From the NCBI RefSeq assembly GCF_029784155.1, contig NC_073692.1, forward strand, positions 316,538,105 through 316,602,104: DNA of 64,000 nucleotides, given 5' to 3'. The DNA is from Uranotaenia lowii (taxonomy: Eukaryota > Arthropoda > Insecta > Diptera > Culicidae). The translations under genes and the position numbers were made by a program. Under the pieces are notes generated by a model. That model was not told the DNA's origin. It was given only the letters and a program-made list of their open reading frames with translations, and did not search any database. Shown in pieces: positions 1 through 64,000 of the stretch. Position 1 is the first letter of the stretch, and every line of letters starts with the position of its first letter.

Positions 1-1866
1 GAGATCGTCAACGAGCTGTTCCCACAGCATGCGGTAGTGACATGGCCGAGGGTCCCATACGACTGGGATACGAGCGACGAGGAGAGGATTTCACTGGAGG
101 AACTGCGCGACATCGCTAAGTCCCTTCAGCTGAACAAAGCTCCGGGTCCGGATGGCATCCCTAACGTTGCAGTGAAGGCCGCACTCATGGAACATCCCGA
201 AATGTTCCGGTCTTCACTGCAACAGTACGTGGATGATAGGGTCTTCCCAGATGAGTGGAAGCGGCAGCGATTGGTGCTCCTGCCAAAACCGGGCAAGCCA
301 CCTGGTGAACCTTCAGCGTATCGACCGATATGTCTGCTGGACACCGCTGGCAAGGTTCTAGAAAAGGTGCTGCAGAGAAGGATCCAGCTCTACACCGAAG
401 GAGCGAACGGCCTATCCGACGAACAGTTCGGTTTCCGGAAAGGTCGTAGCACGGTGGATGCCATTCGACTGGTCATCGAAAGGGCAGATGAAGCCAGGTT
501 GAGGAAACGGAGAGGAGATCGGTTTTGCGCAGTGGTCACTCTCGACGTTAAGAACGCGTTTAACAGCGTCAGTTGGGCAGCGATTGCGTCGTCGCTCATC
601 AACATGAGGATTCCGGCATATATCTGTAGGATGGTGGAGTGTTACTTCCGTGACCGCCAACTACAGTATATGACCAGCGAGGGACTGGAAACAGTGAGAG
701 TCTCGGCAGGGGTTCCACAAGGATCGATACTTGGCCCGGTATTGTGGAACATCGTCTACGACGAACTGCTGAGACTGCGTCTCCCCACTGGAGTGAGACT
801 CGTGGGATTCGCCGACGACGTAGTTCTCCTGGCAACGGGCCCGTCCACGGAGGAAGTACAGCTACTTGCCACAGTAGCTATCGAGAAGGTGGAAAACTGG
901 ATGCGCTCTAAGAGCCTACGCCTAGCACACCACAAGACCGAGATGGTGCTGATCACTAACTTGATTTCGGCACAATCCGGGACGATCGCAGTTGGACCGT
1001 GTGCAATCGAGTCCAAACGTGCGGTGAAATACCTGGGGGTGATGATCGACGACCGGCTGAGCTTTACGGCCCACGTCGACTATGCCTGCAAAAGAGCGGC
1101 AATGGCGACAGCAGCCCTCTCACGGGCCATGTCGAACAACTCGGCGATCCGCTGCAGCAGAAGGAGGGTCCTGGCGAGCGTGACCTCGTCCATTCTGCGT
1201 TACGGAGTGGCAGCCTGGAAGGCAGCCTTGAGTAGGCAGTGTAATCTGCAACAGCTCTGCAGGGTGCAGCGGCTGATGAACCTGCGTGTAATCAGCGCAT
1301 ACCGAACGGTGTCCTCGGTAGCTGCTGATGTTGTGGCGGGGGTCATGCCCATCTCGGTCTTGCTAGAGGAAGATGCCTTCTGCTACGAGAACAGGCACGT
1401 GCCCGACGTGCGGAAACATGCCAGAGAGAACTCGCTGTCCAACTGGCAGCACCAGTGGGACAGCTCGGAACGTGGCCGGTGGACCCATCGCTTGATCCCT
1501 AATATCGGATCCTGGATGGATCGAAGACATGGTGAGGTGGACTTTTGCATGACACAGTTCCTGACTGGCCATGGATGTTTCATGCAGTACCACCATCGGT
1601 TTGGACACGTGGATTCGCCATCCTGTCTAACCTGCGGAGACATAATTGAGACGCCAGAACACGTAGTGTTCAGCTGTCCAAGGTTCGAGGAGGTACGTGC
1701 TAACATGCTTGCCGCCTGCGGACCAGACACGACAGCCGACAACATAGTGCAGAGGATGTGCGAAGACGCCAACACTTGGCGCGTGGTCAGCGATGGGTTC
1801 ACCCGGATCATGACTGCCCTGCAGAGGAGTTGGAACCAGCACCAGTCCGCGATCGGTGTAGGGTGA
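1..1866 (+). CDS. R1-clade non-LTR retrotransposon, reverse transcriptase part of ORF2 (5' end outside window)
   Basis: The frame is open from base 1 to a TGA at 1864-1866, so the ORF starts to the left of the window and any internal GTG or ATG start is arbitrary. It encodes the reverse transcriptase used for target-primed insertion. Visible motifs in order are a fingers block with KAPGPDG, LPKPGKPPGEPSAYRPI, the palm motif LDVKNAFNSVSW, AGVPQGSILGP, the catalytic GFADDVV (around nt 804-825) and the thumb. A C-terminal zinc motif of form C-X2-C-X8-H-X4-C (CLTCGDIIETPEHVVFSC) follows near nt 1621-1675. No stop or frameshift interrupts the visible part. The NAFN-type palm motif and the C-terminal CCHC with no RNase H fit the R1 clade. 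The endonuclease and ORF1 are not in view. Composition is GC-richer than the AT-rich surroundings, consistent with a recently active element. Confidence 0.88.
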   Translation, partial: EIVNELFPQHAVVTWPRVPYDWDTSDEERISLEELRDIAKSLQLNKAPGPDGIPNVAVKAALMEHPEMFRSSLQQYVDDRVFPDEWKRQRLVLLPKPGKPPGEPSAYRPICLLDTAGKVLEKVLQRRIQLYTEGANGLSDEQFGFRKGRSTVDAIRLVIERADEARLRKRRGDRFCAVVTLDVKNAFNSVSWAAIASSLINMRIPAYICRMVECYFRDRQLQYMTSEGLETVRVSAGVPQGSILGPVLWNIVYDELLRLRLPTGVRLVGFADDVVLLATGPSTEEVQLLATVAIEKVENWMRSKSLRLAHHKTEMVLITNLISAQSGTIAVGPCAIESKRAVKYLGVMIDDRLSFTAHVDYACKRAAMATAALSRAMSNNSAIRCSRRRVLASVTSSILRYGVAAWKAALSRQCNLQQLCRVQRLMNLRVISAYRTVSSVAADVVAGVMPISVLLEEDAFCYENRHVPDVRKHARENSLSNWQHQWDSSERGRWTHRLIPNIGSWMDRRHGEVDFCMTQFLTGHGCFMQYHHRFGHVDSPSCLTCGDIIETPEHVVFSCPRFEEVRANMLAACGPDTTADNIVQRMCEDANTWRVVSDGFTRIMTALQRSWNQHQSAIGVG

Positions 1867-2755
1867 CTCCTTCGTCGGGGAGCACCTGAGTAGTGTGCGT
1901 CCGACCCTGGCAGTAAAGCATACAAAGATAAGACTATACCTTCTGCGTATGCCGAGCTGCTAGGTACGTCGCGCGTCTGTGTGTAGGATACCTCCAACGT
2001 TATCGTCGCGGAGTATCCGAGTCGAACGCGCCCTCTACGACGGAGGCTGTGGGGATAAGACTATACCTTCTTCGCAGTCGAATTCGTAGGGGGAAGAGTA
2101 TTCACGTCGCGGAATACTCTCGGGTAGAGTGGTCTCACGTCGCCGCCGGATGAGCCACTCGAGTCGGGTAGGATGACATCACCGTCGGGATTCATCTGAG
2201 TCGTAAGCGTCTAAGACCCGTACGTGTGCTGTGACAGGCGCGAGTCCAGGATAAGCTGCTCTCGATTCGGCACACGGCGGGCAAAAACCCTAGGGTTGCC
2301 AGCCAAAAAGGGAGGAGGAAGACCGGACCACGGTCGGAGTAGAATGTCCTTTCGGCGGGGGGCATTCGAGTAGTGTGCGTCCGATCCTAGCAGTAAAGCA
2401 TACAAAGATAAGACTATACCTTCTGCGTATGCCGAGCTGTTTAGGCACGTCGCGATCGTTGTGTAAGATACCTCCATCGCCGCGGAGTATCTGAGTAGAA
2501 CGCGCTCCCTACGAGGGAAGCTGCGGGGATAAGACTATACCTTCTTCGCAGTCGAACTCGTAGGGGGAAGAGTATTTACGCCGCGAAATACTCTCGGGTA
2601 GGGTGATTCACGTCGTCGGCGGGTGAGTCACCTGAGTCGGTGTAGGATGAATTCTTCGCCGGGAATCATCCGAGTAGTTTTCGTAAAGCCCCGGACGTGT
2701 GCTGTGACAGGCGCGAGTCCAGGATAAGCTGCTCTCGATTCGGCACACGGACGGG
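1862..2755 (+). repeat. Duplicated hairpin-rich 3' UTR of the R1-type LINE (two units of about 475 bp)
   Basis: Two tandem units (about 1862-2283 and 2342-2755, offset 472-480 bp) follow the stop codon. Each contains the same order of short hairpins: 1862-1886, 1986-2018, 2095-2120, 2127-2160 and 2170-2197 in the first unit; 2342-2367, 2466-2492, 2569-2594, 2602-2632 and 2645-2671 in the second. Loops carry CGTCG or CGCCG, and nearly every hairpin is followed by GAGTAG, GAGTCG or GGGTAG. The motif GATAAGACTATACCTTC occurs four times (from about 1927, 2054, 2407 and 2527), each time between complementary arms. Each unit also ends in a CGTGTGC/GCACACG stem. The first hairpin contains the ORF2 stop codon. 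LINE 3' UTR structure is recognised by the element's own reverse transcriptase in known cases; that role here is inferred. Confidence 0.8.
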
Positions 2756-3249
2756 CAAAGAGGAGAGGGCCTCGAGCCAAGCCAGGCGGAGCCAAGACCT
2801 CAAGTCGTTAGAGGCGAGGTCGTTGGTCTCTTGCAGTGGTCTCGAAGAGAGGCGGAGCGCACGTTTTTCGTGGGAACCAAGCTAGTCTCGATTTGCGAGT
2901 AAAGGCCGGATCTCAAGTCGTTAGAGGCGAGGTCCTTAGTCTTGAATCGTAATAAGAGGCAGGGTATATATGCTGGAGTTTGACTCGAACTGGAGTTTGC
3001 CGAAGAGCGCTTAAGCGCGGACTTGGTCTCCCATCTTGGGTACAGCCTTCGTTGCAGGTCCGGATGGGAATTATGGCCAGAGGCCCCAGGTGGACTTTAT
3101 GGCGTAGGGGTACATAGTATCATGAGTCGTCCAATTGCACCCATGGACCCAGAGTAGCATACTGGGGGGACTCGGTCGCTCGCCGTGCCTTGGAATGCAA
3201 TCCGTAAAAAGGATTTACCACCTGGGTGATCAACTAATAAAAAAAAAGT
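2756..3249 (+). other. Distal 3' tail of the R1-type LINE, ending in an A-rich tract
   Basis: No coding frame is convincing. A 23-bp sequence beginning CTCAAGTCGTTAGAGGCGAG is repeated about 112 bp apart (near 2799 and 2911). The stretch ends with AATAAAAAAAAA at about 3237-3248, directly abutting I-like LINE coding sequence. This could be the LINE's poly(A) tail, with the element inserted into or beside an older I-like copy. The boundary is inferred because no target duplication could be checked. Confidence 0.45.
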
Positions 3250-3957
3250 ATAGCAGCACGACCTATTGGACACTACATCATTGTTACAGATAGCCTTAGC
3301 TCTGTTCAGGCTATTCGCTCATTAAGGCTCGGAAAACACTCGCCGTACTTCCTTGAGAAAATTCGGGAATCACTGAGTACTTTATCTAGACTCTTCTTTT
3401 CCCTCACCTTTGTTTGGGTGCCGTCGCATTGCTCAATAGTGGGCAACGAGAAGGCCGACTCGTTAGCAAAGGTGGGTGCAGTTGAAGGTGTTATATATCA
3501 GCGTCAAATCGCCTTCAGCGAATTTTACTTTTTGGTCCGTAAAAATGCACTCGTCAACTGGCAGCGCAAATGGAACGAGGATGAGTTGGGTCGGTGGCTT
3601 CACTCGATTATCCCAAGGGTAAGCCTTAAACCATGGTTCAATAGATTGGACCTGAGTCGTGATTTTATTAAAACATTTTCCCGTCTCATGTCCAATCATT
3701 GTGCTTTGGACGCGTTACTCTATCGTGTGAATCTCGCTAGCAGCAATTTGTGTCGTTGTGGCCAGGGTTACCATGACATCGAGCATACTGTTTGGTCGTG
3801 TGAGGACCATCTTATCGCCAGAGCGAATTTGATCGATTCCCTTCGGGCCCGAGGTAAACCACCTAATGTTCCAGTAAGGGATGTGTTGGCTGTGGTAGAC
3901 CTAGACTATATGTTCGAATTATATCTTTTTCTTAAATCTATCGATCTCCGCGTTTAA
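3247..3957 (+). pseudogene. 5'-truncated I-like LINE ORF2 C-terminus (RNase H tail and C-terminal domain)
   Basis: The open frame from about 3247 to the TAA at 3955-3957 matches the C-terminal third of the I-like element at 14861-20593. Shared blocks are TDSLSSVQAIRS, FVWVPSHCSIVGNEKADSL (the last RNase H block) and a CxC...H...C region ending in DLDYMFELYLFLKSIDLRV. The frame has no stops but starts mid-domain and lacks endonuclease, reverse transcriptase and most of RNase H. It is therefore a dead copy, either truncated on insertion or cut by the R1-type element to its left. Confidence 0.85.
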
Positions 3958-4174
3958 GTATCCCTTTCTTCTTTTTCCTTTTTCTTTTTTGTCTATCGTA
4001 GTTTTGAATAATGAACGATGAACTCAATACTTGAATCCTTAAAAAAGAAAAATAGACAACATTGTGAAAAAAGCCATGTGAAAAAAGCTATGTTAATTAA
4101 AACAATGGTCTCCCGGCTCCGTTAAACTAATTTGTTTGAGCCGTTTCAAATAAACGAATTGTAAAAAAAAAAAA
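3958..4174 (+). other. 3' UTR and poly(A) of the truncated I-like LINE
   Basis: Pyrimidine-rich sequence after the stop is followed by GAGCCGTTTCAAATAAACGA and an A tract at about 4163-4174. The same 3' end occurs at 8413-8512 and, reversed, at 14861-15022, which defines the family's 3' terminus. Confidence 0.75.
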
Positions 4175-4399
4175 CAGTTGATGTTATTTCAATCCTGTTT
4201 ACTCAATTTGAACTATAACTCTATCAATATTCTCTACAATTCCATCTTTGAATTGAAATTCGGAACTCCTGCTGCAGCTCTCATTTCCAAGTTGTTGGAT
4301 CTTAACTATGATGGTTTGACTTAATAAAATGCTTACAAAAATCTTAATTTGAATGAATTTATTTTTGGAATGTGTAGCAAAGCACACCGGGTCAGCTAG
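4175..4399 (+). mobile_element. Short Helitron-like fragment ending in CTAG
   Basis: The segment ends GCACACCGGGTCAGCTAG at 4399 and is followed by T, the typical Helitron 3' end (CTRR before T). The same end, with one change, occurs at 23092. I cannot place the 5' end; it lies between the LINE poly(A) tract and about 4350. No coding sequence is present. Confidence 0.5.
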
Positions 4400-4544
4400 T
4401 TCAATTATAATTAAGACAGTTTTTCAAAAATCAGAACGGCGTCTCGGAAATCAGAACAAATATTGTAAAATCAGAAAATCTCTGTCACCTTTGGTTCAAA
4501 AAGCGGCATATTTTTTCGTGAACATACCCAAGATGTTTACATAT
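4400..4544. other. Short AT-rich spacer between Helitron sequences
   Basis: I see no gene or recognisable repeat in this spacer. Confidence 0.4.
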
Positions 4545-6666
4545 TCTATATATATAAAAAGCAATTATCTGTATGTTTGTTTGTTTGTTTGTTTGTTTGT
4601 TTGTCCTCTATAGACTCAGCCGTCTTAAGAGCTAGAGATCTGAAATTTGGCATGGATGCTCATTAGGACCAGGAATGATGAAAAATGTTATAGATTTTTG
4701 GATGACCCCTTCCGAAGGGGGTCGTCCATACAAGACAAATATTGTTTTCGCGTTATTGACGTTATTTTCCGTCGGATTGTTATGAAATTTTGCACATGAG
4801 TGTTTTGAGAGACGAGCAATCGCTTACAGTTATCAAATTTAGGGTGAGGGGTCAGCCAAAGGGGTCGTCCATATCCACTGATTAATGTTTTTGCGATATT
4901 GGCTTTATTTTACATTGGATTGTGATGAAAATTTCCACGTGAGTGTTTTGAGAGACGAGCGATCGATTACAGTTATCAAATTTAGGGTCAGGGGTCGGCC
5001 AAAGGGGTCGTCCATATTCACTGAATAATGTTTTTGCGATATTGGCGTTATTATACATCGGATTGTGATGAAAATTTGCACATGAGTGTTTTGAGAGACG
5101 AGCAATCGATTACAGTTATCAAATTTAGGGTCAGGGGTCGGCCAAAGGGGTCGTCCATATCCACTGATTAATGTTTTTGCGATATTGGCTTTATTTTACA
5201 TTGGATTGTGATGAAAATTTGCACATGAGTGTTTTGAGAGACGAGCAATCGATTACAGTTATCAAATTTAGGGTCAGGGATCGGCCAAAGGGGTCGTCCA
5301 TATCCACTGATCAATGTTTTTGCGATATTGGCTTTATTTTACATTGGATTGTGATGAAAATTTCCACGTGAGTGTTTTGAGAGACGAGCGATCGATTACA
5401 GTTATCAAATTTAGGGTCAGGGGTCGGCCAAAGGGGTCGTCCATATTCACTGATTAATGTTTTTGCGATATTGGCGTTGTTATACACCGGATTGTGATGA
5501 AAATTTGCACATGAGTGTTTTGAGAGACGAGCAATCGATTACAGTTATCAAATTTAGGGTCAGGGGTCGGCCAAAGGGGTCGTCCATATTAACTGATTAA
5601 TGTTTTTGCGATATTGGCGTTATTATAGATCGTATTGTGATGAAAATTAGCACATGAGTGTTTTGAGGGACGAGCAATCGATTTCAAGTTTCGAATTGCG
5701 GATCAGAAGTCGGTTGAAGGAGTCGTCCATACCCAACTTTAATGTTTTTGCGATTTTGACGTTATTCTACATTGGATTGAGATGAAAATTTCCGCATAGG
5801 AGTTTTGAGGGACGCTCTTTTGCTTTCAGGTTTCAAATCTTGCCTCAGGGGTCGGCGAAAGGGGTTATTATCTGTTCACTGTTTTTACGATATTCTCTTG
5901 ATTGAGCATGGAATAGAATAGAATAGAATAGAATAGAATTGTAATGAAAATTGACACATGGTAGTTTAACAGAAAAGATAATTGATTTCAGGTGTCAAGT
6001 TTTGAATCGTGGTCAAAAAAAAGGCCGTCCATGTTAGTTGCTCACTGTTTTCGCGATATTGTCGTGATCATGCATCGGATTGAGATGAAAATGTTCAGAT
6101 GAGGGTTATAAACTATGAGCAATTGACTCCAGGTAGCATGTTCCGTGTCAAGGGTCGGCGAAAGGGGCGTCTATATTCACTGTTCACTGTTTGCAAGTTC
6201 CTGACGTTATTTTACATATAATTTGAAAAAAAAGATGGCACAAGGTAGTTTTGAGGAACGTAAAATTGGTTTCAATTATCGAATTTCGGGCCATGGGACA
6301 GAAAATGAGGGTTTCATTGAAAGTTCAGTGTTTTGTGCAATAATTTTGTTGGAGGCAGTTAATTGATACCAATTTAAGTTTGAAGGGCAAGCAAAAGAGT
6401 CGTGCACATAAACAAATAGTACATGTTTCTGCCATAATGTCTAGATTTTGCAATCGATCGAGAAGAAAACGCTCTCACATAAATTTTTGATAAAAAGCCA
6501 ATCAACCGTTTAATTTGAATTTCAAGTAATAGTAATAGTAGCGACTTTAAACACTGTTTAATTTTTTCCCCAAAATTGTCGAAAGAATGTTTGGAATTCA
6601 TTTTCTAAACTCATTTTGACGTACCAATGATTTAAAGCGAAACGAAGTTCGTACGGGATCAGCTAG
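4545..6666 (+). mobile_element. Non-autonomous Helitron with an internal tandem array
   Basis: It begins TCTATATATATAAAAAGC at 4545, followed by a (TTTG)n tract (about 4575-4604), and ends GGGATCAGCTAG at 6666 followed by T. The short inverted pair ACGAA/TTCGT lies just before the end. TC...CTAG ends without terminal inverted repeats or a target duplication fit Helitrons. No Rep/helicase ORF is present, so it would rely on an autonomous partner. Most of the interior is the 143-bp array described separately. Confidence 0.6.
4690..6330 (+). repeat. 143-bp tandem array inside the Helitron
   Basis: The landmark TGTTTTGAGAGACGAGC recurs at 4801, 4944, 5087, 5230, 5373, 5516 and 5659, exactly 143 bp apart, with an eighth copy one base short near 5801 and decayed copies to about 6300. 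Copies 1-2 resemble copies 4-5 more than their neighbours (variants CACGTGAG, GCGATCG and TATTCACTG), suggesting a past block duplication of 429 bp. Short ORFs here are by-products of the repetition. Confidence 0.85.
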
Positions 6667-6765
6667 TAGATTATAAAGGGTGATACGGTCAAAATTTGGT
6701 CAATATCAACTTGACGTATTTCTTTCAATTTTGCATTTAAAAAACCTCAACACCCCTCATTTTGA

Positions 6766-6928
<163 letters not shown>

Positions 6929-6974
6929 ATGTTGCTCCTATTTTGATTTTGGAATTCACTCTTTAGTTGTCAAA

Positions 6975-7996
6975 ATGCCGTCCAAGGAAGAAGAGCAGCG
7001 TATCAAAATTTTGCTCGCGCATCGCGAAAATCCGAGCTACTCGCACTCAAAGCTGCCAAAATCGCTAAAAGTTGTGAAATCAACCGTTACAAATGTAATT
7101 AAAGTGTTTGGGGAACGTTTGTCGACAGCCAGGAACTCTGGATCGGGGGGAAATCGAAAACCGGAAGCCGCTGAGACGACAAAGAGAGCTGCCGGTAGTT
7201 TCAAGCGAAACCCTAACCTCTCTCTCCGAGAAGCCGCAACTAAGCTGGTTGTATCGTCTACAACCGTGCATCGAGCCAAAAAAAACGAGCCGAACTATCG
7301 ACTTACAAGAAGGTAGTGACTCCAAATCCCGATAACAAACAAAATACGACGGCCAAAGCGCGATCCCGGAGGCTGTGCACGACGATGCTGACGAAGTATG
7401 ACTGCGTTGGAATGGACGACGAAACCTACGTCAAAGCCGACTACAAGCAGCTTCCGGGACAGGAGTTTTATACGGCCAGAGGAAGGGGAAAGGTAGCAGA
7501 TATTTTCAAGCACATGAAACTGTCAAAGTTCGCGAAGAAATATCTGGTTTGGCAAGCCATCTGTACCTGTGGCTTGAAAAGCAGCATTTTCATAGCTTCC
7601 GGGACTGTCGACCAAGAAATTTACGAGAAATGGTGTTTGAATAAACGTCTGCTGCATTTCCTGAAGGAACACGGTTGTTCCGTACTGTTTTCGCCGGATT
7701 TGACATCTTGCCATTACGGTAAAAAGGCCATGGAGTGGTACGCCGCCAACAACGTGCAGGTGGTTCCCAAGGACAAGAGCCCTCCCAACACGCCAGAGCT
7801 CCGCCCAATTGAGAAATACTGGGCTATTGTCAAGCGGAACCTAAAGAAGACCAAAAAATCTGCTAAGGACGAACAGCAGTTCAAGGCAAACTGGCTTTCT
7901 GCGGCGAAGAAGGTGGACAGGGTGGCTGTACAAAATCTGATGGCAGGGGTTAAGCGTAAGGCCCGGCAATTCGGATTTGGAATTGCGGAAGCCTAA
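6975..7996 (+). pseudogene. DD37E Tc1/mariner transposase, one frameshift
   Basis: The reading frame starts at ATG 6975 (MPSKEEEQRIK). It runs through a helix-turn-helix region (KSTVTNVIKVFGERL; LSLREAATKLVVSSTTVHRA) and then shifts frame at a run of eight A (7278-7285); the first frame stops at 7316. The downstream frame carries the catalytic domain to the stop at 7994-7996. First Asp is in MDDETYVKADY, second in FSPDLTSCHY and the Glu in PELRPIEKYW, with 37 residues between the second Asp and the Glu, which is the DD37E signature. All three catalytic residues are kept, so the homopolymer shift is the only visible lesion. It could be a real mutation or a sequencing error. Confidence 0.9.
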
Positions 7997-8153
7997 CTGA
8001 ATATTTTTCCTGAATTTTATACTAATTAAACTTGAAAATGAAATTTTATTTGATTTTTTAAATAAACGATTTCACCCATTTACACACGTTTTCCCTTGAC
8101 CAAATTTTTACCGTATCACCCGTTATATATAGATAATAATGTTATCTAATAAC

Positions 8154-8361
8154 TGTGCAACTTTATATGTACACTACACAGGCTGAACGGGAGACCCGCG
8201 TCCACTCTCGCTGAGGATCGTAAGTGAACTGACGACAACCGCTCATGACACGACAGCTCAGCCGTCGTGTGTGTGCGTGTAGTGAGGACTTGGAGGGAGA
8301 TAGCCGATTCGTAAAGGCCTATAAGCCAATAGAGTGTTGCACTCGAATTATCGGCTACACA
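8154..8361 (+). repeat. Left LTR (208 bp)
   Basis: Starts TGTGCAACTTTATATG and ends TCGGCTACACA. It matches the right copy along its full length apart from one A/T difference near the middle and the insertion carried by the right copy. Confidence 0.75.
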
Positions 8362-8412
8362 TCTCCCCTCCACACCAAGCAAAAACAAAGTGAAAACAGA
8401 ATCAACCTAACG

Positions 8413-8512
8413 TGATGATCTAGGCTTAAGCAAACAATTGTAAACATACAAAACGAGTTTTGGTCATTAAAGCCTGAAGGTAAATTCGAGCCGTTTCAAA
8501 TAAATTACCAAA
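8413..8512 (+). mobile_element. 3'-end fragment of the I-like LINE family (about 100 bp)
   Basis: It contains GATCTAGGCTTAAGCAAACA and GAGCCGTTTCAAATAAA in the same order as the 3' UTR of the element at 14861-20593 (reverse strand there). It is a severely 5'-truncated insertion inside the LTR element's interior. Confidence 0.8.
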
Positions 8513-9282
8513 AAGAAGCAACGTTTTGGTTCATGTTCAAGCTTTCTGCTAATCGCTTCACTTAGTATCTAAGGCAATAGATTGATTAAAAACGCTCAAC
8601 GCACCTGCTTCGGTTAACCATCCATGGATAAGACTGCACAGTTTAATTATGGTGGTTTAATCCTTGAGGTCGATATTTCAATGCGCTGTTAGATCGGTAC
8701 CATCACCTCTAGATAGACAGCCCAGTGTCGGACCCGTAGTGTGATCTCCGCTAATTCAATATTTTCCCATAATTCTCAATTGGATATTCAACCCGAGCTC
8801 AAGGCTTTGTTATGATATCTACCAACAATTAATCTCCGAATCATCGCAGCAGATAGCTTAGGGATTCTTTAGGGAGCTTCAGGGATGATTGAACGTCCTG
8901 TCCCAATGATTTATAAATTGCGTTTGCCACATGTGCGCTGAAGATTTTTCTTGGTTATACAACCACGATATTTTTTGTATTCATGTCACAACTGATCAAT
9001 CATAATATTAAATGATTGCATTACTATTTCAATCAGTATTTACTTGGACTATCCAACCATCTCAGTTTGATCTCCTATTTCTACTTGTCAGCCCTCTCGC
9101 CTCAACGATTATTCTTTTGCAGATCTTTTGTCTCAACGATTAGTCAACCTCAGACTTTCCATCTTGACTGTCTCCATTAAACTGCAAACTCAACAATAAC
9201 TGAGCTGCCCTTTTCGTTTTAACTGTTTTCCTCAGGTTGTTACGCTACAACCCAATGAATATAGGAACTTTATGTTTCATAA
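8513..9282. other. Interior of the LTR element, no recognisable gene
   Basis: AT-rich unique-looking sequence. I see no long frame, repeat or RNA gene. Confidence 0.5.
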
Positions 9283-9960
9283 GGTGAACCTTCAGAACAC
9301 TCTTCATGTTGGTCCCCCCGATCCAACGTAATTTCGTAAAGTGAACCTTCAGAACACTCTTCATGTTGGTCCTCCCGATCCAACGATATTTCATAAAGTG
9401 AACCTTCAGGACACTCTTCATGTTGGTCCTCCCGATCCAATGAAATTTCTTAAAGTGAACCTTCAGAACACTCTTCATGTTGAATCTCCCGATTCAACGA
9501 TGTTACGTAAAGTGAACCTTCAGAACACTCTTCATGTTGGTCCTCCCGATCCAACGAAATTTCGTAAAGTGAACCTTCAGAACACTCTTCATGTTGGTCC
9601 TCCCGATCCAACGATATTTCGTAAAGTGAACCTTCAGAACACTATTCATGTTGAATCTCCCGATTCAACGATATTTCATAAAGTGAACCTTCAGAACACT
9701 CTTCATGTTGGTCCTCCCGATCCAACGAAATTTCGTAAAGTGAACCTCCAGAACACTCTTCATGTTGGTCCTCCCGATCCAACGATATTCCCGATTCCCG
9801 ATTCAACGATGTTTCATAAAGTGAACCTTCAGAACACTCTTCATGTTGGTCCTCCCGATCCAACGATATTCCCGATTCCCGATTCAACGATGTTTCATAA
9901 AGTGAACCTTCAGAACACTCTTCATGTTGGTCCTCCCGATCCAACGATATTTCATAAAGT
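9283..9960 (+). repeat. 57-bp minisatellite (about 11 copies) with a short dyad in each unit
   Basis: The unit GTGAACCTTCAGAACACTCT... recurs every 57 bp; two late copies are longer by about 27 bp because CCGATTC is duplicated. Because 57 is a multiple of three, both strands stay open (a 19-residue repeat with VNLQNTLHVGPPDP), and the first copy is broken by a TAA. Each unit has a dyad around TCCC: GTTGG/CCAAC in most units and GTTGAATC/GATTCAAC in others. I read this as a structural repeat and not as a protein. Confidence 0.9.
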
Positions 9961-10517
9961 CGTAACTCCCATTGCGACTGAAAACTTAAGTATTTGATTT
10001 GAAATCCCATCGCAAATAAACTTTAGTCGGAACTTCCATCGTGACTAGAAACATGAGTCTTTCATTAGAATTCCTATCGCAATCAAACTTCTAATTCGCT
10101 CATATATCAGGTTCTTGTAAAAAATCATGTGGAATTACAATAACATTTACCGGTGTGCACATATTTTTAAAATTTATGATTCCAAAGTACAAGTGGTACA
10201 AGCTTCAGGATCAATTCTGCAACCTGCGAAAGCTAACGATTGAAAAAGATCAAAATGAAGAACAATGAATTATTATCATAATAATCGAGCCCACTAACAG
10301 TGTAGTGTTATTATGTCTAGCTGTGGTTGGCCGGCTCCCACAGACATTTTTTATATTTGCCATTGTATCAACATCAAGAAGGAGCTCGATGAAAGCTTAT
10401 GAAGGTAAAATCTCGAAGTGAAAAAAAATGCAGTTAAAAATATTGTACATCCCGGCAAAAGTTATTCGTAAAGTAAAACAATGAAACGAAAATCAAAACT
10501 TCCACGAAAATTTGCAG

Positions 10518-11139
10518 GTCTGTTGTGAACCAACAATCATTAAACATCAATTTCAACGTTTTTCCTCTCACCTTTATATGTATGTATCAAGCTTATTATT
10601 TGTATGGGTGTGCGCTACCGCGAGTCGTTGAATCGTTTCAATTGATCAACCAATACAACGAAATCATCGCCGCACCACTGCCAGAAAATGTAAGTGTATT
10701 TAATTTTACAAATTTTTTTTTTTTGCATGCATAAACCAATTCCGGCCCGCGCTGTTTAGGCAAAAGCAATAAATACGAACGTTAGAGAGAAAATGTTCCC
10801 AATTGTTGTTTAAATGAAATTATTAATGCATGCGTGATAGGCCATGCCAGATTTCTCTCTTTTGTAGGATTTTCGCAGTAAAATTGCAGAATTGAGAGAA
10901 GAGAATATACAAATCTATACTTGTTTTTCGGCTTTGAAACCAACCCGGTCGAGCAAGCACCGCTTACCAAATCTAAATAAAAACCTTGAATTACCATCTG
11001 ATGAACATAATATTCAACACAACACAAACATCACGGGCATTTCTCCTGTCGAACAGAATAGTGTACTCAGCTGCCATGAAAATACCATAAAAAGCAGTAC
11101 CAAAACTATGCTGCTAGGGCTATCCAAACAAAGCTTCTG
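10518..11139 (+). CDS. Two-exon ORF of unknown function inside the LTR element
   Basis: Exon 1 (about 10518-10689) follows TTTGCAG and ends PLPEN at a strong donor (AAT then GTAAGTG, intron from 10690). The intron (10690-10867) ends TTTCTCTCTTTTGTAG. Exon 2 (10868-11139) starts DFRSKIAELREENIQIYTCF and runs in the same phase to a TGA. The REEN region could be a short coiled coil; the tail is polar (Ser/Asn/Lys-rich). I do not recognise the family and no initiator ATG is obvious, so an upstream exon may be missing. It may be a captured host gene fragment carried by the element, or the element's own spliced gene. Splicing is inferred from consensus signals only. Confidence 0.35.
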
Positions 11140-11295
11140 ATTTCTTCCAAATACTTCTTCAAGAAAAAATGAACTTTCCGGTCAATCCAAAGCACCACCA
11201 ACTGGACTTCTACATTTAAACCACAAAAAACATCACTAGAAAAAACTAGCCTCCCGTTCAGCCGACTTTAAATTTCTCCTGGCAGTATTCGCCAT

Positions 11296-11647
11296 TGTGC
11301 AACTTTATATGTACACTACACAGGCTGAACGGGAGACCCGCGTCCACTCTCGCTGAGGATGGGAGTTATTAAGCAAACACTAGCGACACCATGTCCTCCA
11401 TAGAAAAGTTTCGATTAGTTAGGGAGCTTTTGGAAAGCTTTTGAAAACGGCCATACATTTGTCCTAACTCCGAAACGTCAAAAAATTTACCTGGCAAGGC
11501 GGATCGTAAGTGAACTGACGACAACCGCTCATGACACGACAGCTCAGCCGTCGTGTGTGTGCGTGTAGTGAGGACTTGGAGGGAGATTGCCGATTCGTAA
11601 AGGCCTATAAGCCAATAGAGTGTTGCACTCGAATTATCGGCTACACA
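11296..11647 (+). repeat. Right LTR (352 bp, carries a 144-bp insertion)
   Basis: Colinear with the left LTR except for 11361-11504. It ends GGCTACACA at 11647, directly before ATAAC. Confidence 0.75.
11361..11504. mobile_element. Small dispersed repeat inserted in the right LTR
   Basis: Absent from the left LTR and flanked by GGAT on both sides (11357-11360 and 11501-11504), a probable 4-bp target duplication. It begins GGGAGTTATTAAGCAAACAC. A diverged relative lies at 33389-33510. No clear terminal inverted repeat is visible. Confidence 0.65.
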
Positions 11648-11652
11648 ATAAC

Positions 11653-12659
11653 CTTGAACGTACCAAGAATAAACTGTGTTAGCTCTCAGATTTCTTCTCG
11701 ACACAATGTGCAATAGATTTGTCCGGAAAAGGGAATTCTCTTCATAAGTGGATGTTAATACTCTCGCCCACTCTTTATGTGTTGACAATCTCACTCTTGA
11801 TTTCAGTGCGATTTATCTCTCCCCGCGCATCTTGGGGGAGCAGACGAAAAAAATAGCACTCTTTTTCACTGGACAAGCCGATATGAGGAGTTTTGCCATC
11901 CATGAATATGCCACAATAAATACTTGAAAGTTGTTCGTTTTACCCGACCATGTCAAAAAAGTTTAATCTTGTTTTAAGTTGCTATAAAAACATAAAAAAA
12001 TGAAGGAAATTTCTAATGCCAACGGTAGAAATGACCTTAGCTGCTCATCTCCACGAAGACTGCGATGAGAAAAGCAATACATATATTGATATCTTTTGCG
12101 ATTCTACGGTGTAAGTTTTATCTGACTTTCGACCTATATGAATTTGGTAAAGATTGTCCTACCAGCACACGATATTAATCTTCAAATGCGCAGTTTTTCC
12201 AAGTACCTACACCGAAATTCATGAAAAACTTCCAGCATTGCTAAAACTTTCTCACGTCCTCAGCTTTCGGCAACAAGATTTATTCCAGCATTACCAAAGC
12301 TATGATGCGCCCCGTTACTGGATGCTTATCGAATGTATCTATCTCATTTGCCTTTGATGACAGCTCTGCAAGTAGCAGCAAATTTAGCCATTCACAATTT
12401 TGTGTGCTGTTGTTCTTCGGTCCTGATAATGCTGAGCGTTCTTCAGGATTTAGTGATGAAGGTGCACAAGCCATCGACCGTATAACATCAAGCAAACACA
12501 TCTGGGACCGCCATTGGATGCTCTCTAAGAATGAACGGCTGCAAATCTCAATTTAGCATCAGCATAACAAACCGTTTCTTCGACAGGCGGCAACGAACAG
12601 CCAAAAAAGGATCTGCTCCTGCTCCAGGAGTGCGTGGTTTTTCGTTGTTCCTTGCATTA
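11653..12659. other. Unannotated 1-kb stretch, weak ORF only
   Basis: No repeat family recognised. A 84-codon plus-strand frame at 12302-12556 (Ser-rich, ending KNERLQISI) and a short frame from 12016 ending at a possible donor (GTAAG at 12110) have non-repetitive, fairly codon-like composition. I cannot link them into a gene. Confidence 0.3.
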
Positions 12660-13513
12660 GGGGAAAAGTTCATATAACGCCCCATGTGGCTAATACGCGC
12701 CACCCTTGTTTTGAAGAATCTGAAACATTTTAAGCCTGCAAAATATTACCAATTTGTTCTAAATGCTGTGATTGGTCATGGCAAGTATGAATTTTTCCTT
12801 AAAATGCTCCTGTGTCGTGATAATTTCACAATTTAGGTTTTTCTTCATTTCGATCTAAATTTTAAAACACTTTCAATAAGGTGTCACCAAGCAGAAAAAA
12901 TCGAATAAGACAATATTTTCTGACACATCGAAAGAGGAGAATCTAAACTATAATTTAATGCAAAAAAATCAAACCGAACTCGCTAAGGTATGCTTTTTAT
13001 GGGTATGTTCTATCACGACCCATGCGCTCGCTATAACGCGCCAATCGTAGTAGGCTGAAAATAGCATTAATTTTTCAAAAAGGCAAATTTTCATTTAAAA
13101 TAAACAAAAAGTCTAAAACCTTATTTTGAGCGTTAAATCAGCCCAAAAAACCTACTTTTATATTTTTTTTTAAATTTTGATTAGTCCTTTTTGATTTTCT
13201 TTTCAGTCAAAGTGTCTGTAAGTATTGGTGTGTTTTCGGTCTTCGGCTGCTTTCGGGTGTGTTCGGCTGCTAGGCGCGTATTGAATACACAGCGGCGCGT
13301 ATTTGCAACACAGTTTTGTTCTGTGGCTTTGAATAAGGTTTCTAAAAATCAAGTTTTTGAAGCAACTATAGCAATTTGAGTAGTAAAAAATCATAGGCAT
13401 TTGTAGAAAACAATTTTCTTCAACGATTGCACCCACTTTTAACACAATTTTTACGTGGAATACATAGAAAATCATCGATTCGCTTAGGTGGCGCATAATA
13501 GGGCATGTTCCCC
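12660..13513. mobile_element. TA-flanked MITE (854 bp)
   Basis: Imperfect terminal inverted repeats begin GGGGAAAAGTT on the left and GGGGAACATG on the right, with further matches around CGCC. TA occurs at both borders (12658-12659, 13514-13515). A second partial copy in the opposite orientation lies at 40885-41807. No transposase is present. The right half holds a frame of about 95 codons also open in the other copy. Confidence 0.7.
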
Positions 13514-13515
13514 TA

Positions 13516-14087
13516 TAAGTTACAACACAGTCAACCGCATGATGGATGGATATTGGCAAAGTTGGAAGAATTTGTGTGGTAAGGAGATGTGATCTACAAA
13601 CACACACACACGCATACACTCAAACACATCTTCGTGGGGTTTGTGATGGCAAGATGTGCACTTACCATCATAGAATAGACACCCCCAAAGGGTTGCTGGA
13701 ACATAGTTACGAAAGAAATCTTCTAACATGAGTTTCTTCATCATTGCACTATGGCGTTGTTTAGCTTTGAACAAAGGTTTGCAAAATATGCGTAATATCT
13801 TGAGGTTTGGCGATGAAGAAAATGCAACAAAGCGGGTACATTGATGAATACACAAACTAACCAAGTAAAATTCAATAAAGCAAACATACAACTTAGTTTA
13901 TTTGCTGCATATTTTTTTGTATTTTTATTGGTAAGAACTTATTTAACTGAGGAATACATAAAAAAGTTTGTATTGGTGAAGAAAATTCAGCTTACAGCAT
14001 CAGCACCATTCGATTTGTTATTGAGCAAACTTTAAAAAAAACTTTAAAAAAAACATTAAAAAAAACTTCCAAATATGAGTCTAATTA
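13516..14087. other. AT-rich spacer, no gene seen
   Basis: Short CA-rich runs and A-rich repeats (CTTTAAAAAAAA three times near 14030-14065). Nothing else recognised. Confidence 0.4.
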
Positions 14088-14502
14088 GGCCGGAACAAAT
14101 TTCAAATCCTTCTTTTGTCACCCGGAGTAGGATCATCACGAGGGTGGGGTGGGGGGACAATAAAAAATAATGCAAAAAAAAAACAAATAAATTGGAATAA
14201 ATTGCATGAAAGCTTGTATGCAACAAAATTTCATACTATATCATTGCACAAAACCTATAAATCAAGTAATTTTTAGTACAATAATTCAATGAAATCAAGA
14301 ATACAAAAGGTGAAAAAACATTCATCTTCCAAAATTTGTATGGTGGTCTTGCAATCTTTCGGATATTTGAAATTTATGTCGAAATTTACATAAAATACTT
14401 CAAACTTAATTTATTTCCCCCTTCGGGTTTTTTGGAAATTTCGAAAGGGGGGGGGGGGGGGGGTGGGGGTGACAAAAGAAGAATTTGATATTTGTTCCAG
14501 CC
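14088..14502. mobile_element. PIF/Harbinger-like MITE with TTA target duplication (415 bp)
   Basis: Terminal inverted repeats of about 37 bp start GGCCGGAACAAATTTCAAAT (left) and GGCTGGAACAAATATCAAAT (right, read inward), ending in TTTTGTCACCC. TTA precedes the left end (14085-14087) and follows the right end (14503-14505). The interior is non-coding and includes a run of 17 G at 14447-14463. Confidence 0.8.
14447..14463 (+). repeat. G17 homopolymer followed by TGGGGG
   Basis: Seventeen consecutive G, a T and five more G. Four-stranded folding is possible. The length is prone to assembly error. Confidence 0.9.
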
Positions 14503-14505
14503 TTA

Positions 14506-14860
14506 TGGAAAAAAGAAGGAAGGATGGAATAACACGAACATCGAGATGGTGATCATATGCGGAAAACACAACTCCCTTACTTTAGAGAAATGGTCCGAAA
14601 ATCGCTCAAGAAAAGCAATCAGGATTAGTTTCAAGTTAGAAAATGTCTTCTTTGATTACTGAGATACGCACGTGGTTTTCGTTAAGGGTGCACGTTTTTC
14701 AAAACTTATCGCTAAGATACAGAAAAATCAACCGATCGGCATCGTAGGCTCCGTTTGCTGTTCATAACGTAGTCAATCAAAGGTGATCTTGTTAATACTT
14801 GTTAATACATTCTGAGCGTCTCTCACTGAATGATTCACAAACATTAAGCCGAGCATCATT
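14506..14860. other. Spacer, no gene seen
   Basis: I see nothing beyond the left copy of the LINE target duplication at 14849-14860. Confidence 0.4.
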
Positions 14861-15022
14861 TTTTTGTAATTCGTTTATTTGAAACGGCTCATACCTTGAG
14901 GCTTTAAGGAGCCAAACTCGTTTTGTTTTTTTTTTACAATTGTTTGCTTAGGTCTAGATCACTTTTTTAACACTTTTTGAAGAGAATAGGAAATAGATAG
15001 GGAAATATGAAAATAAAAAGAA

Positions 15023-18000
15023 CTATAGACGGAGATCAATAGCTTTTAGGAAAAGATATATTTCGAACATGTAGTCCAAGTCCATCACAGCTAACACATC
15101 CCTCACTGGAACGTCGGGTGGTTTTCCTCGGGCCCGAAGGGAATCTATGAAGTTCGTTCTAGCGACAAGGTGGTCCTCACACGACCAAACAATATGCTCG
15201 ATGTCATGGTAACCTAGGCCGCAACCGCATAAATTGCTGCCAGCAATATTTATACGATAGAGTACCGCATTCAAGGAATAATGATTGGACATGAGACGGG
15301 AAAATAAACGAATAAAATCCCGACTCAAGTCCAATCTACTAAACCAGGGTTTAAGGCTTACCTTTGGGATAATCGAGTGGAGCCACCGACCCAACTCATC
15401 ATCGTCCCATCTGCGCTGCCAGTTGACAAGAGAGTTTCTCCGAGCCAAGAAGTAGAATTCGTTGAAAACGATTTCACGCTGATAAATGTTGCCGTCCATC
15501 GCACCCACCTTTGCGAGGGAATCTGCCCTCTCATTGCCTACTATTGAGCAATGTGAGGGGACCCAGACAAAGGTGATGGTAAAGCAACGTCTTGATAAAG
15601 TAGTCAACGTATCGCGTATCTTCTCGAGGAAGTACGGCGTGTATTTTCCTGGTCTTATTGAACGGATTGCTTCAACGGAGCTGAGACTGTCAGTTATAAT
15701 ATAAAAGTGTTCAACAGATCTTGTGGCGATACTATCCAGAGCGCAATGAATAGCAGCTAACTCTGCGATGTACACAGAACATGGTGACTGAAGACTGTAA
15801 GAGGCGCTGAAGATTTCGTTGAACACTCCAAATCCCGTTGATTCTTCGATGAGAGACCCGTCGGTAAAGTACATTTTGTCAGCATCGACGTGTCTATATT
15901 TAGCTTCAAAAATTCTTGGAATCAGAAGTGGACGATGCGAGTCTGGGATTCCACGAATTTCCTGCTGCATAGACAAATCAAACTGGACAGAAGAATGATC
16001 GTAGTCTGGGCTACTAACACGAGTTGGAGAATACGAAGAAGGGTTTACCTGCATTGACATGAGGACATGGTATATAGACATAAATCTAGTTTGAAGATTT
16101 TGCTCAAGTAACCTTTCGAAATTCACAATCACCAATGGGTTCATGACCTCACACCTGATGAGGAACCGCAGAGACAGTAAATTGAATCGATCTTTCAATG
16201 GGAGTATTCCTGCCAAAACTTCTAGACTCATGTTATGCGTTGAGGGCATACAACCCAAAGCAATGCGGAGACAACGATATTGGATACGCTCGAGTTTGAT
16301 GAGGTGAGTTTTGGCAGCTCACTGGAAACAGAAACTACCATATTCCATAACAGAGAGAATCGTTGTTCGATACAATTTTAAAAGATCTTCTGGATGGGCT
16401 CCCCACCAGGTGCCAGTGATTGATCGGAGAAAATTGATTCTTTGTTGGCATTTTCCTTTCAGATATTCAATGTGAGCTCTCCAGGTACACTTGGAGTCAA
16501 ACCAAACCCCAAGATACTTAAAACACCTCGATTGAGTGATCGTTCTGCCTAGGAGTTGAAGCTTAGGTTGAGCAGGTCTATGTTTCTTAGAGAAAACAAC
16601 CATCTCCGTTTTCTTAGGGGAAAACTCAATCCCAAGCCCCAAAGCCCAGGAAGACAATCTGTCTAAAGTATCTTGTAAAGGTCTGTGCAGATGAGACTCA
16701 GTAGATCCTGTGACAGACGCCACGCCGTCATCTGCAAGTTGTCTTAGAGTGCAGCCTTCAGAGAGACAGCTGTCGATGTCACTTACGTAAAAGTTGTACA
16801 AAAGTGGACTCAAACATGAACCCTGCGGGAGGCCCATGTAAGAGGTTCTTCTAATTGCAATATCTCCGTGAGCAAAGCTCAGATGTTTCTCACATAGCAA
16901 GCTGTATAAGATGTTGTTCAAAAGAGGAGGCAGACCCCGGGAGTGCAACTTGTCTGACAAAATCTCTATTGAGACTGCATCAAAAGCTCCTTTTATGTCC
17001 AGAAACACTGAAGCCATTTGCTCACGTTTTGCGTACGCCATTTGTATCTCTGAAGACAGCAAAGCAAGACAATCGTTTGTCCCTTTGCCCCTTCGAAACC
17101 CAAATTGAGTATCTGAAAGGAGACCATTTCTTTCCACCCATTTGTCCAAGCGAAACAAGATCATTTTCTCCATCAACTTGCGTATACAAGACAACATCGC
17201 TATTGGACGGTACGAATTCGGATCAGACGCTGGTTTACCGGGCTTTTGAATAGCAATAACTCTCACTTGTCTCCACTCTTGGGGAACAATGTTATGCTCC
17301 AAAAATTGATTAAACAAATTTAACAAGCGGAATTTAGCGGCATCCGGAAGGTTTTTCAACAAGTTAAATTTGATTTTATCGATTCCCGGAGCTGAATTGT
17401 TGCAAGAGAGGAGGGCAAGTGAGAATTCGACCATGGAAAAGCTGGAATCCAGACCACACCTATCTGGAGGTACATTCCGAATAATTTTTTGCACAGGTGT
17501 AGAATCTGGACAGACTTTCCGTGCGAAGTTGAATATCCATCTATGTGAATATTCCTCGCTTTCATTCGTAGATGATCGATCACGCATGCTTCGTACCACT
17601 CTCCACAAGGTACTCAAGGATGTTTCCCGTGATAAACCACCCACAAAATTCCTCCAATACGCCTTTTTCTTCCCCTTGATCAAGTTTTTGAACTGATTTT
17701 CAAGGGAAACATATTCTTCAAAAAGGACGAGGGTTCCATGTTTTCTAAAATCTTTGATTGCTTTCGATTTGTCCTTATAAAGCTTAGAACACTGCTGATC
17801 CCACCATGGATTAGGGGGCCTTCTAGGAACAGATGAATCTGGGATGGGTTTTGTTTGAGCACAAAGTGCACTTTCATGTATCAAACGAGAAAAAAAGTGG
17901 TACTCCTCTAAGGGAGGTAAGACATGCATAGAATCGATAGCTGTTATTATTTCGTCCGAGTACTTTTTCCAGTCGATGTGTCTTGTAAGGTCATATGTCA

Positions 18001-18718
18001 TATTTATTGTGTTTGAAGAGCTGACCCCATTGGTGATAGTTATTTCGATAGGCAAGTGATCACTACCATTAGGATCATGGACCACCTTCCACTGGCAATC
18101 AAATGATAGTGAATTTGAGCAGAGCGAGAGGTCAATTGCACTTTGCCTTGCAGGTGGTTTAGGTACTCGTGTTTTTTCACCCGTGTTCAAAACCGTTAAA
18201 TTGAAACGGTCGCAAATGTCATAGATAAGAGTAGAACGACTATCGTCAATTTGTTCTCCCCAAACAGTTCCATGTGAATTGAAATCACCCAGGATCAACC
18301 TTGGCTCAGGGAGCACTGAGCACAGGTTCTCTAGGTGACTTCGATCCACTGCAACTCTCTGAGGCCAGTACAAACTGACAACACATATGTCCTTACCTCT
18401 TATAGTTGTATGACAAGCAACAGCTTCAATTCCGCCTGATGAAGGAAGGTGAATTCTGTAAAAGGAGTGGCGCTTATTGATCCCCAAAAGCACCCCTCCA
18501 TAAGAATCGTCACGATCCAGACGGATGATATTAAAATCGTGGAAAGAGATGTTAGATTGAGAAGAAAGCCAAGTTTCAGACAAAGCAAAAATATCGCATT
18601 TAGTTTTATGAAGTAAATAATTCAGTGAATCCACTTTTGGAATAAGACTACGACAATTCCACTGTAGAACAGTGATGTCTCCGACCTCTCGGCTTAAATT
18701 AGCCATCGAGAGAGACAA
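15023..18718 (-). pseudogene. I-like LINE ORF2: endonuclease, reverse transcriptase, RNase H; one in-frame stop
   Basis: Starts at ATG 18718, 20 nt upstream of the ORF1 stop in another frame. The N-terminal AP endonuclease shows LQWNCRSL, SETWLS, LGDFNSHGTVWG and SDHLPI. The reverse transcriptase shows QKPGKPASDPNSYRPIAML, QFGFRRGKGT, LDIKGAFDAV, GLPQGSCLSPLLYN and the catalytic LADDG. A TGA at 16316-16318 interrupts the frame after FCFQ; the same frame continues to 15023. The continuation holds RNase H with FTDGS, IAELAAIHCAL, ITDSLSS and VPSHCSIVGNERADS, then a Cys/His C-terminal region. Total span is about 1230 codons. The stop lies between RT and RNase H, so the copy is probably disabled unless read through. 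Confidence 0.9.
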
Positions 18719-20123
18719 ACACTGAAAGGAGGGGCCAAGTTTGCATCAACTGCATTAAAAATGTCTTTACTACAGGAAGCATTGCATAAACAATGCCTTT
18801 GATGGTTTCCGATATGTTAAAACACGAGAAAATTCCGTTTAAAATGTCAGAAAGCTTAAAAAGCCCAGATGATGTAGTTGGTTCTGACAAACTCGCGTTA
18901 TGGGTTTGGTTTTGCGAAGTTCCCGCAGTTGTTGGTTTATTCTGTATTGGTACATTTCCGCGAAAGCCTGGAGGAACTTGTTTTTCTTTTTCTGCATCGG
19001 AAGATTTTTTTTCAACCCTGATTGGAGAGGAAACCGCAGGAATTTTTGTTGGTATTCTAGGGGAAGGCGCCTTTGTTCGCTTCCGAGAGGCTCCTGCAGA
19101 GAAAACTGGTTGGATTTCATCTGCAGTGTCTGTGTCCTCATCAACTGACAGCACAGAAAAAATGTTACAAGATTGGGTCGGCGGAGAGGCGCTCTTCAAT
19201 ATGGCGGCATAAGAACGTTTGGAACGTTCTTTTAAAGAGCGCCTCTGTTTATCCCAGGTGCCTTTAAATGCCTCGCAAGAGGAGATATCATGGGGTGAGC
19301 CCCCGCAATAGACACATTTCTGTTCTATTGCTGAGCACGCTCCTTCCCCATGATTCTCCCCACAACGTGGGCATCGCTGCTTATTGCAGCAATGTGAAGC
19401 AGTGTGCCCCAACTTGATGCAGTTCTTGCACTGCATGGGACGAGGCACATAAAGGCGTACTGGAAGCCTTAAAATTCCGTCAATCAAGACGTAGTTAGGG
19501 AGGGCAGTTCCAGCGAAGGTCACACGAATCGAGTCTGAAGGAGTATACTTTTTAACTCCATCAACGTCGGTGGCAGTTCTGAGTTGGCGACAATCCAAGA
19601 TATCGACCGAAGTCGAATCAAGGCTCTTGAACTTGCCAACGCCGTGAGACTTAACGTATTCAGCCTCCAGACTCGATTCGGTGATCACGCCCTCGATTTC
19701 CACGTCTCGAGACGGAATATAGAGCTGATACTCTAAGTTGAAAAAATTGCTCGCAAGAATCCCGTTTGCAGCCTTCCGGTCGGCCACAACAACGCGCAAT
19801 TTGTTCGGTCTTACCTTGCTAACACTGGTAACGGAGGGCCACCTAGCCAGATCTTTAGTGATCTGCACTAAGTTAAGTTTTTTTCCGTTAGTTTTGGGCC
19901 GGATAAAAACCACCCAAGGCCCAGAGGAGGTTGAGCTTTTTGGATAAACCCGGAGTCGGGTTGTTTTTTCCGCAGCTGCAGATGGAGGAGCAATATCAAC
20001 TGCCGGAGAAGGATGAGCATTCGAAGGACCAGCTACAGCTGAATCCTCAAGATGCTCCTCATCTTCGTTGATGATTTTCTTACCATCTACATCTGGCGGG
20101 TCCGACCCCCCGCCTTCGCTCAT
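18699..20123 (-). CDS. I-like LINE ORF1, gag-like RNA-binding protein (474 aa)
   Basis: ORF1 proteins of this group coat the element's RNA. The N-terminus is acidic and Pro/Ala-rich. A central region of about residues 60-225 probably forms RRM-like folds (PWVVFIRPKTNGKK, IRVTFAGTALPNYVLIDG). Three zinc knuckles follow from about residue 232: CKNCIKLGHTASHC, CPRCGENHGEGAC and CVYCGGSPHDISSC. The C-terminus is Ser/Pro-rich. The frame is intact from ATG 20123 to the stop at 18699, overlapping ORF2 by 20 nt, which suggests translational coupling. Confidence 0.88.
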   Translation of the reverse strand: MSEGGGSDPPDVDGKKIINEDEEHLEDSAVAGPSNAHPSPAVDIAPPSAAAEKTTRLRVYPKSSTSSGPWVVFIRPKTNGKKLNLVQITKDLARWPSVTSVSKVRPNKLRVVVADRKAANGILASNFFNLEYQLYIPSRDVEIEGVITESSLEAEYVKSHGVGKFKSLDSTSVDILDCRQLRTATDVDGVKKYTPSDSIRVTFAGTALPNYVLIDGILRLPVRLYVPRPMQCKNCIKLGHTASHCCNKQRCPRCGENHGEGACSAIEQKCVYCGGSPHDISSCEAFKGTWDKQRRSLKERSKRSYAAILKSASPPTQSCNIFSVLSVDEDTDTADEIQPVFSAGASRKRTKAPSPRIPTKIPAVSSPIRVEKKSSDAEKEKQVPPGFRGNVPIQNKPTTAGTSQNQTHNASLSEPTTSSGLFKLSDILNGIFSCFNISETIKGIVYAMLPVVKTFLMQLMQTWPLLSVFVSLDG

Positions 20124-20605
20124 ATTTCATGAAAATAAAAGCGAAGCTCAATTTGATCGAAATATATATATAATAGAGAAAAAAAAGAATAAGAAATAGG
20201 GAAAAGTAAGAAAAAGTATAACAAACTTTATTTTTGTTTTGATTGGCTCCTTCAGTGGTGATCCCAACCACGTGGTCCTTCCTCAAAGATGGCTGCCACG
20301 TCAAGTCTCGGCTCGAGCGAGAACGACCAGATTGATGATGATGAGTCAAACAATGGCGGCGGCCCTCGTGGTGAACAATTGAGGGCAGTCAGCTAGCCAG
20401 AAAAACTTTTTTTGTTCACCAGCACGATAATAGCACCCCTTTGGTGAGCTGGGGCCTGCCTTTGGCAGAAAAACGAATAGCGCGGCACAAAACACCGTAT
20501 TAACCGTCCGAACGGAACGAAACACCCGGATATATTGGACGAAATCTCGAAACGCGACTGTTCACTACAAGCGATACGAGACGAATCCAAAAACCGAGCA
20601 TCATT

Positions 20606-20780
20606 GTCCACCATGTTTGTTATAGATTGACAAACATCAATGTTTCAAAACGAAAAATTAAAGAAATGCCTGGACCGTACTTCATTGCGGTTAGCTAGTA
20701 ATGATTGGTAACTTCTAGGTAAAGCTTACGTACTCAAAATAATTTACAAATTATTTTTACGGGATTTTTCACGTAAGCTA
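20606..20780. other. Short spacer, no gene seen
   Basis: AT-rich; no feature recognised. Confidence 0.4.
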
Positions 20781-20786
20781 ACATTG

Positions 20787-21218
20787 TTATGGGGGTTTCC
20801 GCCCGAAGAGGGATTCAGTTTCACGGGAATAAAGGATTCAGACGTGTTCACTATAATGGTCACTTTATTACTACTACTATTTACAAATGATCAGATATTT
20901 ATAGCTATGGATTGTGAGTGTGTGAGTGTACGCGAGAACGCTATTGGTTGTTTGCCGGTGCTATCGTTTGTTGTTGCTATTGTTGGTTTGCCGGCTATTG
21001 TCTGCTGGCGTCAATTGCGTGGCTGTTGTTGTTGTTATTACTGCATGCGTGAGTTTGGTTCGAGAAGGTTCTCGACTGGACTGACTGATGGAATGTTCGG
21101 GAACTAGTTTGTAGTGTTAGTGTTGATTGGCTGATGATGCTGAATGACTGTGAATGATGATGGATTGGTAATGATGATGATGGAATGATGATGTGAGGGT
21201 AAGATGGTTTACGTCGCC
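20787..21218 (-). mobile_element. Possible solo LTR on the minus strand
   Basis: ACATTG flanks the segment on both sides (20781-20786, 21219-21224). Read on the minus strand it starts near TGGCGACGTAAACC, with a TATAAATATC box around 20893-20903 and AATAAA around 20868, the order expected of an LTR. The right-hand end does not give a clean CA, so the exact borders are uncertain. The interior has low-complexity GTT and GAT runs. No internal retroviral-type genes adjoin it. Confidence 0.4.
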
Positions 21219-21700
21219 ACATTGTGTATTAGTCAATAATTTTATTTTTAATCTGTTAATTTTAATTTAGTAGTAAAACTTTATTCTAAATTTTTCTTTT
21301 GTAAAGCGTTAGTTAAATAGATTCTAGTTTAATTTTTGTTGTTTTTGTTAAATAAAATGGATCTCTTAAAAGGAAATCTTTTTCCACTGAGATTCATGTC
21401 TAAATTTAATTTATAGTATCGTACAATTTCCCCGCATAATGAAAATATTTGTTAAGTTCTCAGCATGAGTAAATTTTGCTCGCGTTAAGTTTTGTTGATA
21501 ATTGTTTTTTGCTGTCAGGCATGCTGAGAACAGAAAGCGTCCATTACCAGGGGGCTCAAACGAGCCTCTTGGTGTGGGGGAGTGTGGTGGGCCGCTTTGC
21601 AAAATTTGGTTGCATCATATCGATTCTACGTGAATCTTGTAGTAACCAAAATGTTTCAAGTGCGCCCTCGCAGTAACTACTTTACTTCTACATAATTGCC
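21219..21700. other. AT-rich spacer, no gene seen
   Basis: T-rich sequence; I see no feature I can support. Confidence 0.35.
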
Positions 21701-23092
21701 TCATGAATGCCACCCTCTTCGATTGGAGGGATACAAATGGGGAAAGCGGGCCTTCCATACAATTTAATACATTAATCGATAACGAATTATGCAAATGAAT
21801 CCAAATTTCACATAGGAAGGTATGAGGCTACGAGTCAAGTTTCTACGATGTTTGAGACCCAACTACCCTTCCACTGGAGGGATACGAAGGGGGAAGGGGT
21901 CTCCTTTTTATGCATTCCTCGAAAAATAATCGAACAAAAAAAACAAATTTATCATTAAAGTATAATCAAGTACGAGTAATGTTTTTTTATGTTTCGAGAC
22001 CCCTCTCTCACACCAATGAATGGGAAGAGGGGAAAGAGGAGGAAGGTCATCATAAAAAAAAATTAATTTATTTGGTCCTTAAGATTTTAACACCTGAATG
22101 TCATTCATCTCTCAGGTTCTCATACAATATTTTTGGATCACCCGAGAACTTATTATTCAAACAAAATAGCAGAGGGTATTTGAGTAAGAAATTTTTTTAT
22201 GATTTTTTCAGGCTACTTCCTCTTTACACTGATTCGAAACAAAAGTGGAATGAGAGCTCCCATACATTTTTTTAAATAATTCGAGTGCTAATCTAGCATA
22301 TAGTAACAAATTGAGAAGAGTATTTAAATGCCGAAAATATTCCTAAGATGACTTGGTTCCCCTCGCTGGATAGGAAAGAGAAGATAGGTTTCATACGTTA
22401 GTTTTGATGAATTCAAGAGCTCATCAAATAAATTTAACCAAATTTTACAGGGGAGAGTATAAGGGTACGAGAAATGATTCTGTGGTGTTCAAAAAAACCC
22501 TTTTCACCTTCCAGTGGGGGATAAGAAAGGGGAAAAGGAGATTCACACAACTTTCTTGTATAACCTTAGAACTCATCAAAATAATGGAACCAAATTTGAA
22601 AGAAAAAGTAGTCGAGTACGAAAAATGTTTGAATTTTTTAGGAGAGATTCCATACAGTTCAGAGCCGAGAATGGGGAGGTATTATCGCATAATTTTTAAA
22701 GCTTTTCAAGTGAAATAAACCATATTTTACATGAGAGGTTTTTTTAAGACTCAAAACTTCTCCTTCTTCCAGAGGAGAAACGGGAAGAAGGAAAGAATGT
22801 ATAACTCGAAAACATATCAAGCAACTGGAGCCATAGATATGAAATGTGATATTATTTTGATACGATAAATTACGTTATGTTGGTGGAGTTCGTGGAACCT
22901 CACCACATTGCAGGGGAAAAAGAAAAATAAGAACGAGTTCATTTCAAATTTAAAACCAAAAACCAAACCAAACCAAAAATTTTATGTGAAAGCTCTCATT
23001 GTAAAGATATCGAAAATTAAATTACAACGATATTATGTACACACAATTAACTGATTTTAAGAAGGTGTAGCAAAGCACACTGGGTCAGCTAG
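21700..23092 (+). mobile_element. Helitron-like element ending in CTAG, degenerate internal repeats
   Basis: The right end GCACACTGGGTCAGCTAG at 23092, followed by T, matches the end at 4399. Inside, a module resembling ACCCTTCCACTGGAGGGATA followed by A/G-rich sequence recurs, decayed, about five times between about 21715 and 22790. The 5' end is not recognisable, so the start is approximate. No Rep/helicase is present. Confidence 0.45.
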
Positions 23093-23120
23093 TAAGATCA
23101 AATTAAAAAGTTAAACGTTA

Positions 23121-24096
23121 GGGGAGAATGAGGATACTTGATCCCTGGGGATACTTGATTCCCTAGCTATATCTCGAAACTGGAATGTCTTACAAAGTTC
23201 AAATGTTCTAGAAAAATGTGCCAAAATGAGCAAAATAACAATGCTTGTAGTTTAAATTTTTTTAACAAAATAATTGTTTGAGTAATTGAACTTTGTTTGA
23301 AAAATTTCACAAAATGTAAATTGAAGATCTTTTTTCATAACTTTAAAATGTTCCTTACATGGGAAAATTATGAAAAAAATATTTGTTCCAATGTATCAAT
23401 CGTTCGAGCGTAAAATAAACTTCATAATGCCATACTTTCAAAGCAATGGAAAACTCTCAACTTTTTTCAGAAAAAGTTTTCTAAAATGTTGATTATGGGT
23501 ACAATTGATCCCCTAGAGTTGGGTACTATTGATCCCCCTTCCAAATGTCATATTCTTCTTCTGAATTGATCGTTATGATTGCTGATTACGAAATTACTAA
23601 TATTTATCCAAAAACTAATATTTATCAAACAAATGTCTGAAGAAAAGACCAAAAATAATTAATTTTCTCTTAATTATAAAAAAATAGCGCCTTTAAGTAT
23701 GCAATGTTATTAGCGTTGAGACATAGTTATAGAGTTTTCTTCTTATGTCTGCTATAAATTGTGAAATGAGAACAAACATGACCAAAATAGTCAATTAACA
23801 TTCTATCTTGGGGTCTTGTTTGATTTTTATACAAGGATTAGGGCTTCCTGAATAAAAGATCAAGTCTCCTTTAATAGGGGATCAAGTCTCCCCTAACTTC
23901 AGAAAAATCGCAATTTTTTTACTCCCACGAAAATGCTTCTAGTTCATCAACGGGTTCAAGTATCGTTCTAATTTTTGAAGCATAGAAACTTGAAGTTACA
24001 AGCTGTCAGAAAATGTCAAAGGCGGCGAGTTGCTAAATTTTTCCAAAAAGATATGGTGAAAATAAGAAAAGGGGATCAAGTATCCCCACTCTCCCC
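23121..24096. mobile_element. TA-flanked MITE (976 bp), GATCCCC family
   Basis: Terminal inverted repeats start GGGGAGAATGAGGATACTTG (left) and GGGGAGAGTGGGGATACTTG (right, read inward), with TA on both sides (23119-23120, 24097-24098). The motif TTGATCCCC or its complement recurs at least six times inside. A second, interrupted copy in the opposite orientation spans 29699-32947. No coding sequence is present. Confidence 0.8.
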
Positions 24097-24211
24097 TACG
24101 GTTTTCTACAGTTTTCACGTATCATTTGGCAACTTTATTAATTTTTATTAAGTTTTTTCCCTGGCTTCTGACTGCTTTGAATAAAAAGTGTTATTTTTTG
24201 GATTTTGAAAA

Positions 24212-24558
24212 ATGGTGGGGCATAGTGGGCCACCAAATACAAAATGACCGAATGCAAAGTTTATGAGTTGACCTAAAACTGTAATTTTATAATTCATTTA
24301 GTAATTTTAAAGCAATTTTAGCTGAGAAAATAAAAAAGGGGGTTGTGTATTATCGAATAGTGTCAAAAATCTGGCGTTTAGGCAAAATTCCTTATAAAGG
24401 ATTTATGTTCGTCTTTATCGCATTCAATAAAATTGACAGAATATTTTTCATAACTCTTAACTTGGCATAAGAAAACATACCAGGAAAGAAAAAATGTGTT
24501 TTAAGTTATGAATTTATATAAAAACACCAAAACATATGTGGCCCATGATTCCCCACAA
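24212..24558. mobile_element. Probable small MITE with GTGGGGCATAGTGGGCCAC-type ends
   Basis: The left end GGTGGGGCATAGTGGGCCAC and the right end (read inward) TGTGGGGAATCATGGGCCAC form an imperfect inverted repeat 345 bp apart. No target duplication is recognised, so the borders are approximate. Confidence 0.45.
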
Positions 24559-24801
24559 ACTATGATTTTAAAATTTGTTGCGTTCGAGTGATTTATTGAT
24601 AATTCATGAAAAATTCCTTTCCCATTTGAAAAAGCAAGACAAAATTACCACCATCAGCTACGAGCATATTTTTATTATTTTTTTAGGTCTCCCAGCGATG
24701 CAATTTGCTGGTGCCTGTTTGATTATGTAAGTTAGTTTTTCAGGCTAGTAAAATAAAAAAAACCATATGATGCGTACACAAGTTAACAACATATGGAAAT
24801 A

Positions 24802-25390
24802 CTAGCTGACCCGGTAAACTTCGTTTTACCTTCTAAAGTATAAATCGTAAGTAATAAATGTTTAATTTTATCAACACGTCCTTAACTGCATCGTGCTCGC
24901 GAATAGATTCTTATGAAAATCGTAACAAATAAAGTTGAATTTGTATTGGGATCACCTTCCATAAAAAGTGAGATCCTTGAAACTATTATACAAACCATCT
25001 CTGACCCAAAAAACCTTCGGATACCAAATTTCACTTCATTCAGACCGACCATTCATACGTGATGTTGTTACAAAGAATTGCCTCCAATTTAATATGTAAA
25101 AAGAAGATGTGAAGAAGAAATAACTTTGTATGGGGACCCCCCTTTCATAAAAAGTGAGATTGTTGAAACTATTATACAAACCATCTCTGACACAAAAAAC
25201 CCTTGGATTCCAAATTTCACTTCATTCCGACCGACCATTCATACGTGATGTTGTTACAAAGAAAATGCCTCCATTTTTATATGTAAGAATATGCTTACGC
25301 AGAGTGACGACGATAACAGTTGGGTTGGCATTTTTATCTCAACACACAAAGAAAGGAAATGAAGATGATTACGATTGTTTCGATTTGTAA
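24802..25390 (-). mobile_element. Helitron-like 3' end on the minus strand with a 186-bp duplication
   Basis: Read on the minus strand the element ends GGGTCAGCTAG at 24802, followed by T, sharing its last 11 bases with the ends at 4399 and 23092. A block starting ATAAAAAGTGAGAT is tandemly duplicated at 24961 and 25147 (offset 186 bp). The other end is not recognisable. Confidence 0.5.
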
Positions 25391-25458
25391 TTTAGGTTAG
25401 GTAATATTGTGTTTTTTTTTGTGAAAATGGCTTGTTAAAGCAAAATTTGTTGAAATCG

Positions 25459-25606
25459 TGTGGCATCCCTAAGTGCATAGATTCTAATGTTGGTTGAGCT
25501 CCTAAGATTTAGAGTGTGTAAGGAGAGACAAAATGTGAAGGTGTGTTATGCCAAGTGTAGATATTAATTCGATGATTTATAATGTTGTGTAATGCCGAAT
25601 ATCACA
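25459..25606 (+). repeat. Left LTR of the hairpin-array element
   Basis: Runs from TGTGGCATCC to AATATCACA (148 bp), immediately before the primer-binding-like TTGGCGATCC. Only its first 60 bp are matched by the right copy, so the 3' border rests on the TG...CA ends and the adjoining site. Confidence 0.5.
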
Positions 25607-25970
25607 TTGGCGATCCTGCCAGGAGAGAACAAGTCATGCTGAAACGGTACGTATTGATGTTATAGTTAACAAAACAATATTTTCCCTAAAATAAACAAAA
25701 ATACTTTGGCCCTTACCATTGAATGGCACTGAAACAAACAGTTAAGTATTTGGTACATGAATCGTTCGGAACTAAGCAACACTTAAAAAAAATCTGTTAT
25801 GCACTTTGCAGTTTTGTTTAGAGACTTACTTATTAGAAAAGAACAAAATAATAAAAAAAGTTAACAAAGTGTAAAAAACGGATTTCTGAAAATTCGTATT
25901 TTGTATCAGAGAAAGTCATAATTAAAGAGTAATTCTCTTTGCTCTTTGCTTAAGTTCGTTGCACAGTAAC

Positions 25971-26690
25971 ACCTTGAGTAGAGTTTAGTTCCTTGCCAAG
26001 GAAATGATTCCTGATTTATATGATTTTATCAAATGTTAAACATCTTGAGTAGAGTTCAGCTCCTTGCCAAGAAACATGTTTAACGACTTGAGTAGAGTTC
26101 GGCTCATTACCAAGTAACAACAGGAAACTTCAAGCGAAGAATTAAACATCTTGAGTAGAGTTAAGCTCCTTGCCAAGAAAAATGTTTAAAACCTTGAGTA
26201 GAGTAAAGCTCATTGCCAAGGTTATTCGCTAGTAAAAAGACAAACTTCTTGAGTAGAGTAAAGCTCCTTGCCAAGAAGAATGTTTGGAACCTTGAGTAGA
26301 GTAAAGCTCATTGCCAAGGGTATTTTGTGATAAAAAGACAAACTTCTTGAGTAGAGTAAAGCTCCTTGCCAAGAAGAATGTTTGGAACCCTGAGTAGAGT
26401 AAAGCTCATTGCCAAGGGAATTTTGATAGCAAAAAGACAAACGTTTGGAACTTTGAGTAGCTAATTGCCGAGGCTATTTCGTTGAATTTAGTTGAGAGAT
26501 TAACTTCTTGAGTAGAGTAAAGCTCCTTGCCAAGAAGAATGTTTGAAACCTTGAGTAGAGTTCAGCTCATTGCCAAGGATATTTTGGCTAATATGGAAAG
26601 AAAAAATAAACATCTTCAGTAGAGTACAGCTCCTTGCTAAGTAATATGGTTGAAACCTTGAGTTGAATCAGGCTCATTACAACGAAAAGT
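25971..26690 (+). repeat. Array of about 14 hairpin modules (CTTGAGTAGAG...CTC.TTGCCAAG)
   Basis: Units start near 25972, 26043, 26086, 26149, 26191, 26245, 26290, 26343, 26388, 26450, 26514, 26549, 26612 and 26656. Each has an outer stem, AGTA, an inner GAG/CTC stem with a 5-nt loop, and TTGC before the closing arm. Outer stems vary but stay paired: CCTTG/CAAGG, TCTTG/CAAGA, ACTTG/CAAGT, AACCTTG/CAAGGTT and CTTCTTG/CAAGAAG (three units). From 26245 two unit types alternate with a 98-bp dimer period. The last two units are decayed. Confidence 0.85.
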
Positions 26691-27509
26691 TGATCAGTCA
26701 TCGCATTCGTAAACCTCCGAGTTGGAAAATAGAACAGTCGCAAAGTCGTAAATGATTTGAGTAATTTTTATATTTATGTTTTTTTTTTATATTTTTATAT
26801 TTAAGCATGATAATAAACAAGCAAAATTTCATGAAATTGCTGCATCGAATCCCATAAACATTTTTGCACTGTAGAAGCTGTGCAAATTTGGAAGGTGCAG
26901 TCCAGAACGTGACGTTGCTACAAATAATTTTGAGGAAATGGTCGACGGTGTATCAGGATGTCCAGGATTCTATATTTTGTCAAACAGTTTTTCGTTCAGT
27001 CAGATATCTGGATGGTGAGCCGATAGATGGGCTTTTATTAAATTTTCATGAGCTCAGTCTTGTACTTAAGCAACACGAGTTTGTAATTTAAGTGACAAAA
27101 TATTTTAAAGGCTATCATTTTCTTTTTGTGGTTTAGTTATTTGTCGTTTGGATTCCCGAGTTGGATTGTGGATTTAAATGAATTTGTTCAAGTCGGCCTG
27201 CATATAACAACGTTGTCGAAGGGAAGGAATGTAGGTCATTTCCGTGTGCATTTCCCGAACGTGGAGATTAGGGGGTCGGGATGACAGGGTGCTCAAAAAA
27301 TGTATGCAATGATAAAAAGCCAACTACCTTCGACTAACAGATGAGGGCTCAGTAGTTGAAAGTTTTGGTAACAGGATGATTGCCACACGTCTTAGTTCAA
27401 GTCAAGTCAAGTGTGCTGAGATTGATAATTTTAATACTATTAGTTCTGGGTTCAGAGATAAGGATGGATAGTACATATTAGGATTATGATTTTTGTTCTG
27501 AGGGGAGGA

Positions 27510-27569
27510 TGTGGCATCCCTAAGTGCATAGATTCTAATGTGGGTTGAGCTCCTAAGATTTAGCGTGTA
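27510..27569 (+). repeat. Right LTR fragment (about 60 bp)
   Basis: Matches 25459-25518 with two differences, then diverges into AT-rich sequence. It follows the polypurine tract directly. Confidence 0.6.
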
Positions 27570-28590
27570 TTTATTATGGCATTTTTTTCGTTTTATGGCG
27601 GTTTAATTATGGTCATGCAAAATGTTTATATTAATGTTTCGACCATATGTTTTCAGATAGTTTTGAAAACGCTTATAAAGCTTTTTTTGAACATACATTT
27701 TTAGTTGTTTTGAAACACAAACTTAAGCTTTAAGCTTCCTTCTGCATGTTTTATAAAAGCACTAAGTGCTTGATTATTAAACCGCTAAAAAACTAAGTGA
27801 CAGTTTTCGATCAAGATGTCAAAACAGGACACGCTCAGGTAGATAGCACATATTTGAATTGGAGTTCCCATTTTTACACATTTTTTATAAGTTGTGTATG
27901 TTGGTTTTGAGTTAAATTTAAAAAATAACTTTGAAATACTGTTAATCACTGAAAATCGCATGAAACTCCCACAATATCTATGGGTATTTGGTGAAAGGGC
28001 CAAGCGAATATAAGTCGAATTTCACAATCAGACACCATCTTGAAATCCAAGACGGCGGCTTTCGCTGCATATTAAAGTAATTTTAATCATTGAAAAACAA
28101 ATGAAATTCCCACAATAAGAGTATTGGGTGGAAGGAATAACTAGAAGCAGTCGAATTCCGCTATCTGAAGCCATCATTAATCCAAGATCCAAGATTTTCA
28201 AAGCTATTAATTACTGAAAATCAAATGGAACATCCACAATACGGGGTATAAGGTGAAAGGGCCAAACAAGTAAAATTGGAATTTCGCTATGGCAAAATTT
28301 TGTTAACTATAGATGTTTTTTCACATTAACAAGAACAATATTTTTTGCTTGGCTCACCCTTTTTCAGATACCGGATATATCAATTTTCTGTTCTTATGTG
28401 TAGAATCAGCGTTATCATTTCTGATCAGGTAAAGCGAAACAGGTAGTCATGTGCATTTATCAACAATTAGACGTTCTGAATAATTAAATGGTCGGGTATA
28501 AGTTTCCTATTCTGGAACTAAATATCTCTTAATCAACTATTTAAAAATTGTATTTCCAACTAGATATTTGTAGTTTGCTGATGGTTTAGC
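27570..28590. repeat. AT-rich stretch with three decayed tandem repeats
   Basis: A block resembling AATCACTGAAAATCGCATGAAACTCCCACAAT recurs near 27945, 28085 and 28206 and is followed each time by GGTGAAAGGGCCAA-like sequence and GAATTTC. No gene is seen. Confidence 0.5.
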
Positions 28591-29698
28591 TAGAATTTGA
28601 TTGAAAGTTTCAAATTTCAAACATTAATGACCTCGCATTTTGGAGGAGCACACTACTTCGGCCAAAACACACGCGATCACGTTTCCCGATCCGGCTGCCG
28701 TCTCTCGGAGTGCCACGGAAGTGGTAAATTTGTGAATGTGCTCTACAACTCAATTCCCGGACACCCCGACAGGAAACTGACTGACGGACTGACGACGATT
28801 GCGCGCCCGGGCTTTGGGGACTTTCAGGAAGTTTCCGGTTGTTTTTATTTGGCTCTGGATTCAAGCTCTTTCGCCAATCCGGAGATTCTTCGTGTGGGGC
28901 GCATTTGTATGTGTACATACATACATATGTGTCTGTGTAAGCGTGGAATGTGCGCATATTTCGTATGCAATTTCGCTCCTGGGACGAAATCAGAAACCGT
29001 GCAATACTGGTTCTGTTCTGTTTGTTGCATTCATATCAAGTTAGATCCTTCCGAAGAACTTTTTTTTCTCTTCATTCAACACCAAACCGATGCTGGAGCA
29101 GGAATAACTTTGCGAATGGTTTTTCGAGTTGCGAGGTACGCTTTGGCCATTTTTTGGCACTCGGAATCGTAACAGCGTTTTGCTGAAAGAAAATATTTCA
29201 TCGCGTCAAATATGTTACTTTGCTAAAAGCTTCTGCCATGTGCACATGATGAAGAGTGAAAAGACTGAAAAATATGTTTTATGTTCGGACGCAGAACTCG
29301 ACAGAAGTTCATAAAAGTTTTGGTGAGGACGTAAGCAGGATTTTGTTAAGGTCGGTTAGAGTATTTAGATTGATTGTTTTAACTTTATGATTATAAAAAA
29401 GAACTTTTCCTGCACACTAAGTCTGCATTTTATCCGTTAGGGATCATGATCCCCTGAACCACGAGAAAGTTACCCAAAGCACACGAAATTCGTTGAAAAA
29501 CAGTATTAATTTCTGAGGCACAGGAAGATATCCATAAGAATCTCATTACAATTGCTTGATCCTGAACTACGAAGGAATTCCTTTCAAGTGTTAAGTAAAT
29601 CGAACAAATGCAGGATAGAATCCCCTGTGTCTTGTAACGTTACTTAATGGCATTTGTGATTTGATAGAATTTTTTTTACAATTCTTTTATAAACTGTA
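28591..29698. other. Unannotated stretch with a GC-richer island, no supported gene
   Basis: 28640-29000 is less AT-rich and open in several frames on both strands, which argues against any one being coding. TACATACATACATATG at about 28915 is a short simple repeat. Confidence 0.3.
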
Positions 29699-30416
29699 GG
29701 GGAGAATTGGGATGCTTGATCCCCTTTTCATATTTTCATCATATATGTATTTCTGGGAAAATTTAGCAACTCGTCGTTTTTTGCATTTTCTGACAGCGTG
29801 TTATTTCAAGTTTATCTGTTCCAAAAGTTGGAACGATACATGAATTCGTAGTTGAACTAAAAGTATTTTCGTGAGACTGACAAAACTGTGATATTTTTCA
29901 AGTTACTGGAGATTTGATCCTTTACTAAAGGAGACTTGATCCTTAATTCAGGGTGCCCTGACCCGACCCTAGGAAAAAATCTGGTAAAATCCGAAAATAA
30001 AAGGTCCGTTGACTATTTTTTGGCCATATTTGTTCTCATTTCACAGTTCGTAAGTATCAGATCAAAAGATTTCCAAAAGTTTGTTTACGACCTAGAGTCA
30101 CACTTTACGGCACACTTTACGGCGCAATTTTCTAGTTTTTGGATAAATACAGTTTTTTAAGTCCTTTTAAACAGATAATTACTGGATAAACATTCGTTAT
30201 TGGACAGATATAAGAAATTTCATGATAACCAATGATCACGATCCATTCAGAAGATATAAATATTTTTTTGGACTCTAGGAATCACAACAGATATTTTGTT
30301 AAATTATTAATTCAGTTTTCATCCGATTGCCATCAAATTTTCAAGGATTGATAAATAACTATTAAACTTCATTTTACCTTTTTACTCATATTTTATTTAC
30401 AGTCCATACGCAAATG

Positions 30417-31000
30417 CTCGCTCCTTGGCCTTAACCCCGGCCATAAGATTCTGCACAACCTGTGAATCAACCGTTTTTGCATGTTAACCCATACTTTCTT
30501 CAGTTCCTCGACTGCCTTCACTACCTTAGGTCGTTTAAGAAGGTGCTGCTTCATAATCGCTCAGTACTTCTCGATGGGGCGGAGCTCCGGAGTGTTGGGA
30601 GGGTTGCACATTTTCGGCACGAAATTGACCTTATTGTCCGCATACCATTTCAGCACGTCGTTGGAGTAATGGCATGAGGCCAAATCCGGCCAGAAGATTT
30701 TTGGACCGTTGTGGGCCTTCAGGAGAGGAAGCAGCTGCTTCTGGAGGCACTCTTTCATGTACACCTGTCCGTGCATCGTGTCCTGGGTCACGAAAGGTGC
30801 ACTCCGCTTCGCGAACGTGCAGATGGCTTGACAAACCAGGAATTTATTCGCAAATTTGGACATCTTCTGAGTGCGGACATGCTCCGGAACGCTGAACTTA
30901 TCCTTGACCGTGAAAAACAGGTTGCCGGGGATCTATTTGAAGTCGGCCTTCACATATGTTTCGTCGTCCATGATGCAGCATTCAACTTTCGTTAGCATCA
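30417..31000 (-). pseudogene. DD37E transposase, catalytic domain (broken)
   Basis: The minus frame shows MDDETYVKADFK near 30950-30975, then KMSKFANKFLVCQAICTF, FWPDLASCHYSNDVLKWY and PNTPELRPIEKY. The spacing between the second Asp and Glu is 37 residues, as in the element at 6676. A TGA replaces the Trp codon right after IEKY (30561-30563), and there is another stop upstream of KFSVPEH. The three catalytic acids remain, but the gene is dead. Confidence 0.82.
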
Positions 31001-31039
31001 GTGATTGAATTTTGCTGAGCATGAATTGATCAACCTTCT

Positions 31040-32325
31040 CTAGCTCACTGCTTTACTCGGAAGCAAAGGTTGCTTTGAGGCAGCGAAAACGACAAAACCG
31101 ATGTTGCATACGCTCTCAATATGGCCCGCCTTCAAGAAGCAGTATACATTCGAGGCAGCGAATCCAAAAAACCAAACGAATGGCTCTCTCTCATCTCCTG
31201 TTACAAGCTTGAGGGAAGCAAATTCAAAAGGCAGAGCGAACCCGAGTCTCTTCGTTTGTGCCTGGATCGAATGAGTGAGGTTTTTCTGCTATTGCTATTG
31301 TTCAACAGCAACCGCACGCATGCAGCTAGTTTTTTCGATTCTTTTTCCTCCCCCCTCTTTGCACTATACGTTGCGGGCCGTGCAACGCAATAAGTTCGGT
31401 TGTTTTTGTTGTTGCCTCAACCTTTGCGGCGAGATTGAAGATGTTCTCCTCAACGACAGCTATCGGCTGGAGTTATTCAAATTCAAGAACGTAAATGAGT
31501 ATGTGTGCCTCGTCTTCTTCTTGCGTCATGTAACAACCGAACGTTGAGAGAGTTCGTTCGGAACAGCAAACGAATAGTGTCTCTCAGAGCAGATCCTCCT
31601 CATGGAGGGAGGTTTGAATGAATGTATATGTATCGTCTCCTGTATAGCTATGCGAGGTCTCAACGTGTGTATTTTGAATGCCTCTGATGAGAAAATTGAT
31701 GAGGATTTCAATCACTGGTTAGCATGTTGAGGTACAACTTCCTGGCCCAGGGTTTTGGCGAACTTGTTTTGCTTCTCGTCGCGATTAGGGGTCTTTTGTA
31801 CCTTGAACGTTCGAAGCCTAGCCCAGAGATGTTAAAATCGCTAGTCTACATACTCGCACTTTGCCCTTCTTTGCAGGACGATTTTGTTTCGTTAAACTCA
31901 AACTGCAATGATGCTATCGATAGTTCAACTCGGAAAGCATCAGGAAGTAAGCTTCGGGTAAACTCGGCAGAAGTAAACAGCAATCGGGAGAAACATTAGC
32001 GAAGCGAACGTACAGTTCTGCGAATTCAAAATTCAAATCGTTTTCGTTCGGCAGCCGAACACATCAATCGGACAACGCATGGGGGCGTTACTAAAAGTGA
32101 TAGATACAAGGGAACGAGAAACGAGCGAGAGAAGGGTGCGAGGCCTGCGAGGTGTGCATTCGTGTACGGTAAGCCTCGTTCTTTTGTTTCGTTTGTGTGA
32201 TTTTATTCCTGCGAGGCATGGAAAACATAAATGCAGAACTGTTCTCTTCGTTTTGTGTGCAATCACGTAATGATTGGAACGAAGATAAAATCAATCTGCA
32301 CACAACAAGTTAAACTCGGAAGAAA
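31040..32325. other. Foreign 1.3-kb block splitting the transposase, identity unknown
   Basis: GC-richer sequence with no family I recognise and no convincing long frame. ACTCGGAAG occurs at both ends (about 31054 and 32316), which may mark its borders. It could be another element inserted into the mariner. Confidence 0.4.
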
Positions 32326-32659
32326 TCAGCCGAATGATTTTATCCGAAGTGAGTTTACACACCGCTGGCCTAGCCTTAGTTGTGGCCTTTTGGTGTTGTA
32401 CGGAATACTTTTTCCTTCATATCCGGGCTTCCGATCGTTGGTCAATCGTTCTTCGAACCACATTATCACTCGCGACACCGTGGAATTCGCGATTCCCACG
32501 ATGGAAAGATGCGAGAGATCCTTGTTCTCGTGATGAATGCGAAAGATTTTATCACGCGTGAGCTGTTCTTTCGACTCCATTTCCATCTAGGGATGAATCA
32601 TCCTATGGGATGAAAATCCCAAGAAAAAAAAAAAAAAAAAAAAAAAAGACTCCATTTCC
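32326..32659 (-). pseudogene. DD37E transposase, N-terminal helix-turn-helix part
   Basis: The minus frame begins MEMESKEQLTRDKIFRIHHE and continues NSTVSRVIMWFEERLTNDRKPG, corresponding to the N-terminal HTH of the transposase at 6975. The start region is split by a SINE tail at 32585-32647. Confidence 0.7.
32585..32647 (+). mobile_element. 5'-truncated SINE tail with poly(A) and 12-bp target duplication
   Basis: GACTCCATTTCC occurs on both sides (32573-32584 and 32648-32659). The insert contains GGGATGAATCATCCTATGGG and ends in 24 A (32624-32647). The same tail follows the tRNA-like head at 35915-36065. Confidence 0.85.
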
Positions 32660-32947
32660 GCGAGTTTTGATCACAGGACTTTAAAACTTGCAGGTTGTTA
32701 ACAATGCACTATGAACTAAATCCATCCAAATTTCCATTAAATTCTACCCAACGGTTGAAAAGTTAGAGCAATTTTATAGTGTGGCAATTTTATCGTGGAC
32801 ACCCTTTATTTTGAGGTAACAGCATTGTTGTTTTGTTCCATTTGGCACATTTTTTTGGAACATTTGATATTTGTGAAACATTCCTATTACGAGATATAGC
32901 GAAGGAATCAAATATCCTCAGGGATGAAATATCCTCATTCTTGCCTA

Positions 32948-33388
32948 CAGCCACTGTCAGGTTGACTAGATGCCAGAGGATTCTTTAAGCTTTATTTTTC
33001 AGGCAATCGACCTCGAAATGCTCCGATACCCTACAAGAGAAGAATTTTTTTTTTGCATTTCAGAGTAAATAGTCAACCTTAATAAAAAGACATACACCGT
33101 CTTAGCCGATTTAGGCTTTACAGACTGAATAAATGTGAACAATTTAAGATTAACGCACCCAGTACCGCCAGGGGAATCGAACCCATACCACCAGTGGACC
33201 AGCGTTTACCGTCTTTCCAAAAAAAATTAAATATAGAATTGATAAACATATAAGGGATCATTCATTGAAAGTTGGATTTCGTGCAATGTATTACAGTCGC
33301 AATTGTAAATGCAAAGTATATAGAAAAGCGGTACACTTTCTTTTCATTTGCTTTGCATATTTATGTTTGAAATATTACAGTCAATAGG
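32948..33388. mobile_element. Spacer containing a tRNA-derived SINE relic (minus strand)
   Basis: Around 33150-33225 the minus strand reads GTATGGGTTCGATTCCCCTG, a pol III box B, preceded by tRNA-like sequence and followed by a tail GCCTAAATCGGCTAAGACGG. It does not fold as an intact tRNA by eye. Nothing else is recognised. Confidence 0.5.
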
Positions 33389-33510
33389 AGTTATTAAGCA
33401 AACACTAGCGGACACTATGTTCTCCATAATGAAGTTTAGATTAGTTAGGAAGCATTTGGGAACAGCCATAAATTTTCTCTTGACTACAGTCAAGCATTTA
33501 CCTGCCATCG
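33389..33510. mobile_element. Dispersed repeat, relative of the insertion at 11361-11504
   Basis: Shares GGAGTTATTAAGCAAACACT, TTAGATTAGTTAGGAAGC and ATTTACCTGCC in the same order as 11361-11504, with about 20 percent differences by eye. Non-coding. Confidence 0.7.
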
Positions 33511-33949
33511 CGAATTTCAATCGCCTCGAAGTTTTGATTTTTTGCATAAGTATTCAAATCGTGATAGTTAGTTGAGGTAAGGTCTATTTCAAGGGTGATA
33601 AATCTTTCAAAAATCTAGCGACGTAATGGATTCAGCTGATTCCGACAGCTTTAAAATTGAAGCACTGGAGGATTACAGTTGTGAATCCTCAGGTGTTTGG
33701 TTGGAAGAAACAGAAAACGTTCCTTGCTCAGCTAACTCGAACACATACTCAAAAAGAATTCCGCAAAAAACACGAACAACCGGATCACGATTCTGGCTCG
33801 CAAGATCAGAGGCAATGGTAACACTCCGAATCGGAACAACCGGACGATGATGCAGACTCTTCTATCAGTGCTGAAAATCTCATTACGATTCGTTTTGTTT
33901 CAAGAAAGTTACACGTGATGGAAGCCGCGAGACGAAAATCAATTTTGGA
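33511..33949. other. Stretch upstream of a transposase relic
   Basis: A 74-codon frame at 33626-33850 (MDSADSDSFKIEALEDYSCE) is acidic and Ser-rich. I do not recognise it; it may be leader sequence of the degraded transposon that follows. Confidence 0.25.
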
Positions 33950-34720
33950 CAACCACGTCAAAAACCCGATGTGGTAGAGTTCAAAAATCGCGAAATCATT
34001 AAAAATGGTCAAATCGACCGTGTGCAGCATTCTCAAACGTTTCCGTGAGATGCATACTATCGATCGGCAGGTTTATACCAAGCGTCATAGTGGAACTAAG
34101 GATCGGAAACTGCATATGAAGGTGTTAAGAACGATCAAGGCAACCCAGGGCAGTCGGACTATGACATCGCCAAGAAATTCAACGCCAATCGGTGCACCGT
34201 CAGAAGGATTCTTCTGCGCGAAGAGGTACGACCTTATCGGGCCAGTAAGCAACCAAACCGGACATTGAAGCAGAATGTAGTAGATAAAGGACGTGCCCGG
34301 AAGTTATACAACAAGGTTCTAACGAAATACGACGGATGCATCCTCTTGGATGACGAAACGTACGTGAAGATGGATTTTAGGCAGCTTTCTGACCAAAAAT
34401 TTTATTAAGCCACTGGTCGAGATGATGTCCCCGACATGTTCAAATTCATTTATGCCGATAAGTTTGCAAGAAAGTGTTTGATCTGGTAAGGTATTTGCAG
34501 CTGCGACGAAAAAGCCCGGTTTTTGTGACAAACAAGACCATGGACTCCAAGATGTACAAGGAGGAGTGCCAGAGAAAACGTATTCTTCCGTACATTATTT
34601 AGATCTCACAAATGACCAGTAGATAAAGTTTTGGCCAGATTTGGCAAGCTGCCACTACAGCAAATAGGTACTACAGTGGTATCGAGACAACGGGATGGAT
34701 TTTAGCTTAACTTTTAACTG
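33950..34720 (+). pseudogene. Third DD37E-like transposase, heavily decayed
   Basis: An N-terminal HTH frame (MVKSTVCSILKRFREMHTID, from 34005) shifts frame near 34140 into DIAKKFNANRCTVRRILLRE, then LLDDETYVKMDFRQLSDQ with the first catalytic Asp. Several stops follow (near 34405, 34488 and 34600). The second Asp/Glu region is largely lost. No terminal repeats identified. Confidence 0.75.
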
Positions 34721-34749
34721 ATTATTTTTTATTTACATAGTATTCCGTC

Positions 34750-35330
34750 TCACGACATAACTTGACGAACATAATTCCTAAAATTCACTCGGTCCATGCC
34801 AACCGTTCTACAATTTCTGGGGCACCCCACGTTCGCCAGATCACGCTCCACTTGGTCTAACCACCTCGCTCGTTGCGCCCCCGCTCGTCTTGTTCCTACC
34901 GGATTCGTAGCGAACACCTGTTTTGCAACAACCTCGCAACATGTCCCGCCCAGCGTATCCGGCCAGCCTTCACCACCTTCTGGATACTGGGTTCGCCTCC
35001 ACACTCCGTTCTCCTGCACGCCGCCAAAGATGGTTCTTAACACTCGTCGCTCGAATACTCCGAGTGTACGCAGGTCCTCCTCGAGCAATATCCATGTCTC
35101 GTGCCCGTAGGGAACAACCGGTCTAATGAGCGTCATATACAGGTTACACTTCGTGCGAGGGCTAAGTCTTCTCGACCGCAGTTGCTTGTGGAGTCCATAG
35201 TACACCCACAATTCAGCCTCTGTGCCAATGGCGGCATCATTGTTACAAGGCATCATTGGTACAAGAAGATAACGCGACCGGTGCTGATTCGATTTGCTCC
35301 CACCGGCATTAGCTTCCCAAGTTAACCGAA
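34750..35330 (-). pseudogene. Non-LTR reverse transcriptase C-terminal fragment
   Basis: The minus frame shows LSPRTKCNLYMTLIRPVVPY, GVFERRVLRTIFGGVQENGV and WLDQVERDLANVGC, ending NFRNYVRQVMS at the stop 34750. This C-terminal region is common in insect endonuclease/reverse-transcriptase LINEs. The catalytic palm is absent. The segment between GVQENGVWRR and KQVFATNP looks deleted relative to the family, which is my inference. Confidence 0.7.
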
Positions 35331-35914
35331 TTGCGTATGTCTGAAAGAAACAAAATAAAAACGAATTCACGTCCCTCCCTATAGCATCACAAGACGAAGA
35401 AGGATAGAAATAAATACCGGCCAACACCAGGCAGCCAGCGAACCGAGCGCTGTGCGTGTGTAGCAAAAGCAACAACAAAAATATTTCTTCCACTGGCCAA
35501 GCTGCCCGGCTTTGGCAGCTGTGTATATGTAGCGTGTGTATGTAATAGCATTACTGCCTGCTATGGGCGATGGGCGCGCTCGCAGTCCCGGTATACGATT
35601 TCTCGTGTGATAAACCGAGAGAGAAATAGCCTTCACTCCGATTTCACTCCGATTAGCTGTCATTCTTATGGAAATCTGTGTAAGAGTGAAGAGCAGGCTT
35701 TATTCTTTTTAGCAGGCCCAATCCCAATTGCTAGCACAGCTCTCATTCAATGGGTTTCCCGTTCCTTCACTCCCGTTCCCTTTCCCGTTTCCATCAGAAG
35801 ACAAAGGAATGCATTGAAAGGAGGCCAAACGCCGGGAAGCCGCCGTTGTGCGTTTTTATTTTGTGATTGATCGGTGACAGAAAGCCTATGACAAATATCC
35901 CTCGTCCTGCATGA
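35331..35914. other. Unannotated stretch
   Basis: Moderately GC-rich sequence with no frame I can support on either strand. It separates the two LINE fragments and may be part of an insertion between them. Confidence 0.3.
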
Positions 35915-36065
35915 AGCTCGAATAGTACACTGGTTAAAATGTCGGCCTGGCAAGACGATATAATTGGTAACATGAGTTCGATTCTCACTACGGCGCTGTG
36001 GTTTTAATTTTTATTTTCTTGTTTCTGGGATGAATTATCCAATAGGAAGGAAATCCCATAAAATG
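35915..36065 (+). mobile_element. tRNA-derived SINE
   Basis: The head has a box A-like TACACTGGTTAAAATGTCGG and a box B GAGTTCGATTCTCAC about 45 bp apart. The tail TGGGATGAATTATCCAATAG...AATCCCATAAAA matches the truncated insertion at 32585-32647. Pol III transcription is inferred from the boxes. Confidence 0.65.
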
Positions 36066-36198
36066 TTTTTCTTGTTTCGCTTGAATGTAGTGGTCATCAT
36101 TTTGGTTGGGAGCCGAGTCCTTATGCCAGTTACGGTTTTTCAAACATACCGTCTTCGGCACACTGCACATTTCAGCGTATTATCGGCACAGAGATATG

Positions 36199-36390
36199 CT
36201 AAATAGGCATTGGATTTTTGCAACCTCTTCTATGGGTGTAGGCACGACTTCCGCTGATAATACGCCGCCGTATCTCACGGCTGGTGTCATTGTCTGCCGT
36301 CACCAGTGAGTCGAGATAGACAAAGTCTCCGACTAACCAACCTTCAACTGAATCTCTGGAATAGCCAAAATTATCTGCTCTTCGATTCAC
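36199..36390 (-). pseudogene. Further LINE reverse transcriptase fragment, same type as 34750-35330
   Basis: The minus frame contains VGDFVYLDSLVTADNDTSRE and IRRRIISGSRAY, a segment that in this LINE type lies just upstream of the one at 34750-35330. Orientation and order agree with a single element split by about 0.9 kb of later sequence. Confidence 0.6.
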
Positions 36391-37795
36391 CGACTGCATG
36401 TGAAAATAAGTGTAAATATCGTGAAAACCAAAACAAAGCACTGGGTCTTTGGTGGTGAGTTCTTTGTTCAAGATGGTTAGATCCAACCATGAGTCATTTT
36501 AAACTTTTCTGAAGAATATCCGCATGCAATGAAATTATATCTGAAACAGTCAGTTTTGAACATTAACGATTTCAGAAATAAATAATTTTGTCTGTAAACG
36601 TTTTAAATGTTACCTTGAAAACGATTAGAACGATTCATGCCAATGGATGCAAATTTGTTCCTCCGCAATGGTCGCGTTAGCCAATTCGCTCTCACTATTA
36701 ACGCGCCAGCACTTATTTTACTTCGTAAGTCCAGACTACCGACTTCCAAGACTTCCGACAAAGAAAATTGAAGTACTAGATTGTCGGAAGTCTGTGTTTT
36801 GTTGCCAGTTCACCAGCGACGTTTCTAAAAATTTTATTTAAATTCACAATACGTCATCGGTCTAACTTTGAAAACGCCAGAAAGATGTGCCATTGAAAAA
36901 TCGTTGGACCTGATGCCACTACTGTTGTTGACGGTCTTCATTTGTTTTTATTGCTCGGACGTATCAATTCGGTATCGATTTTTGAAAAGGACCAATGCGC
37001 CAAATGCTAACATATCCAGTTTCTTGCAAAAACTTGTTCCCGAGCAGACATTGATACCCAAATCGATAGCATACTTAAACCAAAATAAGACGTTAACAGC
37101 AAACTGAGAGCATCATATGCTGTTGACTTTTCCTCGATAGCAGCATCAGGCATTATTATGCTTTCAATAAATTTTATCTGACAGCATGTGGAGACCAAAA
37201 TAAGCTAATCACAGCAAGTTGCTAGCACAATTTGGTATAGACTTCCATCCGACAAAAAACAATTGCAAATATATTTATCCAATATCCAAATTTGGCATCA
37301 TTTAATTTGTTTTTAAAGAACAGCGTAAAACAAAAGCGAAAAAAAAACATCATAATGATAGCATTATTTTGTGCCTTTTCAAACGTTTTCTTTCAAACCA
37401 ATCATACAAACATGAATATTTTACAAGTCACAAAAGAAAACATTGCCAAAACAAGTATTTTAAAATTGTTAGAATGTACAATCAAAATGGTTTTTTAGAT
37501 TTAAAAACTCTTTGATTAATACGATTAACTTATTGATTAGGTGAGAGCCTCCTAAAAAAATTAAGTCGCTATGCACCTTTCAAAAACATGAATTTATTAT
37601 TCACCATTTTGTCTCTCTAGGTATCCTGTAATATTCTACAACATTCAAAAACACTTCACACATTAAACTCGGTTACATACCGGATGTAAATGTAACTCTT
37701 TTAGCCTTAATCTTTAGGTTCGTAAAACAGGGAAAAATGCGCCAATTAACTCCCTGCAATCAACGCCCGACGAACAGTTAGATTCGGGGGTTTTG
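36391..37795. other. AT-rich stretch, no gene seen
   Basis: Only short frames. CCAGACTACCGACTTCCAAG around 36731 and its partial complement TTGTCGGAAGTCTG around 36780 form a local inverted repeat. Nothing else recognised. Confidence 0.3.
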
Positions 37796-38062
37796 TTAGC
37801 GGTAGCGGCCAGCCAGTACCACTTTCCTATGAATCGACCATTTTGAAGGTTTGTTCGACGGCAGTCTGAAACCTGGTTGAAGGATAAAATTATAGATAAA
37901 CATTTTTTCGCACCTACTAAAACAAACCAAACTCTCTGCCGGAAAAGTATAAAATCGGTATTTACCTGTACGTTTCATGTCTAGTTTCTGTTCGGCTGGA
38001 CAACCCAAGTCACCATCAGGATCATTGCCGCTTCCGTCGACGTCTTGCTCGGCATTAGTTCC
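37796..38062 (-). CDS. Two terminal exons of an unknown, possibly host, gene
   Basis: On the minus strand an exon from about 38062 reads NAEQDVDGSGNDPDGDLG and ends at ACAG before GTAAATAC (37965). A 93-nt intron (37873-37965) ends TTTTATCCTTCAACCAG. The second exon reads FRLPSNKPSKWSIHRKVVL and ends at TAA 37796-37798. The intron is a multiple of three and open, so retention would also give a protein. No start codon or further exon is found upstream. The family is not recognised. Confidence 0.35.
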   Translation of the reverse strand, partial: GTNAEQDVDGSGNDPDGDLGCPAEQKLDMKRTGKYRFYTFPAESLVCFSRCEKMFIYNFILQPGFRLPSNKPSKWSIHRKVVLAGRYR

Positions 38063-38324
38063 TATTTTCGTGAATTTACGGATATTTTAAGAGCTCTCTT
38101 GTTTATTTCGCACTTCATTTGTTGACATTTACCAAGGCACTGAAGCTTAGTGGGGACAAACACCCAAAGAAAAATCAAACTCCTTTTTTTCATGTAGTTA
38201 AATTTTGATTTTATTTTTTCACAATTTTTTTGTGTAAATACGTAGTTGTCGTTTCAAAAAATATTTACACTGAAAACTACTATAGTGGTAAAAATTAAAA
38301 TTAATTTATGTAATTTAATAAAAA
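38063..38324. other. AT-rich spacer
   Basis: No feature recognised. Confidence 0.3.
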
Positions 38325-38715
38325 ATTATGACGCTATCACGCTTTGAAAGTTTGATTTCCTTTAATTTTACTAGACAGCAAAAATTAAAGCAAAATTTCC
38401 GCGCATGGCTAGCACCGCGATGCCAAATTTTGCTAAAATTTAGATCTTAACTACACCTTTTTTTTCCAAAACATTGAGAGCATAACGATGTCAAATTTTG
38501 CTATATTCGAAAAATATGTGATGCTTTATATTGGCATCACGGTGCTCTCCATGCTCTCGGAAAATGAGGTGTAGTTAGGGTCTCAGTTTTAGCAAAATTT
38601 GGTATCACTTTGCTAACCAAGTATGAAAATTTGTGCTCTCATTTTTGCCACCTTATGTCAAGCAAAATGAAAGCAAATTAAACTCTTAGGGCGTGATAGC
38701 AAAATTTGCTGTAAT
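38325..38715. mobile_element. Fold-back MITE, long imperfect palindrome
   Basis: The arms from about 38330-38480 and 38545-38710 are complementary around a centre near 38510. Examples are CCAAATTTTGCTAAAA with TTTTAGCAAAATTTGG, and CTAACTACACCT-like with AGGTGTAGTTAG. No coding sequence or clear target duplication. Confidence 0.6.
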
Positions 38716-39079
38716 TTTGCCATAAAAGTCTGCTCGGGTTAAACTTTCTATTTTGCATCTGAAAATATGATCCTCTTTTATTTTTTTTATTGTAGATAGT
38801 TCCATTGCATTTTTTAAATAAGGTGAATAGCTTTTTTATGAGTGTATAACGACGATGCTTTTTCGCCGATTCGTCAAGGAGGCGAAAAGCCATTTTTTGT
38901 TTTTGTTTTCATCTGTCAAGTTTTTTTTCCCTCAAAACTTCATCTTGAACAAAAGGGCCAATAGTTATTTCGGGAATTAAAAAGGACATTGCAAGTTAAT
39001 TAAGATCAATCATTTCATTTGGTTTGAGAAAAGTTTAAATAATTTTTATAAATATCAATACTTTCAGTTTTTCCCAGCG
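38716..39079. other. AT-rich spacer
   Basis: No feature recognised. Confidence 0.3.
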
Positions 39080-39190
39080 CCGATGTGGTCTTGCGGATAG
39101 GCTGACGCGAGTCTAGTTTTGGTATGCTAGATGTAATGGGTTCGATTCCCGGTATCCGCCAGAAAACTTCTTTTGGGTTCGAATCCCATA
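39080..39190 (+). mobile_element. tRNA-like SINE head
   Basis: GATGTGGTCTTGCGGATAGG resembles a box A region, and ATGGGTTCGATTCCCGG is a good box B 50 bp downstream, followed by TATCCGCC complementary to the GCGGATA of the head. The anticodon arm is irregular and a SINE-like tail follows, so I do not call a functional tRNA. Confidence 0.5.
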
Positions 39191-40884
39191 AGTTGCCGAC
39201 AGGTAAGATGTGTTTTCTCATATAACTGACTATATAAAAAGAATGTTCAATCAGTTGCCAGCTGGTCAAGTATAAACACGGATGCCGGAATACCTGTAAG
39301 TAAACTAGCCCACCTGATTGACTCGTTCTTCCAAAAATAAACCTACAACAACACCATACATTCACTCCATCACAGTTCATACGAAGCCATGGGGTCCGGG
39401 TATGGTGTACGCGCTGCATTGTAGATTTGTCGAAATTTATAATCTGAGAATGCATGTGAGCACATACTTAGGCAGAAACTGCGGTAAATCCGTGCACCCA
39501 TGGTGGATATACAAACATACATTCATTCACGTTTGGGAAGCTTTTTCGGTCTGATTTTTCAAAAGGTCTAGTATTTAGTGGCACTATTATTTTTCTAAAA
39601 ACTTTAAAATAATTTTAAAATATTATTGAAAGATGTTAAAATATGAAAACAATGAAGTATTCGCATGCCCCTGCAAGTGGCGACCAAACGCTGGCCGATC
39701 TCTACTGGCGGAGTAAAATGCACATGTTAATAATATGGTTTACTCGATTTGAAATAGAGAAAAATAAAACAATCCTTCCCTTGCATGATGCAGAGGGCCG
39801 GGACTTTTGCAGGATCGTTAGCGCGTCGAAAGAAAGTTCATTTCCCTCCCTGAAACCTAGCTTTTGGTGGGCGGCGACGGCAAGCAGCCAGTGCCTCCTA
39901 ACACAAATCCAGCTTTGCTGCCGCTCACGTTCGTTCACGGAACAACTCTGTTTTTCATCGCTTGGAAAATTTCATTTAATGAATTTTATCAAAATGCTCA
40001 ACTCAGCACATCGCTAGGACACATGAGAAAGTATTCGGTACAACGACGTCAAACTCCCGGATCTGGCTTACTGACACAAAAAAACGGAATCATTGCAAGG
40101 GTTTATTATTGAGAGTGCAATCGTGCTTGTTAGCGACAATTAGGTACTACTTGCAAGGCGCCGATGGATAATTTCATTTAAATCAGTAACGGTTCGTTGT
40201 GAAAACGTTTGAAAATGCCAGTTGAATAAACCGACCGACATAATTAGCATTTGAACTCAAACTGTATCCACTTAAACTGTAGCTTCCACTAAATTGGATC
40301 TCCATTAACTTCCCAAATCGCAAGTTACTGATCAAACAGAAACTTCGGTAACTACAAAAGCAACATGTTTAGCCAGCTGTTGTCGTTGGAAAGATCAAAA
40401 CTTCTGCTTCCGAGCAGCAAAGCTGTTGAAATTACTCCTAGATAGAATTGTTTTTGATAATTTTGCAGCTGATTGCACATTGCACAAAACAGTGCCCAAA
40501 CATGGGTGCCAGTAATTCGATTTTCGACTTATGAGTTTGCGTCTTTATTTTGGGATGCTGTTGCATGGATTTGTTTCTTCTCAGTTTATTCGTCTGTAGG
40601 GATGCTTTAATTGTTGAACCAAATATCATTACGCTACAATTTGAAACATAAAGTTTCGAAACCATTTTAAACTATTGAAAATAGACTTTCAGTGATATAT
40701 ATTGCTTGAGAGCATTGGAGACGAAAGCTGAAATCTGAGGAAAAAAGCCTAAATCTGAGGAAAAAAATTTAAATGTGAGAGATGTGCTTAACACGGATTC
40801 TATAGCATTGCAAGGGAGTGGTTGCGGCCGACACGCAATAAAAGTAGATCAACACAGACACAGCTCAGCATCGTTTCGGATGTG
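39191..40884. other. Long unannotated stretch, no supported gene
   Basis: Scattered short frames on both strands, none with family motifs; overlapping frames at 39640-40110 contradict each other. 40730-40775 contains a short tandem repeat of AAATCTGAGGAAAAAA. Confidence 0.3.
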
Positions 40885-41807
40885 TCGTGTCATCATATTG
40901 TGTTGCACTCATTATGCTCCACCTAAGCGAATCACTGATTTGCTATGTGTTTCACGAATATTTAGTGTACAAAACAAGTGTACTCGTTGAAGAAAAGTGT
41001 TTTCTACAAATGGTTATGATTTTTTATTACTCAAATTCATTTAGTTGCTTCAAAACCTTGATTTTAAAAAACCATATTAAAAGCCACAGAACAAAACTGT
41101 GTTGCAAATACGCGCCGCTGTATATTCAATACGCGACTAACAACCGAACACATCCCAAACCAGCCGAACACATCCGAAGGCAGACGAAGACCGAAAACAC
41201 ACTTAGGCTGATGTCATGCTGAAGCAACTAGCGACGCAACACAACGCAACGTTCCAATAAGAAAGCGTTGCATCGCATTGGTATGTCATGCTGGTGCGAC
41301 CTGTCGCTTTGAAATTTCCTACAAATCATCACTTCTCTACATCTGATAATGCTTTGAATCGTCTCCTTTCTTTCGGGAGCCATCAAAAACTCATCAAATC
41401 ACGACCCGGATTGCAAGAATGCCGAAATTTGAACCGACAAAATTCCTTGTTTTTTTGCCGGAACTAAGAATTCATGAAAATTTTCTCGCCGATTAAGATA
41501 TTTTTTAGTTTATTATCACAAGTTCGGACAGATCTTCGTACTATTGTGCTTAAAACTCTGAATCACTGCTTCAAATCGAGAAAAAACAATATTCCCATTG
41601 GATTTCCTACTAGTCGCGCTACAAAACACACTGGCATCAGATTTGTCGCGCTTTACAAAGCGACCAGTATGACAGGTATGCGCTTTTTCCATGGAGATCA
41701 AATGAGAACTGGTTTGTCGCGTGATTGCGTTGCGTTGCGTTGCGTCGCTAGTTGCTTCAGCATGACATCAGCCTTATACTTACAGACAGTGATGCCAACT
41801 GTTTTTC
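40885..41807. mobile_element. Partial second copy of the 12660-13513 MITE, interrupted
   Basis: 40905-41202 matches the right third of that MITE in reverse orientation (CACCTAAGCGAATC, TTCTACAAAT, GTTGCAAATACGCGCCGCTG, GAAGACCGAAAACACAC). The match resumes at 41777 with TACTTACAGACA after a 568-bp insertion and is then lost in the gap. Confidence 0.8.
41206..41773. mobile_element. PIF/Harbinger-like MITE with TTA target duplication (568 bp)
   Basis: Terminal inverted repeats of about 46 bp start GGCTGATGTCATGCTGAAGC at both ends, and weaker complementarity continues inward (CTGGTCGC). TTA flanks both sides (41203-41205, 41774-41776). It sits inside the older MITE copy. The related empty site at about 13226-13230 supports the insertion. 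No transposase. Confidence 0.88.
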
Positions 41808-42307
41808 NNNNNNNNNNNNNNNNNNNNNNNNNNNNNNNNNNNNNNNNNNNNNNNNNNNNNNNNNNNNNNNNNNNNNNNNNNNNNNNNNNNNNNNNNNNNN
41901 NNNNNNNNNNNNNNNNNNNNNNNNNNNNNNNNNNNNNNNNNNNNNNNNNNNNNNNNNNNNNNNNNNNNNNNNNNNNNNNNNNNNNNNNNNNNNNNNNNNN
42001 NNNNNNNNNNNNNNNNNNNNNNNNNNNNNNNNNNNNNNNNNNNNNNNNNNNNNNNNNNNNNNNNNNNNNNNNNNNNNNNNNNNNNNNNNNNNNNNNNNNN
42101 NNNNNNNNNNNNNNNNNNNNNNNNNNNNNNNNNNNNNNNNNNNNNNNNNNNNNNNNNNNNNNNNNNNNNNNNNNNNNNNNNNNNNNNNNNNNNNNNNNNN
42201 NNNNNNNNNNNNNNNNNNNNNNNNNNNNNNNNNNNNNNNNNNNNNNNNNNNNNNNNNNNNNNNNNNNNNNNNNNNNNNNNNNNNNNNNNNNNNNNNNNNN
42301 NNNNNNN
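41808..42307. other. Assembly gap of exactly 500 N
   Basis: A round-number placeholder; true length unknown. The left flank is MITE, the right flank is BEL pol, so the missing BEL 3' part may lie here. Confidence 0.99.
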
Positions 42308-43375
42308 GATTTTAACACCACTAAAAAAGCATCTTGGAACTTCCACTGAACTTAGGTTTGGCAACAATTGACTCCATCTGATCCATTTATCCATTAGGTC
42401 GACAGGAATTTCTTCATCCCAATTTGATCCGAACTTCCATATTTCCTGCATCAGGATTTTCCCATGGACTACGTAATGTGCAACCAAACCTAATGGATCG
42501 AATAGGCGCATGATTGTTCTCAGAACCTGGCGCTTGGTCGGCGGATTATGGTAGTCATTAATCTGATTTTCGTCGTAAAACGTCGTGTTGAAAGAGAATA
42601 TGTCATCCTTTGGCTTCCACAACATTCCCAAGACGCGTTCTGTTTTTTGATTTTCCAGACTAGATTCAAGGTTGAGGGATTTGTCCGAGGAAATTTGAAC
42701 GACACCTAATTGTCGCAGGACTTCTGATGAGTTCGATAGGAAGTTTCTGATCTCGAACCCTCCTTTCTTATGTATGAATTTCACTTCGTGCACACGTTTT
42801 ATTGCTTCTTCTAACGTGTCCAAACTTTCAAGATAGTCGTCGACATAGTGTGAGTCGATGATGGCTTTTGCTGCCTCGGGGTACAGTTGGGCAAATTCTT
42901 CAGCGTTTTTATTTTTAACGTACTGCGCGATACAAGGTGAGCACGTCGCGCCAAATGTGGCTACGTCCATGACGTATATTTGTGGATCAGTATTGTTGTT
43001 GTAGCGAAACAGAAATCTTTGAGATTGTTTATCAGGCGCCCTGATTCGAACCTGGTGAAACATCTCTTTGATGTCTCCAGAGACTGCGACACTACGCTGT
43101 CGAAAACGCAATAATATTGTAGGTAGAGATGTCAGCATGTCCGGACCTTTAAGAAGCATGTCGTTGAAACAAACTCCACTAACCTTCGCTGATGCATCCC
43201 AAATTAAACGGATCTTTTCTGGTTTCTTAGGGTTTCTAACCACGCCAAGAGGTAAATACCAGATTCTTTCCGGACAAGTATTATTCATTTCATCGTCAGT
43301 AGCAATGTGGGCATAACCCTTTTCGACATAATCTGTAATTTGATCATGAACAATTTTTTTTAGCTGTGCGTCTTT
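42308..43375 (-). pseudogene. BEL/Pao pol, reverse transcriptase and start of Pao peptidase region (split by insertion and gap)
   Basis: Continuation of the polyprotein ORF at 56689-60174, separated by the gypsy element. It shows the RT with IRLIWDASAKVSGVCFNDML, DIKEMFHQVRI, DVATFGATCSPCIAQ and the catalytic YVDDYLES, followed by a region typical of the Pao A17 peptidase/RNase H connection (RTIMRLFDPLGLVAHYVVHG). The frame is open through to the gap. RNase H, integrase and the 3' LTR are not visible. The insertion at 43376 disables the element. Confidence 0.9.
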
Positions 43376-45269
43376 TGTAGCGGTCGCCCCTTTTTAAATT
43401 TTAATTTTGTCGAACCGTGCAAAATGCATCGGTTCTGCCATTTGTATGCAAGAGGCACGGATCGGTCCGATGCCTTTATCGAGACTTGCATCGAAGGTTG
43501 AATTCCAGAGCTTTTTCTTTCAAGGCTAATCCATAAAGCTTTGCGAGGGGGTGGGAAAGAAATAGAAAGGCCCGAATCACGATTGAAAAACGAGCGACGA
43601 ATTGAGATCGCCAGAATCCCGAAGAATTTGTAAAGATTACTCGGGATTAACGTACTTCCGCCTAAGGTCAACGCCCGAGATTGCTTTCCCTGATCTGAGG
43701 GTAACACTGCAATCATTTCTATCTGGTTAGTGAAAGCAAGTGGAAGCGCGCTTTTGATCGCGATCGTTTTTTTCCTTTTTAGTAAAAAGGTATCAAATGG
43801 TGTTGTGAGTCTTGATTTTAAAGATTTTAAATACTTTTTTTTGTGTAGCCCCGCATTTAGGCTACACTCGCGAGCTAGGGCTGAAATTGTGCGTGCAAGA
43901 AAAAGCTAGAAAGCAGGTAAAGTCGTGCAAAAGATAACCGTGCCCGTGCAATGTGCTAACTTTTTGTGCCAAACAGGCATCGATTTCGCCCAACAGCGTA
44001 TTCCAACATCTACAAAGCTTGCCCGCCAGATCAACCACGCCGATGGTTATATCCGGGCTAGTTCCGTCACATCGAGCCCGGACCTAGAGCCTGCCCATAC
44101 CGGTCGATCACATCACCACGTGCCCGCCAACAACATCCAGGATCGGATATCCGTTGGGACCCTCCTTGCTTTTTGATCGGCCGCCCCATCGTTCTTATAC
44201 CAAGCCGAGTCGATCAGGAGTCCAGCATCTGCAGCAGTAAACACCGACGGTGGTATCACGTCAGCGACGAACGACGTCATCAGCTCCCGGCAGACGGTTG
44301 AGCAGAGCCAGAGAACAACGCGACCAAAGGTTTGATCCCAACCCACACTTGCTCGGTGAGTCGTATCATTATACTATTCTCTTTCATTCTCCGAACAGAG
44401 CGTCGTCCACAACTAACGACAGATTCTTCTGAAATTGGAATCTGTTCGAAAAATTAAGTATGCGTTAATCGCATTCTAACACGAAAATTTCACGAAACTT
44501 TATGTTTGCACATACGACATAATTTCGTAGACGTCGTGACGTTTTTTATCGAACACCGTCCGACCCCTTGGAAATTTTAGCGGTACCGCATCGATTGCAT
44601 AGCCTCTGAACGCGATCGATGGCCCTAGCACTGCACGGTTAATAGTATAGGTAGATAGATGTACAAATGCACGCACCGGTAGGAGAGTAGAGTAAGAAAT
44701 GTACATAGTAGTATAGGATCCAATTGGAAAACGCAAAATGAAATGAAACGAAAAATTGTACTGAAACCTTATTGTAAATATGAACTTATTCCAATAACTC
44801 TAAACATTATTCACTTAAATACATTTACTCTCGGAACAATATAATGTATTTGAATCCTACCAAAGGTGTTTTTAATCGGAGATTTTGAGATTCACATCGC
44901 CACGCGCAACGCTTAATGTCTTGGATTTTGAATTTTCCTTTAGCCTCTTCCACGACCTTTCGCCATCTGGTGACGGGATGATTGTAGTCCAGTGATGCGA
45001 AATGCAGGTATGAGCGATCTCGTACCGGGAAGTTTTTATGATTCTTCTAGGTTTTGGTAATCTCTTGGAGTGTGACCGAGAAATTCTCGAGGTTTTCGAT
45101 TGCGGATTCGGTGAAGCCCCTAGTTCGATCCTTTATCCGATCGGGTAAAACTTTATGGACTCGCCTTGAAGGGAGTCTCAGCCGGGCAATTCAACCTTGG
45201 TGTGCTGTCCCTATTCTAGGGTGGCGCATAAGCAGCACGCTTGTGTCGGATCGAACTGTGCTGGCTACA
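43376..45269 (+). repeat. 5' LTR of the gypsy element (1894 bp)
   Basis: Unusually long for an insect gypsy element. It contains an internal TGTAGCC/GGCTACA inverted pair at 43844-43866 that copies its own terminal sequences. Short frames inside appear in both LTRs and show no family motif. Confidence 0.92.
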
Positions 45270-45270
45270 A

Positions 45271-45849
45271 ATTGGCGCCCAACGAAAAGGTTCCGAATTT
45301 CTTGCGAATTCTTAGGAACGAGCTTCTAGTTCATTTTTTTTTCTGCAGATCTTTTAACTGCATGGTTGGGTTTTGGACAATTTCGATTGAATTTTTTTTT
45401 TTGATGGACTTGTTTTCTTAAGTTGTAATTTCGGAGAATATTTATTACTATGTACACTTAGGGCTTAGTTGCTTCTAGAAACATTGATTTCTATGGTTCA
45501 TTATTAATGATTCTGTTTGATTCACGATTGCGTATGAATAAGTCATACTGATTAGCGTATAGTCTAAAACTGTACAGTTGAACTGTTTTCACAGTTGTTC
45601 TATTACAAGATCGCTTTTAAATATTTCGGAGTAGGAAAATAAAAGGAAATTTGTCTAGTTTTTTTTTCTTTGTGTTTTATTTAAAATCTTATTTTATTAC
45701 TTTTTCTATTTTTTTTTCATTATTATTTTATTTATTTATTTTTTCATTATTAGAATATAAGTTTTTTTCTTATCTTATATTCTTAAAGTTTTTATTATTT
45801 ACATTTTTTAAATTTTTTTTGGCTAATTTGAAATACATTATCCGTTAAA
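45271..45849 (+). other. Primer binding region and T-rich leader of the gypsy element
   Basis: ATTGGCGCCCAACG directly follows the LTR and fits a tRNA primer binding site. The leader then becomes very T-rich (about 45650-45830) before the gag ATG at 45850. Confidence 0.7.
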
Positions 45850-48012
45850 ATGGAAAGTTTCCCGCGAGTTGATCACTTAACAAGTGACGAGGTTAACTAC
45901 GAATTAACGATCCGTGGTGAAGTGAAAGCATTAGAAAGTAACTGGGATGAAAAGTGCAGACTGTTGAGAAGATTGTTCCAAGAAGACAGTAAGGAGAATC
46001 GGGATTATGAATCGCCATATACTATCGATCAGGAATTCGATAGGATAGCAGGAATCGTCAACGATCTACGTCAACGGTTGGAAGAAAAACCGGATGAGAT
46101 ATGTCTCTCGCGCCTCAAGCACTATTTGCAGCGGACCCTTAGGAGCCGTGCACCGGATCAAGCAGCCAAAGACATGGTTAGGGAACTAGCAAACGATATC
46201 AGGTCAATTCTTAGCAAATATCGTCAATCCAAGACCAAGAAACTCACATCAGAGAATGAGTCGGACATGGATTCGCAGAGGTCGCAACGAACGCTGCCTA
46301 TTACTTCATCAAGCCGAAATTTACCACCGAGAAGTTACCACGACGCAGTAACGGTTACTTCGGTTCAGCAGATGGTCCCACCTACAAATCCTCCTCTCAT
46401 ACCAGTAATGGCTACTATGGGAACGACTACAGGGATGAGCACACAGCATTCACTTGGGAATGTCTCGGTGCCTCAGACCTATAGTTCGCCTCAAGTAGTT
46501 CCGTTTCCAATATCGGTCCCGAACTACTACACAGCACCTTCAGTTTGGCCCTTAGGACAGTTTCATACTCCACCAGTCAACACGGTTTGGTCTCAAACAC
46601 CGGCACCATACACAGGAGCCATCCCGAAGCAGAATCTGGATCGAAGCAAAAGCGGAAATGAACACGAGACGGCGGCATTAGTTAAACGCATAGCGGAACT
46701 CGAAGAACAACTACTGCAAATGTGGAACAATCAACCTGGGAATCCTACGAAAACGCATAAAAGAGAGGACAGATCACCTGAGATGCGAAAACTTAAAGCA
46801 ACCAATGGTCCACCAGTCGGAAGCAGCCAGCGTCAGGGATTTCAACCGAAAAGACGAAATAATTCCATCAATTCAGAGGAAGAATGCGACGGCAAACAGC
46901 GGACTTCAAGCAAGCATGTCAGGACACCACAGCACTCACATCGTCATCGACAATTTCGAGACCGACATATGGAAACTGACAGCGAGGACGAATTCCAGCC
47001 ACGGCACCAGGACAGTCAACGGTTCAGAAGAGGGAGGAACGACCAATACCCACGAGATGACGGTTCATCAGAAGACGAGGGATCTAGAATCTCGCGAAAC
47101 CGACAACCACAACGAGTCATTAGTGACGCGGAGATTCAAAATGCTGATAGGCGGATGGAGAAATGGCATCTGACCTTCGATGGGGATTCGCGGCACTGTT
47201 CACTTGAGGATTTTCTCCATAAAGTTCGTAGGTTGGCGAAAATGGACCGGATTGCAGATGATGTATTACTGCAACGTGTTCACACCATACTTCGAAAGGA
47301 ACCATATGATTGGTACCTATGCTACGCCGACGAATTTTACAGCTGGGATGAATTCGAAGAAGGCATCAAGTATATGTACGGCAATCCATCTAAGGACCAG
47401 GGAACCAAGCAAAAAATTAACGAAAGGAAACAGTTAAGAAGCGAGACGTTTCTTACGTTTAAAATGGAAATTGAACGTATGAATAAAACTCTCTCCGATC
47501 CGTTTAGTCAACGTAGGTTATTTGAGGTGATCTATCAGAACATGCGTCCTCATTACAGGTCACGATTGTCCTGTAGGGTTGTTAAAGATCTGAACAGGCT
47601 AGAGTACTATGCTTACCGGATTGATGCCAACGATCCATTCTTCCAGAACCATCGAGAAGGACCAGGAAGAACGTCTAACGTACACCAGATACAGGCAGAA
47701 GAGAATTCGAACCCCACCTATTCGGAAGGTTCAGAGGAGGAAGAAGTTAATGCTATTTCCGGTAGGTTTCAGGATAGACGTCAACCATTTCAGCAAAGCA
47801 ACAAGCGAAACCCCGCAGTACAGGACAAGTCTTCGACTTCAAAACCTCCGACAGGGACGGCAGGTGTTCTTTGCTGGAACTGCAGGAAATTAGGTCACTT
47901 TTGGAGGCAGTGCAAAGAGGAGAAGGTCATCTTCTGTTATATCTGTGGCAATCCAGGGAAGACATCTACTTTCTGTGATAACCATCCACGCAAGGCACAG
48001 GCGGGAAACTAA
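45850..48012 (+). CDS. gag: gypsy element Gag (720 aa)
   Basis: Starts at ATG 45850 (MESFPRVDHL) and ends at TAA 48010-48012. The N-terminal 130 residues are charged and helical. Residues about 150-260 are Pro/Ser/Thr-rich and 300-430 Arg/Ser-rich. A capsid-like region (about 435-600) has WHLTFDGDSRHCSLEDFL, ILRKEPYDWY and LRSETFLTFKMEIERM. Near the C-terminus are zinc knuckles: CWNCRKLGHFWRQC is canonical, while CYICGNPGKTSTFC has Lys where His is expected. It forms the particle that packages the element's RNA. It overlaps pol through a -1 shift at its stop codon. Confidence 0.9.
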   Translation: MESFPRVDHLTSDEVNYELTIRGEVKALESNWDEKCRLLRRLFQEDSKENRDYESPYTIDQEFDRIAGIVNDLRQRLEEKPDEICLSRLKHYLQRTLRSRAPDQAAKDMVRELANDIRSILSKYRQSKTKKLTSENESDMDSQRSQRTLPITSSSRNLPPRSYHDAVTVTSVQQMVPPTNPPLIPVMATMGTTTGMSTQHSLGNVSVPQTYSSPQVVPFPISVPNYYTAPSVWPLGQFHTPPVNTVWSQTPAPYTGAIPKQNLDRSKSGNEHETAALVKRIAELEEQLLQMWNNQPGNPTKTHKREDRSPEMRKLKATNGPPVGSSQRQGFQPKRRNNSINSEEECDGKQRTSSKHVRTPQHSHRHRQFRDRHMETDSEDEFQPRHQDSQRFRRGRNDQYPRDDGSSEDEGSRISRNRQPQRVISDAEIQNADRRMEKWHLTFDGDSRHCSLEDFLHKVRRLAKMDRIADDVLLQRVHTILRKEPYDWYLCYADEFYSWDEFEEGIKYMYGNPSKDQGTKQKINERKQLRSETFLTFKMEIERMNKTLSDPFSQRRLFEVIYQNMRPHYRSRLSCRVVKDLNRLEYYAYRIDANDPFFQNHREGPGRTSNVHQIQAEENSNPTYSEGSEEEEVNAISGRFQDRRQPFQQSNKRNPAVQDKSSTSKPPTGTAGVLCWNCRKLGHFWRQCKEEKVIFCYICGNPGKTSTFCDNHPRKAQAGN
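48003..48009 (+). promoter_or_regulatory. -1 ribosomal frameshift heptamer GGGAAAC
   Basis: In gag phase it reads G GGA AAC, a canonical X XXY YYZ slippery site, and is followed directly by the gag TAA. Slipping back one base enters the pol frame, which is open from 47982. Pol has no ATG near its start. No downstream structure was computed. Confidence 0.75.
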
Positions 48013-51000
48013 GGGTGGAATGTGAGGCAGGGAACGCTGACATTCCAGAAAAAGAATCGGTTCCCAAAGACGACGAGTTCGAAGATCCGTTTACTAGGGT
48101 TTGTGAGGTGAGGGTTCAAACGGAAACCTGTCCACATGTCACTGTGCGGATTTTCCAAACAGAATACGACGCGCTTTTGGACTCTGGCGCAAGCGTGAGC
48201 GTCACGAGCATTACCGACATTGCAGAGAGAAATGGTCTTAAACTGCACCCAAGTCCTCTAAAGATAGTTACCGCAGATAAGACATCGCATGAATGCTTAG
48301 GGTTTGTTCAGCTTCCAGTCGAATTCAGGGGAACGACGAGAGTGATTCCAACGCTAGTTGTACCACAGATTTGCCAAAGGTTGATCTTGGGTTACAACTT
48401 TTGGAAACTATTTGGGATCCAACCTATGATCGAGGGCAAGAACGGTTTTGAACGAGTGGCAGTAGAGGACAGCGGGAAAATAACATCGATCAGTCTCACC
48501 TTATGCCCAATAGAGACGTTACCATTGTTGCAGCAGACCGAGCCTGACGAAACGTTGGATATACCAGCCTTGGAACTTCCGGAACCTTCGCTAACAACCC
48601 CCGAAACTATAGAAACCGAGCACGAGTTGACCAGGAAAGAACGAGCATTGCTGGTCGATACGATTCGTCAGTTCCCTGTGACAACGGAAAACCGTCTTGG
48701 TAGAACGACGATGTTACAGCATGAGATCGTGTTAAAAGAGGATGCAAGACCGATAAGACAGCCACTATACCGATGTTCACCAGCGATTCAGGCGGAGATG
48801 GATGCGGAGCTGGAACGATACAGGAAGATAGACGCGATCGAGGAATGCAAGAGTGAATGGGCCAGCTCTTTGGTACCCGTAAGAAAGTCCAACGGGAAAC
48901 TTCGCATTTGCCTAGATTCTCGGAAAATAAACGCTCTTACAAAGAAGGATTCTTACCCGATGAGGTCGATGAGTGAAATATTCCACAAACTAGGCAAAGC
49001 TAAATATTTCTCTGTCGTGGACTTAAAGGACGCGTATTTTCAAATACCGTTAAAGGAGGAGTCTAGAGACTTTACAGCATTCCGAACGAGTCAAGGTTTG
49101 TGGAGGTTTAAGGTGTGCCCATTTGGCCTTACCAATGCACCATTTTCGATGTGCAGGTTGATGGCACGAGTAATCGGCTTCGATCTTGAGCCCAACGTGT
49201 TCGTTTATTTAGACGATATCGTCATTGCAACGAACACATTTAGCGAACACGTTAAATTACTTAAATTGGTAGCAGGAAGATTGGCAGGAGCGAACCTTAC
49301 AATATCCCTCGACAAGAGCCGTTTTTGCAGGAAGCAGGTAACGTACTTGGGATATCTGCTGACAGACCAAGGGATTTCAATCGACAACTCACGTATTGCA
49401 CCAATACTGGACTATGCACGGCCTAGATGTGTGAAGGACATACGACGGCTCCTTGGACTTGCTGGGTTCTACCAACGGTTCATAAAGAACTACAGCAAGA
49501 TAGTTGCACCCATATCGGACCTGTTGAAGAAGACGAAGGGGAAGTTTAGTTGGACGGAGGCAGCGGAACAGGCTTTCAATGAACTAAAAGGTGCCTTGGT
49601 TTCTGCCCCAATTCTGGGTAATCCAGATTTCAGCGTTCCATTTGCAATAGAGTCAGACGCCTCGGACAATGCGGTAGGAGCAGCGCTCGTTCAGGTTATC
49701 GAAGGAGAATCAAAAGTTGTAGCTTACTTTAGCAAAAAACTAAGCAGTACTCAACGGAAATACGCGGCGGTAGAGAAGGAGTGCCTCGGGGTCCTTCTGG
49801 CGATCGAGCATTTCCGCCACTACGTCGAAGGAACCCGATTCAAAGTGGTTACGGACGCAAAGAGCCTAACATGGTTGTTCACGATGGGGGTGGAGACGGG
49901 GAACGCCAAACTCTTAAGGTGGGCACTAAAAATCCAATCTTTCGATATCGAACTGGAGTACCGCAAAGGAAAGTGTAACGTGCTCGCGGATTGCCTATCT
50001 AGGTCAGTGGATGCCATTTCTGCCATACCTACAGACGAAGAACACCAACAACTCGCTGAGAAGATCGCCAAAGAACCCGCAAAGTATCCAGACTTTCAGG
50101 TGATTGATGGGGAAATACGAAAATATGTCAAGTCGGAAGGGCGATTCGAAGATGTGCGTTTCCAATGGAAAATCTATCCACCGAAGAACCAACGAAAGAC
50201 CATCATCGAGAGCATTCATGGGCAAGCTCACCTTGGAGTGGAAAAGACACTTGCGGCACTTAAGGAGCGTTATTTTTGGCCAATGATGAGCTCGGAGACG
50301 AAACGGTTCTGCAAGTCCTGTTTGTTATGCCAAACGAGTAAAGCAACGAATAAGAATACTACGCCTCCAATGACAACGCAGAAGAAAGTCGCAGAATTTC
50401 CGTGGCAGTTTCTGACAATGGACTACGTTGGTCCATTGCCAGCCTCTGGAAAGATGAGAAACACTTGTTTGCTGGTAGTAACGGATCTTTTCAGCAAATT
50501 TGTTATGGTACAACCTTTTCGGCAAGCTACCGCAGACTCTTTAGTACATTACGTCGAAAATTCTCTATTCTTGTTGTTCGGAATACCGGAAGTGGTATTG
50601 TCGGATAACGGTTCTCAATTTCTTTCGAAACAGTTTCAGAATCTACTGCAGAAGTACAACGTTACCCATTGGCGGACTCCGAACTACCACCCGCAGATCA
50701 ACGATACGGAGAGGGTCAACCGCGTAATCACGACAGCGATTCGCGCGTCCATCAAAAAAGACCACAAAGAATGGGCTAACAACGTTCAAGCTATCGCTAA
50801 TGCCGTCCGTAACTCGGTTCATGAAGCAACGCGTTATTCACCTTATTTCATCCTATTTGGGCGGAACAGGATCGCAGACGGAATGGAGTATCGCTATTTG
50901 AGAGACACCGGCACAGGAAATCGGCAATTGGAAACGGAAGAGAGGAGGAAGTTGTTCGAGGACGTTCACAAGAACTTGAAGCAGGCCTATCAAAAACACG

Positions 51001-51242
51001 CAAACTATTACAACCTACGCTCGAATGCGAATTGTCCGACTTATTCAGTGGGTGAAACAGTCCTTAAGAAGAACACGGAGCTTTCTGATAAGGGTAAGGG
51101 CTATTGCGGGAAGTTGGCTCCAAAATACATACAAGCTGTAGTAAAAAGGGTAGTTGGGAGCCACTGTTACGACCTAGAAACATTGGAGGGAAAAAGGATT
51201 GGTATATTCCATTGTAAATTCTTGAAAAAGTTTTCAAACTAA
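48013..51242 (+). CDS. pol: gypsy element Pol: protease, reverse transcriptase, RNase H, integrase (about 1080 aa)
   Basis: The open frame runs from 47982 to TAA 51240-51242; expression is expected as a Gag-Pol fusion by -1 frameshift. Protease: LLDSGASVSV near 48174. Reverse transcriptase: KSNGKLRICLDSRKIN, FSVVDLKDAYFQIPL, FGLTNAPFSMCRLM and the catalytic VYLDDIVIA near 49203. RNase H: AIESDASDNAVGAAL and ADCLSRSVD. Integrase: the zinc region HGQAHLGVEKTL...CKSCLLC (50217-50340), then the catalytic core with TMDYVGPLP, LSDNGSQF and a Glu in NDTERVNR. No stops or frameshifts, and all catalytic residues seen. The C-terminus is short with a basic end. Confidence 0.93.
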
Positions 51243-52839
51243 GCAGTATCAGGGGTTTAGGAAATTTTATAATCAAGCTATGTATTTTTTTTTAACAAAA
51301 AGGACTACGCACCATGATCATTCTACTCTGGTTGCTAAAAATATCGCACCTACCACGCAATGTTGGAATCCTAACACAAAAACTTTATTCTACTGTAGGA
51401 AACGTTGAAAGAGTTGGAGGTCGAGAAGTTTGGTCTAAATGTCCCAAAAAACTGAACCTGTTTCGAGATCTGTAGTAGTAAGTATAGCGTTCCCCTCGAA
51501 TAGAAGCAAAAGCGAGTTCCACGGTGAAGCCGTGCGAATGATGACCTACTATCCAGAAACTCAGAGTCGCAATGACGTTGACGAGGAGTACGATTTATCG
51601 GAAACAAAGCGTGAGTTCGGCAGTGGGGAAACCCGAACGTTGATCGCATAAGACTCAGAAGTCTACGTAGAAAGTAGACAATGTTGAGCAACCCAAGTAT
51701 ATCGAGCTGGCTACAACAGATTGTCAAAGCAGTGGAAGCAATTATGGGATATGTAGACCTAATGAGAAGGAAACAGAAGAGAGAAACAACAAACCGCCTA
51801 AACACAATTATAACGCCGAACGCGAAAAAAAAATGGGAAATGAGAAGCAGGTACAAATCTGGCATTACGCAAATTTTCCCTAACCTGAACCTAACTATAA
51901 TTACCTCTTCTCATTGTTTCTTTTTAGTTCTATTCGTTAGTTGATGTTAGTATGTAGTTCACAATCTTAACCTAGGATTAGAACTTATCTAGTGTGGTAT
52001 TTTTTTACCCACTTACAGATTTTTTTCTCTTCCCTTAGGTCTAAAGTTACATTGGGTCCTTATAAACTAACATCGAGTAACATTAAAACTAATTATATTT
52101 TGATTTTTATTTATTGTAGTATTATTATTATTTTTTATCAATTTTTTTTTCTAAAATTTGCTTGATTTATTTTTTTTTTAATTATAATTTTATACAGTTA
52201 GAGTTTGGCTAAGTTTAGTTTTCGAATTTGTGGGAGATTGAGGGGGTAATAACTCTCCAATCAGGGTTAAAAAACGAACCAGCTTAGAGTCCCAGTATTC
52301 TGAAATTTGCAGCAAGTTTGGAATTTGGCAACGCTGCTTTTTAAGATTATTTTGGGCAAATCGAATTTTTCCCGTCTTGTAGGCAACACGCCGGAAGCAG
52401 CTGGATGAACAAAGACGGTTTGGAATTGGCAGAAGCATCTGGGGCAGATTTAGAATTGTTGGAATTCTACACTTGGAGAAGCACCACACATCGAGCCAGA
52501 CTTGCCTGGGTTGACCAAATGGATTTATGATGGATCCGGAATTTCAGGGTGATTTTAGTTTCGTCGACACACTTCGGAACAATCAGGAATAGCTCATCGT
52601 TCCACATTTCATAAAAAATCCTATCTGTCCAATTCTTCAGGAGGCACTGTAGATCTAGTCGACAGCAGGTGGTTGTCGCTGTACGTCCAAATTATCTTGG
52701 GAAAATTTTGTCGATTCGACACGTCCTACGAATATCAATCGTGGGGTCGACTTGCGAATCGCAATCTGGCAGTTTCCATTTGAGGATTGTTAGTGGCGGT
52801 CAAAACATCATTAGTGCAGCGTACAATGTCTCCTGTTTT
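51243..52839 (+). other. Post-pol region of the gypsy element with two short ORFs
   Basis: Plus-strand frames at 51439-51651 (70 codons, MSQKTEPVSRSVVVSIAFPS) and 51681-51944 (87 codons, SSWLQQIVKAVEAIMGYVDL) have coding-like composition and could be remnants of an accessory ORF. Neither has a signal peptide or a clear envelope motif. The rest (51945-52190) is T-rich. A minus-strand frame over the same bases lacks motifs. Confidence 0.35.
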
Positions 52840-53946
52840 TCATCCGGAACGGATATTTCGTCCCAGCGGCAGAAAGTCTTCTTCGCCAGCAACAGCACCT
52901 AAAAAAAAAAAAAAAAAACAGTTAGCCAGTGTTTAAAGACTTACCTCAGGATCGATAGCAGTTTCCTTATTGTGGTTATTTCCGGATCTGGATCGTTCTT
53001 CAATTCGGTCGAAATGGGATTCAGTACGGCCACTTTGGAACAGCAACATCAAAACAGCTCCCGAGTACCAGCACCTCCAGTCTGCACTTCGAGGAGAGAC
53101 CATAACCAACATCATCTGTGGCAGTCAATATGGGGAGGGTGTTCCATCCTGTGGAGGTACCTAAAACAAAAAAAAAAAAAAAAGAAATTAGTAAGGGCAA
53201 AACAATTACTGGAGGAACGATATCTGGTTCATTGTTGACATCACTTCCTTGTCCGGAACTTTTTTTTCAACCAGGTCGGGTCGGATGTTCATGGCGCGGG
53301 TTGGATCATCGTCTGGGAGGCATCGATCAGAAACTCAGATCTCAAGAATCACCTCCGGAGCACATTTAGTGAATTTTCGCTCCATCGGGAAAGTTTGCCT
53401 GACGTCAGAGGAAACACATCATGGCCTTTCTTTGCTGTTTCCAAGTAGCGTAACATCAGGACGAAGGATCCGGAACAACTGTTCCTGTGGTTGTACATGT
53501 CGGTACAAAAGTCATCGCTGAACAAGGACCACTTTGCGGGAAGAACGCTGCATGCAGGTCATCAGCATCCGAGATGGTGTACACTTTGGCGCAGAGAGTT
53601 CCGTCTGGTCTACCGTTCGCACATCAACCGCACCTAAAACAAAACAAAAATTAGTGTCTGTTTGGAAAAACTTACTTCTGGATCGATATCCGGTTCCTTA
53701 GTACGGCGAATTCCAGATCCGGAACGTTCTTCAACCAGGTCGTTCGAGTTTCCGTTCGGTTTCGGTGGAACATCATTGTGGGAGCATCGTTGTTTACATC
53801 GTCGTCTCCAGTCTGCACTCAGTTATTTTCACCTGAAAAAAAAGAGGAGAAACGGATTATTCACTTACCTCTAACTATTTAATAATTTCGCCGGTCAGTT
53901 ACAACATTTTGCAGGATACTTAAAGGAAAGTTGAAGACTAAATTAC
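52840..53946 (-). other. Antisense exon-intron-like modules in the gypsy 3' region
   Basis: On the minus strand four intervals look like very short introns: 53833-53868 (36 nt), 53634-53675 (42 nt), 53161-53209 (49 nt) and 52899-52944 (46 nt). Each has a donor GTAAGT (GTAATT in the third), a T-rich tract and AG before GT. Three have a branch-point-like CTAAT or CTAAC. The sequence before three donors is related (EERSGSG...EPDIDPE, EERSRSG...TAIDPE, EPDIVPP), so the modules arose by duplication. The exon frames do not join into one long ORF. Possible readings are a decayed antisense gene or a non-coding antisense transcript. Confidence 0.45.
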
Positions 53947-54732
53947 CTGTTTTTAAAAGAAATTGAGGAAGCACACGGAATACGCGACAAATTTTTCTTG
54001 TTTACTTTTGCTTTTGACGTTTCTTCGCTCGCGCGTATGATTGCTTGGTTTCGGTGTATGTGTTTTAGCTGTTCGGGACTAGGGGTGTACAGTTTTCTGT
54101 GCGCGTTAATTATTTGCGAAAAAGTTTTCGCATCTATCAATTAATGATTGATTCGTGAACAAAGATGGTTCAGTTGACCGAAGTTAAGTTCGGGGTTGTG
54201 AAACACTTTGTTGAATCGCTGGATTTCTCACTTTAAGGATGGTGTCGTTAGCAAGTTAATTGACTGGCGTAGGCACACTGAATGGGACTTCCGTAGTTTG
54301 AATGCGGTTTTTAGAGAGATGCGTTGGTATGTAACCAACTGATAAGATGACGGAAAAGAATGCGATGTTTCCGAAACGAGTTATTTTTCCAAACTAATGA
54401 TTGGAGTTTCGTTGTCGGGATTAATCTTTGGAGTTTGATGAGGAATTATGTTAGGAAATTTGGCACTGAACTTTATCAAATCTTGTATTTGAGGTCGTTC
54501 GTGATCAAAGGACCAGTCAGAAGTTTGACAACTCATTGAGGAGTTTTCACGTTAGTTTTTATTTGTGGAACCAAGTAAATCAACACGAACGGGGGACGTT
54601 AAAAACGAAGGTATTTTTCCTTTGTTGGTGAATTATCAAACAGTTTTTTTGTTGTAAATAGTTAGGTTTAGTTTTTTTTGAATTTGTACATAGTTGATAG
54701 ATCTTAAAAAAATTAAAATTTAGTAGTTTCCC
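53947..54732. other. Distal 3' region of the gypsy element
   Basis: No convincing frame. A minus-strand 65-codon frame (53943-54140) ends at a donor-like CAG before GTAATT and may be an upstream exon of the antisense modules. Confidence 0.3.
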
Positions 54733-54774
54733 TTACGAAAATTTGGTTTTACTCCGAAAACCAAATTTTCGTAA
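54733..54774. promoter_or_regulatory. Perfect 18-bp palindrome 16 bp before the 3' LTR
   Basis: TTACGAAAATTTGGTTTT and its exact complement flank a 6-nt loop (ACTCCG). It lies where a polypurine tract is normally found, and I see no polypurine tract. It may be a hairpin in the RNA 3' end or a terminator-like signal; function unknown. Confidence 0.8.
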
Positions 54775-54790
54775 AACAAGTCCGGTGTTA

Positions 54791-56684
54791 TGTAGCGGTC
54801 GCCCCTTTTTAAATTTTAATTTTGTCGAACCGTGCAAAATGCATCGGTTCTGCCATTTGTATGCAAGAGGCACGGATCGGTCCGATGCCTTTATCGAGAC
54901 TTGCATCGAAGGTTGAATTCCAGAGCTTTTTCTTTCAAGGCTAATCCATAAAGCTTTGCGAGGGGGTGGGAAAGAAATAGAAAGGCCCGAATCACGATTG
55001 AAAAACGAGCGACGAATTGAGATCGCCAGAATCCCGAAGAATTTGTAAAGATTACTCGGGATTAACGTACTTCCGCCTAAGGTCAACGCCCGAGATTGCT
55101 TTCCCTGATCTGAGGGTAACACTGCAATCATTTCTATCTGGTTAGTGAAAGCAAGTGGAAGCGCGCTTTTGATCGCGATCGTTTTTTTCCTTTTTAGTAA
55201 AAAGGTATCAAATGGTGTTGTGAGTCTTGATTTTAAAGATTTTAAATACTTTTTTTTGTGTAGCCCCGCATTTAGGCTACACTCGCGAGCTAGGGCTGAA
55301 ATTGTGCGTGCAAGAAAAAGCTAGAAAGCAGGTAAAGTCGTGCAAAAGATAACCGTGCCCGTGCAATGTGCTAACTTTTTGTGCCAAACAGGCATCGATT
55401 TCGCCCAACAGCGTATTCCAACATCTACAAAGCTTGCCCGCCAGATCAACCACGCCGATGGTTATATCCGGGCTAGTTCCGTCACATCGAGCCCGGACCT
55501 AGAGCCTGCCCATACCGGTCGATCACATCACCACGTGCCCGCCAACAACATCCAGGATCGGATATCCGTTGGGACCCTCCTTGCTTTTTGATCGGCCGCC
55601 CCATCGTTCTTATACCAAGCCGAGTCGATCAGGAGTCCAGCATCTGCAGCAGTAAACACCGACGGTGGTATCACGTCAGCGACGAACGACGTCATCAGCT
55701 CCCGGCAGACGGTTGAGCAGAGCCAGAGAACAACGCGACCAAAGGTTTGATCCCAACCCACACTTGCTCGGTGAGTCGTATCATTATACTATTCTCTTTC
55801 ATTCTCCGAACAGAGCGTCGTCCACAACTAACGACAGATTCTTCTGAAATTGGAATCTGTTCGAAAAATTAAGTATGCGTTAATCGCATTCTAACACGAA
55901 AATTTCACGAAACTTTATGTTTGCACATACGACATAATTTCGTAGACGTCGTGACGTTTTTTATCGAACACCGTCCGACCCCTTGGAAATTTTAGCGGTA
56001 CCGCATCGATTGCATAGCCTCTGAACGCGATCGATGGCCCTAGCACTGCACGGTTAATAGTATAGGTAGATAGATGTACAAATGCACGCACCGGTAGGAG
56101 AGTAGAGTAAGAAATGTACATAGTAGTATAGGATCCAATTGGAAAACGCAAAATGAAATGAAACGAAAAATTGTACTGAAACCTTATTGTAAATATGAAC
56201 TTATTCCAATAACTCTAAACATTATTCACTTAAATACATTTACTCTCGGAACAATATAATGTATTTGAATCCTACCAAAGGTGTTTTTAATCGGAGATTT
56301 TGAGATTCACATCGCCACGCGCAACGCTTAATGTCTTGGATTTTGAATTTTCCTTTAGCCTCTTCCACGACCTTTCGCCATCTGGTGACGGGATGATTGT
56401 AGTCCAGTGATGCGAAATGCAGGTATGAGCGATCTCGTACCGGGAAGTTTTTATGATTCTTCTAGGTTTTGGTAATCTCTTGGAGTGTGACCGAGAAATT
56501 CTCGAGGTTTTCGATTGCGGATTCGGTGAAGCCCCTAGTTCGATCCTTTATCCGATCGGGTAAAACTTTATGGACTCGCCTTGAAGGGAGTCTCAGCCGG
56601 GCAATTCAACCTTGGTGTGCTGTCCCTATTCTAGGGTGGCGCATAAGCAGCACGCTTGTGTCGGATCGAACTGTGCTGGCTACA
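54791..56684 (+). repeat. 3' LTR of the gypsy element (1894 bp)
   Basis: Colinear with the 5' LTR and apparently identical. Followed by CTTT and then BEL coding sequence. Confidence 0.92.
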
Positions 56685-56688
56685 CTTT

Positions 56689-59600
56689 GTCAAGACGTCT
56701 CTCTAGACCCAACAGTCTCTTTTTTGCCATGTAAAAGCTTTCAGGAAAACAGGGAAAATTGTACCTCCACAGCAAACTGGTCTCAAACCGATCACCGATC
56801 CTTTTGGTTGAATTGTTTAAAATTTGTAAAGCACGTTTATCGGATTCCGATTCTGCCGCACGTGATTCGCTCATATTTTGACTCTCAAAAAATTGGCCCA
56901 TTTTGTGATGTAACTCTTCATTGCTTATGTCCTTTTCTACATGTATATTCAGCTGCTCAATTGTACTAGCTTTAGATGCCTGTTTCCCATAAACACTCCA
57001 TCCTAAACGTGTTTTAGTGGCCACAGGATCATTGCTACGACCCTCGCGAATTTTCAACGACGTTATCAATTTGACATGTTCTATACCGACTATCATCTTT
57101 GGTACAGCTTCAACGTAGCTTTGTAGTGGTAATCCTCTTAAATGTGGGTATGCTTTCTTCATTTCTTCGTACTGGAAGGACTGTTTCGGTAATTTTAGCT
57201 GCTCCACAGTTCTAACGTTGTTCAATCTAAATCGCGTTTTCAATTTTACCCCTCCTAGTGATAATGATATGCGTTGCGATCCCTTTTCCTCTCGGGAGAT
57301 ATTTCCCGTCCAACTGATATATAAAGAATCTTTTGGACCACTAATTCCGATCTTTTTTGCTACTGATGTCTCCAGGAAGGTTGAGGTTGAACCATCATCT
57401 AGGAAAGCGAATATTTCGACGCTCTTGTTATTTCCCTCCACCACTACAGGGACATACCGAAATAGAGAGAATGAGGTGGTAAAATGATGGTTGTTATGTT
57501 CTACGTGAACATTTGACGTAGTGCTCACATTTTTCGCTGTTGGGGGAATATGTAGGAGGTGATGATGTCGGTGTCTACAACCGTCAATACCACACTCTTT
57601 GCTTGATCGACAGGGCCATTTTTTGTGCCACGTAAGGCAGATGTAACAAAGTTTTTTTTGTTTTGTTGCCTTCCATCTTCCATCCGAGTCCAACGCTTTG
57701 AATTGTTGACACTGGTTTATTTCATGGCCAACGTCAGAGCAATAGCCACATGCCCTTCTTTTATACTCCAGTGGTTTATTGCCCGAACGTTTCTCCTGCG
57801 AGGCCCTTTGGTTCGTTCCGTCTTCAATCGTAGAAATTCTTTCCAGAAACTCATCCTGTTTCTCCCCTTTTTCTTCTTCGTGGTGATAGTAAAGTTTCTG
57901 TCGGTTGCTTTTACTATGTTTCTCAACAACTGGAACAGCGACGTCAGCAGACACCGATACTAAATCGGACATATAGGCGCTGAACGTACGGAGGTTGGCG
58001 CCTGGAACTGTTCTTTTATACCGCGACCATTCGATCATCATTTGAGTTGGAAGTTTTTGAACCAATTCTTGAAGTAGCATTGGGTCAGACAGATAGTCAT
58101 TCAACGAAGCAGCAGACATATGACTTACAGTGTTTTTTACCGCCAAACCGAAATTAATTATAGAGCGAAGATTATCTTCTTTTGGTGATGGAGTGGCGCG
58201 AAGCTTTTGAATGATGGAATGCAATAGTATTTCTGGTTTACCATATAACATGTGTAAAGTTTCTATTATTTCCGGAACCAATTCCGGACTTAGTAAGCTG
58301 CTACTGATAGCTTCGCGAGCCTCACCCGTTAAACAACGCTGTAGTCGGGCCAGGTTCTCGGCGTTATTGAACCCACAAGATTCCGTAGTGTTTCGAAAGG
58401 TAACAAAGAACAGTGGCCAATCTTGAGGGTTGCCCGAGAAATTCGGTAAATCTTTTGACATAACCTGTCGAGCTGCAAGCTGTCCTTTGGATGGTTCGAG
58501 AGTTTCTGCATTCTGTACCAATTTCGCAGGGAAGCTATTTGGTTGAATTTTCCTTTTTTCTACAGCGCCAGAATCGTACCTTAATGGTTCCGTGTTGATA
58601 GCTTCAACTATCCGAGGATTGATGTCGAATGCCGGATTCGGGAGAGTCCGTGCTGGGTTAACAAAACTACTAGGAATAGGTATTGCGCTCCTCGGATCTG
58701 TCATCCAGGTGACCCCATGGGACGTTGGGCATGATGAATGGTTCGATGAAGAGTACACATGAGTGCTGGCGTTCGACGCCCAGTTGACTGTGTTCTTGGG
58801 GACCCATGGGTAACGAACGTTATCCTCTTGTGGTGTGTAACAGATTTCGGATGTCCTAAATTGTGCCGCTGGCACGCTGCTCGTGATCGCACAGTCGTCT
58901 GAAATCGTAGTTAAGACCTGCGATCCACGTAAGTATTCACGGAAGACCGATTCCGACGATATACCCTGCGCTGGACAAGGATTGTTCGATGAAATTTGGC
59001 TGTGATATACAGGGTCTTGCATCATATAGTCACTGTTCAATTCTGAACCTTTTACAGGTGCCTCTTTTTCTGACGATACTGCGACAGGTCGAATAGTATC
59101 TAATGCTGAGATACTGAGTGAATTCGAAGAGTTCAGGGATCCACTTCTTTCTTCCAATATTGTTGAGAGGAGTGCTCTTTCGTCGACGATCCTTTTCCAG
59201 CGTGGACCCCATACACTAGATCCTGTCGAAATGGTTGGAGGTGGACAGGGATTTGGTACGGCCGTTGTTTTTGCTTTCGCCGACTCCATCCCGGTCAGTT
59301 CGGAAGATTTAAAAGCAAACGGGTTTGGTACGCTCACTCTAGGAACCAGACGTGATGCTGAAGAAGTTTGGACTTCTGTGTGTGAGATTTGTAAATTTGC
59401 CAAACTACCAATAAGGTCAGGAGATAAGGCAACAGTTTGAGCCCAGAAAGGTTGATTACCTTGTGGGGTTGAAGTTGAGGATGCGGGCAATTGGGTATCC
59501 TGAGGTGTGTCATTACACATGGCCGTGTAGGTATTTTGAGCCGAGACATTCTGAATAGCGAGCGCAGGGGGATTTGAAGTTATTATTTGCGGTGGGAATT

Positions 59601-60174
59601 CCCATTCTAGTATCCGGCCTACTTGCCGTCCTGCTGTGTTTATTCCTAACCACTCTTCTACTTTTTCCTGGCTCTGTCCACTTATTGAACCGCTCTTGCT
59701 ACTCCGACTTCCTTCCGAATCTCTCAACAATACGTCATACTTTCGGTCGAGATAAGCTGCAGCTATTTGCTTTTTCTTTGCGACATAGTTTTTCCGCCTG
59801 GCCTGTTGGAATTCCTCTTCTTCTTCCAGGGCTTTTAGGGCCATTGCCTTTTCTTCTTCCAGCCTTAAAAGTTCCGTTTCCACACGGTTAGATTTCTGAC
59901 TAGTACGCGATCCGACTTTCGATGACCCTTTCTCGCGAGACGTTGTGTCCTTGTTTTTGTTGGGTTGGCATTTACTGCACTTCCATGATCGATCGGTAGC
60001 TTCGATAGAACTGCTGACCCCAGCGCAGTCGTAGTGGGCCCAGGCCGAACAATTATCACATCCTACCAGGTTATCTGCTGTGTCAGGTTTGCTGCACATA
60101 GCGCAGTTGTTTGCGACCAAATCCGATTGTCCACACATCTCAGAAGCCGTGGTATCATTATTCCTACCGGTCAT
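56689..60174 (-). pseudogene. BEL/Pao Gag and protease part of the polyprotein (interrupted by the gypsy insertion)
   Basis: Starts at ATG 60174 and is open for about 1160 codons to the gypsy insertion. Residues 24-71 form a PHD-type zinc finger (CAMC...CDNC...HYDC...CSKC). About 100-160 is a Glu/Lys-rich coiled coil. A Ser/Pro/Thr-rich stretch follows. Near residue 575 the capsid region begins (LPNFSGNPQDWPLFF; DUF1759 type). Zinc motifs near 808 (CGYCSDVGHEINQC) and 846 (CYICLTWHKKWPC) precede the aspartic protease (FLDDGSTSTFLE, about 925; DUF1758 type). The frame then enters the RT N-terminus and breaks at LERRLDKV. It continues at 43375. No lesion other than the insertion is visible. Confidence 0.9.
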
Positions 60175-60903
60175 GTTGATTCCGTAAAACCTTTAAAGAT
60201 TTTGTTCGGACGTCGGAATGGAAACACCAAATTTTAACAGCAATAAGCTTTAAAGCTAAAATATAATTGAGTTCATTATTGTAATTATTAGTTCAATAGA
60301 ATGATCATTAACTAAGCCTACGTTTTAGTGTCCACAGTCTGTCAATCGGTAGTATAAACTGGCTTCAAAATTCCTGGGCAATGCTTGCGAGCTAAGTATG
60401 ATATAGATTTGAGGTTAGGTGTATATCGAGCAAATTCTATTTGTAACTTACAAAGGTCTGATTTTGGTGGTATTTTGATTCCTGGGTGATATTTTCAACA
60501 CTGCGAATAATGGTAATTCGCAATCCTACGCTCGCTTCGACTGGCTACAATATCAATGCTGGTAAACGGATCAGTCACGCCGGTTCTAGGTTTGCCTGCA
60601 CCTAAGTATTTTGATCAGGTATCATAATGTTAGCAGTTAGCTTGTGTTTAAATGATGCTACTAACCGTTCTAAGGTAATCCCTATACGAATTTATCCTCA
60701 CTAAAAAAGAACCTTGCGACTTTTATCTAATCCGGACTTATAATCAACTCAACTAAATCTTAAGCTGCTACACAACAGTTCCACGTTCCTTCTACTCCGC
60801 GTGACAGACTTTTGTTATTGTAGGTATCAGTTTTGATATCGTCGTAAATCACTCCTTTATATCACACATTGGTTTTGTTAGCGGTACACTGTAAACTGCG
60901 TGA
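60175..60903 (-). other. 5' untranslated region and probable LTR of the BEL element
   Basis: About 730 bp upstream of BEL gag with no frame. The LTR must lie here or further right, but without a second copy I cannot define its borders. Confidence 0.35.
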
Positions 60904-61549
60904 ACAGGGGTCGTGCGAAAAACCTTGAATTTTTTGAATCTTGCAAAATTTCAAACTCGAAAATTTTTCGGCAAAAAATCATTTTTTTCGATTTTTGCTG
61001 GTCGGGGGTCGTGCGAAAAACCTTGAATTTTTTGAATCTTGCAAAATTTTAAACTCGAAAATTTTTCGTCAAAAAATCATTTTTTTCGATTTTTTCTGGT
61101 CGGAGGTCGTGCGAAAAACCTTGAATTTTTTGAATCTTGCAAAATTTTAAACTCGAAAATTTTTCGTCATAAAATCATTTTTTTCGATTTTTTCTGGTCG
61201 AGGGTCGTGCGAAAAACCTTGAATTTTTTGAATCTTGCAAAATTTTAAACTCGAAAATTTTTTCGTCAAAAAATCATTTTTTTCTATTTTTTCTGGTCGG
61301 GGGTCGTGCGAAAAACCTTGAATTTTTTGAATCTTGCAAAATTTTAAACTCGAAATTTTTTCGGCAAAAAATTATTTTTTTCGATTTTTTCTGGTCGGGG
61401 GTCGTGCGAAAAACCTTGAATTTTTCGAATCTTGCAAAATTTTAAACTCGAAAATTTTTCGGAAAAAAATCATTTTTTTCGATTTTTTCTGGTCGGGGGT
61501 CGTGCGAAAAACCTTGAATTTTTTGAATTTTGCAAAATTTAAAACTCGA
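60904..61549 (+). repeat. 98-bp satellite array running into a gap
   Basis: The unit GGTCGTGCGAAAAACCTTGA recurs at a 98-bp spacing from about 60908 to the gap (about 6.6 copies). Units are 92-97 percent alike by eye. Each contains TTTTTCGATTTTT. Open frames across it are repeats of a 32-33 residue block and not genes. Confidence 0.92.
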
Positions 61550-62049
61550 NNNNNNNNNNNNNNNNNNNNNNNNNNNNNNNNNNNNNNNNNNNNNNNNNNN
61601 NNNNNNNNNNNNNNNNNNNNNNNNNNNNNNNNNNNNNNNNNNNNNNNNNNNNNNNNNNNNNNNNNNNNNNNNNNNNNNNNNNNNNNNNNNNNNNNNNNNN
61701 NNNNNNNNNNNNNNNNNNNNNNNNNNNNNNNNNNNNNNNNNNNNNNNNNNNNNNNNNNNNNNNNNNNNNNNNNNNNNNNNNNNNNNNNNNNNNNNNNNNN
61801 NNNNNNNNNNNNNNNNNNNNNNNNNNNNNNNNNNNNNNNNNNNNNNNNNNNNNNNNNNNNNNNNNNNNNNNNNNNNNNNNNNNNNNNNNNNNNNNNNNNN
61901 NNNNNNNNNNNNNNNNNNNNNNNNNNNNNNNNNNNNNNNNNNNNNNNNNNNNNNNNNNNNNNNNNNNNNNNNNNNNNNNNNNNNNNNNNNNNNNNNNNNN
62001 NNNNNNNNNNNNNNNNNNNNNNNNNNNNNNNNNNNNNNNNNNNNNNNNN
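61550..62049. other. Assembly gap of exactly 500 N
   Basis: Placeholder; lies between the satellite array and a long inverted repeat, both hard to assemble. Confidence 0.99.
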
Positions 62050-63163
62050 TACAGTCAAAGTAAAAAAATCTCTTGAAAAAACAGTTTTTTGAACCTGACA
62101 CGTTGTAGATTGGATAAAATGGTTCGCTGTCTTTGAAACAAAGTTGTAACAAGCCACGATCTACATTTGTCTCATACATTATGATGGGTTTAGAAGTTGC
62201 TGAAGCTCTATAGAAAGCATTTAGTGTATTTTATTGGCAATTTTGGAAGGCTCGTCCATCGAAAAGTGCACATTTTCGCAACATCCCCTTTTTTGTGATT
62301 ATTTTTGATGATAAGCAGAACCATTTCCATTTGAAGTTAGCGCGGAAATCAGTGGAACTAGTAGAAATTTGAATGATTGAAAATGCACATTTTATGTAAA
62401 AATGACCTATTTTGCTTATAAAAAAAACATTTAAAAAATTTAATTGATTAATAAAATGTTGCAGTTTTCTTTTATATATTTTGTTTTATTAAAAGGCATT
62501 CAAATTCGATAAAAACTTGTGACTCAACGAAAAGACAAAAGCGAATTGCTTGTAAGATTGGTTACTTGGTCACAGTTACTTGGAACCAGTTATAGCAGTT
62601 ATATTGTAATGGCAAAATTCTATAATTCAAATATTAATTTAGTGTTCTACCTAATTTAACAGATAAATTCCATTCAATTTTTGGGGTTAAAATGATTTGA
62701 AAAATCGAATTTAAATGTCTATTAATAAAACAAAATATAAAAAATAAAACTGCAACACTTTATTAATCAATTAAATGTTTTAACGTTTTTTCTATAAGTA
62801 AAATAAGTTATTTTTACATAAAACGTGTATTTTCAATCATTCAAATCTCTACTAGTTCCACTGATTTCCGCGCTAATTTCAAATGGAAATGGTTCCGCTT
62901 ATCATCAAAAATAATCACAAAAAAGGGGATGTTGCGAAAATGTGCACTTTTCGATGGATGAGCCTTCCAAAATTGCGAATAAAATACACTAAATGCTTTC
63001 TATAGAGCTTCAGCAACTTCTAAACCCATCATAATGTATGAGACAAATGTAGATCGTGGCTTGTTACAACTTTGTTTCAAAGACAGCGAACCATTTTATC
63101 CAATCTACAACGTGTCAGGTTCAAAAAACTGTTTTTTCTAGAGATTTTTTTACTTTGACTGTA
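62050..63163. mobile_element. Fold-back element with inverted arms of about 460 bp and TA borders
   Basis: The left arm (62050 to about 62512) starts TACAGTCAAAGTAAAAAAAT. The right arm (about 62693-63163) is its near-perfect complement, ending TTTACTTTGACTGTA. The loop is about 180 bp. TA at both ends fits a Tc1/mariner-type target. No transposase. Confidence 0.85.
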
Positions 63164-63769
63164 ACTCCTGAGGGTGATGTGACAGGACTTTGACATATTC
63201 AACAAACTTATGTATTTTGATCAGATAAACAACTTTGTGGAAGACATCAAAGCCCTAATTTGAAAAAGAAAAAAGTTAGCATTTTTATCTCGCTATCGGT
63301 GGACCCCTCGGCAAAAATTTTGATACTAGAATATGCCCCTTGTAATGCTGAACAATATTGCTGAAGACATCAAATGTCTATCTCTTCATCCCTGGGCGCT
63401 ATTAATTTCGTACAGCTAGATTGCTGTTCTGCACCACTGTGCATTGGAAGCGGACCTCAATAACTTGTGAGTCGTCGTGCCGAAAGCCATGGAAGTTTGG
63501 CGAGCCAGAACCATGGAAGGTCGTCAAGTTGGAAGCCAGGTGGTGGTCGTCGGATCGGGAACCTTTGGAGGACTTGCGAACCGGGAAACACGGAAGGTCG
63601 TCAAGCCGGTACCATGGAAGCGCGTCGGACCGGAACGCCAAGTGGAGGTCGTCAGGCTGGAGCCACTGGGATGTGTCAGGCCTCAGGAGGAGCGTCGAGG
63701 CGGAGGTCGTTGAGTAGAAGGCGATGGTCGTGGTCCGGCGCAGTGCTTTGCTGAGCGGTGAACAGCGTG
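63164..63769 (+). other. Unannotated stretch, GC-rich in its second half
   Basis: 63440-63730 is rich in GGTCGTC, GGAAG and CCATGGAAG repeats; all three plus frames and the minus frame are partly open, so no frame is favoured. Confidence 0.3.
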
Positions 63770-63952
63770 TGTTGAGGAGGAGTGTTGGCATACGAAAAAT
63801 ACAACACACGCAGGTCAGTGTGTGCGCCATAAGGTTTTCATGTATATAAGGAAACCGATTTAGAAAATAAAGTTAATCCAGTTTTAACCACAGAACGTGT
63901 TGGATGTTGTTTGTTCTCTCCTTTCCACTCCGAAAGTGCTCTCTGTCTAACA
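63770..63952 (+). repeat. Probable LTR (183 bp) of an element that continues past the window
   Basis: Starts TGTTGAGGAGGAGTGTTGG and ends CTGTCTAACA. A TATATAAG box is at 63843-63850 and AATAAA at 63866-63871, the usual LTR order. The sequence after it (ACCGGTTGTG) would be the start of the interior. A partner LTR is outside the window. Confidence 0.4.
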
Positions 63953-64000
63953 ATTACACCGGTTGTGTTCTACGCGCACGAGATGCAGTTGTTGCTAGAG

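Follow-up and report, generated by a model that had tools for sequence, protein, structure and literature searches.

The 3' untranslated region (3' UTR) of an R1-clade, Waldo-like LINE in the mosquito Uranotaenia lowii contains a duplicated array of stem-loops whose pairing has been conserved by compensatory change and is under purifying selection. The array occupies positions 1853–2755 (about 900 nt) of the window, i.e., the 64,000-nt stretch of DNA that was analysed, and belongs to an element with many near-identical copies in the genome (family A). All parts of the element described below lie on the plus strand.

Identity of the element

The window opens within ORF2, the reverse transcriptase (RT), of which the C-terminal 621 residues are encoded at 1–1866 (PF00078, E value 5.3e-37). 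The 994-aa ORF2 stretch scanned at locus L016 includes an APE-type endonuclease (PF14529/PF03372) followed by the RT domain (PF00078). Waldo is a member of the R1 clade, and the nearest named RTs to that of family A carry the Waldo label, with 51–55% identity. In a tree with 18 chosen homologues, including Waldo-6 and Waldo-3, the element groups within these sequences and beside its sister family B, some deep nodes being weak (0.07–0.88) and the Waldo labels being those of the sources. The preliminary description of this DNA as an R1-type LINE is thus upheld by the endonuclease, the RT and the label of the nearest named relatives. A weak Rfam match to mir-3389, antisense within the RT ORF, falls under its gathering score.

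Waldo elements are defined by insertion into ACAY repeats. By a single rule, CA/CATA repeats were found at 3 of 30 distinct 3' flanks in family A and at 6 of 23 in family B, as against 165 of 20,000 random 40-mers of the window, an enrichment which is not strict. The 3' UTR is about 1370 nt long and poly-A begins at about 3239, leaving about 485 nt between the end of the array and the poly-A. The 3'-terminal stretch (3054–3240) is partly common to the array-less family D (BLAST matches 3054–3106 and 3169–3233).

Architecture of the array

The array is composed of two units of about 425 nt, unit 1 (1853–2281) and its tandem paralogue unit 2 (2334–2755; direct repeats D1, D3 and D4), which share 87% identity overall and 90–92% in ungapped repeat blocks. 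Each unit consists of eight modules in the order hairpin h1, long stem-loop P2, h2, long stem-loop P4, h3, h4, h5 and core, for which a structure of 98 pairs was drawn on unit 1. The hairpins of unit 1 are h1 (1858–1893), h2 (1983–2024), h3 (2092–2127; 9 bp), h4 (2124–2166) and h5 (2168–2203), and those of unit 2 are h1 (2339–2373), h2 (2463–2498), h3 (2566–2601), h4 (2598–2639) and h5 (2642–2677). The ten hairpins in two sets of five that had been reported are therefore present, within 1858–2677, but the array is not limited to them, since the long stem-loops P2 and P4 and the core stem are also part of each unit. The pair structure places P2 at 1906–1964 and 2386–2445, P4 at 2031–2093 and 2505–2567, and the core stem at 2217–2281 and 2690–2755. 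In unit 1, both P2 and P4 are topped by GATAAGAC-NNN-ACCTTCT, and the core stem is formed by GTGTGCTGTGACAGGCGCGAGTCCAGGATAAGCTGCTCTCG...GGCACAC. The P2 stem is the worst aligned under plain alignment (82.8% of cells paired), and most of its outer part has been re-paired in family B. The structure leaves out further stems enclosing h2 (GCGCGT/ACGCGC in unit 1 of family A), which by eye are inconsistent in unit 2 of family A and in family B.

The hairpins had been said to follow the ORF; h1 of unit 1 in fact contains the ORF2 stop codon (TGA, 1864–1866), the A of which is the bulged base of the hairpin. In family B, the TGA is found at the same place and in the same frame.

Four of the five hairpin types (h1, h2, h4 and h5) are one motif, from which h3 differs. 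It comprises a 5-bp and then a 4-bp stem, in most cases with a single bulged base between them, and a loop; the flanks are constant, with GUA on the 5' side and GAGU(A/C)G on the 3' side. A motif model was built on 11 hairpins excised by analyst-chosen anchors, including h1 and h5 of both family A units and h2 of unit 2, and nine hairpins were held out. The bulged base is present in 8 of the 11 modelled hairpins, and their 8-nt loop has CGNCG in 9 of 11. The model recovered five of the nine held-out hairpins, h2 of family A unit 1 (E value 1.9e-8) and all four h4 (E values 4e-4 and 7e-5 in units 1 and 2 of family A), while the four h3 hairpins, which are defined by the pair structure, gave no match. 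A family B relative (L080) was also matched; nothing with an E value below 0.2 was detected in the rest of the window, in four family C loci, in one family D locus or in a 5' stretch (L079).

Compensatory changes in the stems

Of the pairs drawn on unit 1, 97 can be aligned in unit 2 of family A; 17 of them have changed and all 17 still pair, eight by double change. When the same substitutions were placed at random, 11.3 ± 1.4 pairs were broken, with at least five in each of 20,000 trials, against none observed. The stem changes quoted in the preliminary description for h1, h2 and h4 are correct. The T/A pair that h3 of unit 2 was said to gain (2569–2594) is instead a compensatory replacement: the stem in unit 1 already reads AGAGTATTC/GAATACTCT, and its last C-G pair has become T-A in unit 2.

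Because all four units (A1, A2, B1 and B2, i.e., both units of families A and B) were in view when the 98-pair structure was drawn, the test was repeated with structure-blind energy folds of single units (span limit 110). In all 12 comparisons fewer pairs were broken than expected by chance (P 0.0028 or less), and in 11 of the 12 more double-changed pairs were kept than by chance. The blind fold of A1 has 142 pairs, 80 of them in common with the 98 drawn, and when applied to A2 it breaks 9 of 134 (17.8 by chance). Over the four units, 95.0% of 382 cells are paired, compared with 88.4 ± 0.9% after shuffling and 33–51% when the structure is slid. Double-changed pairs number 23 versus 10.7 in shuffles, with none of 500 shuffles as high; further pair types exceed the shuffles weakly (the observed value was reached by 23 of 500). 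Under plain alignment to A1, broken pairs amount to 10 of 93 in B1 and 9 of 94 in B2.

Both strands fold better than shuffled sequences, none of 20 shuffles being as good in either case, and the fold of the sense strand is the stronger (MFE z −5.3, antisense −3.2). The distinct states to which the 98 pairs have changed across the four units are 30 Watson-Crick, 12 G-U, 2 A-C and 13 other, while the two kinds of transition are equally frequent at unpaired sites (33 and 33). Since G-U exceeds A-C by 12 to 2, the sense RNA is the selected molecule, and these counts, along with the stronger sense fold, make antisense or DNA-level hairpins less likely.

Copies within family A and related families

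The collection comprised 26 distinct arrays of family A and 19 of family B, those whose two cores were not 440–520 nt apart or whose first core lay less than 395 nt from a locus end being dropped, and private and shared mutations were compared in family A. Those confined to a single copy (private) broke pairs in 21 of 34 cases, while those common to four or more copies did so in 2 of 13 and kept the pair in 11 (Fisher P 0.008 versus private); at one shared change, pair 2716/2735, the majority state is the broken one. Changes in two or three copies were evenly divided (6 kept, 6 broken). The preliminary description had asked whether substitutions among copies break the stems as often as they keep them. 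Widely shared substitutions do not; private ones do, as is expected of dead copies, and those in two or three copies break and keep equally. The claim of a conserved RNA fold with compensatory changes is supported by the pairs changed between units, random placement, blind folds, shuffles, and the comparison of private with shared mutations. One copy (L026) has a single unit and a CATA repeat at its 3' flank, which suggests that two units may not be strictly required.

Family B, from the same genome and with 78% RT identity to family A, carries the same two-unit array. The units evolve partly in concert (36 A|B sites versus 13 1|2 sites), so that the similarity between units is in part homogenisation. 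In family C only two copies of the core, related to that of unit 1, are present. Some family D copies retain intact ORFs of 1007 aa. The UTR at L076, the only D UTR covered, has no array; it terminates in poly-A next to a CA repeat, and its similarity to family A is confined to the 3'-terminal stretches. This sister family, array-less at L076, provides a natural control. Among the best 46 places for each of three protein queries (P0064, P0001 and P0074), no family beyond A, B, C and D and near variants of them was seen, on the criteria of ORF length and score. One variant seen there has an ORF of 1009 aa.

Possible functions of the array

How LINE proteins choose the RNA of their own element has been worked out in detail in only a few cases. 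We propose, with confidence a little short of even, that the array is a multivalent docking site for assembly of the ribonucleoprotein (RNP) with a putative partner protein. Beginning at the ORF2 stop codon, the sense RNA would serve as a platform of two paralogous units, and its repeated shapes, with their constant flanks and loops, may be bound many times over by one protein, most likely the ORF1p or ORF2p of the element itself. Binding would allow the RNA of the element to be picked out and packed into the transposing RNP (cis preference). The initiation of reverse transcription is probably the task of the 3'-terminal stretches in common with the array-less family D. The recurrence of one motif, constant flanks included, in four of the five hairpin types makes binding of a protein at multiple sites plausible. 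In favour of the proposal, mobilisation of the R1-clade element SART1Bm in trans by its own proteins also depends on its 3' UTR (PMC7265360). Given that the motif was not found in the four family C loci and one family D locus searched, binding by ORF1p or ORF2p, if real, would be a lineage-specific habit. The position of the stop codon inside h1 is a hint that translation or termination might be involved instead.

More tentatively, the array can be considered a candidate LINE-encoded multivalent operator array, in which a repeated bulged-hairpin motif, alternating with GATAAG stem-loops and a core, and all of it duplicated, would be coated cooperatively by the protein of the element and so select its RNA; we regard this as possible but doubtful. 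A strongly covarying, twice-repeated fold of about 900 nt, in an element with many intact copies, is a directly testable system, and the hairpin, the GATAAG stem-loop and the core could each be used separately as bait or deleted.

It is unlikely that the array acts in template recognition for target-primed reverse transcription, where ORF2p would bind it and thereby choose and position the RNA, as in SART1 and zebrafish L2. The precedents are as follows: in SART1Bm (R1 clade) the 3' UTR is required for mobilisation in trans by the proteins of the element, and a deletion within it makes reverse transcription start elsewhere, immediately downstream of a stem-loop (PMC7265360), while the zebrafish L2-clade ORF2 binds its 3'-tail stem-loop (PMC4176376). 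In the present element, the array ends well before the poly-A, and family D combines intact ORFs with an array-less, poly-A-ended UTR (L076) that is A-like only near the 3' end. On the evidence of family D, the array is probably not the basic start signal for reverse transcription, and the binding by the reverse transcriptase suggested in the preliminary description is weakened.

A role in RNA stability, nuclease resistance or translation, by analogy with duplicated flavivirus 3' UTR structures, would accord with an array that starts at the stop codon. Rfam 15 includes flavivirus elements, and none of its covariance models matched inside 1853–2755 at E values up to 10, which argues against such a role and makes the array a structured RNA without an Rfam 15 match. 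The precedent is the dengue dumbbells, which are described as tandem, near-identical 3' UTR structures that are selected differently in the two hosts and overlap genome-cyclisation signals (PMC6325252). A LINE is not known to use signals of that kind. Cyclisation of the RNA between its 5' and 3' ends was rejected here: for five conserved stretches of the array, perfect complements in the remainder of the element do not exceed 9 nt. We consider this role improbable.

About as improbable is a germline localisation signal, in which the hairpins would dock a host dynein adaptor such as Egl-BicD and carry the RNA to the oocyte. According to one study, Egl recognises localisation signals in host mRNAs and in I-element RNA, but mutation of a HeT-A 3' UTR hairpin left localisation unchanged, with at most weak binding of Egl (PMC6114517). 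Multiple copies would be expected to boost transport efficiency, yet the fixed primary sequence (GATAAGAC, GAGTAG and the core) exceeds a signal of shape. Finally, that tandem duplication and GC-rich sequence merely gave rise to apparent hairpins as a neutral by-product would fit the partial concerted evolution of the units, but is contradicted by the permutation, slide, blind-fold, private-versus-shared and strand tests and is scarcely credible.

Comparison with known systems

Literature searches at listing level found no such array in print and no 3' UTR RNA structure of Waldo, and no relatives were confirmed in viral contigs. Waldo of mosquitoes resembles the element in having the nearest named RTs and perhaps in the CA/CATA enrichment of its 3' flanks. 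On the side of differences stand the lack of a Waldo 3' UTR structure in these listings and the array-less UTR of family D at L076. SART1Bm is likewise an R1-clade element with two ORFs, 3' UTR stem-loops and poly-A; it is telomere-specific, and the accessible portion of the report describes no two-unit array of ten like hairpins (PMC7265360). Its UTR, to judge from the name of a construct, seems to be about 460 nt, as opposed to about 1370 nt here. The zebrafish L2 LINE also has a structured 3' RNA, which its own protein recognises (PMC4176376); it belongs to another clade and has a 3'-tail stem-loop, in contrast to 16 modules situated at least about 485 nt upstream of the 3' end. The dengue dumbbells share with the array a tandem duplication of 3' UTR structures in an RNA that replicates in mosquitoes (PMC6325252), but they are viral and, with no Rfam match for the array, offer an analogy only.

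The operator hairpins of phages MS2 and PP7, each a short stem in which one base bulges out a few bp beneath the loop, are bound by protein and used in arrays. The hairpins described here are similar in shape, without homology. If the operator reading is correct, LINE RNAs would be under selection for how many binding sites they carry, and the phage operator arrays would have a natural counterpart in this element.

Results

The array at 1853–2755 of the window consists of two tandem units (1853–2281 and 2334–2755), in each of which we defined eight modules, i.e., h1, P2, h2, P4, h3, h4, h5 and a core stem, where P2 is a long two-part stem-loop, P4 a second long stem-loop, and h1 to h5 are short hairpins. 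When the window element (family A) is taken together with an element of family B, a related Waldo-like family of the R1 clade in the same genome, the 20 short hairpins are 35–43 nt long within boundaries set by anchors that we picked. The sequence GTAG or GTAA starts 16 of them, the exceptions being the four h3, and all 20 end at the 3' side in GAGTAG, GAGTCG or GGGTAG. The preliminary description placed the hairpins after the ORF; instead, the first of them includes the ORF2 stop codon. The top of both P2 and P4 is GATAAGAC-NNN-ACCTTCT which, the triplet excepted, is near-invariant in family A and varies slightly in B, while positions of the triplet are among the most variable in the array. 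The four triplet copies (1935–1937, 2062–2064, 2415–2417 and 2536–2538) are hypervariable between subfamilies; all four are TAT in the window element and TTT in another locus, L024.

A second repeat array, at 2796–2942, has units that, by eye, could fold as short hairpins of the type CCTC-N10-GAGG, whose loops resemble GAGTCG. It has two 34-nt copies in family A, and a family B locus (L042, minus strand) has eight matches to a loose pattern downstream of the main array. The window also contains a 143-nt tandem array of 7.9 copies (4743–5865), (GT)79 (6768–6925) and a 98-nt array of 6.6 copies (60907–61549).

Folding of the sense strand is stronger than that of shuffled sequences (z -5.3), and the same holds, to a lesser degree, for the antisense strand (z -3.2). 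With the 98 pairs of unit 1 as the reference structure, unit 2 offers 97 usable pairs, of which 80 are unchanged, nine have a single and eight a double change, and none is broken. Under a structure-blind alignment, the first unit of family B (B1) keeps 21 changed pairs, 13 of them double, with 10 broken, and the second (B2) keeps 20, 11 of them double, with nine broken. When the same substitutions were dealt to random paired sites of the same base, the mean number of broken pairs was 11.3, 27.2 and 23.8 for unit 2, B1 and B2, respectively, and none of 20,000 trials reached the observed 0, 10 and 9. In a further test the energy fold of each single unit was applied to the other three; the count of broken pairs fell short of chance in each of the 12 comparisons (P at most 0.0028), and that of double-kept pairs exceeded it in 11, the exception being B2 to the first unit of A (P 0.16). 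The conserved RNA fold with compensatory changes proposed in the preliminary description is thus borne out: all 17 changed pairs of unit 2 still pair, eight of them doubly changed, and both the random-placement and blind-fold tests concur. Whether four or 16 units are used, shuffles and slides lead to the same result for the percentage paired, for double changes and for the covariation score. The number of further pair types is weakly above shuffles with four rows (23 of 500 reach the count) and shows no excess with 16 (353 of 500).

To model the motif we used 11 of the 20 hairpins, taking h1 and h5 from every unit and h2 from three of the four. In these, seven of nine pairs have changes on both sides, and the number of further pair types is unremarkable (reached by 100 of 500 shuffles). 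The model recovers five of the nine held-out hairpins, namely h2 of the first A unit and the four h4, and misses all four h3, so that four of the five hairpin types per unit are, as modelled, copies of one shape. It also matches hairpins of L080, which is related to family B but diverged; apart from the hairpins named, no hit with E below 0.2 occurs in the 64-kb window, in L079 (a 5' stretch), or at the four loci of family C and the one of family D that were searched, C and D being further related families.

Among 26 distinct family A arrays, changes common to at least four copies break pairing in two of 13 cases (one of 13 at first count), those common to two or three copies keep it in six and break it in six, and single-copy changes break it in 21 of 34. 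On whether substitutions in other copies break the stems, widely shared changes mostly keep pairing, and the frequent breaks among private changes are as expected of dead copies. Such a pattern would arise if pairing matters during transposition and no longer after landing. At paired sites, G-U exceeds A-C by 12 to 2 distinct changed pair states in the four units (binomial P 0.013) and by 23 to 7 in 16 rows (P 0.005), and transitions at unpaired sites are balanced (33 versus 33 in the two directions); therefore, the sense RNA is most likely the selected molecule.

Positions 1–1866 are the end of ORF2, whose whole frame (about 995 aa) has APE-type endonuclease and RT domains; upstream lies a 497-aa frame whose end is, by eye, zinc-knuckle-like. 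The family A RT has 78% identity with that of family B and 41–59% with the database relatives listed, which include Anopheles Waldo labels and make a mosquito the likely source; those labelled Waldo-6 and Waldo-3 share 51–55%. Two Trichogramma wasp proteins (P0105 and P0092) at 43–44% identity are placed within the Waldo-like tree, a position for which horizontal transfer or a wide distribution is possible. Antisense in the RT ORF (697–765, minus strand) there is a sub-threshold Rfam match to mir-3389 (E value 7e-4; 34.6 versus 75 bits), a microRNA family that might perhaps contain LINE sequence. The element may be nested within another LINE, an RT frame lying upstream (L079:256-2739); a 179-aa ORF 3' of the poly-A (3418–3957), with no Pfam match, is possibly a continuation of that LINE.

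In a DNA search with 1862–2677 in which the 40 best candidates were scored, at least 40 places, the window's own included, are 96–100% identical along the full or almost the full query (one spans 779 of 816 nt; 12 are given as 100%), and because of these family A must have been active recently. One additional place has 73% identity.

A pair of cores, each with no more than one mismatch, is present in 26 of the 30 RT-search loci L016–L045, including L041, where the two are just 401 nt apart, and 18 of 20 additional loci (L046–L065) have two cores spaced 475–484 nt apart. Locus L026, whose 3' flank carries a CATA repeat and which has a 969-aa open frame, has exactly one unit; a switch inside the identical core removed the other. 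Sites group A against B in 36 cases, unit 1 against unit 2 in 13, and crossed in three. This split, together with an inter-unit linker common to A and B by eye, suggests from sequence one duplication predating the A/B split, with partial homogenisation later. The four family C loci (L074, L075, L077 and L078) are without hairpins and have two tandem core copies, GCTGTGACGGGCGCGAGT...CGGCACACG, with the 36-nt spacing between conserved ends seen in A and B. Matches of L074 to the A 3' UTR are confined to the two cores, and the predicted fold of the C cores differs from that of A. The family D UTR (one locus) is about 400 nt long and matches A at 3054–3106 and 3169–3233 only.

Discussion

The hairpins, present in many copies with constant flanks and loop letters and a recurring bulge, fit an array of protein-binding sites. 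As putative partners, proteins encoded by the element itself would be the likeliest, since the 3' UTR of SART1Bm, of the R1 clade, is described as required for mobilisation in trans (PMC7265360), and a LINE ORF2 protein as binding a 3' stem-loop (PMC4176376). Because family D seems to do without the array, it would more likely serve RNP assembly and the choice of RNA than the start of reverse transcription. A fair rival is that the array is an oocyte localisation signal acting via Egl, a role for which one source describes support from the I-element and a counter-example in HeT-A (PMC6114517). Another is that it might act in stability or translation, by analogy with the duplicated flavivirus structures described in PMC6325252. 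Rfam has no match to the array, and in the literature searched we found no report of a two-unit, sixteen-module array with comparable covariation; as a kind, LINE 3' UTR structures are already known.
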